Of a DNA stretch of 47,586 nt, positions 1 through 47,586 are shown piece after piece; position 1 is the first letter of the stretch; every line of letters starts with the position of its first letter. Origin of the DNA: a virus. The stretch is from the IMG/VR virus record IMGVR_UViG_3300007354_000128, positions 1 to 47,586 of that record; one strand, 5' to 3'. Position numbers and translations under genes: made by a program. Under the pieces are notes generated by a model. It was not told where the DNA came from. It searched no databases and worked only from the letters and a program-made list of their open reading frames with translations.

Positions 1-378
1 TCACGCCCCCCGCGCCTGCTTATAGATCGCCCATGCGTCCGCCGGGTGCATCGCCCGCAGCTTGCCCGCCAGCGTCTTGGCATCCACCTCCCATTTAGCG
101 TCCAGGCCGTCCAGCGCGGCGCCGTCCTCCACCTCCATGGCCAGCATGGCCGGCAGGCTGGGGATGCTGGCCGGCTCCATCCATGTGCTGCCCAGGAGAT
201 CTCGCAGATAATTTTGCTCGGCCTCGGCCAGGCCGGCCCAGGCGCGCCGGCCCACGCGCTCCAGGGCCTCGACCACGGCGATATCCTCGCGCAGTTGATC
301 GGCCATGGTCCCCGCGCCGCGCTCTAGGCGCGCGCGCTCCGGGCCGGCCAGCGCGAACGTGGTGGGATTATTGGGCAT
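1..378 (-). CDS. Hypothetical protein, last gene of the left accessory operon
   Basis: A 125-residue soluble protein that I do not recognise. It has no membrane segment, signal peptide or cysteine motif. The middle is rich in Leu, Ala and Glu and should be helical, and the C-terminus ends HPADAWAIYKQARGA. Its ATG lies inside the end of the preceding gene (11-bp overlap), so it is probably translationally coupled to it. It closes a four-gene leftward operon that begins at 2388 and has its own promoter. The stop codon is the first base triplet of the window, so whatever lies downstream is unseen. Coding status is supported by tight packing with its neighbours and by good amino-acid composition. 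Confidence 0.7.
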   Translation of the reverse strand: MPNNPTTFALAGPERARLERGAGTMADQLREDIAVVEALERVGRRAWAGLAEAEQNYLRDLLGSTWMEPASIPSLPAMLAMEVEDGAALDGLDAKWEVDAKTLAGKLRAMHPADAWAIYKQARGA

Positions 379-1129
379 CGATCACCTCCTCATCGTCATC
401 GAATGCTCCCGTGAGGGCCAGCGCGGCGCGCACGTATTCCTGCACGCCCAGCCCCGCCCGGCCGGCCTGACGCTGTAGGGCGCATATCTCATTTCGTGAG
501 AGCCCCAGGGGCAGCGAAATTTCCGGAGTGGCCTCCCTGCCCGGAGGCATGGCCGAGGCGAGGGCCGCCACAATATCGCCGCGGCTGACTACAGCGTTGC
601 CCACTCGTAGCCTCCCGGCGTCCGGCTCGATGAGCACCGGAGGCCGGGCCCGGCGCCGGCGTAGGCCGCGCCGAGTCAGGAGCGCCTCTTGCTCCGCGCA
701 GGGGCGGATGCCGTCGGGGCCGAACACCAGGCCGATCTCGCCCGCCCTGAGCGCCGAGAGCGGCACGTCCTGGCGCTGGGGCTGGCCATGCGCGTCCCGG
801 CGCACCAATGGCACCGTTGCGTCGCCGGCATAGCGTCCCTGCTCGTCCAGGGGCAGTTGGCTGAGGGCCCGCAGGAGCATGCGTTTGCCGGCGTAGCGCA
901 CCACCAGTTCGGGCATGATCTCGCCCGCGGCAATGGCGGGTAAATAGACGGCCAGCCCGGTGCGCAGATCGCTGAGATCCTCCCCCCGGCGCTCCAGCTC
1001 GCGCCAGATCATGGCCAGCCGCAGCAGGGACGCAGCGGACACCTCCAGCGCCTGGGCCAGTTCGGCCCGGAGCTGCTCGGTGGGCAGGGCCGCGATCTCC
1101 TCCGGTGTGATCGTGGGCAATTGAGGCAT
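368..1129 (-). CDS. Hypothetical protein (253 aa) of the left accessory operon
   Basis: A 253-residue protein of unknown function. The first 90 residues are helical (for example ALEVSAASLLRLAMIWRELE). A middle stretch (about 105-175) is rich in Arg and contains a run of seven basic residues in eight near RGLRRRRAR, which may contact nucleic acid. The last 60 residues contain LSRNEICALQRQAGRAG, a possible small helical DNA- or protein-binding unit. The tail is acidic (FDDDEE). It follows the zinc-finger gene by 3 bp and overlaps the next gene by 11 bp, so it is co-expressed with both. No catalytic motif was seen. Confidence 0.72.
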   Translation of the reverse strand: MPQLPTITPEEIAALPTEQLRAELAQALEVSAASLLRLAMIWRELERRGEDLSDLRTGLAVYLPAIAAGEIMPELVVRYAGKRMLLRALSQLPLDEQGRYAGDATVPLVRRDAHGQPQRQDVPLSALRAGEIGLVFGPDGIRPCAEQEALLTRRGLRRRRARPPVLIEPDAGRLRVGNAVVSRGDIVAALASAMPPGREATPEISLPLGLSRNEICALQRQAGRAGLGVQEYVRAALALTGAFDDDEEVIDAQ

Positions 1130-1132
1130 GAT

Positions 1133-1717
1133 CTACTCCTCTAATTTGTCCCGGCGCTCGGCCAGGATGGGGGCGACAACTCCGACTAGATTGCGCAGGG
1201 CCGCCCGGCGGCGATACTCGGCCATCTGTCGTTTGTAGGCGCGGTGCGCGCCGGCATCGGCCCACAGCCGGCGGCGCCACTTACGGCGATAGCGCCGGCC
1301 ATGGGCACGGGATTGCTCGCGCCGGCGGTCGGCCTCCTGTGGTGGCAGGATGGCGGCAATCTCCCGCCGCCTGGCCTGGACGCGCTGAGCATCTCTGGCA
1401 TAGCGCGTCCGTGCATGGGCTCTGGCCCTCTGCCGATACTGTGGATCGCGCATGCGGGCCCGCTCGCGCTCCCTCTCCCGCGCGCGATGATCGGCCAGCA
1501 GTTGGGGATCGGCCAGCAGTCGCTCCCTCCGCCGGGCGTGCCGCCGGCGATTGTGCTCGGGATCGGCCTCCTGTCTGCGGCAATAGTAGGCCCGCCAACT
1601 CTGGCGGCGGCGCTCCTGGCGGCACTCGGGCGAGCACGTATTGCTCCGGGAGCCGGCGGGCAAGGGCTCGCCGCAGACAACGCAGCGCGGGGCGTGGCAC
1701 TCATCAACGGCGGGCAT
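1133..1717 (-). CDS. Arginine-rich protein with N-terminal Cys4-type zinc finger
   Basis: A 194-residue, extremely basic protein. A zinc-binding knuckle is visible near the N-terminus: CVVCG, then about 13 residues later CSPEC. The rest is built from irregular Arg-rich, helix-forming segments that recur around DPE/DPQ pairs (ADPEHNRRR, ADPQLL, RDPQYRQRAR), which looks like a nucleic-acid-coating or scaffold protein. I chose the ATG at 1717 because it overlaps the upstream stop as TAATG; the open frame upstream of it lies inside the preceding gene. Its partner gene immediately upstream encodes a very acidic protein, so the two may form a complex. No nuclease motif (HNH, GIY-YIG) could be identified. 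The function is unknown. Confidence 0.72.
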   Translation of the reverse strand: MPAVDECHAPRCVVCGEPLPAGSRSNTCSPECRQERRRQSWRAYYCRRQEADPEHNRRRHARRRERLLADPQLLADHRARERERERARMRDPQYRQRARAHARTRYARDAQRVQARRREIAAILPPQEADRRREQSRAHGRRYRRKWRRRLWADAGAHRAYKRQMAEYRRRAALRNLVGVVAPILAERRDKLEE

Positions 1718-2388
1718 TACTCCTCCTCCCGCGCCTCGATCTGCTCCCGCGCCTCGCTGAGTATCTGCGCGGCGGCCTCCTCGATATCCCACAGGATCGC
1801 CTCTCCCTCGGCGTACTCGCGGATCAGGGCCGCCAGGGCGTCCTGGGCGGGCAGCGTCTCCTCCGTGATCGCAGCGCGCTCCCGCTCCAGTAGATCAGTC
1901 AATATATCCAGCGCGCTCCGGTTGCCGTCAGCGCTGATCCAATAGTGGGCGTCCCCCACGGGCATCCCCTCGTAACGGGGATAGTCGCTCTCCAGCCAGT
2001 AGCCCAGCTCGTCGGCCGCCTCCTGGGCGTCCTCGCTCACGCGGCCCCGATGGTTGGAGCCGTCCCACTCCACAGTGTGCCCCGCGTGGATGCGCGCCAA
2101 CAGCCGGTGCAGCTCGCTCTCGGGATCGGCCAGCAACTCCTCCAGATCATCCGCGGCGGCGTCGCAGGGGATGCCCCAGTGCAGCGTCTGCCGGTGCCAG
2201 ATATCCATCCTGGTGCCGTCGTCGTGCCAGAGGGGGTCGCCCTCGGGCTCCAGCAGGATGCGGCCGTCCTCCTTCAGCAGGAGGCGGGCGCGGTAGCTCC
2301 CGATGCTCTGGCCATCGCGGTAGGCGAGCGCAATGGCGTGGGCGGGTAGGCTCTGGCTCTCGTATCTGATATTATCGTTGCTGGGCAT
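1717..2388 (-). CDS. Acidic hypothetical protein, first gene of the left accessory operon
   Basis: A 223-residue, strongly acidic protein with many Asp/Glu and few Lys/Arg. Residues 20-60 look like a beta-rich unit (IALAYRDGQSIGSYRARLLL, then WHDDGTRMDIWH). The C-terminal 90 residues are helical and end in REEE. Nothing identifies an enzyme family. The Shine-Dalgarno stretch is modest (GGGAGATGAG before ATG). A consensus-like leftward promoter about 80 bp upstream (2465-2493) would drive this gene and the three behind it. A highly acidic protein encoded directly before a highly basic one, with TAATG coupling, suggests a physical pair. A DNA mimic is one possibility, which is inference only. 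Confidence 0.72.
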   Translation of the reverse strand: MPSNDNIRYESQSLPAHAIALAYRDGQSIGSYRARLLLKEDGRILLEPEGDPLWHDDGTRMDIWHRQTLHWGIPCDAAADDLEELLADPESELHRLLARIHAGHTVEWDGSNHRGRVSEDAQEAADELGYWLESDYPRYEGMPVGDAHYWISADGNRSALDILTDLLERERAAITEETLPAQDALAALIREYAEGEAILWDIEEAAAQILSEAREQIEAREEE

Positions 2389-2464
2389 GATCTCATCTCC
2401 CTGTTTGAGGTTGTGCCCCGCGGCTGGTGGCGGTGGCTCGCTGCCAGCCGCTTATCTGGCTACA

Positions 2465-2493
2465 ACTATATTATATAGCTATATCCCCGTCAA
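2465..2493 (-). promoter_or_regulatory. Leftward sigma-70-type promoter with palindromic spacer
   Basis: On the minus strand TTGACG (2493-2488) and TATAGT (2470-2465) are separated by exactly 17 bp. The spacer contains the perfect 12-bp palindrome ATATAGCTATAT (2473-2484). This AT-rich island (about 2455-2520) stands out sharply from GC-rich surroundings. ACAACTA (2462-2468) and TAGTTGT (2516-2522) form a wider inverted repeat around it. It should start transcription near 2458 for the operon 2388-1. The palindrome is where a repressor or a MerR-like spacer-distorting regulator could bind. Confidence 0.65.
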
Positions 2494-2568
2494 CATAAAA
2501 ATAACTATACAGGCGTAGTTGTTTTGGGAGAAACGAGCAGGAGGTGGGGCGCTGCGGCCCCGAGAGGG

Positions 2569-2607
2569 GCGCCGGGGGCGGCGTGCTGCGGGCGCCGCCC
2601 CCGGCGC
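2569..2607 (-). terminator. Strong GC hairpin after the lysis genes
   Basis: A perfect 15-bp inverted repeat (arms 2569-2583 and 2593-2607, 9-nt loop) lies 18 bp beyond the stop codon of the last late gene (2626). There is no U-run, so it is not a textbook intrinsic terminator. Its position at the end of the late operon and before an independent promoter suggests transcription termination or 3'-end protection. Confidence 0.5.
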
Positions 2608-2625
2608 GGGGGGAAGGGAAAGGAG

Positions 2626-3210
2626 TTAGGCGGGCGGGCCGGTGATCTCGGGCTCCCAGATGGGAGCGCCGTTGAGGCCCTGGGGCGTGCGCCACGTCGG
2701 GTGCACGCGGGTGAACATTTCGGGCAGGGGCGCGGGTCGGGCCCCGTCGCTGAACCTGAGCGCCATGTCCACCAGGCGGGAGCATATCCACTCGCCGTCG
2801 TCCGCCCAGCGGTTGGGGTTGGCGCCCTGGTCGTCCCGATCGCTGAACAGCAGCCCCGCGATGGCGCTCACGTCGTAGGGCTCGCCCTCCAGGCCGGCGG
2901 CGAAGCGGGCCATGACCTCGGCCGAGGCGCGGGTTTGGCTGAGGGGCCGCCGGACCCAGAACAGCGTGCGCGGGTCGCGGACGTACTCGGCGATGGGCCA
3001 GCGGCGCACCTTGGGCGTCACGGCCTCGATCAGGTGCGTCGCGCTGATGATCACCGCCGCGTGGCTGGCCACCAGCTCGCCGGCCAGGACCAGGGCCCGG
3101 TAGCCGTCCAGGGCTATGCCGTCGCTCAGGTAGTCGCCGGGCCGGCGGGTGAAGGCCGCGTCCCCGAGCCAGTAGTCCCGGCCGTATCGGGGCGAGAGGG
3201 CGCAGAACAT
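2626..3210 (-). CDS. Permuted NlpC/P60-like (YiiX-type) papain-fold protein
   Basis: A 194-residue protein whose layout fits the circularly permuted papain-fold amidase/peptidase family (YiiX/YaeF/DUF830-like). A His follows a hydrophobic run early in the fold (LVASHAAVIIS, about residues 47-57), and the putative nucleophile Cys sits late, on a helix start (GEWICSRLVDMAL, about 138-150). In this family the permuted order His then Cys is diagnostic. Members act on peptidoglycan or lipids. It is the last gene of the late operon, 1 bp after the lipoprotein gene and next to lytic genes, so a role in lysis or envelope passage is plausible. There is no signal peptide. Family call moderate, substrate unknown. 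Confidence 0.55.
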   Translation of the reverse strand: MFCALSPRYGRDYWLGDAAFTRRPGDYLSDGIALDGYRALVLAGELVASHAAVIISATHLIEAVTPKVRRWPIAEYVRDPRTLFWVRRPLSQTRASAEVMARFAAGLEGEPYDVSAIAGLLFSDRDDQGANPNRWADDGEWICSRLVDMALRFSDGARPAPLPEMFTRVHPTWRTPQGLNGAPIWEPEITGPPA

Positions 3211-3211
3211 G

Positions 3212-3745
3212 CTAGGGCGCCGGGGTGGTGGTCGTGGTGGTGGGAACGCTCACGCTGGGAGTGATGGCGCCGGCGCTGGGCGCGTTGACCACGGAGCTGT
3301 TGGCCCCGGAGTTGCTCACGTTGTAGGTGTTGCCGCCGCCGCGCTGGGTGTTGGGGCCCCATCCCAAGACATAGCCCAGCCAGCCCATGCCGAAGATGCC
3401 GGAGCCGGCCTTGAAGGCCTCTAGCCACGGCTCCCTGTACTGCGCGATTTGCGGCAGGCCGTTGGGCCCCCAGACGGTTATGGTCATGCCTGGCGGGACG
3501 GTCCCACCCTGGGGGAAGACCACCTCGGCCACGGGCTTGCGCAGCTTGGCCAACTCGTTCTGCACCTGGTGAAAAACGGCGGAGTCGCTGAGGTCGTAGG
3601 TTTGCATGATGGGCTTGCCATCCGTCCCCGCGATCATCTTTCCATCGCCGTCCCGTAGGGGCACGTTCATTTTGTTGGTGGCGCACCCGCCCAGCAGGGC
3701 CAGGGTGAGCGCCAGCACGGCCACGATGATCAGCGACCGCTTCAT
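3212..3745 (-). CDS. Phage lipoprotein of the lysis region
   Basis: A 177-residue protein with a lipoprotein signal: MKRS, a hydrophobic stretch, and the lipobox LLGGC with acylated Cys at about residue 21. The C-terminal third is low complexity (Gly/Asn/Ser-rich, ending in a Thr run and PAP), preceded by a hydrophobic Gly/Trp-rich patch (GMGWLGYVLGWG). It overlaps the 2-TM gene by 4 bp (ATGA). Anchored in the outer or inner membrane, it may serve as a spanin-like component or an envelope-modifying virion protein. Rz1 proteins are usually far shorter and proline-rich, so this is not a standard o-spanin. Confidence 0.65.
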   Translation of the reverse strand: MKRSLIIVAVLALTLALLGGCATNKMNVPLRDGDGKMIAGTDGKPIMQTYDLSDSAVFHQVQNELAKLRKPVAEVVFPQGGTVPPGMTITVWGPNGLPQIAQYREPWLEAFKAGSGIFGMGWLGYVLGWGPNTQRGGGNTYNVSNSGANSSVVNAPSAGAITPSVSVPTTTTTTPAP

Positions 3746-4044
3746 TCCTTGCTCCTTTTTCTTGGCCCCGTGGGGCCGGGTAGGCTCGCTTTCAGCCGGG
3801 TGCGGCTGAGCTGGTAGTTGACGGTCGGGCCGCCCAGGGTGGCCACGCCGGCCCAGATCAAGGTCCGGGCCAGGTCCATCAGGTCGCGGGCGTGCGCGGG
3901 CTCGGCGGCCAGCAGGGCCCCGGCCAGGGCCAGGAGCACCCCGCAGCCGGCCATGGCCAGGCCGGCCACCAGCGCCCGCACGGTCAGCCGGTACTCGCTG
4001 GTTTCCGCGCCGTCGCGCAGGGCCGGGGCCTCAGCCGCCATCAT
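3742..4044 (-). CDS. Two-segment membrane protein, holin-like
   Basis: A 100-residue protein with two hydrophobic helices: about 22-46 (VRALVAGLAMAGCGVLLALA region) and about 59-77 (LARTLIWAGVATLGGPTV), and a basic tail ending RKRSKE. Size, two TM segments and charged C-terminus fit a class II holin. It overlaps the transglycosylase gene by 4 bp (ATGA) and the lipoprotein gene by 4 bp, placing it in the lysis cassette. Translation could start at the first or second of the two leading Met codons. A role as an antiholin or a non-lytic membrane protein cannot be excluded. Confidence 0.6.
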   Translation of the reverse strand: MMAAEAPALRDGAETSEYRLTVRALVAGLAMAGCGVLLALAGALLAAEPAHARDLMDLARTLIWAGVATLGGPTVNYQLSRTRLKASLPGPTGPRKRSKE

Positions 4045-4568
4045 TGCCGCCTCTGCTCAAAGCGCCCGGCCCACCAGTACACCGAGTTGGCGTAGCTGTC
4101 GGTCTGGGGCAGGCGCGGATCGCCGTTGTAGCGGCGCACCCCGGTGCGCAGGTCGCCGCCCGAGCGCCTGACGCACCAGGCCAGGTGCTTGCAGCCCCAG
4201 AACAGCCCCACGTCCGGCTGGCACAACTCGGTGAACCAGCCGCGGAAGCCCTCCCCGCGGGCGGTGGCGCCCATGATCTGCATCAGGCCCCAGGACTGGG
4301 CCTGGTTGACCATCTCGGTATTGAGCGACTCCAGGGGCGGTCGGACCAGGTTCTCGCCGGGGTCGTCGCCCCAGAGCCAGCGGTAGCCCCGCTCGTGGCG
4401 CTGGGCCCAGGTGATGCCGTGGGACTCCTGGCAGATCACGCCGGCCACGATCTCGGGCGGCAGGCCGAAGTTCTGGGCCTGGACCCTGATCTCGATCATG
4501 TAGCCCAGGACGCGCTCCACCACGGCGGTGGTGGTTTCGTAGGGGAGCGGGGCGGCGGCGGGCGACAT
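4041..4568 (-). CDS. Lytic transglycosylase (SLT-type) endolysin
   Basis: A 175-residue protein with the soluble-lytic-transglycosylase/goose-lysozyme-like motif set: catalytic Glu in ICQESHG (about residue 48), the WGLMQIMG motif (about 92-99) and RRYNGD (about 144-149). It should cleave the MurNAc-GlcNAc bond of peptidoglycan. There is no signal peptide, so it would need the neighbouring holin-like protein to reach the periplasm, consistent with a phage endolysin. Start ATG follows TGACA with a weak upstream GGGGGAAG site. An alternative role is a virion-associated wall-degrading enzyme, but the lysis-cassette position favours endolysin. Confidence 0.85.
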   Translation of the reverse strand: MSPAAAPLPYETTTAVVERVLGYMIEIRVQAQNFGLPPEIVAGVICQESHGITWAQRHERGYRWLWGDDPGENLVRPPLESLNTEMVNQAQSWGLMQIMGATARGEGFRGWFTELCQPDVGLFWGCKHLAWCVRRSGGDLRTGVRRYNGDPRLPQTDSYANSVYWWAGRFEQRRQ

Positions 4569-4569
4569 G

Positions 4570-4911
4570 TCACCTTCCCCCGATCTGGCGGGTGGCCAGC
4601 CGGCCCAGGTAATCTTGCAGCTTGGCCCGCAGCTCGCGGCACCCGTCGTCGTTGTCGCAGAGCCGGATCAGGGCCTGGGTGTGCAGCGCTTGGCCCTCGA
4701 GGATCAGCCGGAACAGGTCGCTGCCCACGCGCAGCTCCCGGCTTTGCTCCTCCCTGCACAATTCGCAGTCTCCGGTGGTCACCAGGCCCTGGTGCTCATC
4801 GGCCTGGCGGCCCCGCTTGGCCTGAGCCCGCCACTCCTTGATCAGGTGCACCAGAAGGCCGCTGGCCACGGCGGCCGCTATCGTGAGCAATATCTGCTGC
4901 GCTAGGGTCAT
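4570..4911 (-). CDS. Single-TM protein of the lysis cassette (spanin- or holin-like)
   Basis: A 113-residue protein with one N-terminal hydrophobic helix (about 6-24, ILLTIAAAVASGLLVHLI) followed by a charged, mostly helical domain with a CELC pair (about 49-52) and a further Cys. N-in membrane anchor plus helical exterior resembles an i-spanin (Rz), but the length is short and coiled-coil content modest. It lies 1 bp upstream of the endolysin gene. A 108-bp stretch without a gene precedes it (4912-5019); I see no clear promoter or terminator there. Confidence 0.6.
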   Translation of the reverse strand: MTLAQQILLTIAAAVASGLLVHLIKEWRAQAKRGRQADEHQGLVTTGDCELCREEQSRELRVGSDLFRLILEGQALHTQALIRLCDNDDGCRELRAKLQDYLGRLATRQIGGR

Positions 4912-5019
4912 TGGCGAGGCCCCCCCAACGTGGTTGTCTCTGGGCAGGGCGGACCGCGCCCCGATCTTGTCGCGGCCGCGTGGCTCTCGAGTTTGCGGGG
5001 AAAGACCTCGCGGCGCCCG

Positions 5020-5781
5020 CTACCGGCTCAGCTTGCCGGCGGCGCCGGCCTGGTCCAGCTTGGGGTAAATCTCGGTGCCCAGGCGCACCCCGGGGTCGCT
5101 GGCGTCCAGGGCGCCGAAGTCCCAGGCCACCGCCGACGCCTCCTCGGCGGTCTGGGCCGCGTAAATCTCCTGGGCCCGGGCCACGAAGTAGGCGCGCACC
5201 GTGCCCATCATCCAGGCGCGCAGCGTCTTGAAGCGCTCCAGGGCGGAGGCGGCTTCGTTCTTCTGCGCGGCGGTGGACGCCGGGTCGTCGAACAGCTCTT
5301 GGGCCAGGTAGCGGGCCTCCATGGCCTTGACCAGCCAGGCCGAGGAATAGCCCCGCTCGCTCAGGTAGGCGTCGCTGGCCTGCTCCAGCTCGCGGTAGCG
5401 CAGCTTTTTGGCCAGGGCCAGGTCGCCCACCCACTTGGCGCCGTCCCAGGCGGGGCCCACCAGGCCGGCGGGCGGGGGCGTATCCGGCCAGCCCTCGGGC
5501 GGCTCGGCCCCCAGGGCGCAGGCGGCCGCCTCGCCGGTGGCCGGGTCGTAAAACGCCTTGCCGCGGTAGTCGGGGACCAGGCTCCAGGCGCCGGCCGCGG
5601 GGTCGAACACCGGCTTCTGGTTGGCGGCGGCGGCCGGCGGCTCCACGTCGGTGGCAAAGGCGGGGACCGTGTAGCGCGGCTCGCCGGCCTTTTTGGTCTC
5701 CAGGGGGTCCTCCCGGGCCGGGCGGCCAGCGGGGTTGCCGATCAGCTCGTGCGTATTGCGGTCATAGTCCCAAATCTGCAT
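5020..5781 (-). CDS. Tail-fibre assembly-type protein
   Basis: A 253-residue protein directly after the collar-type tail fibre gene. The N-terminal half carries the pattern of phage tail-fibre chaperones or fibre-tip proteins: an opening like MQIWDYDRNTHELIG, several PP/Trp-rich segments (VFDPAAGAWSLVPDYRG, WDGAKWVG). The C-terminal half (about 125-253) is a helical bundle (KKLRYRELEQASDAYLSERG) of the kind seen in DUF4376/tail-fibre-assembly proteins. It probably helps fold or trimerise the fibre, or caps it. Start ATG at 5781 has AGGAGGACC upstream. The family is inferred from layout and position, not from a decisive motif. Confidence 0.6.
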   Translation of the reverse strand: MQIWDYDRNTHELIGNPAGRPAREDPLETKKAGEPRYTVPAFATDVEPPAAAANQKPVFDPAAGAWSLVPDYRGKAFYDPATGEAAACALGAEPPEGWPDTPPPAGLVGPAWDGAKWVGDLALAKKLRYRELEQASDAYLSERGYSSAWLVKAMEARYLAQELFDDPASTAAQKNEAASALERFKTLRAWMMGTVRAYFVARAQEIYAAQTAEEASAVAWDFGALDASDPGVRLGTEIYPKLDQAGAAGKLSR

Positions 5782-5790
5782 GGGGTCCTC

Positions 5791-6492
5791 CTAGTATTTG
5801 ACGCACCACATCACGGCGATGTTCACCGGACGGGTCTCGTTCTGGGACACGTTGGCCACGTGGGCGCCGGCGGTGGCCACCACGTTGTTGGGCAGGGGGT
5901 TGAGGGTGGTGGAGACGTTGTCGGCCTTGTAGGCCATCTGGTCCGAGCCGGTGTCCACGCCCACGTCGAGCTTATGCTCGTGCTCCTCGAGGGCGTGGGC
6001 CTGCTTGGTGCCCACGTGGTCGCCGGTGGTGCCGTCGCCGCGGTCGGCGCGGGAGGCCGCGTCCGGGTCCACTCCGGCGCCGTGGTCCCAGCCGCGCAGG
6101 AAGCGGCCGCGCAGGTCCGGGAGGTTGAAGGTGGTGGAGCCGTCGCCGTTGCCGAACATCACCCCGATGGCCGCGAACAGGGCCGCGTAGGTGGCGCGGC
6201 TCACGGCGCTGCCGTCGGCCTCCAGCCAGCCGTCGGGCGGGGTCTCGGCGAAGAACCCCCGGGGCTCGCCCACCTCCGCGCTGCCTGCGCTCATCAGCGT
6301 CTGGATGGCCGCCAGGAGCTGGGCCTGGTCTTCCTTGTCCAGGGTGATGCCGGCGGCCGCGATGACGGCGCAGATCTCCTCCTGCACCGCGTTGGGCCAG
6401 TCCGCGCCGATGCGGGTGGGCGGGGTGCCGGTGGCCGGATTGCCCAGGGTGAACTGGCCGGCGATGTTCCCGGGCTCGTCAATTCTGTGCAT
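5791..6492 (-). CDS. Tail fibre with phage tail collar domain
   Basis: A 233-residue protein. The N-terminal part (IGADWPNAVQEEICAVI region, 27-66) is the short repeat domain common in fibres. Residues about 79-125 hold the Phage_Collar (PF07484-like) unit with PPDGWLEADGSAV, YAALFAAIG, FNLPDLRGRFLRGWD. The end carries ETRPVNIAVMWCVKY, the usual receptor-tip ending. It is a distal short tail fibre or tip protein that contacts the host surface, at the expected place after the baseplate genes and before its assembly protein. Confidence 0.88.
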   Translation of the reverse strand: MHRIDEPGNIAGQFTLGNPATGTPPTRIGADWPNAVQEEICAVIAAAGITLDKEDQAQLLAAIQTLMSAGSAEVGEPRGFFAETPPDGWLEADGSAVSRATYAALFAAIGVMFGNGDGSTTFNLPDLRGRFLRGWDHGAGVDPDAASRADRGDGTTGDHVGTKQAHALEEHEHKLDVGVDTGSDQMAYKADNVSTTLNPLPNNVVATAGAHVANVSQNETRPVNIAVMWCVKY

Positions 6493-6573
6493 AGTGACTC
6501 CTTAGCTTCCCTGCCGGGCAGTGGCCGGGGAGAGGGAGACGTAAGCGAGTGCTGGTTGTTTAGGGGGCTTCGA

Positions 6574-6747
6574 CTATAAATGCTCAACCGTGGCCGCGGC
6601 CCCGTGGGCCTTAACCACCGCCAGCACCTTGTCCACGTCCTGCTTTTTTACGCCTGCCGCCATCAGGTCCGCCTCCAGGCCGGAGTAGCAAACGATGCGG
6701 CCCTGGGCGTCCCGCTCGGCCTTGTCCTTCTTGGGTTTCTTAGGCAC
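6574..6747 (-). CDS. Small 57-aa protein with GTG start
   Basis: A 57-residue ORF starting GTG at 6747, with a well-placed GGAGG six bases upstream and an 8-bp overlap with the preceding gene's end. The product begins VPKKPKKDKAERD, then a short predicted beta turn (RIVCYSG) and two helices with a Lys/Asp-rich heptad (AGVKKQDVDKVLAVVKAH). It is a typical tiny tail-region gene that ORF callers skip because of length and start codon. Function unknown. Confidence 0.6.
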   Translation of the reverse strand: MPKKPKKDKAERDAQGRIVCYSGLEADLMAAGVKKQDVDKVLAVVKAHGAAATVEHL

Positions 6748-7216
6748 CGGCTGCCTCCGCAGTCAGGGTTATCCCGCCGCCGTCGTAGTAGGCGGCGGCG
6801 TCCACTACGCTGATCTGTGGGTTGCAGGCCTGGCGGGCATAGACCTCCAGGGAGCCAACGCCCTCCGTTAGCGCCACGGTCTCCTCCAGGCCATTCACGT
6901 CCACAGCGATGGCCGGCGGCATGGGATCGGCCCCCTCCACCCGCACGCCCACCACGGCCTTATCCACGGGCGGGTCCGCCGCCACGATGACCCACTTGTC
7001 GGGCGTGAAGATCACCCGCGGCTTGAGGGCCACGGCCTGCACCTGGCCGCCGCCGATGCTCACCGCCAGGGCCTCAAACGGAGCGTCCAGCAGGGTCGCC
7101 TCTGTGGTCGCAAAGGCGAGCAGCCCCTCTGGCGTGGGCACCTCTGCCGGAGGCTCCTGGTACACCACGCGGGAGACTATCTGGCCGTCCGGCTGAATGA
7201 AAAAATAGGCGTGCAT
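6740..7216 (-). CDS. Hypothetical protein of the tail-fibre region
   Basis: A 158-residue, mostly beta protein opening MHAYFFIQPDGQIVSR. I prefer the ATG at 7216 (GGAG five bases upstream) to the GTG at 7222, which sits too close to that site. The second half has alternating hydrophobic strands and Pro/Gly turns (VGVRVEGADPMPPAIAVDVN), suggesting a structural or fibre-associated role. No known family recognised. Confidence 0.65.
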   Translation of the reverse strand: MHAYFFIQPDGQIVSRVVYQEPPAEVPTPEGLLAFATTEATLLDAPFEALAVSIGGGQVQAVALKPRVIFTPDKWVIVAADPPVDKAVVGVRVEGADPMPPAIAVDVNGLEETVALTEGVGSLEVYARQACNPQISVVDAAAYYDGGGITLTAEAAGA

Positions 7217-7231
7217 CCTCACTCCTACTCC

Positions 7232-7822
7232 CTAAGCGTGATAGACCCTGGCGATCTGCCAGGGGCAGACGATGGTGCGGGCGGAGGCGTCCGCGTTGCC
7301 GAAAGAAAAGGCCAGGGCGTTAATCAGGCTCTGACAGAAACCGGCGAAGGCCGGCCCCGTCCCGCCCGAGGCGGCGTCGGAGCGGTGCGCCCCCGCGGGC
7401 ACCGGGAACCCCCGATCGAGAGGCACCGGGTTGATGCTCACCGTCTGGGCCGTGTTGTAGGTGGCGGCTGAACAGCTATAGGAGAGGGTGCCGCGCTGCA
7501 CCTCGATATTCTCGAATTCGGCCACCACCAGCCGGTATGCGTAAAGGGAAGTCACGTTGTCTATGTTTTGGACCGTGACCAGCGCGTTTGTGGGGGCAGT
7601 TAGCTGCCCGGAAATGAGTGGTCGCGACGCGACCACTCCACCCGAGAGAAAGAGCAGGGCCTTGGTCATATCCACGGCCGCGATGGTGACGTTTTGGGGG
7701 TCTTCGTACTGCGCCGCCATGGTGCCGTTGCGGTCGAAAATCTGCGGCGCGGACCTCAGCCGCAGCCCCGCCTGCGCCAGGCGGCTCCAGCCGTCCGCCG
7801 GTCCGGGCAACCGCAGCGGCAT
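7232..7822 (-). CDS. Hypothetical virion-region protein
   Basis: A 196-residue, beta-rich protein between the baseplate and fibre genes. It contains many short strands and Ala/Thr/Asn-rich segments (PTNALVTVQNIDNVTSLY) and ends PWQIARVYHA. It overlaps the next upstream gene by 1 bp (TAATG). Probably a fibre, spike or receptor-binding accessory protein by position. No motif supports a more exact call. Confidence 0.65.
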   Translation of the reverse strand: MPLRLPGPADGWSRLAQAGLRLRSAPQIFDRNGTMAAQYEDPQNVTIAAVDMTKALLFLSGGVVASRPLISGQLTAPTNALVTVQNIDNVTSLYAYRLVVAEFENIEVQRGTLSYSCSAATYNTAQTVSINPVPLDRGFPVPAGAHRSDAASGGTGPAFAGFCQSLINALAFSFGNADASARTIVCPWQIARVYHA

Positions 7823-8178
7823 TAGGTGTCCTCCTCCCCCCCGAAGGCCATAGTCACAATCTTGCTTGGGGTGGCGCAGTAGTACTGGATGCTGTCGTGC
7901 TCAGCGTCCAGGACCAAGCCCTGGCCCGGAGCCTCAAAGATTAGGGTGTCGCCTGCGGGGATTGACTTCTTCAGGAAACGATTGGCCGCGGAAGCTGCGC
8001 CCAGCGCGCCGCCAGAGGCCGGGACGGCGTACAACTCGATCTCCAGCGCCGCAGTATGGGTGTTGTGCATGATGATGCAGCGAGGCATGCTGCGCTTGTT
8101 CGCGCCGTTGTCGATCAGCGCCGCGGCCGTGCTGGGCGCATAGGACGGGTCCGCCAGCCACTTGTGGATATAGGCCAT
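7822..8178 (-). CDS. Hypothetical virion-region protein
   Basis: A 118-residue protein that starts MAYIHKWLADP. The ATG at 8178 has AGGAGGG five bases before it, much better than the in-frame upstream alternative at 8205. Predicted fold is a small beta sandwich (CIIMHNTHTAALEIELYAV; KKSIPAGDTLIFEAP), of a type common in phage capsid- or fibre-attached proteins. Function not known. Confidence 0.68.
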   Translation of the reverse strand: MAYIHKWLADPSYAPSTAAALIDNGANKRSMPRCIIMHNTHTAALEIELYAVPASGGALGAASAANRFLKKSIPAGDTLIFEAPGQGLVLDAEHDSIQYYCATPSKIVTMAFGGEEDT

Positions 8179-8188
8179 ATCTCCCTCC

Positions 8189-8599
8189 TTACAAAGCGCC
8201 CGCACGCTGTAGGGCTTCGATCACATATGCCTGGGTTGCGGGAGCGGTGGCGCTCAGTTCGTAGCCGTCTTCGGTCCCCTTTACAACCACCGCCTTCCCG
8301 GCGTCGCCCGGGGCGATGGCCGGGATCGTGGCCGCCGCTGCCTCGGCCGCCGCCGCGGCCGCCTCGGCGTTGGTCTCCGCCTGCTCCGCCGCAGCTTTTG
8401 CATCCTCGGCCAGGCCCTGCGCGGTCTGGGAGTTGGTGGCCGCTGCCTCGGCCGCGGCCACCTTTTCGTTGATGTTGGCCACGTCCGGCGAGACCTCGGA
8501 CCAGGGCACCTTTTTGGTGGCGCCGCCCTGGTTGATGACCATCTCGTCGTCGGGCTGAGGGGCGGTGGCCACCGGCAGCTCTGAGATTCTTACGGACAT
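8189..8599 (-). CDS. Short tail-fibre stalk protein with Ala-rich coiled coil
   Basis: A 136-residue protein. The first 40 residues (ISELPVATAPQPDDEMVINQ) match the start seen in many fibre proteins that mount on the baseplate. Residues about 44-90 form a long Ala/Glu coiled coil with 'AAAEAAA'-type repeats. The last 45 residues form a small globular tip. It probably is a trimeric stalk, directly after the DUF2313/gp48 baseplate gene, the usual site of Mu-type fibre genes. Confidence 0.7.
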   Translation of the reverse strand: MSVRISELPVATAPQPDDEMVINQGGATKKVPWSEVSPDVANINEKVAAAEAAATNSQTAQGLAEDAKAAAEQAETNAEAAAAAAEAAAATIPAIAPGDAGKAVVVKGTEDGYELSATAPATQAYVIEALQRAGAL

Positions 8600-8606
8600 G
8601 GCTTCC

Positions 8607-9263
8607 TCATATGGGCAGGACGATCTGTTCGCCGTCCTCGGTGGCGATGGCCTGGCCGTCCTCGGTCAGCCACCAGTGCTCGTAGATGAACAGGGGCAGG
8701 GTGTGCGCCGGCGCGGCCGCCCGGATCATGCACTCCAGGGTCTCGTTGCCCCACCAGGAAAGCGGGTCGGAGCAAAAGCCGTCCGCAGCCAGGTAGCCGC
8801 GCACCACGCCCGAGGCCCACACCTCCCAGGCAAAGGCCCAGACGTCGTCGCCCACGTTCTCGTCGCAGGTTGACTCGGTGGTGAAGGCCCGCAGCTCGTG
8901 CACGGTGATGGGGTAGCCCAGGGCCGCGGCCAGGGCCGCGAAGTAGGCCGGGGTCTGGCCGCCGCGCTCGGTGAGCTTGGCCGCCACCGCCCCCCGCCGC
9001 TTGGCCACCGTGTCCGCGTCCAGCCCGGAGCAGGCGTCGGGCAGGCCGCAGACCCGCTCCCAGTCGGAGAGCATCTCCAGGGTGGTGCGCGGGTCGGCCT
9101 CGTCCACCAGGTCATCGGCGCGGCCGTCCACCCGGGCGAACTCCGCCGCCCAGGAGGCCAGCAGCTTGGTGAGCACCGCCTCCGTGTCGCGGGGCCAGAC
9201 GGCGCCCGTGGGCAGCAGGCCCTGCAAAATGGCGGTGTAGCCGTCGGCGTCGTAGAGGGGCAC
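8607..9263 (-). CDS. Baseplate/tail protein, Mu gp48 (DUF2313/YmfQ) family
   Basis: A 218-residue protein of the YmfQ/DUF2313 family. Visible hallmarks are the opening YTAILQGLLPTGAVWPRD, the middle DWERVCGLPDAC followed by RRGAVAAKLTERGGQTPAYF, and the late part ECMIRAAAPAHT. In Mu this protein helps attach fibres to the baseplate edge. The start is GTG at 9263 with GGAG seven bases upstream. It follows the gp47-like gene, as in Mu. Confidence 0.9.
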   Translation of the reverse strand: MPLYDADGYTAILQGLLPTGAVWPRDTEAVLTKLLASWAAEFARVDGRADDLVDEADPRTTLEMLSDWERVCGLPDACSGLDADTVAKRRGAVAAKLTERGGQTPAYFAALAAALGYPITVHELRAFTTESTCDENVGDDVWAFAWEVWASGVVRGYLAADGFCSDPLSWWGNETLECMIRAAAPAHTLPLFIYEHWWLTEDGQAIATEDGEQIVLPI

Positions 9264-9266
9264 GGC

Positions 9267-10322
9267 CTAGCTCCAGGTTATGGCGCCCATGGTGATGATC
9301 TCCCCTGCGCCGGCCTGCACGTTGGCCGCGGGCGAAATCAGGCTGTGGTCCGTCTCGCCGGCGGCGATGCTGATGGCCTCGCGGATATGGCTCAGCAGCA
9401 AGGCGCCGCTGGGTTCGGCCTCGCGAGCGACCAGGTCGGCCAGCTCGGCCTGCACCGCAGCGCGCACCGCGGTGGTGTCCGGGGTTAAGGAGATCTCGAA
9501 GTCCAGGGGCGCGGCTACCGGCGCGAAGACGGTGACCTGGGCGGTGACCGGCCGGCGCTCGTCAATGTAGGCCTGCACGGCGGCCACCTCCCCGGCGTCG
9601 GGGATGATGGCGCCGGCCTTGTTGTCCAAAACGAAGCAGAGCCCCACGGTGCCCAGGCCCAGGTGGTTGGCGTAGGCCCAGGCCCGGGTGACGCCCGGCA
9701 CCTCCAGGGCCCAGGCTACGTAGTCGGCCGAGGCGCCGCCCCGAGGCGGCTCCTGGATGCGCATCAGCAGGCGGGCCAGTAGCTCGGTGTCGGTCTCGGC
9801 GTCGGCCCCGCCGGCCAGGCCGTCCTCGCCCACCGAGGCCACGCTGTTGACGCCCGCCGCCGGCGAGACGAAGGACATGGGCGCGCCCGCGTCCGTGTCT
9901 CCGTCGGCGCCGGCCTCCTCGGCCTGCACCTGCACAATGGCCGTGGCCGCCGCCAGGGCGACCTCGGCCTGCACCACGAAGCGGGCCAGGTCCGCCCGGG
10001 TGAGCACCGCGCCGGCGGGCACCACCGCGCCCACGTTGCCCGAGACGGTGACGGCGCCGGCGGCGTAGGCGGCCGGCTTGCGCACCACGCCCCAGACGTT
10101 GGACCAGCGCTCCAGATATTCGTCCTCGGCCGTGTCCGGCATCACCTGGCGGGATATCCACTCCAGGTAGCCGTAGAGGCCCTGCACGGCGCCGGCGTGA
10201 ACCCGGGGCAGCACAACCAGGTTGCCGCGGCGGGTCTGGGTGTCCGCTCCGGGCAGGCGGGTGGCCACGTCGGCCACGGCCCGGTCTATCAGCTCTTCCA
10301 GGGTGGGGCGCTCGAAGGGCAC
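9267..10322 (-). CDS. Baseplate wedge protein, Mu gp47 / baseplate J family
   Basis: A 351-residue baseplate_J protein. Typical signatures: PGADTQTRRGNLVVLPRVHAG and EWISRQVMPDTAEDEYLERW near the start; the middle TDTELLARLLMRIQEPPRGG; and the C-terminal swivel region with VQAYIDERRPVTAQVTV. It forms the wedge ring of the contractile baseplate. Start GTG at 10322, 1 bp after the stop of the gp46-like gene. Length agrees with Mu gp47. Confidence 0.93.
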   Translation of the reverse strand: MPFERPTLEELIDRAVADVATRLPGADTQTRRGNLVVLPRVHAGAVQGLYGYLEWISRQVMPDTAEDEYLERWSNVWGVVRKPAAYAAGAVTVSGNVGAVVPAGAVLTRADLARFVVQAEVALAAATAIVQVQAEEAGADGDTDAGAPMSFVSPAAGVNSVASVGEDGLAGGADAETDTELLARLLMRIQEPPRGGASADYVAWALEVPGVTRAWAYANHLGLGTVGLCFVLDNKAGAIIPDAGEVAAVQAYIDERRPVTAQVTVFAPVAAPLDFEISLTPDTTAVRAAVQAELADLVAREAEPSGALLLSHIREAISIAAGETDHSLISPAANVQAGAGEIITMGAITWS

Positions 10323-10323
10323 T

Positions 10324-10767
10324 CTAGCCTCCCAGGGTCAGCAGGTATTGCTCGACGAACACGTTGCCCCGCGCCAGGCGTATCTCCACGGAAAGGCCCA
10401 GCACGCCCCGGCGCACCACCTCGGCGGCCACCTTGACCTGGCTGGCCACGCCGTCGGTTATCAGCCAGGCCAGGGCCTCCTCGGCGTACTCCTCGGCGCG
10501 GCGCAATACGGCGGCGGTCTGCTTTTCCCGGAACAGCAGCCACAGGCGCGAGCCGTACTGGTCGCCCTCGGCGGGCAGAGTCAGGTCCGCCCACCAGCCG
10601 CGGCGGTTGACTCCCTCGGGCAGCACGTCGTCGGCCAGGGCTCGGCGGTCGGTGAATAGGCTGTGCAGCACGGCGGTCTGTAGGCCCTCGTCCTGCAGCA
10701 GGGCGCCGCCGGAGAGGACCAGGTCGCCGCTGAGATGGTCGGTATTGAACTCGGTCGCCAGGTCCAT
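10324..10767 (-). CDS. Baseplate protein, Mu gp46 (GP46 family)
   Basis: A 147-residue protein of the phage GP46 family: GGALLQDEGLQTAVLHSLFTDRRA, then GWWADL and QYGSRLWLLFREKQ, which are hallmark strings (the Gly-Trp-Trp-x-D). It binds the wedge component gp47 in the baseplate. The ATG at 10767 overlaps the upstream stop as TGATG, so I did not use the longer open frame reaching 11010. Confidence 0.92.
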   Translation of the reverse strand: MDLATEFNTDHLSGDLVLSGGALLQDEGLQTAVLHSLFTDRRALADDVLPEGVNRRGWWADLTLPAEGDQYGSRLWLLFREKQTAAVLRRAEEYAEEALAWLITDGVASQVKVAAEVVRRGVLGLSVEIRLARGNVFVEQYLLTLGG

Positions 10768-11432
10768 CAGTCGCAGCTCTCCACAATGGGCCACTTGCCG
10801 GCCGAGGAGCCGGCGGCCACGTCCACGCAGTCGCCCACGCGGGCCACGCGGCCCAGGCCCTCGCCGCCGGGCAGCAGCTCGGTCTGGTCGCCGGGGTAGC
10901 CCCACTTGATCCCGCCCAGGGCGGCCAGGCTGATGGTTCCCAGGGTGTTGACCTCGAAGTTCTGGCAGGTCACCCGCACGGTGCGGCCGGGCAGGATTTG
11001 GATCCGGCACAGGGGCGGGGCCGGGTCGTCCTCGGTTTCGGGCATGGCCGGCCAGCCGGGCGGCGCGCCCTCGGGCGGGTCGGGCAGCTCCTCGCCCTCG
11101 GCCAGCTTGTCCTCCATGTTGAAGATGACCACCTCGCCCGGCTGCAGGCCCAGGGGGCGGTAGCGCGGGTCGTCGGTGGCCACGATGTATCCCAGGGAGC
11201 GGTCGCCGCCCTGGAATAGCACCACGGCCTCGGCCTCGGGCAGGGGCCGGCTGGCGAAGCCGTAGTGCTCGAATATGTCCAGGCCCTCGGCCTCCTCGCC
11301 GGCCAGGAGCGCGGCCTGCACCCGGCGCATGCCGCCCTCCTCCTCGATCAGCTTGATCACCGCCCGGCCCACCAGCAGCAGCAGGCGCTGGCGCAGCGGA
11401 TCCAGCAGGCGCTTAAAGGCGGTCAGGTTCAC
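10767..11432 (-). CDS. Baseplate spike/assembly protein, Mu gp45 family
   Basis: A 221-residue protein of the gpV/gp45 baseplate spike family: the N-terminal helix (FKRLLDPLRQRLLLLVGRAV), EHYGFASRPLPEAEAVVLFQGGDRS, then VATDDPRYRPLGLQPGEVVIFN, all typical of Mu gp45, the central membrane-piercing needle. The start is GTG at 11432, overlapping the upstream stop as TAGTG. A Pro/Glu-rich linker at about 122-147 (PDPPEGAPPGWPAMPETEDD) is an unusual insertion before the C-terminal beta region. Confidence 0.88.
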   Translation of the reverse strand: MNLTAFKRLLDPLRQRLLLLVGRAVIKLIEEEGGMRRVQAALLAGEEAEGLDIFEHYGFASRPLPEAEAVVLFQGGDRSLGYIVATDDPRYRPLGLQPGEVVIFNMEDKLAEGEELPDPPEGAPPGWPAMPETEDDPAPPLCRIQILPGRTVRVTCQNFEVNTLGTISLAALGGIKWGYPGDQTELLPGGEGLGRVARVGDCVDVAAGSSAGKWPIVESCD

Positions 11433-12523
11433 TAGTCGAATCCCCCGGTGATGGCCTGGGCGATGGCCGGCATGGCCAGGTAGGCCTGCGGGTGCACCAG
11501 CTTTAGCTCGGCCCGGGTGCCCTCCTGGGGGTCCATGCTGTAGGCGACCGCCTCCACCAGCCACTCGCCGGAGGTGGACAGCAGATCGTCGCGGACCGTC
11601 ACCAGGGTGTTGATCCGCCACAGGGCGCCGGCGCTGGGGCCCCAGTCCTGGGTCGTGTAGTCGGCCTGGCGGCTCTGGCCGGCGCGCACCCCGGCCTCCC
11701 AGTCGGCCAGGGCCTGGTAGGCCTCGGGCTTGCCCTTGGCCTCGGCCAGGATCACCTTGGGCCGGTAGCGGGGCACGGCCGAGTCCGCGGCCAGGGCCGA
11801 GGGCTTGTTGTAGGTGTCGCGGAAAAGCTTGGTCTCGGCCTCGCTGAGCATTTCCGCGGGCTGGCCGGCCCGCTGGCCGTGGCCCTTGACCACGTAGCGG
11901 CTGAAGCGCTCCTGGCTGGTGCTGGCCGCCGATCCGCGCAGGAGGTTGTCGCCCAGGACCAGGTCGCCGCCGCGGCCGCGCGCGCCGGCCTTGGAGAGCG
12001 CCAGGGCGCCGTCGCCGTAGGTCAGGGGCAGCACCCCGCGCTGCTTGCACAGGCGGACCAGAAAGGCGCTGGCCGTGTCGCCCTCATTGGTGCGTGCGTC
12101 GTCGAAGGGCTCGCCCAGGGACGCGGCCTCGGTGCGCACCGGGATGCCGAAGGGCTTGCACACGTCCTGCGCTATCCGCAGCAGGGACTGCTTGCGCCAC
12201 TGGGTGGGCGGCCCCTCGATGGAGCAGTCCACCAGGTCGCAGGTGGCGTCCCGGCCGCGCAGGGACAGCTCGTGACTGGACCTGTCGAAGCTGGGCGCGA
12301 TCTCCTCCAGGAAGCCGGAGATCACCTGCTGGCCGCGCAGGGAGACGGTGCACCGCTGGTTGAGCCGGAAGGCGTACCGCTGCGGCTGGCCGGGAAAGCG
12401 GTCGCTGACCGACAGCTCAAAGGTCCCGGACAGGCGGGCCAGGGACAGGCTCACCCGCACGCTTTTCCAGCCCTCGTACACCGCCCCGCCGATGGCGAGC
12501 TGCACGCGGTTGTCGTCAGACAC
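11432..12523 (-). CDS. Baseplate hub protein, Mu gp44 / gpP family
   Basis: A 363-residue late-control/gpD-fold hub. It begins with a beta barrel (VQLAIGGAVYEGWKSVRVSLSL) and contains FELSVSDRFP, SGFLEEIAPSFDRSSHELSL and GRDATCDLVDCS, strongly like Mu gpP (43 kDa tail protein). It joins the tube end to the spike gp45. It overlaps the gpN-like gene by 8 bp. Length matches the family. Confidence 0.93.
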   Translation of the reverse strand: MSDDNRVQLAIGGAVYEGWKSVRVSLSLARLSGTFELSVSDRFPGQPQRYAFRLNQRCTVSLRGQQVISGFLEEIAPSFDRSSHELSLRGRDATCDLVDCSIEGPPTQWRKQSLLRIAQDVCKPFGIPVRTEAASLGEPFDDARTNEGDTASAFLVRLCKQRGVLPLTYGDGALALSKAGARGRGGDLVLGDNLLRGSAASTSQERFSRYVVKGHGQRAGQPAEMLSEAETKLFRDTYNKPSALAADSAVPRYRPKVILAEAKGKPEAYQALADWEAGVRAGQSRQADYTTQDWGPSAGALWRINTLVTVRDDLLSTSGEWLVEAVAYSMDPQEGTRAELKLVHPQAYLAMPAIAQAITGGFD

Positions 12524-13778
12524 TCAGCACCTGCAAGGTCTCGCCCGGCGGCAGGGCGCCGGGGTGCCGCACCCGGTTGCGCCGGGCTATCTCCTCGGCG
12601 CGGTCCAGATCGCCGTAGAGGTCGTAGGCCAGGGCCAGGGCCGGGGTGACACCGTTGGGCACCTGGTAGGGCACCTCCCGGGCCAGGTCCGCGCCCAGGG
12701 TCACAAAGGCCCGGTGAGTTGCCACGTAGAGATCGCGCAGAGCCTCATAGCGCAGGTCCGCGCCGGGCGTGGTGTCATGACCCGCGGCCAACATCAGCTC
12801 GTCCAGGCGGGCCAGCAGCTTGTCGCGGACCGCGGCGGCCTCTTGGTAGCTGGCGTAGTCGGCGGCCAGGGCGGCGTCCACTCCCTCGGCCGCGGCCAGC
12901 TCGCGCACCAGGGCCTTGACCGCGGCGCGGTTGTCGGCCTGGGTCTTGCGGTTGGCGGTGGTCGCCGCCACGGGGTCCAGGGTCCCGCCGAAGGCGCTGG
13001 CCTCCTCCGAGCCGGGCTCGGCCCCAAACTTGCCCACCTCCAGGGCGGCCCACACCGCGCCGCCGGTCTGGCCAGAGGAGCCCAGCCCGCCCAGGCCCGC
13101 CAGGGCGCCGGCGATCAGCTCGGCCGCGCTGGAGGGGCCGGCGGCGGCGGAGGCCGCGGCCGCGGCCGCGGCCGCGTCGAGCTGGTCCAGGAAGGGCCCC
13201 AGCTTGGCCTGGTCAAAGGGGCTGGGCAGCACCGAGACCACCGCGCGCGCGAGCTGCAAGGCGGCCTTTATGTCCCCGGCCGCGGCCGCGGCCAGCCAGG
13301 CCGGGCCGACCGTCCGGTAGACCTGGGCGAACACGTCGCCGGACACGCTGCGGGTGTTGGCCGCCGCCTGGCCGGCCTGCTGGGCAAAGTCCTGGGTGGC
13401 GGCGGGGTAGCGCCGCTCGCCGGCCTCCTCGAAGGTCAGGCTGAAGCGCGCGTAGCCGCCGTCCTCGAGGGACTCCTCCTCGCGGCAACCCTCGCAGGTG
13501 ACCTGCATGGAGCCCAGGTAGGGGTGCACCAGGGTGCCGGGCCCGGCCTCCTCGCAGGCGGCCAGGAGGGCGTCGCGGGGGGCCAGATAGTCTTTGCCGA
13601 TGACAAAGGCCTCGATGCTGTAGGAGCGCGCCTTGCGGCCCAGGTCCTCGTTGTAGGGCAGGTCGCGCAAGGGGAACTCGTGCTTCACCAGGCGCCGGCC
13701 CACCTGGGCCCCGTGCCGCCGCACGTGGAACTTGGCCCCGCGGAAGCTGGCGGGTTGCAGCTTTTCGCGCCAGCCCAT
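12516..13778 (-). CDS. DNA circularisation / tail protein, Mu gpN (gp43) family
   Basis: A 420-residue protein with the DNA circulation N-terminal domain: WREKLQPASFRGAKFHVRRH, GRRLVKHEFPLRDLPYNEDLG, then ALLAACEEAGPGTLVHPYLG. The middle (about 190-260) is an Ala/Gly-rich flexible stretch. The end PLALAYDLYGD-like segment (ALALAYDLYGDLDRAEEIA) with RNRVRHPGALPPGETLQVLSV is also conserved. In Mu it is a baseplate protein; the 'circularisation' name comes from distant homologues. Confidence 0.92.
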   Translation of the reverse strand: MGWREKLQPASFRGAKFHVRRHGAQVGRRLVKHEFPLRDLPYNEDLGRKARSYSIEAFVIGKDYLAPRDALLAACEEAGPGTLVHPYLGSMQVTCEGCREEESLEDGGYARFSLTFEEAGERRYPAATQDFAQQAGQAAANTRSVSGDVFAQVYRTVGPAWLAAAAAGDIKAALQLARAVVSVLPSPFDQAKLGPFLDQLDAAAAAAAASAAAGPSSAAELIAGALAGLGGLGSSGQTGGAVWAALEVGKFGAEPGSEEASAFGGTLDPVAATTANRKTQADNRAAVKALVRELAAAEGVDAALAADYASYQEAAAVRDKLLARLDELMLAAGHDTTPGADLRYEALRDLYVATHRAFVTLGADLAREVPYQVPNGVTPALALAYDLYGDLDRAEEIARRNRVRHPGALPPGETLQVLSV

Positions 13779-15685
13779 CAGTACAGCCCCTCGATGGTGA
13801 GCCCGGCCATTACGTCCACCCCGGCGTCGCCGCGTTGGGCCACGCGGGTTACGCGGGTGCCCGGTGGGCCGGATATCTCCACCTTGACCACGCCGTCAAC
13901 CGTGTTACGGCCCACCAGGGGCGCGGGCGCGGGTACAGCCCGCGCGGCGGCCGCGGACGGGGCGGCGGCGCCAGGGCCGGTCGCGGTGGCGGCCATTTTG
14001 AGGCCCAGCTTTTCCTTGGCCCAGTCAGGCAGCCAGGAGAAGAGGAAGTCTATCTGCTCCCGGAACCAGGCCTTGATCCCCTCCCACGCGGCCTTGAGCC
14101 CTTCCCACATGGAAGCCAGGAGGGACTTGCCCGCCTCGGACAGATCGAGGGAGTCCCAGAACTCGGTTATCCAGGTCCACAGGCCGGCGAAAAAGCCCTT
14201 GATCCCGGACCAGTGGCCGGTGATCAGGTCCACGGCCGCCCTGGCGGCGTCCGCCGGCCGGAAGAAGAAGCCGGCGATGGCCCTCAGGACAGCCATCGAG
14301 GTGTCCGCGAAGCCGGCCCAGAATCTTTTCCACCAGGCCGCGATGTCGTCCCAGTAGGCGACGAACACCACCACGGCCGCGGCCAGGGCGACCAGGGCGG
14401 CGATGACGGCGGCCACGATCCAGGTGATGGGGTTGGCCCACGCGGCCGTGTTGAAAGCGATCATGGCCACGGTGGCCGCGCCCAGGACGGAGATCAGCAC
14501 GCCCAGGCCGGCGGCGACGATCAGGATGGCGCGAGTCAAAAGGGGATGCTTCTCAATCCAGGCCTGCATGCGCACCGCGGCCCGGCCGAGCATTCCGATC
14601 AGCGGCCGCACCACCGGAGCCAGGGCCTTGCCGATCTTCTCCGCCAGGTTCCCTACCTGTTGCGCCGCCTTGCCGAAGGACTCGCCCAGGCCCTTGTTGC
14701 GCTCCTGGGCCATTTTGGCGGTTATGCCGCCGTCGGCCATGGCCTGCTTGTTTTTCTCGGTGGCCTGGCGCAGCAGCTCCGCTTTGCCGATCAGCAGGTC
14801 AACAAAGCGGGTGGCCTCCTCACCGAAGGCCTCCTGTATCTCCATTTTGCCGACGGCCGTGGGCTTGTCGCCGTACTTGCGGCGCAATAGGTCCATGATT
14901 TCCATGGTGGTCTTGAGCTGGCCGTTGGCGTTGATGAAGGGCAGGCCCAGCGCCTTGCCGGCCGCGGCTGCCTTGCGCAGGAAGGCGGTGTAGGCGGTGC
15001 CGGCCCGCTCGCCGGGCAAGGTGTTCTGCAGGGCGCCCAGGATGGCGAGCTGCTCGGCCAGGGGCACGTTGGCATTGGTGGCCGCCTTGCCCAGGTTGAT
15101 GATGGCGGCGGACATCTGCGGGCCGGTGGTGGTGAAGGCCTGCACGGTGGCCGAGATGCCGGCGGCGAAGACCTTGCCGAACTCCAGGTCGCTGAGGCCT
15201 TTGAACTGCTCCTTGAAGATGTGGTAGCCCTTGGCGAACAGGGCGGCCATCTCGCCCACGCTGCCCTTGGTGGCCTTGGCCGTGAGCGCCGCCCAGCGGG
15301 TCATGGCGGCCACGCCCTCGTCGCTCATGTCGCCGATGGCGCTCTTGATGTCATAGGCCGCGGTGAGGAACTGCGGCGCGGTGGTGCCGGACCACTGGTT
15401 GGAAAAGTCCCGCGCCGCCTCGCTCAGGGCCTCCAGCTTCTTGATGCCCAGGGAGGCCAGGTCGCCCAGGGCCGTCTCGGTCTGCGCGCGCTGGCGCAGG
15501 GAGAGCGCGCCCACGGCCAGGGCTATGCCGGTGAGGTACTTGCCATACCTGCCGGCGGCCTGGGCCGTGCGCTTCAGGGCCTGGCGCTGCTGCTTGTCCA
15601 TGGCCTGGAAGCGCTGGCTGATGTAGCGCATGGGGGCCGTGGCGTGGTCGATGGCCTTGATGATTATGGCGGCGGTGGTGGGCAA
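13778..15685 (-). CDS. Tail tape measure protein (Mu gp42/TP901 type)
   Basis: A 635-residue tape measure protein. Long amphipathic helices fill the first 360 residues. TP901-type hallmarks are visible (AYDIKSAIGDMSDEGVAAMT, AALTAKATKGSVGEMAALF, LQNTLPGERAGTAYTAFLRK, ILMDLLRRKYGD-like). Hydrophobic segments lie at about 390-475. The likely start is TTG at 15685, immediately after the TGA of the frameshifted chaperone extension, with GGAGAAG upstream. Its length suggests a contractile tail of roughly 95 nm by the usual ratio of about 0.15 nm per residue (rule of thumb). It fills the tail tube and is ejected with DNA. Confidence 0.93.
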   Translation of the reverse strand: MPTTAAIIIKAIDHATAPMRYISQRFQAMDKQQRQALKRTAQAAGRYGKYLTGIALAVGALSLRQRAQTETALGDLASLGIKKLEALSEAARDFSNQWSGTTAPQFLTAAYDIKSAIGDMSDEGVAAMTRWAALTAKATKGSVGEMAALFAKGYHIFKEQFKGLSDLEFGKVFAAGISATVQAFTTTGPQMSAAIINLGKAATNANVPLAEQLAILGALQNTLPGERAGTAYTAFLRKAAAAGKALGLPFINANGQLKTTMEIMDLLRRKYGDKPTAVGKMEIQEAFGEEATRFVDLLIGKAELLRQATEKNKQAMADGGITAKMAQERNKGLGESFGKAAQQVGNLAEKIGKALAPVVRPLIGMLGRAAVRMQAWIEKHPLLTRAILIVAAGLGVLISVLGAATVAMIAFNTAAWANPITWIVAAVIAALVALAAAVVVFVAYWDDIAAWWKRFWAGFADTSMAVLRAIAGFFFRPADAARAAVDLITGHWSGIKGFFAGLWTWITEFWDSLDLSEAGKSLLASMWEGLKAAWEGIKAWFREQIDFLFSWLPDWAKEKLGLKMAATATGPGAAAPSAAAARAVPAPAPLVGRNTVDGVVKVEISGPPGTRVTRVAQRGDAGVDVMAGLTIEGLY

Positions 15686-16155
15686 TCACTTCTCCATCTG
15701 GCCGCGCAGCCAGGCGATCCCCTCCAGCCAGAAGTCGAGACGGCTGATGGGCATTTCCCAGAGGCTCTGTTCGTGCAGGGGGAAGCTGCCGGCTATCGCC
15801 CAGACGGCGTGGCGCCAATCTCCGGCAGGGAGAAGCCGAAAAAACCCATCACCGCCTGGGCGATCTTGAACATGTCCGGCCAGGTGATCTGGGCGGCCTC
15901 GGCGGGGGTGAGCCCGGCGAGCTGCTCCGCCCCCACCTTGGCCAGGCTGCCCAGGTTGCGCAGCTCCATGGCGCCGGAGTCGTTGACGGCCAGGCGGAGC
16001 TGGTCCAGGACCTCGAAGTGCTTGAGCAGGGGCTCCTTGATGGTGATCTCGCTCGCCTGCTCGCCGGCCACGATGATGGGCCGGCTCAGGGCGACCTTGA
16101 CCGGACCGGCCGGGCCGGCCGGGGCGGCGGGGGCCGCGGGCTTGCTGTCGCTCAT
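15686..16155 (-). CDS. Tail assembly chaperone, frameshifted long form
   Basis: The long product is made if ribosomes slip -1 at codons 104-106 of the gp41-like gene. Reading then continues for about 50 codons to the TGA at 15686-15688, giving 156 residues. The extension is clearly protein-like and Trp-rich (DWRHAVWAIAGSFPL, SLWEMPISRLDFWLEGIAWL) and has no start codon of its own worth using. Chaperone gene pairs fused by frameshifting just before the tape measure gene are a conserved trait of tailed phages (lambda G/GT, P2 E/E'). The long form would bind the tape measure and recruit tube subunits. Confidence 0.8.
15793..16155 (-). CDS. Tail assembly chaperone, Mu gp41 family (short form)
   Basis: A 120-residue protein: a Pro/Ala-rich N-terminus, then LSRPIIVAGEQASEITIKEPLLKHFEVLDQ, the signature of the gp41/TAC_7 chaperones, then helices ending ITWPDMFKIAQAVMGFFG. 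Located between the tube (gpM) and tape measure genes as in Mu. The in-frame product terminates at 15793; the -1 product extends further. Confidence 0.9.
   Translation of the reverse strand: MSDSKPAAPAAPAGPAGPVKVALSRPIIVAGEQASEITIKEPLLKHFEVLDQLRLAVNDSGAMELRNLGSLAKVGAEQLAGLTPAEAAQITWPDMFKIAQAVMGFFGFSLPEIGATPSGR
15838..15847 (-). promoter_or_regulatory. -1 ribosomal frameshift site GGGTTTTTTC
   Basis: The minus-strand sequence reads ATG GGT TTT TTC in the chaperone frame. It offers two overlapping canonical X-XXY-YYZ slippery heptamers, G-GGT-TTT (15847-15841) and T-TTT-TTC (15844-15838). Slippage at either one gives the same product, entering the -1 frame that runs to 15686. T-runs are rare in this GC-rich gene, which makes the site conspicuous. 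No obvious stimulatory pseudoknot was worked out by eye. Confidence 0.8.
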
Positions 16156-16167
16156 GGCTTGCGCTCC

Positions 16168-16575
16168 CTAGGCCGCGGCCGCGCCCTGGTTGGAGGTGGC
16201 GGTTTCCTTCCAGGCCGGGCCGGCGAAGGCCACGGTGACCCGGCCGTCGGAGCCCAGGTCGCCTACGGACTTGCACCAGGCGTTGGCCAGCACGTAGACC
16301 TGGCCGGCGTCGGACTCCACCTGCACGGTGGCGTCCTCGATCTTGATCAGGGAGGCCAGGGAGTAGCCGGCCTTGAGGGCGATGGTGGTCTCCACGGAGG
16401 CCTCCACGGCCTTTTCCCGGTAGCCCACGGCCTGGTCCAGGCCCATCTCCGTCTCGCGCTCCAGGCCGCCCAGGCCCTTGACGCTGTGGGTGCCCTCGCT
16501 GGTGATGGGCAGCAGCTCGCCGCCCACGCGGACGTAGAGCTTGCCCGTGATCTTGCGGGTGTTGGCGGTGGCCAT
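16168..16575 (-). CDS. Tail tube protein, Mu gpM family
   Basis: A 135-residue tail tube protein: TRKITGKLYVRVGGELLPITSEGTH, LERETEMGLDQAVGYREK, then EATVETTIALKAG-like strands and the W-rich CKSVGDLGS...VAFAGPAWKET region. It stacks as hexameric rings inside the sheath. It follows the sheath gene by 12 bp and precedes the chaperone, as in Mu. Confidence 0.94.
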   Translation of the reverse strand: MATANTRKITGKLYVRVGGELLPITSEGTHSVKGLGGLERETEMGLDQAVGYREKAVEASVETTIALKAGYSLASLIKIEDATVQVESDAGQVYVLANAWCKSVGDLGSDGRVTVAFAGPAWKETATSNQGAAAA

Positions 16576-16587
16576 TTGATCTCCTCC

Positions 16588-18054
16588 TTACAGCCGGTAC
16601 TGGACCTGGGCGGCGAAGACGCGGAACTGCCCCACCAGGTCCGGCGGCAACAGGGCGTTGACGCGGTTGCGGTCGTTGGCGTCGCGCTCCACGATCAGGT
16701 CAGCCTCGAGCTGGTCCAGGTTCTCCACTATGCCCTGGCTCTCCATCTCGGTGAACAGGGCGATGAGCTCGGCCCGGATGTCCTTGGGCCGCACCACGGC
16801 CTGGCCGGGGCCCACCCGCGCGTCGTCGTCGGCCAGCTTGTAGCGGGAGTACACCTGCGTGATGCGCGAGCGCACCTGGGTGCGGATGAATATCAGGGTC
16901 ATGATGGTGTTCACGTCCAGGTAGGACGGGTCCTCCACCCCGAAGGCGTTCTCCTGGTAGGTGGTGATGAGCCGCTCGATCATGCAGTGGCCGCCGCTGT
17001 CCACGGTGAAGGTGCTGATGCCGTCGTAGAGCAGGACGTTGCGCTCGGACTGGCTGAACAGGTCCGCGGCCTTGGGGGCCAGCACGCCCTTGAGCACCAG
17101 GGTCTGCAGCGGCCGGACGGGATCGATGTTGTAGTAGTAGGCCGCGGTGGCGCCCACCACGCTGGCCCATATCTCCGGCGGGCTGGGGCTCTTGCCCGCG
17201 CCCATGATGGTAACGTGCTTGCTGTTGCGGGTGTTGCCCAGGGTGCCCAGGGCGGCGCTGGTGCCGGGGTGGGCCGTGAAGCAGTGGCCGGCGATCTGCT
17301 GCAAGGGGCCCCAGCGGTCGGCCAGCTCGCTCTCCACCGCGGTCAGGTTGGCCGCGTCGGTGTAGGGCATCACGATGTAGTGGAACTGCTCGTCGGGCAG
17401 CACGGCCACGGCGTCGGCCGCGTCCGGGTTGGCCTGGCCATTGGCCATGGCGGTGATGGCCAGGGACAGACCGGCGGGCAGGTACTCGCCCCAGTTGTAG
17501 TTGGCGCGCAGGTCGATGTAGTTGCCCACCTCGCCCTTGTGCCGCGCGGTGACGGTGACCGTGCCGGCGTCGGCCGAGGCGGTGACCGGCAGCTCAGTCT
17601 CGGCGTTGATGGCCGCGGCCACGGCGGTGGCCACCGCGGCGGCGGCGTCGCCCACGGCCACGGACACGCGCACCCGCACGCCCGCGATATAGAGGCTCAC
17701 CACGCCGGCGGCGGTGGCGGTGCCGGTGAAGGCCAGGCTGCCCGCGGCGGCCACGCCGGCGCCGGCGTCGTCCAGGGCCACGGCCCACATCTCGGTGTAG
17801 GGGTTCTGGGCCTTGGCCGCCTTGCACATGCGGGCCAGCATGGAGCCGTAGCCGAACTGGCGGTCCGCGTCGGCTTCGGACACCACGCGGGTGAGAACCT
17901 CGGCCGCGGTCTCGCCAGCGGTCAGGCGCTGGCCGACCACCAGCAGCTTTTGCTGGATGCCCAGCAGGCCGGACAGGGCCCGGGAGTTGTCGAACTCCAC
18001 GTAGGCGCCCGGCGTGCGCAGGGAGATCGGTATCTCGTTGAAAGAGATAGGCAT
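16588..18054 (-). CDS. Contractile tail sheath protein, Mu gpL family
   Basis: A 488-residue sheath protein. It begins ISFNEIPISLRTPGAYVEFDNSRA and has LLVVGQRLTAGETAAEVLTRV, GYGSMLARMCKAAKAQNPYTE, then the C-terminal half with YYYNIDPVRPLQTLVLKGVLAP and SYLDVNTIMTLIFIRTQVRS, all typical of Mu gpL. It contracts to drive the tube through the host envelope. It proves that the phage is a myovirus, despite the lambda-like head. Confidence 0.95.
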   Translation of the reverse strand: MPISFNEIPISLRTPGAYVEFDNSRALSGLLGIQQKLLVVGQRLTAGETAAEVLTRVVSEADADRQFGYGSMLARMCKAAKAQNPYTEMWAVALDDAGAGVAAAGSLAFTGTATAAGVVSLYIAGVRVRVSVAVGDAAAAVATAVAAAINAETELPVTASADAGTVTVTARHKGEVGNYIDLRANYNWGEYLPAGLSLAITAMANGQANPDAADAVAVLPDEQFHYIVMPYTDAANLTAVESELADRWGPLQQIAGHCFTAHPGTSAALGTLGNTRNSKHVTIMGAGKSPSPPEIWASVVGATAAYYYNIDPVRPLQTLVLKGVLAPKAADLFSQSERNVLLYDGISTFTVDSGGHCMIERLITTYQENAFGVEDPSYLDVNTIMTLIFIRTQVRSRITQVYSRYKLADDDARVGPGQAVVRPKDIRAELIALFTEMESQGIVENLDQLEADLIVERDANDRNRVNALLPPDLVGQFRVFAAQVQYRL

Positions 18055-18057
18055 GGC

Positions 18058-18261
18058 TTACTCCTCCTTGGCCTTGGGGGTCCGGCCGGGCTTGGCCGCG
18101 GGCGGCTGGCCCTGGGTGACGTCGCCGTCCCGCAGGCGGCGGCGCCAGTAGCTGTTCAGGGGCTTGGGGGCGCCTTCGGGCGGCAGAGGCGCGAAGGTTT
18201 CCGGGTCCCGCACCACCAGGCCCGGCGCGGGCGCCAGGTGGGCGCGATTGTCGTTGTTCAT
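18058..18261 (-). CDS. DUF2635 protein, Mu gp38-like
   Basis: A 67-residue protein with the DUF2635 hallmarks: LVVRDPETFAPLPPEG and the ending with WRRRLRDGDV. This small protein sits just before the sheath gene in Mu-like tails (Mu gp38). Its molecular role is not established. It lies 3 bp before the sheath start. Confidence 0.88.
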   Translation of the reverse strand: MNNDNRAHLAPAPGLVVRDPETFAPLPPEGAPKPLNSYWRRRLRDGDVTQGQPPAAKPGRTPKAKEE

Positions 18262-18264
18262 GGG

Positions 18265-18822
18265 TTATTCCTCCGGGGCCGGTAGATTTATGTCGTCCGT
18301 GGCGTCCACCACCTGATCGGGCGGCGCCAGGTCATACTCACCATGGAAGCGCAGGAAGTCGTCCAGGCTGCCCTCGTCCAGCGGCCGGACGATGTAGGCG
18401 ATCTGGAAGCGCACGGCGGCCAGGCCGTAGAAGGTCCGGCCTTTGTGGTGGCGCGTCTTGTCTGTGCCTTGGTATTTGACGCTATGGGCCCACTGGTACA
18501 GGGCCTGGTTGTTGGCGACCGCCTGCTCGGCCGCGAAGGCCAGCAGGTCCAGGAGGTCTTCCAGGGTTTCGACGTTCTCGGCGGCGGCGTAGCACTCGAG
18601 CTCCACCTCCAGGGTGCGCTCGTCCTCGCCCTCCACCTCGCCGGTTACGGACTCGCGGGTGTCATAGACCAGGATCAGGGGGTAGGTCTCTTCCCAGTCC
18701 AGGGGCAGCGCGTGGGCCGGCCAGGCCCGCGCCCCGGCGGGGGTCGGGTGCTCGCCCGCCTGCTCCTTGATCAGGCCGTTCACCACCTCGCGGCGGATCA
18801 GGGTGCGGGGCGGCGTGATCAC
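18265..18822 (-). CDS. Mu gp37-like tail terminator/neck protein
   Basis: A 185-residue protein: an N-terminal helix (LIRREVVNGLIKEQ), the strand-forming segment LPLILVYDTRE-like (YPLILVYDTRESV), VELECYAAAENVETLEDLLDLLAFAAEQAV, and late YGLAAVRFQIAYI. This pattern fits tail terminator proteins (gpU/gp37 fold) that cap the tail tube and mate with the head. It overlaps the FII-like gene by 4 bp (ATGA), and sits exactly at the head-tail gene boundary. Confidence 0.72.
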   Translation of the reverse strand: MITPPRTLIRREVVNGLIKEQAGEHPTPAGARAWPAHALPLDWEETYPLILVYDTRESVTGEVEGEDERTLEVELECYAAAENVETLEDLLDLLAFAAEQAVANNQALYQWAHSVKYQGTDKTRHHKGRTFYGLAAVRFQIAYIVRPLDEGSLDDFLRFHGEYDLAPPDQVVDATDDINLPAPEE

Positions 18823-19172
18823 GCGGTCACCTCGTGCAGCAAGAGCAGCATGCCGCCCTGGCCGTCGGGGTGGCGGTCAACGATTGAGTAGAGCACGCCG
18901 TCCACCAGGAAACGGCCGCCCTTTTCCGGGGCCAGGCCCGCGGGGAAGGGCTTGAGGCCCGGGCCCACGTTGGCGCCGGCCAGGGCCGCCAGCATGCTGG
19001 GGGCGGTGGTGTTCACCGGCACTTCGCCCTCCAACTCCACCACTTCGTGGGCCTGGTTAAAGACGCCGGTGATGGTGGCCGCGGGCTCGTCCTGGCCGGG
19101 GGCGTAGTAGTCCCAGTCCTTGCCGAAGGCCTTCAGCGCGGCGCGCAGGGCGGTGCGGGCGAAGTCAACCAC
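18819..19172 (-). CDS. Head-tail joining protein, lambda gpFII-like
   Basis: A 117-residue protein, the same length as lambda FII. It has an N-terminal helix, ATITGVFNQAHEVVELEGEV, then TAPSMLAAL and GGRFLVDGVLYSIVDRHPDGQG, which follows the strand-loop pattern of the phage attachment (FII/Gifsy-2) family. It provides the platform on the head for the tail. The start is GTG at 19172 with GGAG upstream. It marks the join of lambda-type head genes to Mu-type tail genes. Confidence 0.78.
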   Translation of the reverse strand: MVDFARTALRAALKAFGKDWDYYAPGQDEPAATITGVFNQAHEVVELEGEVPVNTTAPSMLAALAGANVGPGLKPFPAGLAPEKGGRFLVDGVLYSIVDRHPDGQGGMLLLLHEVTA

Positions 19173-19184
19173 GACGGCTCCAGG

Positions 19185-19218
19185 AAAAGGGGCCGGCCCC
19201 GCGGAGGAGGCCGGCCCC
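19185..19218 (-). terminator. Intrinsic terminator after the major capsid gene
   Basis: On the minus strand GGGGCCGGCC (19218-19209) pairs with its complement (19198-19189) across a 10-nt loop, followed by TTTT at 19188-19185. It lies between the capsid gene end (19245) and the FII-like gene start (19172). A partial terminator here would raise capsid mRNA above tail mRNA. Confidence 0.75.
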
Positions 19219-19244
19219 TGGGTCAGCGCTTTAGCGGCTTGGGC

Positions 19245-20267
19245 TTAGGCCTTGGTGCCCTTGACCAGCACCGCCGGCCGCATGCAGATGGGCAGAGGGT
19301 TGCTCTGGGCCTCGATGGGCTGGGCCTTGTCGTAGGTGTCCCGCCGGCCCAGCTTGCTGTAGATGGGCAGGCCGGGGGTGTTCACCGTCTCCATGTAGTC
19401 CGCCGGCGCGAAGTAGGTGGCGAAGGTGGCGGTGGTGCCCTCGGGGAAGAACAGGGCGCTGTTGGCCGGGATGAAGACCTTGGTGGTGCCGTCGGCCGTG
19501 GTGGCTTGGCCCAGGTACTCCTCCCAGATGACGCCCTGGAAGGGGAAGCCGGCGCGCACGTCGTCGCGCAGGGGGTTGGCGCCGCCCTGGTAGAGCTTGT
19601 AGGCCTGCTCCACGTCCGCCTGAGTGATGAAGGCGTCCCAGAAGCCGGGGGAGCACAGGGCGCGGATGTTGGTCATCATGTCGCCCAGGAGGTTCTGGGC
19701 GATGTGCCGCTTGACCGCGTTGATGTGCGTGACGATCTTCTCGCCCTCGGTGGCCAGCTTGAAGTTCTCCGTCTTCTGGCTGACGCCGAATTCGGAGAAC
19801 AGGTCCAGGATGGTGTCGCCGTTGGCGTCCAGGACCGCGCCGGCCAGCGCGCCGTTGCGCAGGAACTCCAGGGTGATGAACAGCTTGCGGGCCATCTCGT
19901 CCTGCACCTCGGCCACCTTTTCCATCACCCCCAGCAGGCGGCTGCTGGAGCCGAAGGCGCGGACGTTTTGGATCTCGTCCGCCTTGATGGAGTCGTCCAG
20001 GGCCAGGTGGGGGACGGTGAACTTGCGCACGCTGCGGGTGGCGCGCAGGTTGGGGGTGCCGGGCGCGCCGCGCAGGGTGCTGGGCACCAGGTTGAGGGTG
20101 CCGGCCCGCATCTCGATGGCCACGTCGGTGGTGGACACCGGCTTGGCCGGGAAGAGGTTGAGCTGGTTCAGGCGGCCGTACATGTTGGGCACCAGGTTGA
20201 TGGCCGCGGTCATCTCCAGGGTGGAGAAGGCGTCCTGGTTGAAGATGTCGAGGATGTTGTCGGGCAT
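19245..20267 (-). CDS. Major capsid protein, lambda gpE family
   Basis: A 340-residue protein, matching lambda gpE (341). It starts MPDNILDIFNQDAFSTLEMT and has the E-type core: LNLFPAKPVSTTDVAIEMR, KFTVPHLALDDSIKADEIQN, GEKIVTHINAVKRHIAQNLLG, and the ending region YMETVNTPGLPIYSKLGRRD. It forms the icosahedral shell. The ATG at 20267 has an excellent AGGAGGTG site, unlike many neighbours, consistent with high expression. The long reading frame reaching 20978 is a non-coding extension. Confidence 0.94.
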   Translation of the reverse strand: MPDNILDIFNQDAFSTLEMTAAINLVPNMYGRLNQLNLFPAKPVSTTDVAIEMRAGTLNLVPSTLRGAPGTPNLRATRSVRKFTVPHLALDDSIKADEIQNVRAFGSSSRLLGVMEKVAEVQDEMARKLFITLEFLRNGALAGAVLDANGDTILDLFSEFGVSQKTENFKLATEGEKIVTHINAVKRHIAQNLLGDMMTNIRALCSPGFWDAFITQADVEQAYKLYQGGANPLRDDVRAGFPFQGVIWEEYLGQATTADGTTKVFIPANSALFFPEGTTATFATYFAPADYMETVNTPGLPIYSKLGRRDTYDKAQPIEAQSNPLPICMRPAVLVKGTKA

Positions 20268-20269
20268 GG

Positions 20270-21229
20270 TTACACCTCCTCCCGGGCCGCGATGCCCAGG
20301 GCCTTGAGCTGGGCCAGGGCGGCCGCCTTCTGGCCGGCGGTGATGCCGTCCGGCCAGGTCAGGGCGCCCAGGCGCACCACGGCGTCGGCCACCAGGGCCA
20401 CGCCGAGCTTGTCCGCGCCGTCGGGCACGGTGACCGGGAACAGCAGGACGCCGGCCGCGTTTTGCGAGCCGTCCACCGCGGCCGGGGTCAGGGGCGCCCA
20501 CTTGCCGGAGCCGGCGGCCACGGTGATGGTGATCAGGTCGCCCACCGCGAAGTCCGTGTCGCCGTCGGCCAGGGTCATGTTCAGGTGATCGCCGGCGTAG
20601 GCCACGCCCACGGTGAGCGGGGGCAGCACGTAGCCGCTGGGGCTCACCACCTGGAACAGGCCCACGTTGGCGTCCACCGGGGCCACGGTGATGGTGAACT
20701 TGTCGCCCACGATGAAGTCGTTGTCGCCGTCGGCCAGGGTCATGCTCAGGTGATCGCCGGCGTAGGCCACGCCCACGGTGAGGTCGGGCAGCCGGTAGCC
20801 GTTGGGGGCCACCACCTGGAACACGCCGGCGTTGGCCGCGGCCTCGATGCAGGTGAGCACGTAGTCGCCCACCTGGGCCTGGTCCCCCACGGTGATGGCG
20901 CCCATGGCGCCGTCGCCGGTGTTGCCGGCGTGGTCCTCGGTGGCCACGCCGGGGGTGGGCGAGCCGGCCACTAGGCACTTGAGCTTGTAGTCGCCTATCT
21001 CGGCCAGGGCGCCCAGGGTGATGGCGCCCATGGCGCCGTCGCCGGTGTTGCCCGCGTCGGCCTCGGCGGCGGCGGCGCCGTGGGTGATCTTGCCCAGGAC
21101 CTGGCCGCAGACCAGCTCCCGCGCAGCGCCGGAGCCGGCCAGGAGGGTGACGGCCTCACGGCTGCGGCGCAGCTCGGCCTCCTGCAGGAGCAGGGCGCCG
21201 ATGTTCAGGGCCTCGTTTAGCGCGGTCAT
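20270..21229 (-). CDS. Head decoration protein (gpD-like) with internal tandem repeats
   Basis: A 319-residue protein, three times the length of lambda gpD. The first 55 residues (TLLAGSGAARELVCGQVLGKIT) and the last 75 (SQNAAGVLLFPVTVPDGADK to the end) together match the head decoration fold. Between them lie inserted repeats: two copies of a 42-residue unit (AGNTGDGAMGAIT) and two of a 55-residue unit (TVGVAYAGDHL and MTLADG). The core would trimerise on gpE capsomers, and the inserted repeats would project outward. It overlaps the protease gene by 1 bp and precedes the capsid gene by 2 bp. Confidence 0.88.
   Translation of the reverse strand: MTALNEALNIGALLLQEAELRRSREAVTLLAGSGAARELVCGQVLGKITHGAAAAEADAGNTGDGAMGAITLGALAEIGDYKLKCLVAGSPTPGVATEDHAGNTGDGAMGAITVGDQAQVGDYVLTCIEAAANAGVFQVVAPNGYRLPDLTVGVAYAGDHLSMTLADGDNDFIVGDKFTITVAPVDANVGLFQVVSPSGYVLPPLTVGVAYAGDHLNMTLADGDTDFAVGDLITITVAAGSGKWAPLTPAAVDGSQNAAGVLLFPVTVPDGADKLGVALVADAVVRLGALTWPDGITAGQKAAALAQLKALGIAAREEV
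20502..20861 (-). repeat. 55-residue tandem repeats in the decoration gene
   Basis: Two adjacent copies, 165 bp apart, are seen. For example tgatcgccggcgtaggccac occurs at 20586 and at 20751. The encoded units both run from GxFQVV through GVAYAGDHLxMTLADG to TITVA. High DNA identity suggests recent duplication or homogenisation. Confidence 0.85.
20885..21072 (-). repeat. 42-residue tandem repeat in the decoration gene
   Basis: Two copies 126 bp apart: gtgatggcgcccatggcgcc begins at 20892 and at 21018. The encoded unit starts AGNTGDGAMGAIT and ends with a (Q/E)(I/V)GDYxLxC strand. It sits between the N-terminal gpD part and the 55-residue repeats. Confidence 0.85.
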
Positions 21230-21615
21230 TAGCGCACCTCCTTGCCGTCAAGGGTTAGGCCCAGGCGGCGGGCCATCACGGCCGCGAGGCGGGGCGGCCG
21301 CCCCTCCTCCGCGCCGCCGCCGGCGCCCACGCTGGGGTTGGGGACGCCGCGCATGGCGCGGTCCAGGGGGGTCTCCGCGGCCTGCGCGGGCGCGGCGGCC
21401 AGGAGCTTCTGGGCCGCCTCCACGCTGGCGCCCTGGGACACCAGCTCCTGGGCCAGGGCTTCGCGGCCCTTGGCCTCGGGCAGGGCCAGGATGGCCGCGA
21501 CGCGCTGGCGCTCGGCCTGCACGGCCTCGTCCCGCGCCGCTTGGGCCTGGGCCTGGGTTTCGGGGGCCGGGGTGTTGGACGCCGCGGCCGCCGGCTTCTG
21601 GACTTCGGCAGTCAT
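21229..21615 (-). CDS. Nested scaffold protein (Nu3-like) from an internal start
   Basis: Inside the protease gene an ATG at 21615 is preceded by AAGGAGGAGG with 5-base spacing, far stronger than needed by chance. It would give a separate 128-residue protein (MTAEVQKPAAAASNT to the shared C-terminus), helical, charged and Ala-rich like phage scaffolds. Lambda makes Nu3 the same way from within C. This explains the protease's extra C-terminal domain. Confidence 0.8.
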   Translation of the reverse strand: MTAEVQKPAAAASNTPAPETQAQAQAARDEAVQAERQRVAAILALPEAKGREALAQELVSQGASVEAAQKLLAAAPAQAAETPLDRAMRGVPNPSVGAGGGAEEGRPPRLAAVMARRLGLTLDGKEVR

Positions 21616-22554
21616 GTCTGCCTCCTCCTTTCGGGTTACGGTGGGTCCGGCGGCCGGGCTAACGCCCTGTGCGCCGCCCAGCCGGTTGGTGGCGTAATCG
21701 GTGAGATCGGCCAGGGCCTGGTCCAGGCCGGCGATGCCGTCGGCCAGGCCCGCCTCCACGGCGGCCGGGCCGAAGATCAGGCCCGCCTCGGTGTCCCGCA
21801 CGGCCTGCTCGTCCAGGCTCCGGTTGCGGGCCACGGCGGCCACGAAGACGCCGTAGGTGCGCTCCACCTCGGCCTGGGCCCAGGCGACGGCCTCGGAGTC
21901 CACCTCGAAGTGGGGGTTGAAGTCGTTCTTGCGGGCGCCGGCTTGGATCACCAGGTATTCCAGGCCCACGGCCTGATCGAACTTGACCTGACTCATGTGC
22001 TGCCAAAAAACCCCGATGGAGCCCACGCCGGCGGTGGCGGGCAGCAGCAGGCGGCTGGCGGCGCTGGCCAGGGCGTAGGCGGCGGAGTAGGCGCCCTCGT
22101 TGGCGATGGCCCAGATGGGCTTGGTCTGGCGGGCCTGGTAAATCCAATCCGCGAGCTGGAAGACGCCGCCCGCCTCGCCGCCGGGGCTGTCCACCTCCAA
22201 GAGAATGGCGCGCACCCCGGGGTCTTCCACTGCGTCCTTGAGCTGGAAGGCGAGGGATTTGTAGGCGGTGGGGCCGCCGCTCTCAGCGTCCATGGGCATG
22301 CGGCGGTGGACCAGGGGCCCGGTGATGGGCAGCACGGCCACGCCCTCCGGGGTGAGGCGCAGGCCCGCGCGAGTCTTGCGCTCTCCCCCGCCGGCCTGGG
22401 CCTCCAAGGCCGGCGCGGCGCCGGGCCAGTCCGCCGGCCCCCTGAAATCCAGGCCGAAGCGCTCGCCCAGCACGGCGGTGATGCTCGCCAGCTTGCGGGG
22501 CTCGATCATCAGGGGGGCGTTGAAGGCGCGCGCCAAGAGAAAGGGAAGCTTCAT
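21229..22554 (-). CDS. Head maturation protease, S49 (SppA/lambda gpC) family
   Basis: A 441-residue protein. Residues about 70-290 are an S49 (ClpP-crotonase fold) serine protease: LPITGPLVHRRM, ILLEVDSPGGEAGGVFQLAD, then the nucleophile region NEGAYSAAYALASAA with Ser, and VGSIGVFWQHMSQ. The last 130 residues are a helical, Ala/Gln/Glu-rich scaffold domain with its own internal start. The same gene arrangement (protease with nested scaffold) is used by lambda C/Nu3. It trims scaffold and portal during prohead maturation. It overlaps the decoration gene by 1 bp. Confidence 0.9.
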   Translation of the reverse strand: MKLPFLLARAFNAPLMIEPRKLASITAVLGERFGLDFRGPADWPGAAPALEAQAGGGERKTRAGLRLTPEGVAVLPITGPLVHRRMPMDAESGGPTAYKSLAFQLKDAVEDPGVRAILLEVDSPGGEAGGVFQLADWIYQARQTKPIWAIANEGAYSAAYALASAASRLLLPATAGVGSIGVFWQHMSQVKFDQAVGLEYLVIQAGARKNDFNPHFEVDSEAVAWAQAEVERTYGVFVAAVARNRSLDEQAVRDTEAGLIFGPAAVEAGLADGIAGLDQALADLTDYATNRLGGAQGVSPAAGPTVTRKEEADMTAEVQKPAAAASNTPAPETQAQAQAARDEAVQAERQRVAAILALPEAKGREALAQELVSQGASVEAAQKLLAAAPAQAAETPLDRAMRGVPNPSVGAGGGAEEGRPPRLAAVMARRLGLTLDGKEVR

Positions 22555-22559
22555 CGGGC

Positions 22560-24206
22560 TTAGTCCTCCTTGCCGGTCTGCTCGTCGCCGCCGTCCACGA
22601 TCTGCACCGAGACCTGGCCGTCGGGCAGCGGCAGGCCGCGCTCGGCCAGCAGCCGGCGCTCATAAACGGCCTGGTCCACGATCTCCTCGTAGTCGTCGCC
22701 CTGCTCGGCGCACTCCTTCTGCAGGGTGGAGAGCCCCAGGGCCAGGCGTATCTTGGCGCCGGTGGCCTCCTTGACCGGGTCCACCCAGCCGCGGCCGGGG
22801 CCGATCCAGCGGGAGCGGCTGTAGGCGGTGCGGTTGGCGTAGAACTCCTCGGGCGGCGTGTCCACCAGTCCGTCGCTGACCCACTCCTCCAGGAGCAGCT
22901 CGTAGCAGGGCTGGTACCACTGGGCGGCCAGCCAGGCGCGGCGGCCCAGGAAAAAACGCCAGGTCTCCAGCAGGGACATGCGCGCGGAGGCGAAGTTGCT
23001 CTTGGAGAACTCCTTCTTGAACATCTCCGGGCTCATGCCCAGGGCCTGGGCGATCTCGCCCACCAGGTTGTCCACGTAGGCGGGATAGGTGCCGCCGGGA
23101 CGGGTGGGATTGAAGCCCTTGATGTCCTCGCCCGGGTGCAGGTGATAGACCGCGCCGCCCTGCAGGGGGATGCTGTGGGCCCGGCGCTGCTCGATGGCCG
23201 CGGCGATGTCCTTGGGGTCGCCGCCCAGGAGCTGCACCAGGTCTTCGGATTGCAGCGGGGTGACGATGAAAGCGGCGATCATGGCATTGACGATGGCCGC
23301 CTTGAGCTCGGTCTTCTGGTAGTGGTCCAGCATGCGGAAGCGGGTCATGACCGCGGCCATGAAGGGCTTGCCGCGGCTTTGGCCGGGGCGCTCCTTGTCG
23401 TAGGCGTGGATCACCCGGCGGCGGCCCCAGGCCGTGCGCGCCGGCACGCGCGTCCACTCCCCGCCCCACATGCGCAGGGCCGCGCCCAGCAGGACGCCGC
23501 CCGGGGCCGAGCGCATCTGCCGCCCTCGGGCCCAAACCCCGGCGCCCAGGAGATAGGCGTCGTCGCCGGGGTGGGCGTTGCGGATCTGGTAGGCCACCGG
23601 CGCGCCCTCGGCGTCTATCTCCACCCCGCCGCGCAGCGTCTCGCTGTCGGGCATGCCGTTGGGGTTGCAGAGGCGGTCGGCCTCCACGAGCTGAAAGTAG
23701 GTCTTGAAGCGCGCGCCCCGCCGGCCGGTTGCGTCCCACTTGGGCAGGGCCACGGCGGCGCCGTTTTCCAGGTATTGCCGGAAGGCCAGGCCGGCCATCT
23801 CGCCCATGGTCTGGGTGCGGCTGGCGTCTATGTCCGGCGTTTCGGTGGCGGTGCGCCACAGGGCCTCCACCCGCCGGGACCACTCCTCGGCCCACTCCCG
23901 GTCCCGGCCCAGGGCGCGGTAGTCGGGCATGGCCGAGATGCGCAGGCCCGCGCCCACCACGCTGTCCAGGACGGTGCGGATGAAGCCCGCGGCCAGGGGG
24001 TAGTTGCGCACCAGGTCGCGGCTGCGGGGCAGCAGGGCCCCCAGCTCGGGCAGCAGGTCGCTGTCGGCCGAGCCGGCCGGCGGCGTCCAGGAGGACAGGG
24101 CCCGGTCCACGTAGGAGGCGGCCTCGTGGGCCACGGCCTTGAGCTTGAACTCGGCCGCCACCGCCGCCGCGCCGGCAAAGGGGTATTTGCGCACCAGGTC
24201 GTCCAT
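22560..24206 (-). CDS. Portal protein, lambda gpB family
   Basis: A 548-residue portal. The lambda-type strings are clear: LLPRSRDLVRNYPLAAGFIRTVLDSVVGAGL, EWSRRVEALWRTATE, FRQYLENGAAVALPKW, VIHAYDKERPGQSRGKPFMAAVMTRF, LLGGDPKD..., HPGEDIKGFNPTRPGGTYPAYVDN and MFKKEFSKSNFASARMSLLE. It forms the dodecameric DNA entry ring. The ATG at 24206 overlaps the gpW stop as TGATG. The C-terminus (about 530-548) is acidic and Gln/Asp-rich. The large open frame beyond 24206 belongs to other reading frames. Confidence 0.93.
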   Translation of the reverse strand: MDDLVRKYPFAGAAAVAAEFKLKAVAHEAASYVDRALSSWTPPAGSADSDLLPELGALLPRSRDLVRNYPLAAGFIRTVLDSVVGAGLRISAMPDYRALGRDREWAEEWSRRVEALWRTATETPDIDASRTQTMGEMAGLAFRQYLENGAAVALPKWDATGRRGARFKTYFQLVEADRLCNPNGMPDSETLRGGVEIDAEGAPVAYQIRNAHPGDDAYLLGAGVWARGRQMRSAPGGVLLGAALRMWGGEWTRVPARTAWGRRRVIHAYDKERPGQSRGKPFMAAVMTRFRMLDHYQKTELKAAIVNAMIAAFIVTPLQSEDLVQLLGGDPKDIAAAIEQRRAHSIPLQGGAVYHLHPGEDIKGFNPTRPGGTYPAYVDNLVGEIAQALGMSPEMFKKEFSKSNFASARMSLLETWRFFLGRRAWLAAQWYQPCYELLLEEWVSDGLVDTPPEEFYANRTAYSRSRWIGPGRGWVDPVKEATGAKIRLALGLSTLQKECAEQGDDYEEIVDQAVYERRLLAERGLPLPDGQVSVQIVDGGDEQTGKED

Positions 24207-24430
24207 CAGAACTCCACCAAGATGGGCCGGCGGCCGCCGGTCCCCTCGCGCCGGGCGATCTGGTCCTCCAGGTTGCGGACGTAGGCCTCCAGGCGCGGGA
24301 GGTCCGCGCGGCTGTAGGCGACCTGCTTGTCGCCGTAGCCCACGGACACCTCCTGCTGCCCGAGCATGAGCAGGTGCAGCGCCTCCTCGGCCTCGGCCAG
24401 GCGGCTCTTCAGGGTGGCCAGGTCTGCCAT
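24206..24430 (-). CDS. Head-tail connector gpW-like protein
   Basis: A 74-residue protein close to lambda gpW (68). LATLKSRLAEAEEALHLLMLGQ, a beta hairpin (EVSVGYGDKQVAYSRADL) and a second helix (LPRLEAYVRNLEDQIARRE) reproduce the gpW fold order helix-hairpin-helix. It stabilises packaged DNA and connects portal and neck. It lies between terminase and portal, as in lambda. Confidence 0.9.
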   Translation of the reverse strand: MADLATLKSRLAEAEEALHLLMLGQQEVSVGYGDKQVAYSRADLPRLEAYVRNLEDQIARREGTGGRRPILVEF

Positions 24431-24439
24431 GTTTGCTCC

Positions 24440-26335
24440 CTAGAGGTACGGGTCGGCCGGCTGGGCCATGGACGCGCCGGGCGCGTGCAGGGGCCGCACG
24501 GCGGCGGGCCGGCCCTCGGCCGGGTCCGCCGAGCGGCGAGCGACGATGCGGTCGCACTCCCGGTTGAGGTCGAAGCCCTGGCGGCGCAGGCCGCAGAGCA
24601 CCGCGTAGTTGTAGCCCCAGAGGTCCAGGGCCTCGTTGGGCCGGCCGCTGGCGCGGTGCCAGCGTTTCACGGGGAACCCGCGCTGGTACTTGGTGACCAG
24701 CCTCTCCGCCCCGAACATGCGGAAGTAGCCGCTGGGCCGGTCCTTGGGGAAGTGGCAATAGCCGGGGCCCCTGGCCTCGATCTTGAGGCGCTCGGTGACC
24801 ACCAGCTTGGCCTCGTCCACGTTGACCACGAACAGGGGCACGTTGCCCTTGTTGCGCTTGCTGAAGCGCGGCGGCCACACCTCCACGCCCAGGCCGCGGG
24901 CCTTGCCCTTGAGGGCCCAGACCCGCCGGAACCAGCGGCTCTTGCAAAAGGCGTAGGCCATCTCGGGGCCGCCGGCCGGGCCGCCGGTGTCCACCCCCGC
25001 CGCGCGGATGCCCAACTCGCGGCCGTCGGCGGTGGTGAATTTGCCTAGCAAAACGCTGTCGGCCCGCGCCCAAACCTCGGGCAGGAGGGGGTCGCCGTAG
25101 ATCTGGACCCAGAGCAGGGACCAGGCCTCCTCGTCGCGGCCCCAGCCGATCACCTCCACCTCCAGGCGGTTCTCCTGCTGGTCCACCGCGGCGGTGATGA
25201 CCGCCACCTGGGCGGGGATGGCGGGCTTGGGCTCCCAGGCTTCCGACACGGCGCGGCGGTAGATCTCGTCCTCGTCCACCGACTCGCCGGCGTCCTCCCA
25301 GGTCTCGGCCATGAAGGTGTTGACGAAGACCTTGAGCGTGCCGGGCAGCTTCTTGGCCTTCAGGAACTCGTCGGCGTACTTGGCCAGGGGCACCCAGGGG
25401 CTGTAGAGCGCGTTCAAGTGGAAGCTGGCGTGGCCCTTGAAGGGCCGCTCCGCCACCCAGCGGCCGCGGCGCACGGCCCGGTCCCGCTCGGCGTCGCCCC
25501 ACAGGGAGCCGCAGGCTTCGCAGGCGTAGCGCGCCGTCTCCGGCAGGTGGATCAGCTTGCCGTTCTCGTCGCGGACCGGGTTGCCGTTCTCGTCCTCGAG
25601 CTTGTCCCAGACCACGTTGGGGTGCCTGAGGACCTGCTCGCGGCCGCAGTGCGGGCAGGGCACATGGAAGCGCCGCCGGTCGCCTTCCAGGAACTGCCCT
25701 TCTATGCGGCAGGTGCCCTTGTCCGCCGGCGAGCTTAAAAAGCCCAACTTGCGGTTCCAGAAGTTGCTGGTGCGCCGCCGCATGAGGGCCACGGGGTCGC
25801 CCTCGCGCGTGTCCTCGTAGCGGCCCAGCTCGTCGGCCAGCACCACCCGCCGCGGACGGCCGGAAAGGTCGCCCGGGCTCTGGGCGCTGGCCAGGGATAT
25901 CTGGCCGCCGGCGTAGGTCTTGCGCAGCAGGGTGTTGTCCGGGTCGCGCCCCTTGGGCTCGGCCACCTTGGCCCGCAGGCAAGGCGTCTCCTCGATCATG
26001 GGCGCGAGGCGCGACTGGCTGAAGTCCCGCGCGCTGGGCAGCGTGTCCTGCACGATGAGCATCGGGCAGGGATCCACGTGCACGAAGTAGCCGGCGACGT
26101 TCAGGATGAGCTCAGACTTGCCCACCTGGGAGGCGGCCATCCAGGAGACCGTCTCCACGGCCGGGTCGCTGAAGCAGTCCATGATCTCCCGCGTGTACTC
26201 CACGCGGGAGGTCCGCCAGCGGCCGGACTCGGCCACGGCGGGGCCCGCCAGGACGCGGTGTCGGTCCGCCCATTGGCTGACGGTGGTCTTGGCCGGGGGC
26301 GCGATGGCCCGGGCGATGGTCTCAGCTAGAATCAT
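24440..26335 (-). CDS. Terminase large subunit, lambda GpA family
   Basis: A 631-residue packaging motor. A deviant Walker A lies in AASQVGKSE (about 67-75) and a Walker B in RRVVLADEL (about 162-170). GRPRRVVL and the later FWNRKLGFLSSPADKGTC are GpA traits. A zinc-like pair sits at CPHCG and CEAC (about 225-270). The C-terminal nuclease region has VDTGGPAGG and LDLWGYNYAVLC. Length agrees with lambda gpA (641). It cuts at cos and pumps DNA. It overlaps the small-terminase gene by 14 bp. Confidence 0.95.
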   Translation of the reverse strand: MILAETIARAIAPPAKTTVSQWADRHRVLAGPAVAESGRWRTSRVEYTREIMDCFSDPAVETVSWMAASQVGKSELILNVAGYFVHVDPCPMLIVQDTLPSARDFSQSRLAPMIEETPCLRAKVAEPKGRDPDNTLLRKTYAGGQISLASAQSPGDLSGRPRRVVLADELGRYEDTREGDPVALMRRRTSNFWNRKLGFLSSPADKGTCRIEGQFLEGDRRRFHVPCPHCGREQVLRHPNVVWDKLEDENGNPVRDENGKLIHLPETARYACEACGSLWGDAERDRAVRRGRWVAERPFKGHASFHLNALYSPWVPLAKYADEFLKAKKLPGTLKVFVNTFMAETWEDAGESVDEDEIYRRAVSEAWEPKPAIPAQVAVITAAVDQQENRLEVEVIGWGRDEEAWSLLWVQIYGDPLLPEVWARADSVLLGKFTTADGRELGIRAAGVDTGGPAGGPEMAYAFCKSRWFRRVWALKGKARGLGVEVWPPRFSKRNKGNVPLFVVNVDEAKLVVTERLKIEARGPGYCHFPKDRPSGYFRMFGAERLVTKYQRGFPVKRWHRASGRPNEALDLWGYNYAVLCGLRRQGFDLNRECDRIVARRSADPAEGRPAAVRPLHAPGASMAQPADPYL

Positions 26336-26870
26336 GGGCCGGCTGCTGGCGGGCCAGCTTTTGGAACTTGGCGCTGAGGCCCTCCAGGTGTTCGGTTATC
26401 TCCGCCTCGAGTATCTCGGCCGCCTTGGCCGGGGTGTCGGCCAGGGCCAGCCGGGGGGCCAGCTTGGCCGGCATGCCGCGGAGCTGGTCGCGGAGGGTGC
26501 GGACGGCCAGGAAGGCGGCGTCCTCGACCTCCTGGCGCCTGACCAGCTTGCCCGTTTCCTTGTCCAGCTCGAACTTTTCGCGCTGGGCCTTGACGGCCTC
26601 GCGGACGGTCCGGGCCTTGGTCAGGTCCGTCAGCTCGCGGGGCTTGAGCTCGCCCTCGCCCGGCACCCGGACCTGCTTGGGCCCGGGGGGGCGGGGCGGG
26701 GTGCGGGACGGGTCGCGGTTGGCGTCCAGGGCGGCATCGGCCGCCTCGGGGTTGATCTTGCCCGTTTCCTGGTCCACGGGGACCAGGCCCCGCTTGACCC
26801 ACTTGGAGACCGCAGCCCGGGAGACGCCCCTGCGGCGCGCGTATTCAGCCTGGATGATCAGCTCGGGCAA
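26322..26870 (-). CDS. Terminase small subunit, Nu1-like
   Basis: A 182-residue protein, as long as lambda Nu1 (181). The N-terminal winged HTH (EYARRRGVSRAAVSKWVKRGLVP) recognises cos DNA in lambda. A Pro/Arg-rich linker follows, then a helical region (LTKARTVREAVKAQREKFELDKETGKLV) that is typical of Nu1/DUF1441 proteins. The likely start is TTG at 26870, with AGGA seven bases upstream. Gene order Nu1-A-W-B is exactly lambda-like. Confidence 0.85.
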   Translation of the reverse strand: MPELIIQAEYARRRGVSRAAVSKWVKRGLVPVDQETGKINPEAADAALDANRDPSRTPPRPPGPKQVRVPGEGELKPRELTDLTKARTVREAVKAQREKFELDKETGKLVRRQEVEDAAFLAVRTLRDQLRGMPAKLAPRLALADTPAKAAEILEAEITEHLEGLSAKFQKLARQQPAHDSS

Positions 26871-26938
26871 GGGAGTGTCCTTTTGGAGCGTGAGGGTCGG
26901 TGTCGCGCCGCCGCTGTGGCCCGGGCAGGGCCCATCGC

Positions 26939-27667
26939 CTACTTCCCACGCTCAACCTTTTCTCCTCGGTACATGCCCGCGCCCAGCCCGGCGATGGTGC
27001 TGAAGGGCAGGACTGGGACCGTCAGTCGGCGGCGGGCGGTGGGGTCCAAAAAGTAGAGGTAGCGGAACTGGTAGCCGGGCAGGACCTCCCCGCCGAAAAG
27101 CTCCACGTATTTTTTGATGCCGATGTTCTTTCCTTTGGTGCGCCGCAGAATCTCCCGCGAGAGGCGGCTGGTTTTGTCCTGCACCTTGAGCAGGTGGGCC
27201 ACCGGGCCGCCGTTCAGGGGCACCAGGTCCGGCGGCAGCCGCCACATGCTGCCCTGGCTGTAGCCGGTGAGGGCAAAGCCGGCGGCGCGGTAGATGGTGC
27301 CGTCGCCGCACTGCATCCCATCGGCGAAGGAGACCACCCACTGCAGGTGCGGGTAGTGCTTCCTAAGCATCCGCAGGGCCACGCCCAGGGCGCGGCTTTC
27401 GCTGTTGCGCGGCAGCCGCTCGCCGAAGGCCATGCGGTTGAGCTCGATGAAGCCGTTCCAGGGCGTGTCCCGCACCAGCCCCTGCAGCTTGCGCTTGTCC
27501 AAGGAGGGGCCGAACTGCATGGCGCCCTCGAGGCGGCCGGCCAGGAACACCCCCAGATGGAGCTGGCTGTTCTGCACCACCTTGCCGCTGTAGTGGCAGC
27601 GCTGCACCACGCGGTTGGCGTCGCGGGCGGCGATGGGGGCCACCCTTATGTCCTTGGCGCTAGGCAT
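26939..27667 (-). CDS. mom: Mom-family DNA adenine modification protein
   Basis: A 242-residue protein of the phage Mu Mom family (a GNAT-like fold that places a carbamoylmethyl-type group on N6 of adenine in DNA, shielding phage DNA from restriction). Seen here: CHYSGKVVQNSQLHLGVF (24-41), AMQFGPS, ELNRMAFGERLPRNSESRAL (75-94) and HLQWVVSFADGMQCGDGTIY (107-126), which are the family's core strings. It lies between the ParB-domain gene (8-bp overlap) and the small terminase, so it is expressed late, as in Mu. No Com-like translational activator was seen nearby. The exact modification is not certain. Confidence 0.88.
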   Translation of the reverse strand: MPSAKDIRVAPIAARDANRVVQRCHYSGKVVQNSQLHLGVFLAGRLEGAMQFGPSLDKRKLQGLVRDTPWNGFIELNRMAFGERLPRNSESRALGVALRMLRKHYPHLQWVVSFADGMQCGDGTIYRAAGFALTGYSQGSMWRLPPDLVPLNGGPVAHLLKVQDKTSRLSREILRRTKGKNIGIKKYVELFGGEVLPGYQFRYLYFLDPTARRRLTVPVLPFSTIAGLGAGMYRGEKVERGK

Positions 27668-28301
27668 GGGCCGCCAGGAAGCTGTCGCAGACCCGCGCCA
27701 GGGCGTTGCCGTTGGAGTTGCGGTTCAGCTCCTGGTCAAAGTGCCCCATGCCTTTGGAGACCGACAGCGCCTCCTTCACCCGCTCGGCCTGTTGGTCGTG
27801 CAGGGTGAAGACCATCTGCTGAAACGGGTCCTTGTCGCCACTGGGAAGCGTGGGCAGATCGGTGGCGGCCACGTCGCCCAGCAGGGCCCGTAGCTCCTCC
27901 TCGTCAAAGCCGGTGAGGCTCAGGTCAACGTCAAGCGCCTCCAGATCCAGCAGCTCCTCGGCCAGCGCCTCTTTGTCCCAGGGCGCCCAGGATGCCGAGC
28001 GCTTGAGGGCCAGGCGCAGGGCCCGGACCTCCTCGGGGCGCAGGTCATCGGCCGGGATCACCGGCAGTGTGGCCAGCCCCAGGCGCTCCACCTCGTCGCC
28101 GGTCAAGGTAACGACCGCCTTAAGGCGCAGCTTGCCGTCGATGATCCAGCCGTCGCTGGTGGCCAGCAGGGGCAGGCGCATGCCATAGGTGCGGACCAGG
28201 TCGGCCATGCGGGCCACGGTGGCGTCGTCTTGTTTGGTCAGGTCGCGGGCGTAGGGGCGCAGCCGCTCCAGCGGCCACTGCTCGATGGTCAGTGCCTTCA
28301 T
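27660..28301 (-). CDS. ParB/Srx-domain protein paired with Mom
   Basis: A 213-residue protein. Residues about 1-110 match the ParB N-terminal (ParB/sulfiredoxin) domain: IEQWPLERLRPYARDLTKQDD, then MADLVRTYGMRLPLLATSDGWIIDGKLRLKA. The usual HTH DNA-binding half of true ParB is absent; instead a ALAEELLDLEALDVDLSLTGFDEEELRALL region follows, as in the ParB-like proteins found beside phage DNA-modification genes. It may bind nucleotide (CTP) and act with Mom or its substrate. It begins the packaging/head operon, 500 bp after the preceding gene. Confidence 0.8.
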   Translation of the reverse strand: MKALTIEQWPLERLRPYARDLTKQDDATVARMADLVRTYGMRLPLLATSDGWIIDGKLRLKAVVTLTGDEVERLGLATLPVIPADDLRPEEVRALRLALKRSASWAPWDKEALAEELLDLEALDVDLSLTGFDEEELRALLGDVAATDLPTLPSGDKDPFQQMVFTLHDQQAERVKEALSVSKGMGHFDQELNRNSNGNALARVCDSFLAAHA

Positions 28302-28443
28302 CCGACTCTCCGTGCTAAGCTACCCCCGCCCTGCAGGGCAGGAGGGTTGGGCGTTAGCCTGGTCGGATGCTCGCACCATCCGGTCGCTGGGCGGGGGCGT
28401 CATCCCCGCTCAGCAACCCTCGTCTCTCCTTGTGGTTGCCGGT

Positions 28444-28478
28444 AAAAAAGGAAGGCGGCCCCGGTTGACCGGGCCGCC
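28444..28478 (-). terminator. Intrinsic terminator, leftward
   Basis: An 11-bp GC stem (arms from 28454 and to 28478) with a TTGA/TCAA loop, followed on the minus strand by TTCC and six T (28449-28444). It would stop transcripts coming from the gpZ-like gene before the parB-mom-terminase operon, or need antitermination. Confidence 0.82.
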
Positions 28479-28519
28479 CGTAACTTCCCGAAAAAATACG
28501 GCTTCCTTCCGTGAACCTG

Positions 28520-28539
28520 GTTGACGCTAGGGCGTCAAC
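28520..28539. promoter_or_regulatory. Inverted repeat GTTGACGC/GCGTCAAC
   Basis: Perfect 8-bp arms separated by TAGG. GTCAAC recurs 1 bp after it and GTTGAC 25 bp later (28565). The cluster looks like binding sites for a dimeric DNA-binding protein, such as the small terminase or an operator-binding regulator. Confidence 0.6.
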
Positions 28540-28733
28540 TGTCAACCCCAATTTGATCCCATTAGTTGACGATTTATTGCGATTCGCGTCCGACCCGTTT
28601 GGGGTACCCCCCTTGGTAGTACCTTGAGGCGGCGCGATCAATTGTCTGGATGGTTATAAGAGGTTTAAATTATTGCCTGTTCGCTGGCATGTTGTGGGCT
28701 CGGCTGGACCTTCGCGGACGCGAGTAGGCCCGG

Positions 28734-28762
28734 GTTGACACCATCCGCAGGGGGGTGTCAAC
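28734..28762. promoter_or_regulatory. Inverted repeat GTTGACACC/GGTGTCAAC
   Basis: Perfect 9-bp arms around an 11-nt spacer, sharing the GTTGAC core with the other sites in this block. It lies 41 bp beyond the stop of the gpZ-like gene and just before a 6-bp hairpin (28767-28784). Confidence 0.65.
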
Positions 28763-28802
28763 GATCGCCTGCTTTTATGCAGGCGCCCGAGTGCATTGGC
28801 TC

Positions 28803-29417
28803 TTACGCTAGTCCCGCGCGCTGCAGCAGCCGCTCGGTCCCGTAGTCAAGCTGCTTGTGCAGCCGCTCCAGGGCGTTGCCCGATACCCGCTGCCTCACTT
28901 GCTCTCGCTTGAGAATGCTGATCACGCCCGGGCCGGTTAGCTTTTTGATCGGCGTCCGGGCCTTGCCCTTGCGTTTGAACATGACATAGCCGCTGGGCTC
29001 GGTGCCGTCGGCTGTCTTGGGACTGGCGATGAAGGCGCCCTTGACCGCCTTGCGGCCGCGGTCCTTGCGGATCAGCACCGTAGGCCCCTGCCTTGGCCGG
29101 GTGCCGCCCTTGCTCACCGGCTTGCTGGGCCGGGGCGAGTAGCCCATCAGCGATAGCCTCCGCGCCTTGCGAGCGATGTCCACGCCAGTAGAGAAGTCAC
29201 CCCGGGCAATCTTGGGGAATATCTTCCGTAGGTCGCGGATGATTTGCCCGTGCTTGATGTTGTATATCTCGCGGCCGGCGCGGGCCGTGTCGGTGGCCAT
29301 CCCCTTGGAGGTGCGGTGCAAGCCAGACTCTAGGACCTTTGCCAGGCCGCCGGCGACCCGGCTCAGCTTAGCCGCTACCTCGTCGAACTTGCCCGGCTCT
29401 AGGACCAGGTAGGCCAT
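28803..29417 (-). CDS. Minor tail protein Z-like protein
   Basis: A 204-residue protein resembling the prophage minor tail protein Z (gpZ) family: LEPGKFDEVAAKLSRVAGGLAKVLESGLHRT, then a helical DTARAGREIYNIKHGQIIRDLRKI region, then an RGDFSTGV / ARRLSLMGYSPRP segment. gpZ completes and tapers the tail end for head joining. Its position is odd: it lies before the terminase, far from tail genes. The ATG at 29417 is directly downstream of a hairpin terminator, and no good Shine-Dalgarno is visible, so expression may depend on antitermination or readthrough. Family call moderate. Confidence 0.6.
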   Translation of the reverse strand: MAYLVLEPGKFDEVAAKLSRVAGGLAKVLESGLHRTSKGMATDTARAGREIYNIKHGQIIRDLRKIFPKIARGDFSTGVDIARKARRLSLMGYSPRPSKPVSKGGTRPRQGPTVLIRKDRGRKAVKGAFIASPKTADGTEPSGYVMFKRKGKARTPIKKLTGPGVISILKREQVRQRVSGNALERLHKQLDYGTERLLQRAGLA

Positions 29418-29442
29418 AAAGCAAAAGGCCGCCGAAGCGGCC
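29418..29442 (-). terminator. Intrinsic terminator immediately before the gpZ-like gene
   Basis: Minus-strand GGCCGC-TTCG-GCGGCC, a tetraloop hairpin, is followed by TTTTGCTTT and then the ATG of the next gene. The UUCG-capped stem is very stable. Being placed directly at the start of a gene, it is likely an attenuator or a target for phage antitermination. Confidence 0.75.
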
Positions 29443-29508
29443 CCTCCTGCGCGGATTGGGCGTGGCGGGTTTTGGCCCGCGGGATCATGGTGCACACCCC
29501 CTGCGCCG

Positions 29509-29538
29509 AAAAGGAAGCGGCGGGCTCCGGGCCCGCCG
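29509..29538 (-). terminator. Intrinsic terminator in the late leader
   Basis: An 8-bp stem (29518-29525 with 29531-29538, loop TCCGG) is followed on the minus strand by CTTCCTTTTC. It lies about 20 bp downstream of the candidate promoter start and about 90 bp before the gpZ-like gene. Confidence 0.7.
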
Positions 29539-29563
29539 TGCACACAACGTTGAGATTGTACAT

Positions 29564-29592
29564 ATCTTAGGGGGGTGCACCCCCCTAGTCAA
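29564..29592 (-). promoter_or_regulatory. Candidate late promoter with 20-bp palindrome in spacer
   Basis: Minus strand TTGACT (29592-29587), 17-bp spacer, TAAGAT (29569-29564). The spacer is almost wholly the perfect palindrome at 29568-29587 (TAGGGGGG-TGCA-CCCCCCTA). It lies at the junction of the replication genes and the structural genes and would begin the late transcript. Confidence 0.65.
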
Positions 29593-29600
29593 CGGACTAG

Positions 29601-29640
29601 TGCGGACATTTGCGGACAAACGCGGACAATTACGGACACC
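29601..29640. repeat. Four 10-bp tandem repeats (TGCGGACAWW)
   Basis: Four successive 10-bp units: TGCGGACATT, TGCGGACAAA, CGCGGACAAT, TACGGACACC. They are spaced by one helical turn, so a protein would contact one face of the DNA. They lie directly upstream of the candidate late promoter and overlap the last codons of the neighbouring gene. Candidate activator site. Confidence 0.75.
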
Positions 29641-29929
29641 CGCCCTTTCCCGCACCCTCGTCGCCCGCGGAGGCCGCTTCCCCGGCCAGCGCCAGGGCGG
29701 CCAGCGTCGCCCAGAGAGGCCAGGCGCCCCCCAGGGCCACGGCCCATCCCCACTTCCAGGCGCTGCTCCTGTCCTGGCCCACGAACACGGCCCAGGCCCA
29801 CCGGGTGACCAGGCAGCCCAGCAGCCACCACAACACGACGATGGCGGCGATGGTATTGGCCCCCAGGTTGGCCACGGCCAACCCCACCAACAGCGCGGCC
29901 GCCAGCAGCATGAACAGCTTGCTAAGCAT
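29630..29929 (-). CDS. Small membrane protein (99 aa)
   Basis: A 99-residue protein with about three hydrophobic segments: 2-20 (LSKLFMLLAAALLVGLAVA), 25-42 (TIAAIVVLWWLLGCLVTRW) and 64-80 (WAVALGGAWPLWATLAALAL). The ATG at 29929 is coupled to the upstream gene by an 8-bp overlap. It is the last gene before the late-control repeats. Possibly a holin-type or superinfection-related membrane protein; no family recognised. Confidence 0.65.
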   Translation of the reverse strand: MLSKLFMLLAAALLVGLAVANLGANTIAAIVVLWWLLGCLVTRWAWAVFVGQDRSSAWKWGWAVALGGAWPLWATLAALALAGEAASAGDEGAGKGGCP

Positions 29930-30137
29930 CCCTGCCCTTCTTCCTACCGCCCTTGCGCGAGTTGGGGTGGTCGGCCCAGGCCTGCAGCTTAGCCCGCGTG
30001 GTGGTGGGGTTATTGCCCAGGAACTCCACGGGCAGGCCGTACCTCTGATGCCAGCGCCGGACGGTCCTCTCGCAGACGCCCAACTCAACGGCAATGGCCG
30101 TCCAGCCGGAGAGGAAGTCCACCCGCTCGGGCCTCAT
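29922..30137 (-). CDS. Small helix-turn-helix protein
   Basis: A 71-residue protein with one HTH: WTAIAVELGVCERTVRRWHQRYGLPV (about 12-37). The tail is basic (NSRKGGRKKGRD). The ATG at 30137 has GGAGG five bases before it and overlaps the previous stop as ATGA. It ends the early operon and sits only 300 bp from the late-control repeats, so it is a good candidate for a late-gene regulator. Confidence 0.75.
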   Translation of the reverse strand: MRPERVDFLSGWTAIAVELGVCERTVRRWHQRYGLPVEFLGNNPTTTRAKLQAWADHPNSRKGGRKKGRDA

Positions 30138-30562
30138 ATGAGCCTCCTCTCCCGGCATATCCCCGCCAGCGCCTGCAAGGCGCCGATGAGCAGCTTTGCG
30201 AACTGCCACCGGGTCATGTCCAACGAGCTTAGCAAGCTGCTCCAGCTCTTGCCCTCGAGCCATGGGTCCTCCTTGCGTGATAGCCAGGCCAGGATATAAA
30301 GCTGCTGGTCCGGCTCCAGGTCCAGGAACGCCAGGTTGAAGTCGAACATGCGGCCTGGGTCTCTGGGCGCGGTGCAGGGGGCCAGGATGAACCGCCGGCT
30401 GGCCACTTCGCCGTGCCCGGTGATGCGATAGACCAGGTCCGGGTCCGGCAGGCGGATGGAGCTGATCACGCCCTGCAGGGACCGCCACTCCAACCAGCGC
30501 TCCAACAGGTCCACCACCGCGTCGGCCACCTCGCGGGGGAAGGGATTTATCACCACGTTCAT
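30134..30562 (-). CDS. Hypothetical protein, early operon end
   Basis: A 142-residue protein. It begins MNVVINPFPREVADAVVDLLERW and has VYRITGHGEVASRRFILAP, then FNLAFLDLEPDQQLYILAWL and a C-terminal helical part (MTRWQFAKLLIGALQALAGI). No recognised family. The ATG overlaps the previous stop (ATGA). The LEPDQQLYILAWLSRKE segment recalls regulators with a sigma-like helix, but this is weak. Confidence 0.68.
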   Translation of the reverse strand: MNVVINPFPREVADAVVDLLERWLEWRSLQGVISSIRLPDPDLVYRITGHGEVASRRFILAPCTAPRDPGRMFDFNLAFLDLEPDQQLYILAWLSRKEDPWLEGKSWSSLLSSLDMTRWQFAKLLIGALQALAGICRERRLI

Positions 30563-30930
30563 GGCCGCCCCTTGGGGGGGGCGTACAGGGCCCGGCGCAG
30601 TTCGTCTGTGTCGGCCACGGGGCCGCCGGGAGAGTCCGCCACGCGCCGGCACCGCACCCAGCCCCGCCGCAGCGGCGTGGTGCGCAGCAACCTCCGAGCT
30701 GCCGCCTCTTTCCGGGCTGCCTCGGCCAGGAGTGAGTCAAGAAGCTCCTTGGCGCGGGCGGCCGTCACCCCTTGGTTTTGGCGCACTATGTCGCCCAACA
30801 CCCCGACTTCAAGCTGCGGTTCAACCTGTCGCTTTAGCCGGCGCAATTGTTGGCTGTACCAGAGCATGCTGGCGGCCGTAGCAGACCAGGGCGGCCTGTA
30901 GTGTCGGCCGGCAGCGCGAAACCTCGCCAT
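30559..30930 (-). CDS. Basic hypothetical protein
   Basis: A 123-residue basic protein with a long helical segment (SMLWYSQQLRRLKRQVEPQL; VTAARAKELLDSLLAEAARK) and Arg-rich end (LLRTTPLRRGWVRCRRVAD). The ATG at 30930 overlaps the loader gene's stop (TGATG). It follows the DnaC-like loader and may assist replication. Function unknown. Confidence 0.65.
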   Translation of the reverse strand: MARFRAAGRHYRPPWSATAASMLWYSQQLRRLKRQVEPQLEVGVLGDIVRQNQGVTAARAKELLDSLLAEAARKEAAARRLLRTTPLRRGWVRCRRVADSPGGPVADTDELRRALYAPPKGRP

Positions 30931-31778
30931 CACGCGCCCCCTGCCATCAGCCGGCGGAAGCTCTCGCCCTCCACCAGCACCGTGGGGCAGTAGTCGGCCA
31001 GGCGGTCGGCCAGCCGGCCGTGCGGATCCGCGCGCCGGAAGCGGGCGGCGATCTGCTCCCGGTCGGCGTTGGTGACCAGCAGCGTGGGCCGGCCGTCCGC
31101 CCGGCGCCGGTCCACCAGGGCCACCAGCGCCCGCTGCGCCTCGGCCAGGAGCCGCTCCACCGCGAAGTCGTCCACCACCACCAGGCCCGCGGCCTGACCC
31201 GCCTCCAGCGCCTCCCGCGCCCAGGCCTTGCGCTCGGGCCGGCGCTTGGCGCCCAGGGCCGCGTTGACCGCCGGCGCCGAGACGTACAGCCCCGGAGCCT
31301 GCCGCCGCCAGAGCCAGCCCTTGAGCGCGCACACGGCCAGCACGGTCTTGCCCGTGCCCGTGGGGCCCTGCAGCAGCAGGCCGAAGCTGTCGGACTGCCA
31401 GCACCGCGCCTGCTCCCAAGCGCGCTGCCAGGCCGCCAGGTCCTCGCCCGTCTTGAGCCGGGCCGCGGCCGCGGCCGCCTTGGCGAACGTCCACTCGCTG
31501 GCTTCGGTGGGCAGTCCGGCCTTGGCCACCAGGTCGGCGTAGGCGTCGCGGCGCTCTATGGCCTCGGCCCGGCGCTCGGCCTGGGCGCTGCATCGCTCGC
31601 AAAGCTCGGGCGGCTCTACCCAGCGCCACCCGCCCATGACTTGGGCGTAATAGACCCATGGCTTGGTGACCCCGCCGCACCGCCGGCAGATGCCTTCGGT
31701 GATCTCCGGGGGGCAGGAAGGGCAAGGCGGCCTCTCTTGGCTGGCCTCTGGCCCTAGCATGGCGCTTTGTGCGTTCAC
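30930..31778 (-). CDS. dnaC: DnaC-like helicase loader (AAA+ ATPase)
   Basis: A 282-residue ATPase. A zinc-ribbon-like N-terminus (CPSCPPE, CRRCG, CERCS) is followed by the AAA+ core: Walker A LLLQGPTGTGKTVLAVCAL (about 133-151), Walker B LVVVDDFAVER (about 190-200), sensor-like LLVTNADR (about 219-226) and an Arg finger region DPHGRLADRL. It should load the host replicative helicase DnaB onto the phage origin. GTG start overlapping the organiser gene stop (GTGA). The symbol follows function; the sequence is a distant homologue. Confidence 0.88.
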   Translation of the reverse strand: MNAQSAMLGPEASQERPPCPSCPPEITEGICRRCGGVTKPWVYYAQVMGGWRWVEPPELCERCSAQAERRAEAIERRDAYADLVAKAGLPTEASEWTFAKAAAAAARLKTGEDLAAWQRAWEQARCWQSDSFGLLLQGPTGTGKTVLAVCALKGWLWRRQAPGLYVSAPAVNAALGAKRRPERKAWAREALEAGQAAGLVVVDDFAVERLLAEAQRALVALVDRRRADGRPTLLVTNADREQIAARFRRADPHGRLADRLADYCPTVLVEGESFRRLMAGGA

Positions 31779-32665
31779 GGATTGCCTCCTGGGTCTTTGC
31801 CTTTGCCCATTCCCAACCTTCCCAGGACGCTGCCCAGCCGGCTGGGCGGTCCGCCGCGTGGGGGGGGCTTTCGGGGGGACTCTTTTTCTTCGGGCTCGGG
31901 TTCGGGATCGGGTCGCGCACGCGCGCGCGTTACGCGAGAAGCCCCTTCGAAGGGGCTTCGCAAGCCCCTTGGCACCCCCTTCGGAGGGGCTTCCGAAGGG
32001 GCTTCGGAGGGGCTTCCGGTTTTGTTTTCGGCCGCCGGGCCAAGCCCCTTTGAAGGGGTTTCCGAGCCCCTTTGAAGCCCCTTGGCATCCCCTAGAGAGG
32101 GGCTTGCAAGCCCCTTGGCAGGGGGTTGCAGGGGCAACTCGCCCTGGCCCACACGGCTCAGGCGCGCGGTCAGGGACCGGGCCAGGTCCTCCATTTGCTC
32201 GGCCGAGCGCTCCGCGGACTCCTTTTTCTTGGCGTCGCCATCGGCGCGCTCCCGGGCGTTGGCCGCGGCCTCCCGCGCGGCCTGGGCCAGATGCTCCAGG
32301 GCGCCGGCCAGCACGGGCGAGTCCGGGTAATTCTCTATGGCGCTGGCCGCTCCGTTGACTGCGTTGGGCCCCTTGCAGGGTTGCATCACCAAGAGGAAGG
32401 GGACAAAGATTAGCGCGGCCTTGGGGTCGTATCGCACCAGATCGGCCCTCTCTAGGGCCCTAAGCGCCTCCTGGGCCGTCTCCAGCGACCAGTCCGGCAT
32501 GAAGGACAGGGGCTCGCTGGGCAGGAAACGCCGGAGCCCCGCCGTGGGGCGCTCGGTGGCTGGCGCCAGCAAGAAAAAGAACAGGCTACGGGCGTCCGAG
32601 TTGACCTCGGCCTTGGCCAACTCGTACCAAACCTGGCCGCCGTTGATCTGCGAGTAGCCCGACAC
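31775..32665 (-). CDS. Replisome organiser / replication initiator with internal origin repeats
   Basis: A 296-residue protein. The N-terminal domain (SQINGGQVWYELAKAEVN, then MPDWSLETAQEALRALERADLVRYD and NAVNGAASAIENYPDSPVL) matches the winged-helix phage initiators that recruit the helicase loader. A charged linker (ANARERADGDAKKKESAERS) leads to a Pro/Gly/Ser-rich tail (about 175-296) whose DNA holds the origin-like repeats. Lambda O is built in the same way. The start is GTG at 32665 with GGAGG before it. The tail itself is probably unstructured. Confidence 0.8.
   Translation of the reverse strand: MSGYSQINGGQVWYELAKAEVNSDARSLFFFLLAPATERPTAGLRRFLPSEPLSFMPDWSLETAQEALRALERADLVRYDPKAALIFVPFLLVMQPCKGPNAVNGAASAIENYPDSPVLAGALEHLAQAAREAAANARERADGDAKKKESAERSAEQMEDLARSLTARLSRVGQGELPLQPPAKGLASPSLGDAKGLQRGSETPSKGLGPAAENKTGSPSEAPSEAPPKGVPRGLRSPFEGASRVTRARARPDPEPEPEEKESPRKPPPRGGPPSRLGSVLGRLGMGKGKDPGGNP
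31939..32128. repeat. Origin-like block of AAGCCCCTT repeats
   Basis: About ten copies of AAGCCCCTT or its complement lie in both orientations within 190 bp, including the perfect 20-bp palindrome at 31939-31958, AGGGGCTTCCGAAGGGGCTT at 31985-32004, AAGCCCCTTTGAAGGGG at 32042-32058 and GGGGCTTGCAAGCCCCTT at 32099-32116. They are located in the C-terminal coding part of the initiator gene, next to a T/G-rich stretch (32020-32030), as iterons are in lambda O. Confidence 0.8.
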
Positions 32666-32677
32666 GCGCCCCTCCGC

Positions 32678-32857
32678 CTAGATGATGCCTTCGCCAATTG
32701 CGGCCGAAAAGGGCACGTGCAGGCCCTTGGCGGCCCAGTAGGCGCGCCAGGCGTCGGCCACGGCCCCCAGGGCCTGGGCGGGCGGGCCGTAGGCCCGGTG
32801 GCGCTCTCCGGTGATCAGCGCCCGCGCCTTGTCCAGGGTCGCGCCGGGCTCAATCAT
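32678..32857 (-). CDS. Small 59-aa protein, truncated DUF6378-like
   Basis: A 59-residue gene in ATGA overlap with the helicase stop and with GGAGG upstream. The sequence KARALITGERHRAYGPPAQAL...WRAYW matches the beginning of DUF6378 phage proteins (R..YGPP.....A..W). Those are usually longer; here the frame stops after SAAIGEGII. It may be a shortened functional form. Role unknown; some relatives occur in nucleotide-metabolism islands. Confidence 0.65.
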   Translation of the reverse strand: MIEPGATLDKARALITGERHRAYGPPAQALGAVADAWRAYWAAKGLHVPFSAAIGEGII

Positions 32858-34545
32858 GCCGCCCTCCTTTGGCCGCGCCGGGCCAGGTAGTCCCGGGCCA
32901 GGGCCTTGACCCGCGCCGGATCGCTATGCACGGGCTGGGCCGCCAGCAGCGGGTCGGTCACGCCCTGGGCCTGGTGGGCCTTGACCCCCAGCACCTCGAT
33001 CATGGTGGGGTCGGAGCCCTCCTCGCTGGTCAGGTACACGGCCATCACCGGGTTTCGCTGGCCGTCGCGGTGCACCCGACCGATCAATTGCTCGTGCACC
33101 TTGGGGCTCCAGTCCAACTCGCCGAAGACCACGGTGCTGCAGCGCCCCTGCAGCACGTCCAGTCCGATGCCCGAGCGCAGGGACATAATCATCACCTGGC
33201 TGCGGCCCCCCATGAACTCGCGCACGCTGGCCTCTTTCTGGGCCGGCGACTCGCTGCCCGTGTAGAGCACCGGGTTGAGGTCAGCCAAGGCCTTTAGCCA
33301 GACCTCGTAGACCGCGCGGTGCCAGCCGGCCAGGAGCACGGGCTCGCCGCTCTCGGCGAACAGGCGCGCGTATTGGGCCACATGGGGCGCCTTGGCCAGG
33401 CCCGTGGCCTGGCGCAGCAACATGTCGAATTGCCGGGACGCCTCGCCGCGTTCGGTGAAGCTGCCACGCAGGGTGGCGGCGGCCAGGCGCTCGGCCAGCG
33501 CCTCCACGTCTCGCAGCGGCCGGCTGTCGTGGTCCACCGTCTCCAGGATCACATTGACCGGCGGCAACTGCCGCCCCACCTCCTTGCGGGTGTGGCGCAG
33601 CATCAGGTGCGCCTCGCGCAGAAAGGCGCCCAGGGCCCTGGGATCGCGCACCAGGCCCTTTCGTCCGTTGCCCACCCACTCCCGCTCAAAGTCCTCCCGC
33701 CGGCCCAGGCAGCCCGGCCGCATGATGTCCAGCAGGTTGTAAATCTCCACGCCGTAGTTGTAGATGGGCGTGGCTGTGAGCCCCAGGACGTAGCGGCCGC
33801 CCGCGGCGACGGCCCGGGCCGCCAGGCCCTTGTTGGTAGTGTCGCCCTTGCGCAGCGATTGGGCCTCCTCCAGGATTAGCAGCCCCGGCGGCTTGGCCGC
33901 GAAAACGTCCACCCAGCCGGCCAGCTTGTGATAGGTGATGATGAACAGATCCTTGGGGGGCAGCGGGTAGGGCTTGGACTTGCGGATGATATGGCTGTTC
34001 AGGCCGGCGAAAGCCATGGCCCGGCGGGCCCACTGATTTTGCAGGTGCGGCTCGGCCACCACCAGGGCGGGCAGCGCGTCGGGGTGGGCGGCGGCGGCCA
34101 GGCCGGTGTAGGTCTTGCCCAGGCCCAGCTCGTCGGCGCAGAGCAGGGCCCGGTTTTTGCGCAGCAGGGCCACGGTGCGGGCTTGGTAGGGCCGCAGCGC
34201 CTCGCCGGGCCGCAAGCGCCACTCGCCCTGGGGCTGGTAGTCGGGGCTGAGTATCTGCGCCATCTCCTCCTGGTCGGCCCAAAACCGCTGCTGGCGCTGT
34301 TCCAGGCGGGCGCGGTCGCCCTCGCTCATGCGCAGGGGGTAGCGGCTCACGAACCAGGCCAGGTCCGCGGCCGCGGCCAGGGTGTCGGGCAATCGGAAGG
34401 GCGCCGTGCGGCCCTTGGCTATGCCCTGAAAAACGTGCTTGAGGCGGATGCAGACCTGGGGCTCCAGCTCGCGGATGATCCACCAGCGCTCGCCGTCTTG
34501 GTGGATATTGCCCCACCAGAAGACCAGATCCCCGTAGGTCCTCAC
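32854..34545 (-). CDS. SNF2-family DEAD/DEAH helicase-type ATPase
   Basis: A 563-residue helicase of the SNF2/SF2 group. Motifs in order: Q-like LRPYQARTVALL (117-128), Walker A ADELGLGKTY (137-146), the motif II LLILEEAQSL (Asp replaced by Glu-Glu-Ala-Gln), motif III LGLTATPIYNYG, C-terminal helicase with LLAGWHR, motif V SLRSGIGLDVLQG and motif VI QLIGRVHRDGQ. GTG at 34545 overlaps the previous stop (GTGA) with GGAGG upstream. In phages such proteins act in recombination-dependent or origin-linked replication. The DEAH box variant EEAQ is worth noting. Confidence 0.88.
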   Translation of the reverse strand: MRTYGDLVFWWGNIHQDGERWWIIRELEPQVCIRLKHVFQGIAKGRTAPFRLPDTLAAAADLAWFVSRYPLRMSEGDRARLEQRQQRFWADQEEMAQILSPDYQPQGEWRLRPGEALRPYQARTVALLRKNRALLCADELGLGKTYTGLAAAAHPDALPALVVAEPHLQNQWARRAMAFAGLNSHIIRKSKPYPLPPKDLFIITYHKLAGWVDVFAAKPPGLLILEEAQSLRKGDTTNKGLAARAVAAGGRYVLGLTATPIYNYGVEIYNLLDIMRPGCLGRREDFEREWVGNGRKGLVRDPRALGAFLREAHLMLRHTRKEVGRQLPPVNVILETVDHDSRPLRDVEALAERLAAATLRGSFTERGEASRQFDMLLRQATGLAKAPHVAQYARLFAESGEPVLLAGWHRAVYEVWLKALADLNPVLYTGSESPAQKEASVREFMGGRSQVMIMSLRSGIGLDVLQGRCSTVVFGELDWSPKVHEQLIGRVHRDGQRNPVMAVYLTSEEGSDPTMIEVLGVKAHQAQGVTDPLLAAQPVHSDPARVKALARDYLARRGQRRAA

Positions 34546-35111
34546 ATCCACGCCTCCGACAGGTTCAGCTCCAGGCAGGGCACGCCCGCGATCTCGGCCG
34601 GCAGGCCGATGCGCCGGCGGGTGGCCAGGATCAGAGCCCCGATGCGACCCGTCTCGCAGTAGCGGGCGCACTGGCGCTTTATCTCCGCGGGCCCGCCCTT
34701 GATCTTGACCTCCATGCCCACCGGCCCCACCATGAAATCAATCCGGTCCCGGGGGGAAAGCTGGGCCTCGCGCGTGAAGGGCAGACCCGCGGCCTTCAGG
34801 GCATGGGCGATCTGCCCCTGTAGCGCGGCCTCGTCGCCCAGGTCCATGCGCCAGCGGCCCAGGGCCACCAAAATCGGCGCAGTTGGTTCGCGCCGGCTCC
34901 ACCAGGCCCAGACCGCCAGAAGCGTCGGCATGACGAGGACCGCGCCGGCGGCCAGTGCCCGTTGCCGGGCCCGCTCGGTGGTCAGATCGTAGTGAGGGTG
35001 CCTGCCGCCCTGGTACCACTCCCGGCGCAGGCCCAGACGGGCAGCGAAGGCGTGTAGCTCCTCGGCGCTGTCGGTGCTGGCTATGTGCCCCTGGGCGTCT
35101 ATCAGGATCAC
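34542..35111 (-). CDS. DUF4031 domain fused to PD-(D/E)XK-type nuclease
   Basis: A 189-residue protein. Residues 1-60 match DUF4031 (VILIDAQGH, STDSAEELHAFAARLGLRR, HYDLTTERARQRALAAGA). Residues 80-189 look like a small PD-(D/E)XK nuclease: helix with LQGQIAHALKAAGLPFTRE, then the catalytic RIDFMVGPVGMEVKIKG (Asp plus Glu-x-Lys) and LILATRRRIGLP. It is coupled to the SNF2 helicase (GTGA), a pairing often seen for phage recombination or resection functions. GTG at 35111, GAGG-like site upstream. Nuclease call moderate to good. Confidence 0.75.
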   Translation of the reverse strand: MILIDAQGHIASTDSAEELHAFAARLGLRREWYQGGRHPHYDLTTERARQRALAAGAVLVMPTLLAVWAWWSRREPTAPILVALGRWRMDLGDEAALQGQIAHALKAAGLPFTREAQLSPRDRIDFMVGPVGMEVKIKGGPAEIKRQCARYCETGRIGALILATRRRIGLPAEIAGVPCLELNLSEAWM

Positions 35112-35323
35112 GCCGCCGCCTCTGCGTTTTTGATCCACGCCGGGCACCAGCCCCGCGCGCTCACCATCAGCAGCTCGTCTCCGTTCAGCGCCAGGGCCCG
35201 GGGCCGGAAGCAGCGCCACTTGCGGGTTTGCCCGTCCTGCCGGGCCCAGCCGCAGCCGGCGCACTCCTCCCGCTGCGGGCAGGACTCATAGCCCAGGGCC
35301 CGGTAAATCTCAGATCGGTTCAC
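35108..35323 (-). CDS. Cysteine-rich small protein
   Basis: A 71-residue protein with six Cys: CPQREECAGCGWARQ, WRCFRPRALAL, RGWCPAW. The pattern suggests one zinc site or a Fe-S cluster. It lies between the ASCH-DUF4326 gene and the DUF4031 nuclease gene, in 4-bp overlaps on both sides. No function assigned. Confidence 0.68.
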   Translation of the reverse strand: MNRSEIYRALGYESCPQREECAGCGWARQDGQTRKWRCFRPRALALNGDELLMVSARGWCPAWIKNAEAAA

Positions 35324-36177
35324 GTCTCCTCCGCCAGCCGCACCAGCACGTCGCCATGGCAGGGCTGGTCAGCCCGGCAGTAGCAGCCCAGGCGCTTGCC
35401 TTTCAGCTCGGGCAGGCGGGCCATGAGCTGGCCGTTTGACCGTAACCATGATTCATAGGCCTTGATGCACGCCCCCAGCGCCGCGGCCTTGGTATCGCAA
35501 GGGCCGTAGGGCTTCAGATATCGATTACGTAAATCAACCCACTGCCCAAAATCTCTGTCCCATTGCTCTACGGCCCAGCGGCTATCAACTCTCCTAGTCC
35601 TGAAAGGATTCCCCCACCGCCCCGGCTGGGTGATCATCACGTCCGGGCACTCCACCCGCACGTCCACCCGGCGCGTGCGGCCGTCGTGGGGCTTGAATAA
35701 TTCGTGCTCGTTGGGGCTGGGGGCCAGAAAAAACGAATTGGCCCGGCGGCCGGCCAGGTAGGTCACCGGCCGATCAAAGGGTTTAGGATCGGCAAGCTCC
35801 CAGTGCCAAGCGCCAGGCGCGGCCCATCGGCTCTTGCTGTCCTGCCGGCAGCCGGTGATCTTGACCGTGCCCAGGATGGCCCGCCGGGCCAGGTCTATTT
35901 GCAGGCCCAGCCACAGGGCTATCAGGTCCCAGCCCAGGATGCGCTCGCGCTGCCAGGCCCTGGCCAACAACTCGGCCACCTGCGCTTGGCCGCCCAGCAG
36001 GTCCACGAATCGGCCCATCTCCAGGGTGTGGTCCCACCGCGCCCCCTGGTACACCAGCACCTCCAGGGGCAGCGTGTACCGGGCGGGCGCCGGCCGGCGC
36101 CGGTTCTCCACGTCCTTGGCGCCGGCCATGATCAAGCTGCCCCAGGGCGCCCACACCGCGAAGCAGGGCATGCTCAT
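35320..36177 (-). CDS. ASCH-like plus DUF4326 fusion protein
   Basis: A 285-residue two-domain protein. The N-terminal half (about 1-165) has AVWAPWGSLIMAGAKDVENR and the strand ILGTVKITGC, fitting the ASCH/PUA-like fold that binds RNA or modified bases. The C-terminal half (about 175-285) is DUF4326: QPGRWGNPFRTRRV, then YESWLRSNGQLMARLPELKGKRLGCYCRADQPCHGDVLVRL, with two Cys and His as in the family. Both halves are seen separately in other phages. ATG overlaps the DnaJ-type zinc gene stop. Role unknown; a nucleotide- or base-handling function is plausible. Confidence 0.78.
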   Translation of the reverse strand: MSMPCFAVWAPWGSLIMAGAKDVENRRRPAPARYTLPLEVLVYQGARWDHTLEMGRFVDLLGGQAQVAELLARAWQRERILGWDLIALWLGLQIDLARRAILGTVKITGCRQDSKSRWAAPGAWHWELADPKPFDRPVTYLAGRRANSFFLAPSPNEHELFKPHDGRTRRVDVRVECPDVMITQPGRWGNPFRTRRVDSRWAVEQWDRDFGQWVDLRNRYLKPYGPCDTKAAALGACIKAYESWLRSNGQLMARLPELKGKRLGCYCRADQPCHGDVLVRLAEET

Positions 36178-36542
36178 GGCTGGGGCTCGCCCTTGGCTTT
36201 GCCGGTTCCCTGGCATTTGGGGCAGGGCGCGTAGCGGGTGCCGGTCTCGATACTCCACTCTCGGAAGACTTTGCCTTTTCCCTCGCACTTGGAGCAGTTT
36301 CCGGTCTCCGCCTCGTACCTTTGGGCCTCCGTCTCTATTTCCTCTCGCGTCACCACGGCCGTCTGCAAGGGCCTGGCCCACCGCTTTTGACCTTTGTTGG
36401 GACCGCGAATCAGGCGGCGAGGAACGCTGCCTGAGATAATCAAGTCCCGCGTTCCGTCCATCCATTTGTAGGTGCAGCCCTCCCATTCGGGAGGCGCACT
36501 CAGTTTGCGCCGGGCTATCGCATCGGCAAAGGTTAGGCTCAT
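36174..36542 (-). CDS. Protein with a DnaJ-type zinc finger pair
   Basis: A 122-residue protein. The N-terminal 80 residues are unrecognised (LTFADAIARRKLSAPPEWEG; TYKWMDGTRDLIISG). The end carries two CxxCxGxG units (CSKCEGKGKV, CPKCQGTGKA) as in the DnaJ cysteine-rich domain, here one zinc site. It may bind unfolded protein or nucleic acid. ATGA overlaps on both sides. Confidence 0.75.
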   Translation of the reverse strand: MSLTFADAIARRKLSAPPEWEGCTYKWMDGTRDLIISGSVPRRLIRGPNKGQKRWARPLQTAVVTREEIETEAQRYEAETGNCSKCEGKGKVFREWSIETGTRYAPCPKCQGTGKAKGEPQP

Positions 36543-37084
36543 TCGCACTCCTTCCCTCGCCAGCGGCAGGGCCGCACCGGTTTGCCCGGCAGGCCCCAGA
36601 GCCCGCGCTTGGCCGCCCGCGCCTCGGCCTCCAGGCGCAGCAGCTCCGCGGCCTTGGCCCGGCAGTAGGGGTACTTCACCTCGGCCCAGGCCCAGCCCGC
36701 GCGCACCAGCACCGCGGCCAGGTCGCGGCCGTCGGGCAGCGCGACGTGAACGATCTCGCGCCTGTAGCTGCCGCCCACGTGCGCCGCCAGCACCTTCTCG
36801 CCCAGCACCAGCCGGGCCGCGAACCTGGCGGCCTGATTGGCGCCGGGCTGGAGCGTCCGTCGCGGGGTGGGCTTCTCCGGCGCGTCCGCGCAGGCCAGGC
36901 GCAGCGGCACCCCGCCCAGCTCCTCGTCCCAGCGGGTGTAGGTGTCCGCGTCGTGCGCGGCGATGACGGCGGCCGTGTACCTGATCTCCTTGCCGCGCGC
37001 GCCCTGGGCCAGCAGCAGCAGGGACACCAGCCCCACCGCTGTCCAGCCGATTATCCACAGCCGGTGCTTGGTCATGGTCCGCAT
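36539..37084 (-). CDS. Thermonuclease (SNase-like) with N-terminal membrane signal
   Basis: A 181-residue nuclease. Residues 9-27 are a hydrophobic signal/anchor (LWIIGWTAVGLVSLLLLAQG). The SNase core follows: VIAAHDADTYT, VPLRLACADAPE (Arg, Asp and Glu of the active site), QAARFAARLVLGEKV, GRDLAAVLVRAGWAWAEVKY, RLEAEARAAKRGLWG. It should cut DNA or RNA, needing Ca2+ in relatives, and would act in the periplasm. Being exported in a replication operon is odd; a role against incoming DNA is possible. Confidence 0.85.
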   Translation of the reverse strand: MRTMTKHRLWIIGWTAVGLVSLLLLAQGARGKEIRYTAAVIAAHDADTYTRWDEELGGVPLRLACADAPEKPTPRRTLQPGANQAARFAARLVLGEKVLAAHVGGSYRREIVHVALPDGRDLAAVLVRAGWAWAEVKYPYCRAKAAELLRLEAEARAAKRGLWGLPGKPVRPCRWRGKECE

Positions 37085-37145
37085 TTTGCAGCCTCCTGCT
37101 ATGGTTTGACCCCGCTCAGGTGCAAGGGTTGGGCCGGGTTTGTGG

Positions 37146-37343
37146 TTAGTTGCCTGGGTCTTTGGGTAAAAGCTTCAGCACCAATTCCTTGGGCTTGATT
37201 TTTTTCACTCTGAATCGCGACCCTTTGATCTCCAGCTCTTCGCCGACCCGAAACGTCCCTCCGTGATTGGGGTGCATCCCTTGCAGCTCTCCCCATTGCT
37301 CCATAGAAACGACTGGTTTGAATCTTCCGGCTCCCGTATCCAT
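37146..37343 (-). CDS. Small basic protein
   Basis: A 65-residue protein starting MDTGAGRFKPVVSMEQWGEL, with AGGAGG five bases upstream. The second half (GGTFRVGEELEIKGSRFRVKKIKPKELVLKL) is a compact beta-barrel-like segment seen in small phage proteins. Function not known. Confidence 0.65.
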   Translation of the reverse strand: MDTGAGRFKPVVSMEQWGELQGMHPNHGGTFRVGEELEIKGSRFRVKKIKPKELVLKLLPKDPGN

Positions 37344-37352
37344 GCTGGCCTC

Positions 37353-37538
37353 CTAATAGCGTACGTTGGGGTTAGCCCAAAGGGTGTTGCCTTGGACCAA
37401 AAAATCCAAGGTGTCGCCATCGCGATCTGCGGGATGGATATAAAATGTCACCTGACCTTTTTCGTCGACTGCTGCCCGCAGGGCGTGATCGATGATTTTT
37501 AGATCGTGGTGTTTTTTCAGATATTCCTCAAAAGTCAT
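37353..37538 (-). CDS. Small hypothetical protein
   Basis: A 61-residue protein, MTFEEYLKKHHDLKIIDHAL then VTFYIHPADRDGDTLDFLVQ. AAAGGAG lies upstream. Codon use is more AT-rich than neighbours. Possible beta-sheet unit; function unknown. Confidence 0.65.
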   Translation of the reverse strand: MTFEEYLKKHHDLKIIDHALRAAVDEKGQVTFYIHPADRDGDTLDFLVQGNTLWANPNVRY

Positions 37539-37582
37539 TTTGTCTCCTTTCTCCTATCTCCTACCGAAACTCCCCTGCCGAT

Positions 37583-37693
37583 CTACCGAAATGCCGCTTC
37601 TATTCTGGCCGTGGCCGCCCACCAGGCCAGGGCCATGCCCAGGGTCGCCGCCGCCGTCAGCAGCGCCGCGCCCGCGATCAACAGCCGTATCAT
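37583..37693 (-). CDS. Very small single-TM protein (36 aa)
   Basis: Starts ATG at 37693 in ATGA overlap with the radical SAM stop. The product is one hydrophobic helix (LLIAGAALLTAAATLGMALA) followed by WWAATARIEAAFR. Plausible small membrane peptide; expression is not proved. Confidence 0.5.
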   Translation of the reverse strand: MIRLLIAGAALLTAAATLGMALAWWAATARIEAAFR

Positions 37694-38475
37694 GCCGCCT
37701 CCAGATCGTGCTTGATCAGGTACGTCCGCTCTCCGGGGCGCGTGTCGCCGGGGCTGTGCACCCGCTCCCGCCCTTGGGCTTCCAGCAGCGCCACGGCCGC
37801 CTCGCGGTATTCGGCCCAGTTCACCGGCTCCGGCGGCTGGCCGTAGTTCAGCTTGCCCACGGCAAAGCAGTCCACGCGCTCGTCCAGCACCCGGATCAGA
37901 TTCAGGCTGCGCGCCGGCCAGATGGTGGGCTCCAGGCTCACCCAGGTGGTTAGGCCCAGGTCCTTGGCCTTGGCTAGACCGGCGACCCGGCGCACCGGGC
38001 TGATGGCCCCCGGCTCCCACTCCTCCAGGCCCTCGCCGCCCAACGAGCACAGGCTCGCGCCGAACAGGTTGTCCGGCCGCCAGGCCAGCTTGTTGATGGT
38101 GCCCAGTCCCGCCGCGTCGCCCTTGGTGAGCACCTGGGCGCGCAGTCCGTTCTCGGCCATGATCCGCAGGGCGTCGCGGGTCAGATGGTGCTCGGCCTCG
38201 ATGGGCTGGCAGGGGTCGGTGGTAAAGCAGAGCTGCACCGGCCGCTGGTCCTTGGCCGCCCCCAGCGCCTCGGCCTCGCGGGCGAAATTTTTGAGCACTC
38301 CCAGACGCGGGCGTGGGCTGGCGTGGAACTCGGCGCGGCTCTGGACCAGCCCCTGTTTCACCGCGAAGGCGGCCGCCCAGCAATAGGTGCAGCCGTGGGC
38401 GCAGCCCACGTACAGGTTGCAGGCCAGGGGCGCGTATTCCCTGGCCCGGCCCCTTGGCTCGTAGATCACGCTCAC
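37690..38475 (-). CDS. Radical SAM protein, spore-photolyase-like family
   Basis: A 261-residue radical SAM enzyme. The 4Fe-4S motif CAHGCTYC (Cx3Cx2C, 25-32) follows REYAPLACNLYVGC, the start typical of the SPL/Rv2578c-like radical SAM group. Further conserved strings: LCFTTDPCQP (SAM-binding region), RDALRIMAENGLRAQVLTKG and WVSLEP. Substrate unknown. The family repairs or modifies nucleic acids or tRNA in several hosts. The start is GTG at 38475. It lies in the early operon, not beside mom. Confidence 0.82.
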   Translation of the reverse strand: MSVIYEPRGRAREYAPLACNLYVGCAHGCTYCWAAAFAVKQGLVQSRAEFHASPRPRLGVLKNFAREAEALGAAKDQRPVQLCFTTDPCQPIEAEHHLTRDALRIMAENGLRAQVLTKGDAAGLGTINKLAWRPDNLFGASLCSLGGEGLEEWEPGAISPVRRVAGLAKAKDLGLTTWVSLEPTIWPARSLNLIRVLDERVDCFAVGKLNYGQPPEPVNWAEYREAAVALLEAQGRERVHSPGDTRPGERTYLIKHDLEAA

Positions 38476-38479
38476 CCCG

Positions 38480-39283
38480 CTACCCTTCCCACCCCGGCAG
38501 CGCCCCGGCCGTGGCCGCCGCGTCCAGGGCGGCGATCATATCCACGATGCCCCGCCGCAGGTCGGTGGCGCTGACCTCTGGCTCCGCCAGCAGCATGGCC
38601 AGCTCGTCCCGCCGCATGTGCAGGGCCTCCCCCAGCCGGTCATGGATCACCGCCTCAGCCTGCCGCTTTCCCAGGCGCAGGCCCTCCAGCACGCCCTCCT
38701 GTCGCGCCCGCGCCAGCTTGGCCGCCCGCGTGGCCACGCCCTTGGCGTGGGCCTCCGGCGTGCTCATCTGCTTGGCGTTTTCCCGGGAGCAGGGGGTGCA
38801 GCGGCCCGCCCACTTGCCGTTCTTGTCTTTGGTCTGGGGCCGCTGGCCGCAGTGCGGGCACAGGAGCGCGGCCTCAGGGGGTTTCTCTCTCACCGGCTTC
38901 TCCTTTTTGGGCGCGGGCGCGGGCGGCGGCGCGCCCTCCTGCTTTTTCAGGCAGTCCGCGCAATAGCCCAGCGGCCTGCCCGCGTCGTCCACGGCCTGGA
39001 AGCGGCCACAGCCCTTGGTCCGGCAGATGTCAGGCACCTTGGAGCCTCCCTTTTTCCTGCGCGGCGCGGGCCCGGCCAGGCCGGTGACCGTCACCGGCTC
39101 CTCCAGGGGCGCCGGCCCTGGGCAGTCGCCGCATTGCAGCGCGATTTCCAGCAGCGCCTCGTCCCCGGTTCGCACCCGGTGCAGATCCACGCCCGCCAGC
39201 CGCTTCAGCCGCGCGGCGCAGCCGCTGGCCGTGAGCCGCACTCCCTCGCGCCGGCGGCACTGGTGCGTGAGCAGCGCCTCCAC
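38480..39283 (-). CDS. Zinc-ribbon protein of the early operon
   Basis: A 267-residue protein with two zinc-ribbon-like units: CRTKGCGRFQAVDDAGRPLGYCADC (about 87-111, spaced) and CPHCGQRPQTKDKNGKWAGRCTPC (142-165). A further CGDC is near residue 54. The C-terminal 80 residues are helical (VLEGLRLGKRQAEAVIHDRLGEALHMRRDELA). GTG at 39283 adjoins the previous stop. Probably nucleic-acid binding; family unknown. Confidence 0.7.
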   Translation of the reverse strand: MEALLTHQCRRREGVRLTASGCAARLKRLAGVDLHRVRTGDEALLEIALQCGDCPGPAPLEEPVTVTGLAGPAPRRKKGGSKVPDICRTKGCGRFQAVDDAGRPLGYCADCLKKQEGAPPPAPAPKKEKPVREKPPEAALLCPHCGQRPQTKDKNGKWAGRCTPCSRENAKQMSTPEAHAKGVATRAAKLARARQEGVLEGLRLGKRQAEAVIHDRLGEALHMRRDELAMLLAEPEVSATDLRRGIVDMIAALDAAATAGALPGWEG

Positions 39284-39529
39284 TCACGCCCCCGCCCCCA
39301 GCAGCTCGTCCAGGTTCAGCCGCTGCTCGCTGGGCCGGGGGCCGCACTCGGCGGCCTGGCGCATGCGCAGGCAGCGGGCGTTGAGCCGCGCGCTCTGCCG
39401 CCGGGCCCGCTCCGCCACCTGGCGCAGGGTGGCCCCGCCGCCGAAGTCCCGGATCAGCGCCTCGGCCGCGCGGGCCTGCCGCGCCCGCCGCACCGCCAGC
39501 GCCCCTAGATCGTCGTGGGACGTGCTCAC
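39284..39529 (-). CDS. Small helical basic protein
   Basis: An 81-residue helical, Arg/Ala-rich protein with GTG start. Strings: AVRRARQARAAEALIRDFGGG, LRQVAERARRQSARLNARCL. The GGGATLRQVAERAR segment could be an HTH. Function unknown. Confidence 0.6.
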   Translation of the reverse strand: MSTSHDDLGALAVRRARQARAAEALIRDFGGGATLRQVAERARRQSARLNARCLRMRQAAECGPRPSEQRLNLDELLGAGA

Positions 39530-39533
39530 GCCG

Positions 39534-39809
39534 TCAACTCCAGATCAGCTCGGCCAGTCCCCGCGCCCAGGCCGCGCCGCAGACCACGCTGGCCGCAGCC
39601 AAGAACCAGCGGCCGTCGCGAGCCGTGAACCACACCCACAACGGCGCGGAGATCAGCCCCAGGACGCTGCCCAGCAGCCGGTGCTCCGGCGCGTTGGCCG
39701 CCCAGATGGCCGCGGCCGTGAGAGCGAAGAGCAGCGCCTCCAGCACCTGATCGCGGCGCTTCCACCACCAGAGGCGCGTGCGGGGGGGAAACACGAGGTA
39801 GCCGCTCAT
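39534..39809 (-). CDS. Small membrane protein
   Basis: A 91-residue protein with three hydrophobic segments (LEALLFALTAAAIWAANA; LLGSVLGLISAPLWVWFTA; FLAAASVVCGAAW). It begins MSGYLVFPPRTRLWWWKRR. Its ATG overlaps the 13-codon ORF stop. Function unknown; could change the host membrane during early infection. Confidence 0.65.
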   Translation of the reverse strand: MSGYLVFPPRTRLWWWKRRDQVLEALLFALTAAAIWAANAPEHRLLGSVLGLISAPLWVWFTARDGRWFLAAASVVCGAAWARGLAELIWS

Positions 39810-39847
39810 GGCTGCCGCTCTGCCGCGATCAGGTCAACACCGCTCAT
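39806..39847 (-). CDS. 13-codon ORF, remnant-like, between coupled genes
   Basis: ATG at 39847 in ATGA overlap with the upstream stop, TGA overlapping the next ATG. The product MSGVDLIAAERQP equals the familiar opening of a phage protein family that normally continues (RQI...EGW). Either a remnant left by recombination or a coupling peptide. I see no ribosome site of its own beyond the coupling. Confidence 0.4.
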   Translation of the reverse strand: MSGVDLIAAERQP

Positions 39848-40029
39848 GGCTCCCCGTGCCTTTCCCTGAATTCCAACTCCGTGTTGACGGCCCGCATCAG
39901 CGCCTTGTCCTGCTCGGTGCGCTCTTTCCAGTTCTCGGCCACCCGCCGCAGGTACCAACCCGGACAGTCTTCCACCGACCGGCCCTTGAACATGCCAGCG
40001 GGGAATTTCATCTCCGTGTCGCCGCTCAT
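39844..40029 (-). CDS. DUF3820-like small protein
   Basis: A 61-residue protein with the DUF3820/QSregVF-type signature: KFPAGMFKGRSVEDCPGWYL followed by RRVAENWKERTEQDKALMRAV. Family members are small proteins of unclear role, common in phages. ATGA overlaps on both sides. Confidence 0.7.
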   Translation of the reverse strand: MSGDTEMKFPAGMFKGRSVEDCPGWYLRRVAENWKERTEQDKALMRAVNTELEFRERHGEP

Positions 40030-40265
40030 TCCTGCCCCTCCTCCTCCGCGCCCAGCATCTCCAGCAGGCCGGGGATCAGGTGCTCCCGGACCAGCAGCAC
40101 CGCGCCGGGCAGGCACTTGCGGGCGATGGGCGACACGGGGATGGTGTCGCTTGTCAGCGCGTCGGCGGGCTTGCCCTGCACCACGATGCTTATTCGCAAC
40201 GCCCCCGCCGCATTGGCGGCGTGCGCTTTGCCGCAGACTGGGCAGGTATCCAGCAAGTATCGCAT
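40026..40265 (-). CDS. Small CxxC protein
   Basis: A 79-residue protein beginning MRYLLDTCPVCGKAHAANAA, with GGAGGAG before the ATG at 40265. The CPVCG is one half of a zinc site. The remainder is a beta-rich unit (LRISIVVQGKPADALTSD). Function unknown. Confidence 0.68.
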   Translation of the reverse strand: MRYLLDTCPVCGKAHAANAAGALRISIVVQGKPADALTSDTIPVSPIARKCLPGAVLLVREHLIPGLLEMLGAEEEGQE

Positions 40266-40276
40266 CGCCGCTCCTC

Positions 40277-40645
40277 CTAAAAAGACCGCCGGGCTTGCTC
40301 CGTTGCGCCCGGCCCGGCGGCCGTGTGGGGGTGTGAGCCAGGCGATCCCGGGTTGGGATTTGCAGCCCGATGGGCCTCGGCCGGCACGGAGCTTGGGCAC
40401 GCCGGGGCGCGGTCGAGACGCCCGGCCCGGGCGGAGGGAGACGATTTGGGTTGCGGCCGCGTCCGCTCCTGGCAAGCCGGGCAGGCCAGGGGCTCGTCTT
40501 GACCGAGTGCGATGCGGCCGCTCCAGGGCCGGCGCCAGGTGACCGGCGGCCGGCCGTTGTTGGTCACCGCCGTGGCCGGGCAATGGTAGCAGCGGAATAC
40601 CTTGGGCGCCGGCGGCGGTGTTTGCAGGGCTACGAACGCGCGCAT
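40277..40645 (-). CDS. Zinc-ribbon protein
   Basis: A 122-residue protein. CYHC (about 19-22) and CPAC (about 55-58) form a zinc ribbon around a WRRPWSGRIALGQDEPLA segment. The last 60 residues are Pro/Ser-rich and low complexity. The ATG at 40645 has AGGAGG before it. It overlaps the next upstream gene by 16 bp. Confidence 0.65.
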   Translation of the reverse strand: MRAFVALQTPPPAPKVFRCYHCPATAVTNNGRPPVTWRRPWSGRIALGQDEPLACPACQERTRPQPKSSPSARAGRLDRAPACPSSVPAEAHRAANPNPGSPGSHPHTAAGPGATEQARRSF

Positions 40646-40923
40646 CGGGCCTCCTTTTGCCGCCGGGCCAGCGCGGCCTCGTGGCGCAGCACAAAGGCCA
40701 GGAACGCCGCCCGCGGGGCCAGGATCTCCACCTCCCGCCCGGGCTCGACCTCGGCCCGCTCGGAATGAAGGATGCTGTCCTGGGTGGGGAAAAGGCGCAG
40801 GGCCTCGGCCTCGATCTCCAGGCTGGCTGCGGTGAGCCGGTCGAACTGCCGGAACAGCCGCCGGAGGCCGTTGCCTCCCCACTGTTCCACATTGGACTGA
40901 GGCCAAAGCGAAGGAGTATCCAT
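40630..40923 (-). CDS. Hypothetical protein
   Basis: A 97-residue protein starting MDTPSLWPQSNVEQWGG. I prefer ATG 40923 (GGAAGG about five bases upstream) over the GTG at 40929. Helical centre (RLFRQFDRLTAASLEIEAEALRLF) and a PGREVEIL segment. No family known. Confidence 0.6.
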   Translation of the reverse strand: MDTPSLWPQSNVEQWGGNGLRRLFRQFDRLTAASLEIEAEALRLFPTQDSILHSERAEVEPGREVEILAPRAAFLAFVLRHEAALARRQKEARCARS

Positions 40924-40925
40924 GC

Positions 40926-41012
40926 TCACCTTCCCAGCGGCCCGGCCCAGGCGCAGGCCAGGCCGGCCAGCAGGGCCAATAGGTAGAAAACTGTCTCTGT
41001 GGCGCGGCTCAT
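40926..41012 (-). CDS. 28-aa single-TM peptide
   Basis: ATG at 41012, 5 bp after the clamp gene stop; product MSRATETVFYLLALLAG then LACAWAGPLGR. One membrane helix. The ribosome site is weak (AGG 13 bases upstream), so translation may rely on coupling with the clamp gene. Confidence 0.42.
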   Translation of the reverse strand: MSRATETVFYLLALLAGLACAWAGPLGR

Positions 41013-41017
41013 GGCTG

Positions 41018-42148
41018 TTACAACCTCATGGGCATGATAATGCCCAGGAACCGGCTGTCCCCCTCGCTGTCGGCGGCGATGGTCACCTGCGAGTGTTCGT
41101 CCTTGATCCCCAGGCTGATCTCCTCGCTGCTCAGAGCCCCGCATACGTCCAACAGATAACGGGCGTTCAGGCCCAGGGTCATTTCGCCGCGGGGCCACTC
41201 GATCTCCAGGTGCTCGCGGGCCTCGCCCAGGTCGGGGTTGGCCGCGCTGAGCTCCAGCAGCCCTTCGGAAAACTTCAGGGTCAGCCGCCGCTCCCGGCCG
41301 CCCTCGATCAGGGCCACCCGCTTGGCCACCTGGACCAGTTTTTGGCGGGGCACGATGGCCTGGAGCGGCGGCCGGCTGGGGATCACCTTGTCGTAATCGG
41401 GGAAATCGCACTCCGGGTTGCGCACCCGGAGCAGATCGCCGTTGACCCGGAGCGTGGTCCAATCGCGGCCCAGGCCCAGGGTCACCTCGCCTTCCTTGGG
41501 CAGCATGCCCAGCATGGCCTTGGCCGCCCGGTTGGGCAGCAGGGCCCCGGCCTTGAACTCCTCCAGCAGGGCCATGGCGTTGTCGGCCGGGTCTAGGTCC
41601 AGGTCGCACAGGCAGAGCACGTGGCCGTTGGTGGCCACCATGCGCAGGAGCAGGTCCGCGTTGTCCTCGCGCACCTCCAGGCGCACGCCCGCCAGGTTGT
41701 AGCGGGTGTCTTCCTTGGCGGCGGCGAAGATCACCCGGTTTAGGGCTCCGGCCAGGGCCTGCGCCTCCAAGGGCACGGCGCGCGTATCGTCTTCGAGCGC
41801 GGCCGGAAAGTCCACAGGGTCCAAGCCGCGCAAGAGATAACGAAGTTTGGCGGCCTCTATTACCAGGTCCGGGCCTTCGGCCGTCAGGTGGGCGTTTTCT
41901 GCGGGCAGGGCTTTGGCTGCTTCGGCTAACTTATGGGCCGGTAGACAGAGCTCGCCGGCCTCGTCCACCATGGCCGCGCAGGCGCCGATATAAGTGGTCT
42001 CTAAGTCCGTGGCCCGCAGCCTGACCTCCGTGCCTTCGGCTTGAAGCAGCACGTTGCGCAGGGCCGGCTGCTCTGCCTTGCGTTCCACCAGCCCCTTGGC
42101 GGTGGCCAGCAGCCGGGCCAGGTCCTTGCTGGAAACGGTGGCTTTCAT
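41018..42148 (-). CDS. dnaN: DNA polymerase III beta sliding clamp
   Basis: A 376-residue clamp, normal DnaN length. Three domains of about 125 residues: domain 1 with RNVLLQAEGTEVRLRATDLE; domain 2 starting VPLEAQALAGALNRVIFAAAKEDTRYNLAGV; domain 3 with PSRPPLQAIVPRQKLVQVAKRV. The ending GIIMPMRL matches the conserved (M)PM(R)L that lines the client pocket. It tethers host polymerase to DNA. The phage carries no visible polymerase, so the clamp likely redirects the host replisome. It lies 9 bp beyond the stop of the preceding 126-residue gene. Confidence 0.93.
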   Translation of the reverse strand: MKATVSSKDLARLLATAKGLVERKAEQPALRNVLLQAEGTEVRLRATDLETTYIGACAAMVDEAGELCLPAHKLAEAAKALPAENAHLTAEGPDLVIEAAKLRYLLRGLDPVDFPAALEDDTRAVPLEAQALAGALNRVIFAAAKEDTRYNLAGVRLEVREDNADLLLRMVATNGHVLCLCDLDLDPADNAMALLEEFKAGALLPNRAAKAMLGMLPKEGEVTLGLGRDWTTLRVNGDLLRVRNPECDFPDYDKVIPSRPPLQAIVPRQKLVQVAKRVALIEGGRERRLTLKFSEGLLELSAANPDLGEAREHLEIEWPRGEMTLGLNARYLLDVCGALSSEEISLGIKDEHSQVTIAADSEGDSRFLGIIMPMRL

Positions 42149-42157
42149 GCGCGGCTC

Positions 42158-42538
42158 CTAGAGGTCGTTGCCGGTGATGCCCTTGCCGCCCCACTGGCGC
42201 ACGAGCTGGCTCGCGGTCACTGGGCTGGAAGGCAAGTCGATATGGTCGGCGGGGTGGCGTACAAAGATGTGGTTGTGGGGCAGCAGGCGCGCGGTTGCCA
42301 CGTGCTGGATGCCTTGGGGCTTGGCCTGGTGGATTATGGCCAGGGCCTCGTCCAGCGATTCGGCCGCGACGTAAAATTCCTCGTCGTCGGCGCAGATGAT
42401 CTCGTAGAAGAGCAGACCGGGTATGCCCGAGAGGAGGGGCCGGCCGCGCCGGTCCATGGGCAATGGCCGGAAAGGGTACCTGTCCAGGGGCGGAAATGAC
42501 CTGGGGCTGGGATCTTCGGGGAACTGAATTTCCGGCAT
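42158..42538 (-). CDS. Hypothetical protein of the early operon
   Basis: A 126-residue protein. Pro-rich opening (EDPSPRSFPPLDRYPFRPLP) followed by an alpha/beta unit (FYEIICADDEEFYVAAESLDEALAIIHQ, then IQHVATARLLPHNHIFV). GAGGGAGCC precedes the ATG. It is the gene just before the clamp. Function unknown. Confidence 0.68.
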   Translation of the reverse strand: MPEIQFPEDPSPRSFPPLDRYPFRPLPMDRRGRPLLSGIPGLLFYEIICADDEEFYVAAESLDEALAIIHQAKPQGIQHVATARLLPHNHIFVRHPADHIDLPSSPVTASQLVRQWGGKGITGNDL

Positions 42539-42559
42539 GGCTCCCTCGCTTGATTGTTG

Positions 42560-42598
42560 GGGCCCGGGCGGGAGGGGCAGGCCGCCCCGCCCGGGCCC
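42560..42598. repeat. 13-bp perfect inverted repeat hairpin
   Basis: Arms 42560-42572 and 42586-42598 (GGGCCCGGGCGGG and its complement) around a 13-nt loop. It fills most of the 70-bp gap between two early genes. There is no U-run, so it may slow or process the transcript, or protect an RNA end, rather than stop it. Confidence 0.65.
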
Positions 42599-42608
42599 TG
42601 GTTGACGG

Positions 42609-42863
42609 TTAGACCTCGGCGGCCGGGGCTTCGGCCGCGGGCGTCTCGGGCGCGGCGTCGGCGGCCGGGGCCGGCTCCGTCAGCTCCACGCCCAGCACGG
42701 CCGCCAGGGCTTTGACGCCCAGGTCGTCCCACTCGTTCGCCGTGCCCTTGGCCTTCTCGTAGAGCTCCTGGATGCCAGCGCCCAGCATGTCCTTGCCGGC
42801 CTCGGCGATCTGCGGGGTCAGCTTGGACCCCAGTTCCTGCGCCATCTGTTCGTAGTCCGCCAT
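42609..42863 (-). CDS. Small acidic protein
   Basis: An 84-residue protein: MADYEQMAQELGSKLTPQIAEAGKDML, a helical middle, and an acidic Ala/Pro/Glu tail (about 62-84). GGAG precedes the ATG. It might be a host-interaction protein; no family assigned. A short 6-bp hairpin lies just upstream (42881-42898). Confidence 0.65.
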   Translation of the reverse strand: MADYEQMAQELGSKLTPQIAEAGKDMLGAGIQELYEKAKGTANEWDDLGVKALAAVLGVELTEPAPAADAAPETPAAEAPAAEV

Positions 42864-42949
42864 CTCCTTCTCCTGTCTTGGGCTCCTTCAAGCCCGGTTT
42901 CGGCTTGGGTGGGTTGGCTTGCTTACGTCCGCCCCGCCCGCGCCCTGTG

Positions 42950-43432
42950 TTAGTCCTCGCCAACAGCGGGGCGCAGGCTGCCGCCCGCGCCCCGCGCCCT
43001 GTCCAAAAGCGCCTCCACCTCGTCGGTCTCGCGCCGCACCCGCTCCAGGGCCCGGCGCAGGGCCGCGTCCTCGGGCCGGCTCACCCGGCCGTCGGCCATG
43101 GCCCGGCGCGCCTCCTTGAGGCTGTCGGAGGCGGCCAGGATCACGTCCGCGGTCTCGCTGGCCAGGTCGCTGGCCGGCGGCGGCACCTGGTCGGCCGGCG
43201 CCAGCCGCCAGCCCTCGGGCTCCAGCAGCTTGCGCAGCCGCGGGTCCTGGACGACCAGGAACGCGGCCTTGATCACCTCCACGCTGGCATTGAGCCGGCC
43301 AGAGGTGGTGTCGTAGATCGTGCGCTCGCTTACGCCGGCAGCCACGGCCACCCGGTGCACCACCTTCTCGCCCTGGGCGTGGGTGATCAGTATCTCGTTG
43401 AGCAGCTCGGCGATCTCGGTGCTTGAGGTCAT
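42950..43432 (-). CDS. CII/CP76-type phage regulator
   Basis: A 160-residue protein of the phage regulatory CII (CP76, PF06892-like) family: ILITHAQGEKVVHRVAVAAGVSERTIYDTTSG, with the HTH at about 24-45, then ASVEVIKAAFLVVQDPRLRKLLEPEGWRL. The C-terminal 70 residues are helical (multimerisation). It probably controls lysogeny establishment, perhaps the integrase promoter. First-strand gene after the Cro-like regulator. Confidence 0.85.
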   Translation of the reverse strand: MTSSTEIAELLNEILITHAQGEKVVHRVAVAAGVSERTIYDTTSGRLNASVEVIKAAFLVVQDPRLRKLLEPEGWRLAPADQVPPPASDLASETADVILAASDSLKEARRAMADGRVSRPEDAALRRALERVRRETDEVEALLDRARGAGGSLRPAVGED

Positions 43433-43461
43433 GCGCGAATCTCCGCGGGCAGTTTGAGTTT

Positions 43462-43866
43462 TCAGGCCCCCTCGGACGCGGCACCATGGGGGGCATGGGG
43501 ATCAGGCGTCCATATCTGATCGGGCTGCACGTGCAGGGCGGCGGCCACCGCCTCGCGGGTGGGGGGGGCATAAATCTTCTCGGTGCACACGTCGTGCACG
43601 TACACCCGGTGGCGGCCGATCAGGTTGGCCAGGCCGGGATATGAGGGCCGTTCGATGTTGGGGTTCAGGAGCATGAGGGCCATGATCCGGCGGGTGGGAG
43701 ATACGCCCAGCAGGGGGAGGAGGGTGCCGATCTGGGCGAGGATTGACTCGGGCGTTGCGCAGAGGCTACTATCGTCCAGGTGGGGGGGAGTATCAGCCGC
43801 CCGAGCGCCGAGGGCGGATTGCTCTGGGTTTGTCTGCGCGGCGGCTGGAGCTTGTTTTGAGAACAT
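43462..43866 (-). CDS. Cro-like DNA-binding regulator
   Basis: A 134-residue protein, first gene of the leftward early operon. The N-terminal 45 residues are low complexity. The HTH-like core is about 72-115: YPGLANLIGRHRVYVHDVC then TREAVAAALHVQPDQIWTPD, the pattern of the XRE/Cro-type regulators that sit opposite a CI gene. ATG at 43866 with GGAGAG upstream. The divergent layout with the CI gene defines the genetic switch. Confidence 0.75.
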   Translation of the reverse strand: MFSKQAPAAAQTNPEQSALGARAADTPPHLDDSSLCATPESILAQIGTLLPLLGVSPTRRIMALMLLNPNIERPSYPGLANLIGRHRVYVHDVCTEKIYAPPTREAVAAALHVQPDQIWTPDPHAPHGAASEGA

Positions 43867-43904
43867 CTTCTCTCCGGTAGGCTTGGTTGCTGTAGCTGCT
43901 GGTG

Positions 43905-43934
43905 AGAATAGTCGGAAATCTCAGTTTTTGTCAA
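43905..43934 (-). promoter_or_regulatory. Early leftward promoter (PR-like)
   Basis: Minus strand TTGACA (43934-43929), 18-bp spacer, TATTCT (43910-43905). It would begin the early operon. TCGGAA (43912-43917) and TTCCGA (43962-43967) form an inverted pair flanking the divergent promoters, and AGTT/AACT arms at 43941-43953 form a smaller one; these are operator candidates. Confidence 0.75.
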
Positions 43935-43946
43935 GGGGAAAGTTGA

Positions 43947-43969
43947 TATAACTCAAGAAACTTCCGATA
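43947..43969 (+). promoter_or_regulatory. Repressor promoter, near-leaderless
   Basis: TATAAC (43947-43952) fits a -10 box, placing the start near 43959, about ten bases before the repressor ATG. There is no ribosome site in the leader. The matching -35 is poor, as for a maintenance promoter needing activation by its own repressor. Confidence 0.5.
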
Positions 43970-44598
43970 TGAAATTATTTCGGGCAGTTGCCCTGCGCCT
44001 AAAGCAGTTTATTGCTGAGAATTATCAGGGCAAGTGGACGGTGTTTGCCAAAAAATGCGGGGTGGTCTCGGGCTCGGTGAAGCCCTGGCTGGATGGCAAG
44101 TCGCTGCCCAGCGGTAAGCACCTGGCTCGCATGGCTATGGCCGGCGTGCCCATAGATTGGCTCCTAACCGGCCGCAAACCCGAGGCCCCGCCGGCCTCTG
44201 ACCCGGCCGACACGGCGCGGCTGCGAAAGGAGCTGGGCGACGCCTTGACCCGCATTGACGCCCTGACCATCCAGCACAACGCGGCCAGCCAAAGCAGCAC
44301 CCAGCAGGCCCGGCGGGCATTGGACCTGGAAGAGCAGGTGGAGCGCCTGCAGCGCCAGCTAATGACCCTGGGGCTGGGGCCGGACCATCTCAGGCTTGTT
44401 GAAGAGATCCACGCGGCCCTGGGGCTCGGCGGCCCGGTGGACGTGGACCGGGTGCTGCGGGTGGTTGCCGCCAGCTATCGGAGGTCCCGCTCCGAGCCAG
44501 AGGCCAGCCGAGTGCATGAAGACGGCGGGCAAAAAACAGAGGGGGCCGGGGGCAGGGGCGTAAAAAAGGAGCGGGAGCCCCAGGCCAACTCGTCTTGA
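43969..44598 (+). CDS. CI-type phage repressor without protease domain
   Basis: A 209-residue DNA-binding protein. The N-terminal HTH domain (LRLKQFIAENYQGKWTVFAKKCGVVSGSVKPWLDGKSLPSGKHLARMAMAGVPIDWL in pieces, residues 9-65) is of the phage CI HTH type. A coiled-coil region follows (LRKELGDALTRIDALTIQ; ALDLEEQVERLQRQLMTLGL). No S24/LexA-like peptidase is present, so SOS cleavage should not apply and induction would need another route. It faces the Cro-like gene. Start ATG 43969 is nearly leaderless. Confidence 0.82.
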   Translation: MKLFRAVALRLKQFIAENYQGKWTVFAKKCGVVSGSVKPWLDGKSLPSGKHLARMAMAGVPIDWLLTGRKPEAPPASDPADTARLRKELGDALTRIDALTIQHNAASQSSTQQARRALDLEEQVERLQRQLMTLGLGPDHLRLVEEIHAALGLGGPVDVDRVLRVVAASYRRSRSEPEASRVHEDGGQKTEGAGGRGVKKEREPQANSS

Positions 44599-44648
44599 TC
44601 AGCGAATGGCTCGCCGAGCGGGGGCGGGCGTGAGGGAAAGGGGGGAGC

Positions 44649-45692
44649 GTGGCGATTAAAAAATGCAAGGAGTGCGGCAGTAAAAGGGGCCGCCAGTTGG
44701 GACGCCCGGGCATAATGTTTTGGGTGGCGGCGGCGGGGGCGGCCATGCTCCTGGTCGCTTGCTCGCCCGGCGACGACAAACCGCCGTTGGCCTACAAAAT
44801 AATCGAGCAGTTTGATTTGCCGCCATATAAGTGGCAGATAGACGTTCAGGTTGAGACCCCGCCGGGCAACGCCATAAACCAGGCCCCCCTTGATCGCCTT
44901 GCCGACTACATCGCCACCCAAAAGAAAAACAAAGTAGGGGCGGTCGAGCGCTGGTGGGTGCGCTTTTTTCTGCCGAACTCCGGGAAGCAGGGGTCGTTTG
45001 CTCTCGTACATTGGGAAAAGGGGAGGCGCGAATTTCAATGGGTGCCGATGAATTATCCCCCCGGTTTTTTCGGACCCGCGGATCCGCCCCTCCCTTATGA
45101 GATAACAAAAAGTAAAGTCGAGCCTGGCCAGTGGTGGCAGGTGGAGGTTGTGATTCCGCGCCCGTCTGCCGGTAAGCCCGATGAAAAGCTGCTGGAGCAG
45201 TTCTTCGAATATTTACGGCTTAGGCTGGAGGGCAAGGACGGCAGGGCTAAATGTTGGATATTGGCTCTTTACTTCAAAGGCGAGGAGAAGGGGAACCCTT
45301 ATTTTTACTCGATGTATGATTCGGACTGTGGGTTCCTGGCCCGATTCAAAGTGTCTCGGTACCCGGCTGACTACTCCGGCCCCCGGGAACCGCCCACGCC
45401 GTACAGGCTTAAATCGTTGAGGGTTGTAAGGGGTTCTACCTGGTCTGCCTCTATCGTGCCGGCCCGGCCGCGAGATCATGTTTTGCGCGAGTCGCTCCTC
45501 CTGGATTTTGTGGGTTTCGCACGCGGCCACGCAGCCATCATGGCCGGAAAGGTCAAGTCTTGGTCGGTGGGCTTTTCTTTCCCCGGCCGTCTTTCTTTTT
45601 TCGAGGTGAAGATGCGCGACGGCAAGACGGAAAAGAGATGGAATAAGTTCAACGTGCCGGCGGTTTTTAAAATACAAAAGGCTGCCCAATGA
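44649..45692 (+). CDS. Three-repeat membrane lipoprotein, probable lysogenic conversion gene
   Basis: A 347-residue protein. The N-terminus has KKCKECGSKRG, then a hydrophobic segment with a lipobox-like MLLVACSPG (Cys about 38). The mature part is three repeats of about 100 residues, each with a Pro-Tyr start (PLAYKIIEQF, PLPYEITKSK, PTPYRLKSLR), a W/S-rich strand, and an end of the FFGPADPP/YSGPREPP type. GTG at 44649 with GGGGGAG upstream. It sits beside the repressor, the classic place for superinfection exclusion or lysogenic-conversion genes. Codon use is less GC-rich than the virion genes, which suggests acquisition from elsewhere. Confidence 0.7.
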   Translation: MAIKKCKECGSKRGRQLGRPGIMFWVAAAGAAMLLVACSPGDDKPPLAYKIIEQFDLPPYKWQIDVQVETPPGNAINQAPLDRLADYIATQKKNKVGAVERWWVRFFLPNSGKQGSFALVHWEKGRREFQWVPMNYPPGFFGPADPPLPYEITKSKVEPGQWWQVEVVIPRPSAGKPDEKLLEQFFEYLRLRLEGKDGRAKCWILALYFKGEEKGNPYFYSMYDSDCGFLARFKVSRYPADYSGPREPPTPYRLKSLRVVRGSTWSASIVPARPRDHVLRESLLLDFVGFARGHAAIMAGKVKSWSVGFSFPGRLSFFEVKMRDGKTEKRWNKFNVPAVFKIQKAAQ

Positions 45693-45808
45693 TCCGCCGC
45701 CTGCTGGTCCTGGCCTGCGTGGCCGCGGCCGCCGGCCTGCTCGGCCTGGCCCTGCGGCTGGGGGAGGGGCGGGAGTTGCTAACCTACAGGGAAAAGGGAG
45801 GGGAATGA
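45689..45808 (+). CDS. 39-aa membrane peptide
   Basis: ATG at 45689 in ATGA overlap with the lipoprotein stop. The product is one hydrophobic helix (LLVLACVAAAAGLLGLAL) followed by a charged tail ending REKGGE. The TGA overlaps the next ATG. Coupled translation on both sides supports a real gene. Confidence 0.58.
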   Translation: MIRRLLVLACVAAAAGLLGLALRLGEGRELLTYREKGGE

Positions 45809-46197
45809 TGCCGATTAATACCGCGGACACGCAGTACGGCGATGCCCAAGGGACCGTTTCCATTGATTGGCACACAAGCGAGATTCATGAATGGGCCAAG
45901 GATTTGGGGGTGCCCAGCAACTATTTCCCGTTGGGGATCAGTTTCCGCCTTGGCGCGGTGGGCCCCCAACAGGAACCAGTTTTATTAGTTACTATCTTTG
46001 CGGCCGACAAGGCCATGGTGGGCGAGACGGCGGATGACATAATCAGGTACGTCGAGCAGCATCCGAGCATCCCGGTAAAACAGTGGGATGGAAGGGCCTC
46101 GCTCGCCGACCTGCAGAAATACATCAAGCGGTTTGAGGCCGTCGCTAAGTCCGTGAAGATCATCGGCGACACTAAGTTTGTTCCTGAGGAAGAGTGA
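45805..46197 (+). CDS. Hypothetical protein beside the repressor
   Basis: A 130-residue soluble protein (MMPINTADTQYGDAQGTVSI, then VLLVTIFAADKAMVGETADDII and LQKYIKRFEAVAKSVKIIGD). Alpha/beta composition, no known motif. Coupled to the membrane peptide by ATGA. With the lipoprotein it forms a three-gene plus-strand set that is probably expressed in the lysogen. Confidence 0.7.
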   Translation: MMPINTADTQYGDAQGTVSIDWHTSEIHEWAKDLGVPSNYFPLGISFRLGAVGPQQEPVLLVTIFAADKAMVGETADDIIRYVEQHPSIPVKQWDGRASLADLQKYIKRFEAVAKSVKIIGDTKFVPEEE

Positions 46198-46205
46198 GCG
46201 CCCCC

Positions 46206-46234
46206 TTGACAATTCCCCCCGGGAGCAGTTACCG
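46206..46234 (+). promoter_or_regulatory. Candidate integrase promoter with weak -10
   Basis: TTGACA (46206-46211) with 17 bp to a poor -10 (TTACCG, 46229-46234; or TACCGT one base later). A perfect -35 with a weak -10 suggests activator dependence; the CII-type protein is a natural candidate. Confidence 0.45.
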
Positions 46235-46256
46235 TTGATCCAGCTTACGTTCGCTC

Positions 46257-46287
46257 CGCCCGCAACCGGGAATCTCGGTTGTGGGCG
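46257..46287 (+). promoter_or_regulatory. 12-bp hairpin over the excisionase start
   Basis: Arms 46257-46268 and 46276-46287, with one G-U pair and a 7-nt loop. The GTG start of the excisionase (46281) is inside the right arm, so the hairpin would hide it. TCTGTTTTC follows, so it may also act as a weak terminator for the preceding genes. Confidence 0.55.
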
Positions 46288-46619
46288 AATCTGTTTTCAA
46301 CTTTCCGACCGTACTGACCCCCGAGGAGGCAGCCTCGTTGCTCCGGGTGCACCCGGAGACGGTGCGCCGCCTTATGCGCGAAGGCAGGCTCCCCGCCGCC
46401 AAGGTGGGCGGCTCCTGGCGCACCACCGCCGAGGCGCTTAGTGCCCACCTGGCGGACCAAATACGGGTGGCGCACGCGGGTGGAGGTGCGCGGGGAGAAG
46501 GTCTACGGCCCGACCTTCCCCTACAAGGCGCAGGCCAAGGCGTGGTGCGCGGCCGAAAAAAAGCGGCGCGCCGGCCGAACATTGCCCAGCGGCACATCAG
46601 GATTGTTGTCCCTGGTTGA
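46281..46619 (+). CDS. xis: Excisionase-type HTH protein
   Basis: The first 55-60 residues are an excisionase/MerR-type winged HTH: FPTVLTPEEAASLLRVHPET then VRRLMREGRLPAAKVGGSWR (about 9-49), finishing near LSAHLADQ. The rest of this frame overlaps the integrase gene and has low-complexity, shadow-like composition, so the functional protein may be only the first part or may end by frameshift. GTG at 46281 is weakly supported. It would direct excision with the integrase. Confidence 0.65.
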   Translation: MGESVFNFPTVLTPEEAASLLRVHPETVRRLMREGRLPAAKVGGSWRTTAEALSAHLADQIRVAHAGGGARGEGLRPDLPLQGAGQGVVRGRKKAARRPNIAQRHIRIVVPG

Positions 46620-47586
46620 GCTGCATCTTGATGAAGTACAGATCAACCGCACCTCTAAGACCTACTATGAAAAACGCGGCTCGCTTGAGCGACTCCTGGC
46701 ACATGTGGGCAATGCGGAGCCCGAGGCCGTAACCCCGCCCGACATCCTGCAACTGCTCAATCAGCGAGCCCGCGAAGCATCCAACCACGCAGCCAACAAG
46801 GATCTCAAAAACATCAGGTCGTTTTATCGCTGGCTGGCCCGCCATTATGGCATCCTGCACGATCCGACGGCTGTGATCGAGCGTAAGTCTCACCAGAAAA
46901 AGACGCGGCGGCTGCTGCCCATCGGTGACATTTTCAAGGTGATCATGGCCGCGGCCATGCCGGAGCGGGCGCTGGTGGCCGCCTGCTGGCACACCGCCGC
47001 CCGCAAAGGGGAGATACTACGGCTGCGCTGGGACGAGGACGTGAATCTGGAGCATCGCTGGATCAGGCTAGGCACCCGCAAGACCCGCGATGGCTCCATG
47101 CGCTACGAGCGCCTTTGGATCAACGATGACCTGCTGTCGCTGCTCAAGGAGTTATGGCGCACCAGGGACAAGGGCAGCCCGCACCTTTTCCCCGCCTGCT
47201 ACCAGCCTGACGAGCACGGCAACAACTGGCGGGGAGAGCAGCGTGCGCACCGGGTCCTGGTGGGCTATCGGCGCCGGAGGAAAGACGGCACCTACAAGGA
47301 GAGCGGCGGCCTGTGCCGGCGGGCGGGGGTCGACCTCTTTGGCTTCCACGACATCCGCCACACCGCTGCAAAGTATTTAAACGATCTGCAGAAGGTGGGG
47401 ATTAAAAAGGTGCAGCAGGTGCTGCGCCAGCGCCGCCAAACCACCACGGAGCTTTACTTGGAGGGGAACTACAGCGACACCACGGGCGCGTTGGATCTGC
47501 TGACCTGGGCAAACGTCCAGCAGATCGTCTCGAAAAACGTCTCAGAAGAAGAAAACAAGGGGCCGGCCGAGCAGCCAACCCCTTGA
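46441..47586 (+). CDS. int: Tyrosine-recombinase phage integrase
   Basis: A 381-residue integrase. N-terminal arm-binding part (WRTKYGWRTRVEVRGEKVYGP), core-binding helices (about 55-145), and a catalytic domain with AARKGEILRLRW (Arg 188), FHDIRHTAA (His 303, Arg 306) and the nucleophile Tyr 339 in TTTELYLEG. The usual LGH motif before it reads LRQ, so the second conserved His is Gln here. GTG at 46441 with GAGG six bases upstream; it lies inside the excisionase frame. The gene ends exactly at the window edge, so attP/attR is not visible. Confidence 0.92.
   Translation: MPTWRTKYGWRTRVEVRGEKVYGPTFPYKAQAKAWCAAEKKRRAGRTLPSGTSGLLSLVELHLDEVQINRTSKTYYEKRGSLERLLAHVGNAEPEAVTPPDILQLLNQRAREASNHAANKDLKNIRSFYRWLARHYGILHDPTAVIERKSHQKKTRRLLPIGDIFKVIMAAAMPERALVAACWHTAARKGEILRLRWDEDVNLEHRWIRLGTRKTRDGSMRYERLWINDDLLSLLKELWRTRDKGSPHLFPACYQPDEHGNNWRGEQRAHRVLVGYRRRRKDGTYKESGGLCRRAGVDLFGFHDIRHTAAKYLNDLQKVGIKKVQQVLRQRRQTTTELYLEGNYSDTTGALDLLTWANVQQIVSKNVSEEENKGPAEQPTP

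Follow-up and report, generated by a model that had tools for sequence, protein, structure and literature searches.

Layout of the operon and its prophage

The window (the whole stretch of 47,586 nucleotides analysed here, G000:C3:35193-82778, minus strand) carries a prophage with a contractile tail, with a sheath protein, a Phage_cap_E capsid and a lambda-type portal. This myovirus prophage is inserted in a tRNA-Glu gene and is flanked, outside the window, by a direct repeat of the 3′ end of the tRNA. The final 2.4 kb ahead of the distal attachment site is taken up by an operon of four leftward open reading frames, here called A, B, C and D, lying behind a hairpin and a putative promoter of their own with palindromes (Table 1). 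A and B share a TAATG junction, B and C are separated by 3 nt, and C and D overlap by 11 nt. A preliminary description, made from the letters of the sequence, had reported these packed genes and their junctions at the same place, as well as the pairing of a zinc-knuckle, arginine-rich gene (B, pI 11.5, net charge +29) with a strongly acidic one (A, pI 4.4, net charge −31), and in all of this it was accurate. Profiles built without any window sequence and run against 3017 open reading frames recovered the window proteins B (7.5e-40), A (1.7e-10) and D (2.7e-7), and C has relatives at 33 other loci; judged by such comparisons, all four frames are genes and not chance frames.

Table 1. Features of the operon and the attachment sites (window positions, except C3 coordinates)
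Feature	Position	Strand	Description
Gene A	1717..2388	(-)	Acidic protein, 223 aa; first gene of the operon
Gene B	1133..1717 (from its ATG)	(-)	Zinc-knuckle, Arg-rich protein, 194 aa
Gene C	368..1129	(-)	Hallmark protein, 253 aa
Gene D	1..378	(-)	AcrIE10-family protein by homology, divergent member, 125 aa
Putative sigma-70-like promoter	2465..2493	(-)	TTGACG-17-TATAGT, upstream of A; matches 10/12, 0.4 expected in shuffles
Palindrome	2466-2478		CTATATTATATAG; candidate operator, around the promoter
Palindrome	2473-2484		ATATAGCTATAT; candidate operator, around the promoter
Palindrome	2503-2520		AACTA-N8-TAGTT; candidate operator, 0.08 expected in the whole window
GC hairpin	2569..2607		15-bp stem, 9-nt loop, between lysis genes and operon; z = -3.9
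Attachment repeat, integrase side	C3:35141-35186		46-bp repeat of the tRNA-Glu 3′ end
Attachment repeat, distal side	C3:83057-83102		Some 280 bp to the left of window base 1

The operon had been described as cut off from the late genes by a hairpin and driven by an independent promoter, and both claims stand in part. A strong hairpin is indeed present, but no T-run is found at it, so that it is not a canonical terminator and may perhaps not terminate at all. Likewise, a sigma-70-like element does precede A, but it is a consensus match only.

Several other features of the prophage were seen in passing. The last gene before the hairpin (2626-3210, minus strand) matches PHROG 1128, of the moron category, at 3.4e-8 and has a weak Peptidase_C92 match (a permuted papain-like fold); it is grouped with SLT transglycosylase and lipoprotein genes in the lysis region. 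The 1140-aa open frame at 22560-25982 (minus strand) shows portal homology in its second half only; another long frame (24440-26335) overlaps the first half, hence the portal gene itself probably begins inside the frame. The early region encodes a ParB/methyltransferase-like gene (27660-28301) and a DUF4326 protein (35320-36486), both on the minus strand, and host genes past attR (L004:7633-12333) resemble, by eye, gas-vesicle proteins of the GvpA type.

B and C form the constant core

Relatives of C were found at 34 loci including the window, the other 33 being on phages, prophages and plasmids. They were not easily reached: as single sequences A, B and D matched no phage records, and window C alone found nothing in a first scan of viral contigs. 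Among phages it has distant matches (phiM12, RHph_X2_26), with far better ones among plasmid proteins of Chromobacterium, Acinetobacter and Aggregatibacter, and it was through these plasmids, and then through alignment-based scans, that relatives came to light in IMG/VR contigs and five genome contigs. The B–C pair is present at all 33 other loci, with B directly upstream of C at every one except one, and by the second-round profile this order holds at 32 of the 34 loci, window included. The exceptions are L018, which keeps the C-terminal motif of B behind a helix-turn-helix (HTH) head, and L040, where a basic gene lies downstream of C. Usually the two genes overlap where C begins, by anything from a few bases to about 40.

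All four families come together in a single operon on a plasmid of Chromobacterium and likewise in a prophage from IMG/VR, so the set recurs. Gene order varies, being A-x-D-B-C-HTH on the plasmid (NZ_CP029555), A-D-B-C-HTH on the IMG/VR contig (L022) and A-B-C-D in the window, and D adjoins B–C at 10 of the 34 loci (window included). Across loci the neighbours are genes of phages and mobile elements, such as integrases, terminases and lysozymes. The C family is rare, with one genome of 297 in a sample of the window's phylum (the window's own) and three of 399 in the order of L016. Directly upstream of an acidic-D-B-C set in Aggregatibacter kilianii stands a gene (L017:4327-5157, plus strand) that, by eye, resembles a DNA adenine methyltransferase.

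This distribution bears on the plainest account of the operon, namely that A to D are ordinary late or lysis-associated phage genes expressed by read-through from the lysis operon. The four genes are co-directional with the lysis genes and beside them, and lysis genes are also close by in L013, L024 and L027. However, the set is found on conjugative plasmids without phage genes, none of the other 296 genomes in the phylum sample has it, and in the window it lies beyond a hairpin with a separate candidate promoter. We regard this account as highly improbable; a lysis or structural reading was rejected, given the lack of any match to such a family and the plasmid homologues. The operon is thus an accessory one near a prophage end, as first described, and neither of the two outcomes that had been named as refuting it (homologues among ordinary virion or replication genes, or genes never found together elsewhere) was observed.

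The B family is built from exchangeable N-terminal DNA-binding heads on a conserved C-terminal helix (RRRALAxLLxxxxxL..DDE), and only the C-terminal half is constant across loci. The heads include one or two zinc knuckles with four Cys in the window protein (CxxC...CxxxC), an added FGxLxV zinc ribbon, an HTH (L018) and a Myb-like region (L046, by eye). A zinc-finger family name for B was considered and dropped, as no Pfam family rose above the cut-off for the window protein.

C belongs to PHROG 28375 (1.6e-10), a phage family of unknown function which contains relatives of its conserved core, and whose linkage to B, D and regulators is not noted in that library. The preliminary description had held that the four genes match no known family, which is only partly so in view of this assignment and of the AcrIE10 relationship of D set out below. 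C combines a conserved N-terminal alpha/beta core (about residues 8-195) with a ribbon-helix-helix (RHH) tail (about 205-240) which resembles the RHH proteins CdbA and NikA. The AlphaFold model (pLDDT 85) has no significant fold match to its core in the PDB and in BFVD matches the phiM12 homologue only; on the strength of this model, the core is predicted to be a new fold. Foldseek matches of C to coronavirus proteases and RNA polymerase had probabilities of 0.2 or less and were set aside as noise.

Gene A and the acidic slot

A carries the motif RIHAGHxxxWDGSNHRG and has no Pfam, PHROG, NCBIfam or PDB family; the profile that recovered it came from the proteins of two loci only (L008 and L022). 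Relatives of A without B–C are found on Streptomyces plasmids and in other phages, and at other loci its place is occupied by unrelated acidic proteins. Among 28 loci, 6 have an acidic frame upstream of B, compared with 1.5% of background anchors (Fisher p = 1.3e-4), a tendency seen in a minority of loci. The acidic and basic genes A and B had been put forward as a coupled pair; we reject them as the conserved pair, since A is rare, replaceable and independent, and the constant partner of B is C. At a further locus, an A-family gene is divergent from another gene in the absence of B or C (L061:4407-4829, minus strand, and 4884-5555, plus strand). The partner resembles, by eye, the C-terminal part of window D behind an RHH-like start, and is not among the D2 profile matches at E 1 or better.

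Gene D, a divergent AcrIE10-family protein by homology

AcrIE10 is a type I-E anti-CRISPR of Klebsiella plasmids (PDB 8JI9, 9M71, 9M7T) that binds Cas7e and blocks Cascade assembly (PMC13131331; 8JI9). A profile of eight D proteins matches AcrIE10 chains at 1.7e-23 over 2-116 of 125 positions (1.7e-23 and 6.8e-23 for the D family sequence profiles against PDB sequences), and the membership of window D in this family, recovered by the window-free profile, holds at 6.4e-6 when AcrIE10-type plasmid proteins are added. AlphaFold predicts window D to be a helical protein (pLDDT 78.5), for which the best Foldseek matches in the PDB are four AcrIE10 chains over the full length (probability 0.90-0.99, E 0.14-0.83; the next match falls to 0.07), although this model and the D profile rest on one family alignment and are not independent. 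Other members are closer to AcrIE10: the D of L029 alone matches it at 3.3e-10, and that of L027, which lies 5 nt upstream of B and by itself found only itself among viral contigs, is 52-54% identical to an AcrIE10-type protein of Klebsiella plasmids. More than 2000 plasmid records match this L027 protein, and some of the Klebsiella sequences are nearly identical to the solved chains. By homology, then, the D family is the AcrIE10 family.

Window D shares the fold over its full length and the sequence family by profile, but it is only about 23% identical to AcrIE10 in the structural alignment, was not linked to it by phmmer as a single sequence, and was missed by a profile of close AcrIE10 homologues alone (D3). 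The family assignment suggests that it may inhibit CRISPR by binding Cas7; given its divergence, that activity may have been lost or retargeted. C and A are missing from the plasmid AcrIE10 loci of Klebsiella, Shewanella and Aeromonas, which show no convincing B either, hence B–C is not needed for AcrIE10 as such.

In the host genome, which is 94% complete, no Cas1 and no type I-E Cas7 was found, and a role against this very host was dropped for that reason. Type I-E Cas7 is present in one genome of the same genus and three of the same family (G003, G008, G012, G014), so targets exist among likely hosts; in the same-genus genome, G003, the Cas7e gene is at C98:36113-37090.

Regulators and operators

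Aca proteins, including Aca2, repress acr operons via inverted repeats in the promoter (PMC9410906; PMC8434428), and Aca2-like regulators occur outside acr operons too (PMC8434428). The window operon has such inverted repeats in its putative promoter. In four sister operons (L009, L013, L016, L038) an Aca2_YdiL protein scores above the Pfam cut-off; KorA-like HTH proteins, below the cut-off, are found at L008, L021 and L022, and a small RHH-like gene (by eye) follows C at L012. D and an Aca2-type gene are never found together in a sister operon, the Aca2 loci being without D.

Neither the window frames nor the family searches revealed a separate HTH aca gene in the window operon, and here the tail of C becomes relevant. 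Many C proteins end in an RHH tail (NikA-like in 10/29, matched by other RHH models in others), while those of L009, L012 and L013 are without it and the same loci have a separate regulator. Tail and separate regulator are thus complementary across loci, which suggests that in the window the RHH tail of C acts as the repressor of its own operon.

In the promoter region of the Chromobacterium operon (L008, upstream of 2618) there is an inverted repeat with TAGTT/AACTA half sites, as at 2503-2520 in the window, possibly an operator common to the two operons.

A probable anti-defence cargo operon

We consider it probable (about 0.6) that the locus is acr-type anti-defence cargo, an operon that regulates itself and joins a divergent gene of the AcrIE10 family to a B–C core not described before. 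It resembles acr-aca operons as a small-gene operon on phages and plasmids, with promoter palindromes and with Aca2_YdiL regulators in sister operons; it differs in that the window has no separate aca gene, the C tail being the best candidate for the repressor. There is also a likeness to the anti-defence islands in the leading region of conjugative plasmids, where the side away from the relaxase is enriched in anti-defence genes (PMC11541004). On the conjugative plasmid pVT745 the set lies on the far side of the presumed oriT from the relaxase, and the AcrIE10-type genes on IncF plasmids of Klebsiella are located near traM. However, the window set is on a prophage, and the oriT of pVT745 is a presumed one.

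In such an operon, D, like AcrIE10, would bind Cas7e and prevent the type I-E surveillance complex from assembling. B and C would act as an obligate pair, in which B recognises DNA through its exchangeable head and docks on C by its conserved C-terminal helix. Low expression in the lysogen is most likely maintained by the RHH tail of C, bound to the promoter palindromes; in operons whose C is tailless, a separate repressor (RHH, KorA-like or Aca2-like) would take over. The highly acidic, replaceable A is plausibly a second anti-defence factor. When phage DNA enters a cell, its operators would be free, so that a burst of expression could block host defences before shutdown sets in.

Three functions had been offered beforehand for the operon, namely defence, anti-defence and conversion, and the evidence selects the second. 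The competing case for a prophage-encoded defence or superinfection exclusion system, expressed in the lysogen from its own promoter, draws on the prophage-end location and separate candidate promoter, and prophage hotspots often hold antiviral systems (PMC9122126). On the other side, PADLOC returned no credible match for A to D (the best, to a SIR2 model, covered 50 residues of D at E 0.01), searches of the operon proteins revealed no domain of a nuclease, NTPase or toxin, D is AcrIE10-like, and homologues occur in phiM12, a virulent phage (PMC5537653), and on a conjugative plasmid. These last two occurrences favour anti-defence over defence of the lysogen, which we think has little chance of being correct.

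A regulatory or nucleoid-type DNA-binding module of mobile elements deserves more weight, though it too is unlikely. B–C would then coat or silence DNA, or control genes, with D as a repurposed regulator of AcrIE10 fold, and no defence would be blocked. Such a module would suit the strongly basic B with its exchangeable heads, the RHH tail of C, the KorA/TrfB-like genes adjoining several copies, and a host without detected type I-E CRISPR; moreover, the D fold binds DNA, as seen in a solved structure of AcrIE10 with DNA (9m7t). Against it, AcrIE10 itself binds Cas7e, the L027 D and its Klebsiella counterpart share about 53% identity, and the sporadic spread on phages and plasmids suits cargo better than core regulation.

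B–C could itself be a new two-protein anti-defence system, in which a DNA-binding adaptor with swappable heads and a protein of new fold form the constant core of cargo operons on phages and plasmids of unrelated bacteria, and into which inhibitors (AcrIE10-like D, diverse acidic A) and repressors plug. This is a tentative proposal, and we hold it with clearly less confidence than the anti-defence reading as a whole.

Implications

Known from plasmids, chiefly those of Klebsiella, the AcrIE10 family is extended by these findings to phages and prophages of distantly related bacteria. C is without a solved relative, so that its structure would be new. The B–C pair can be recognised by profile and may serve as bait for new inhibitors through guilt by association, with the acidic proteins and D variants found beside it as ready candidates.
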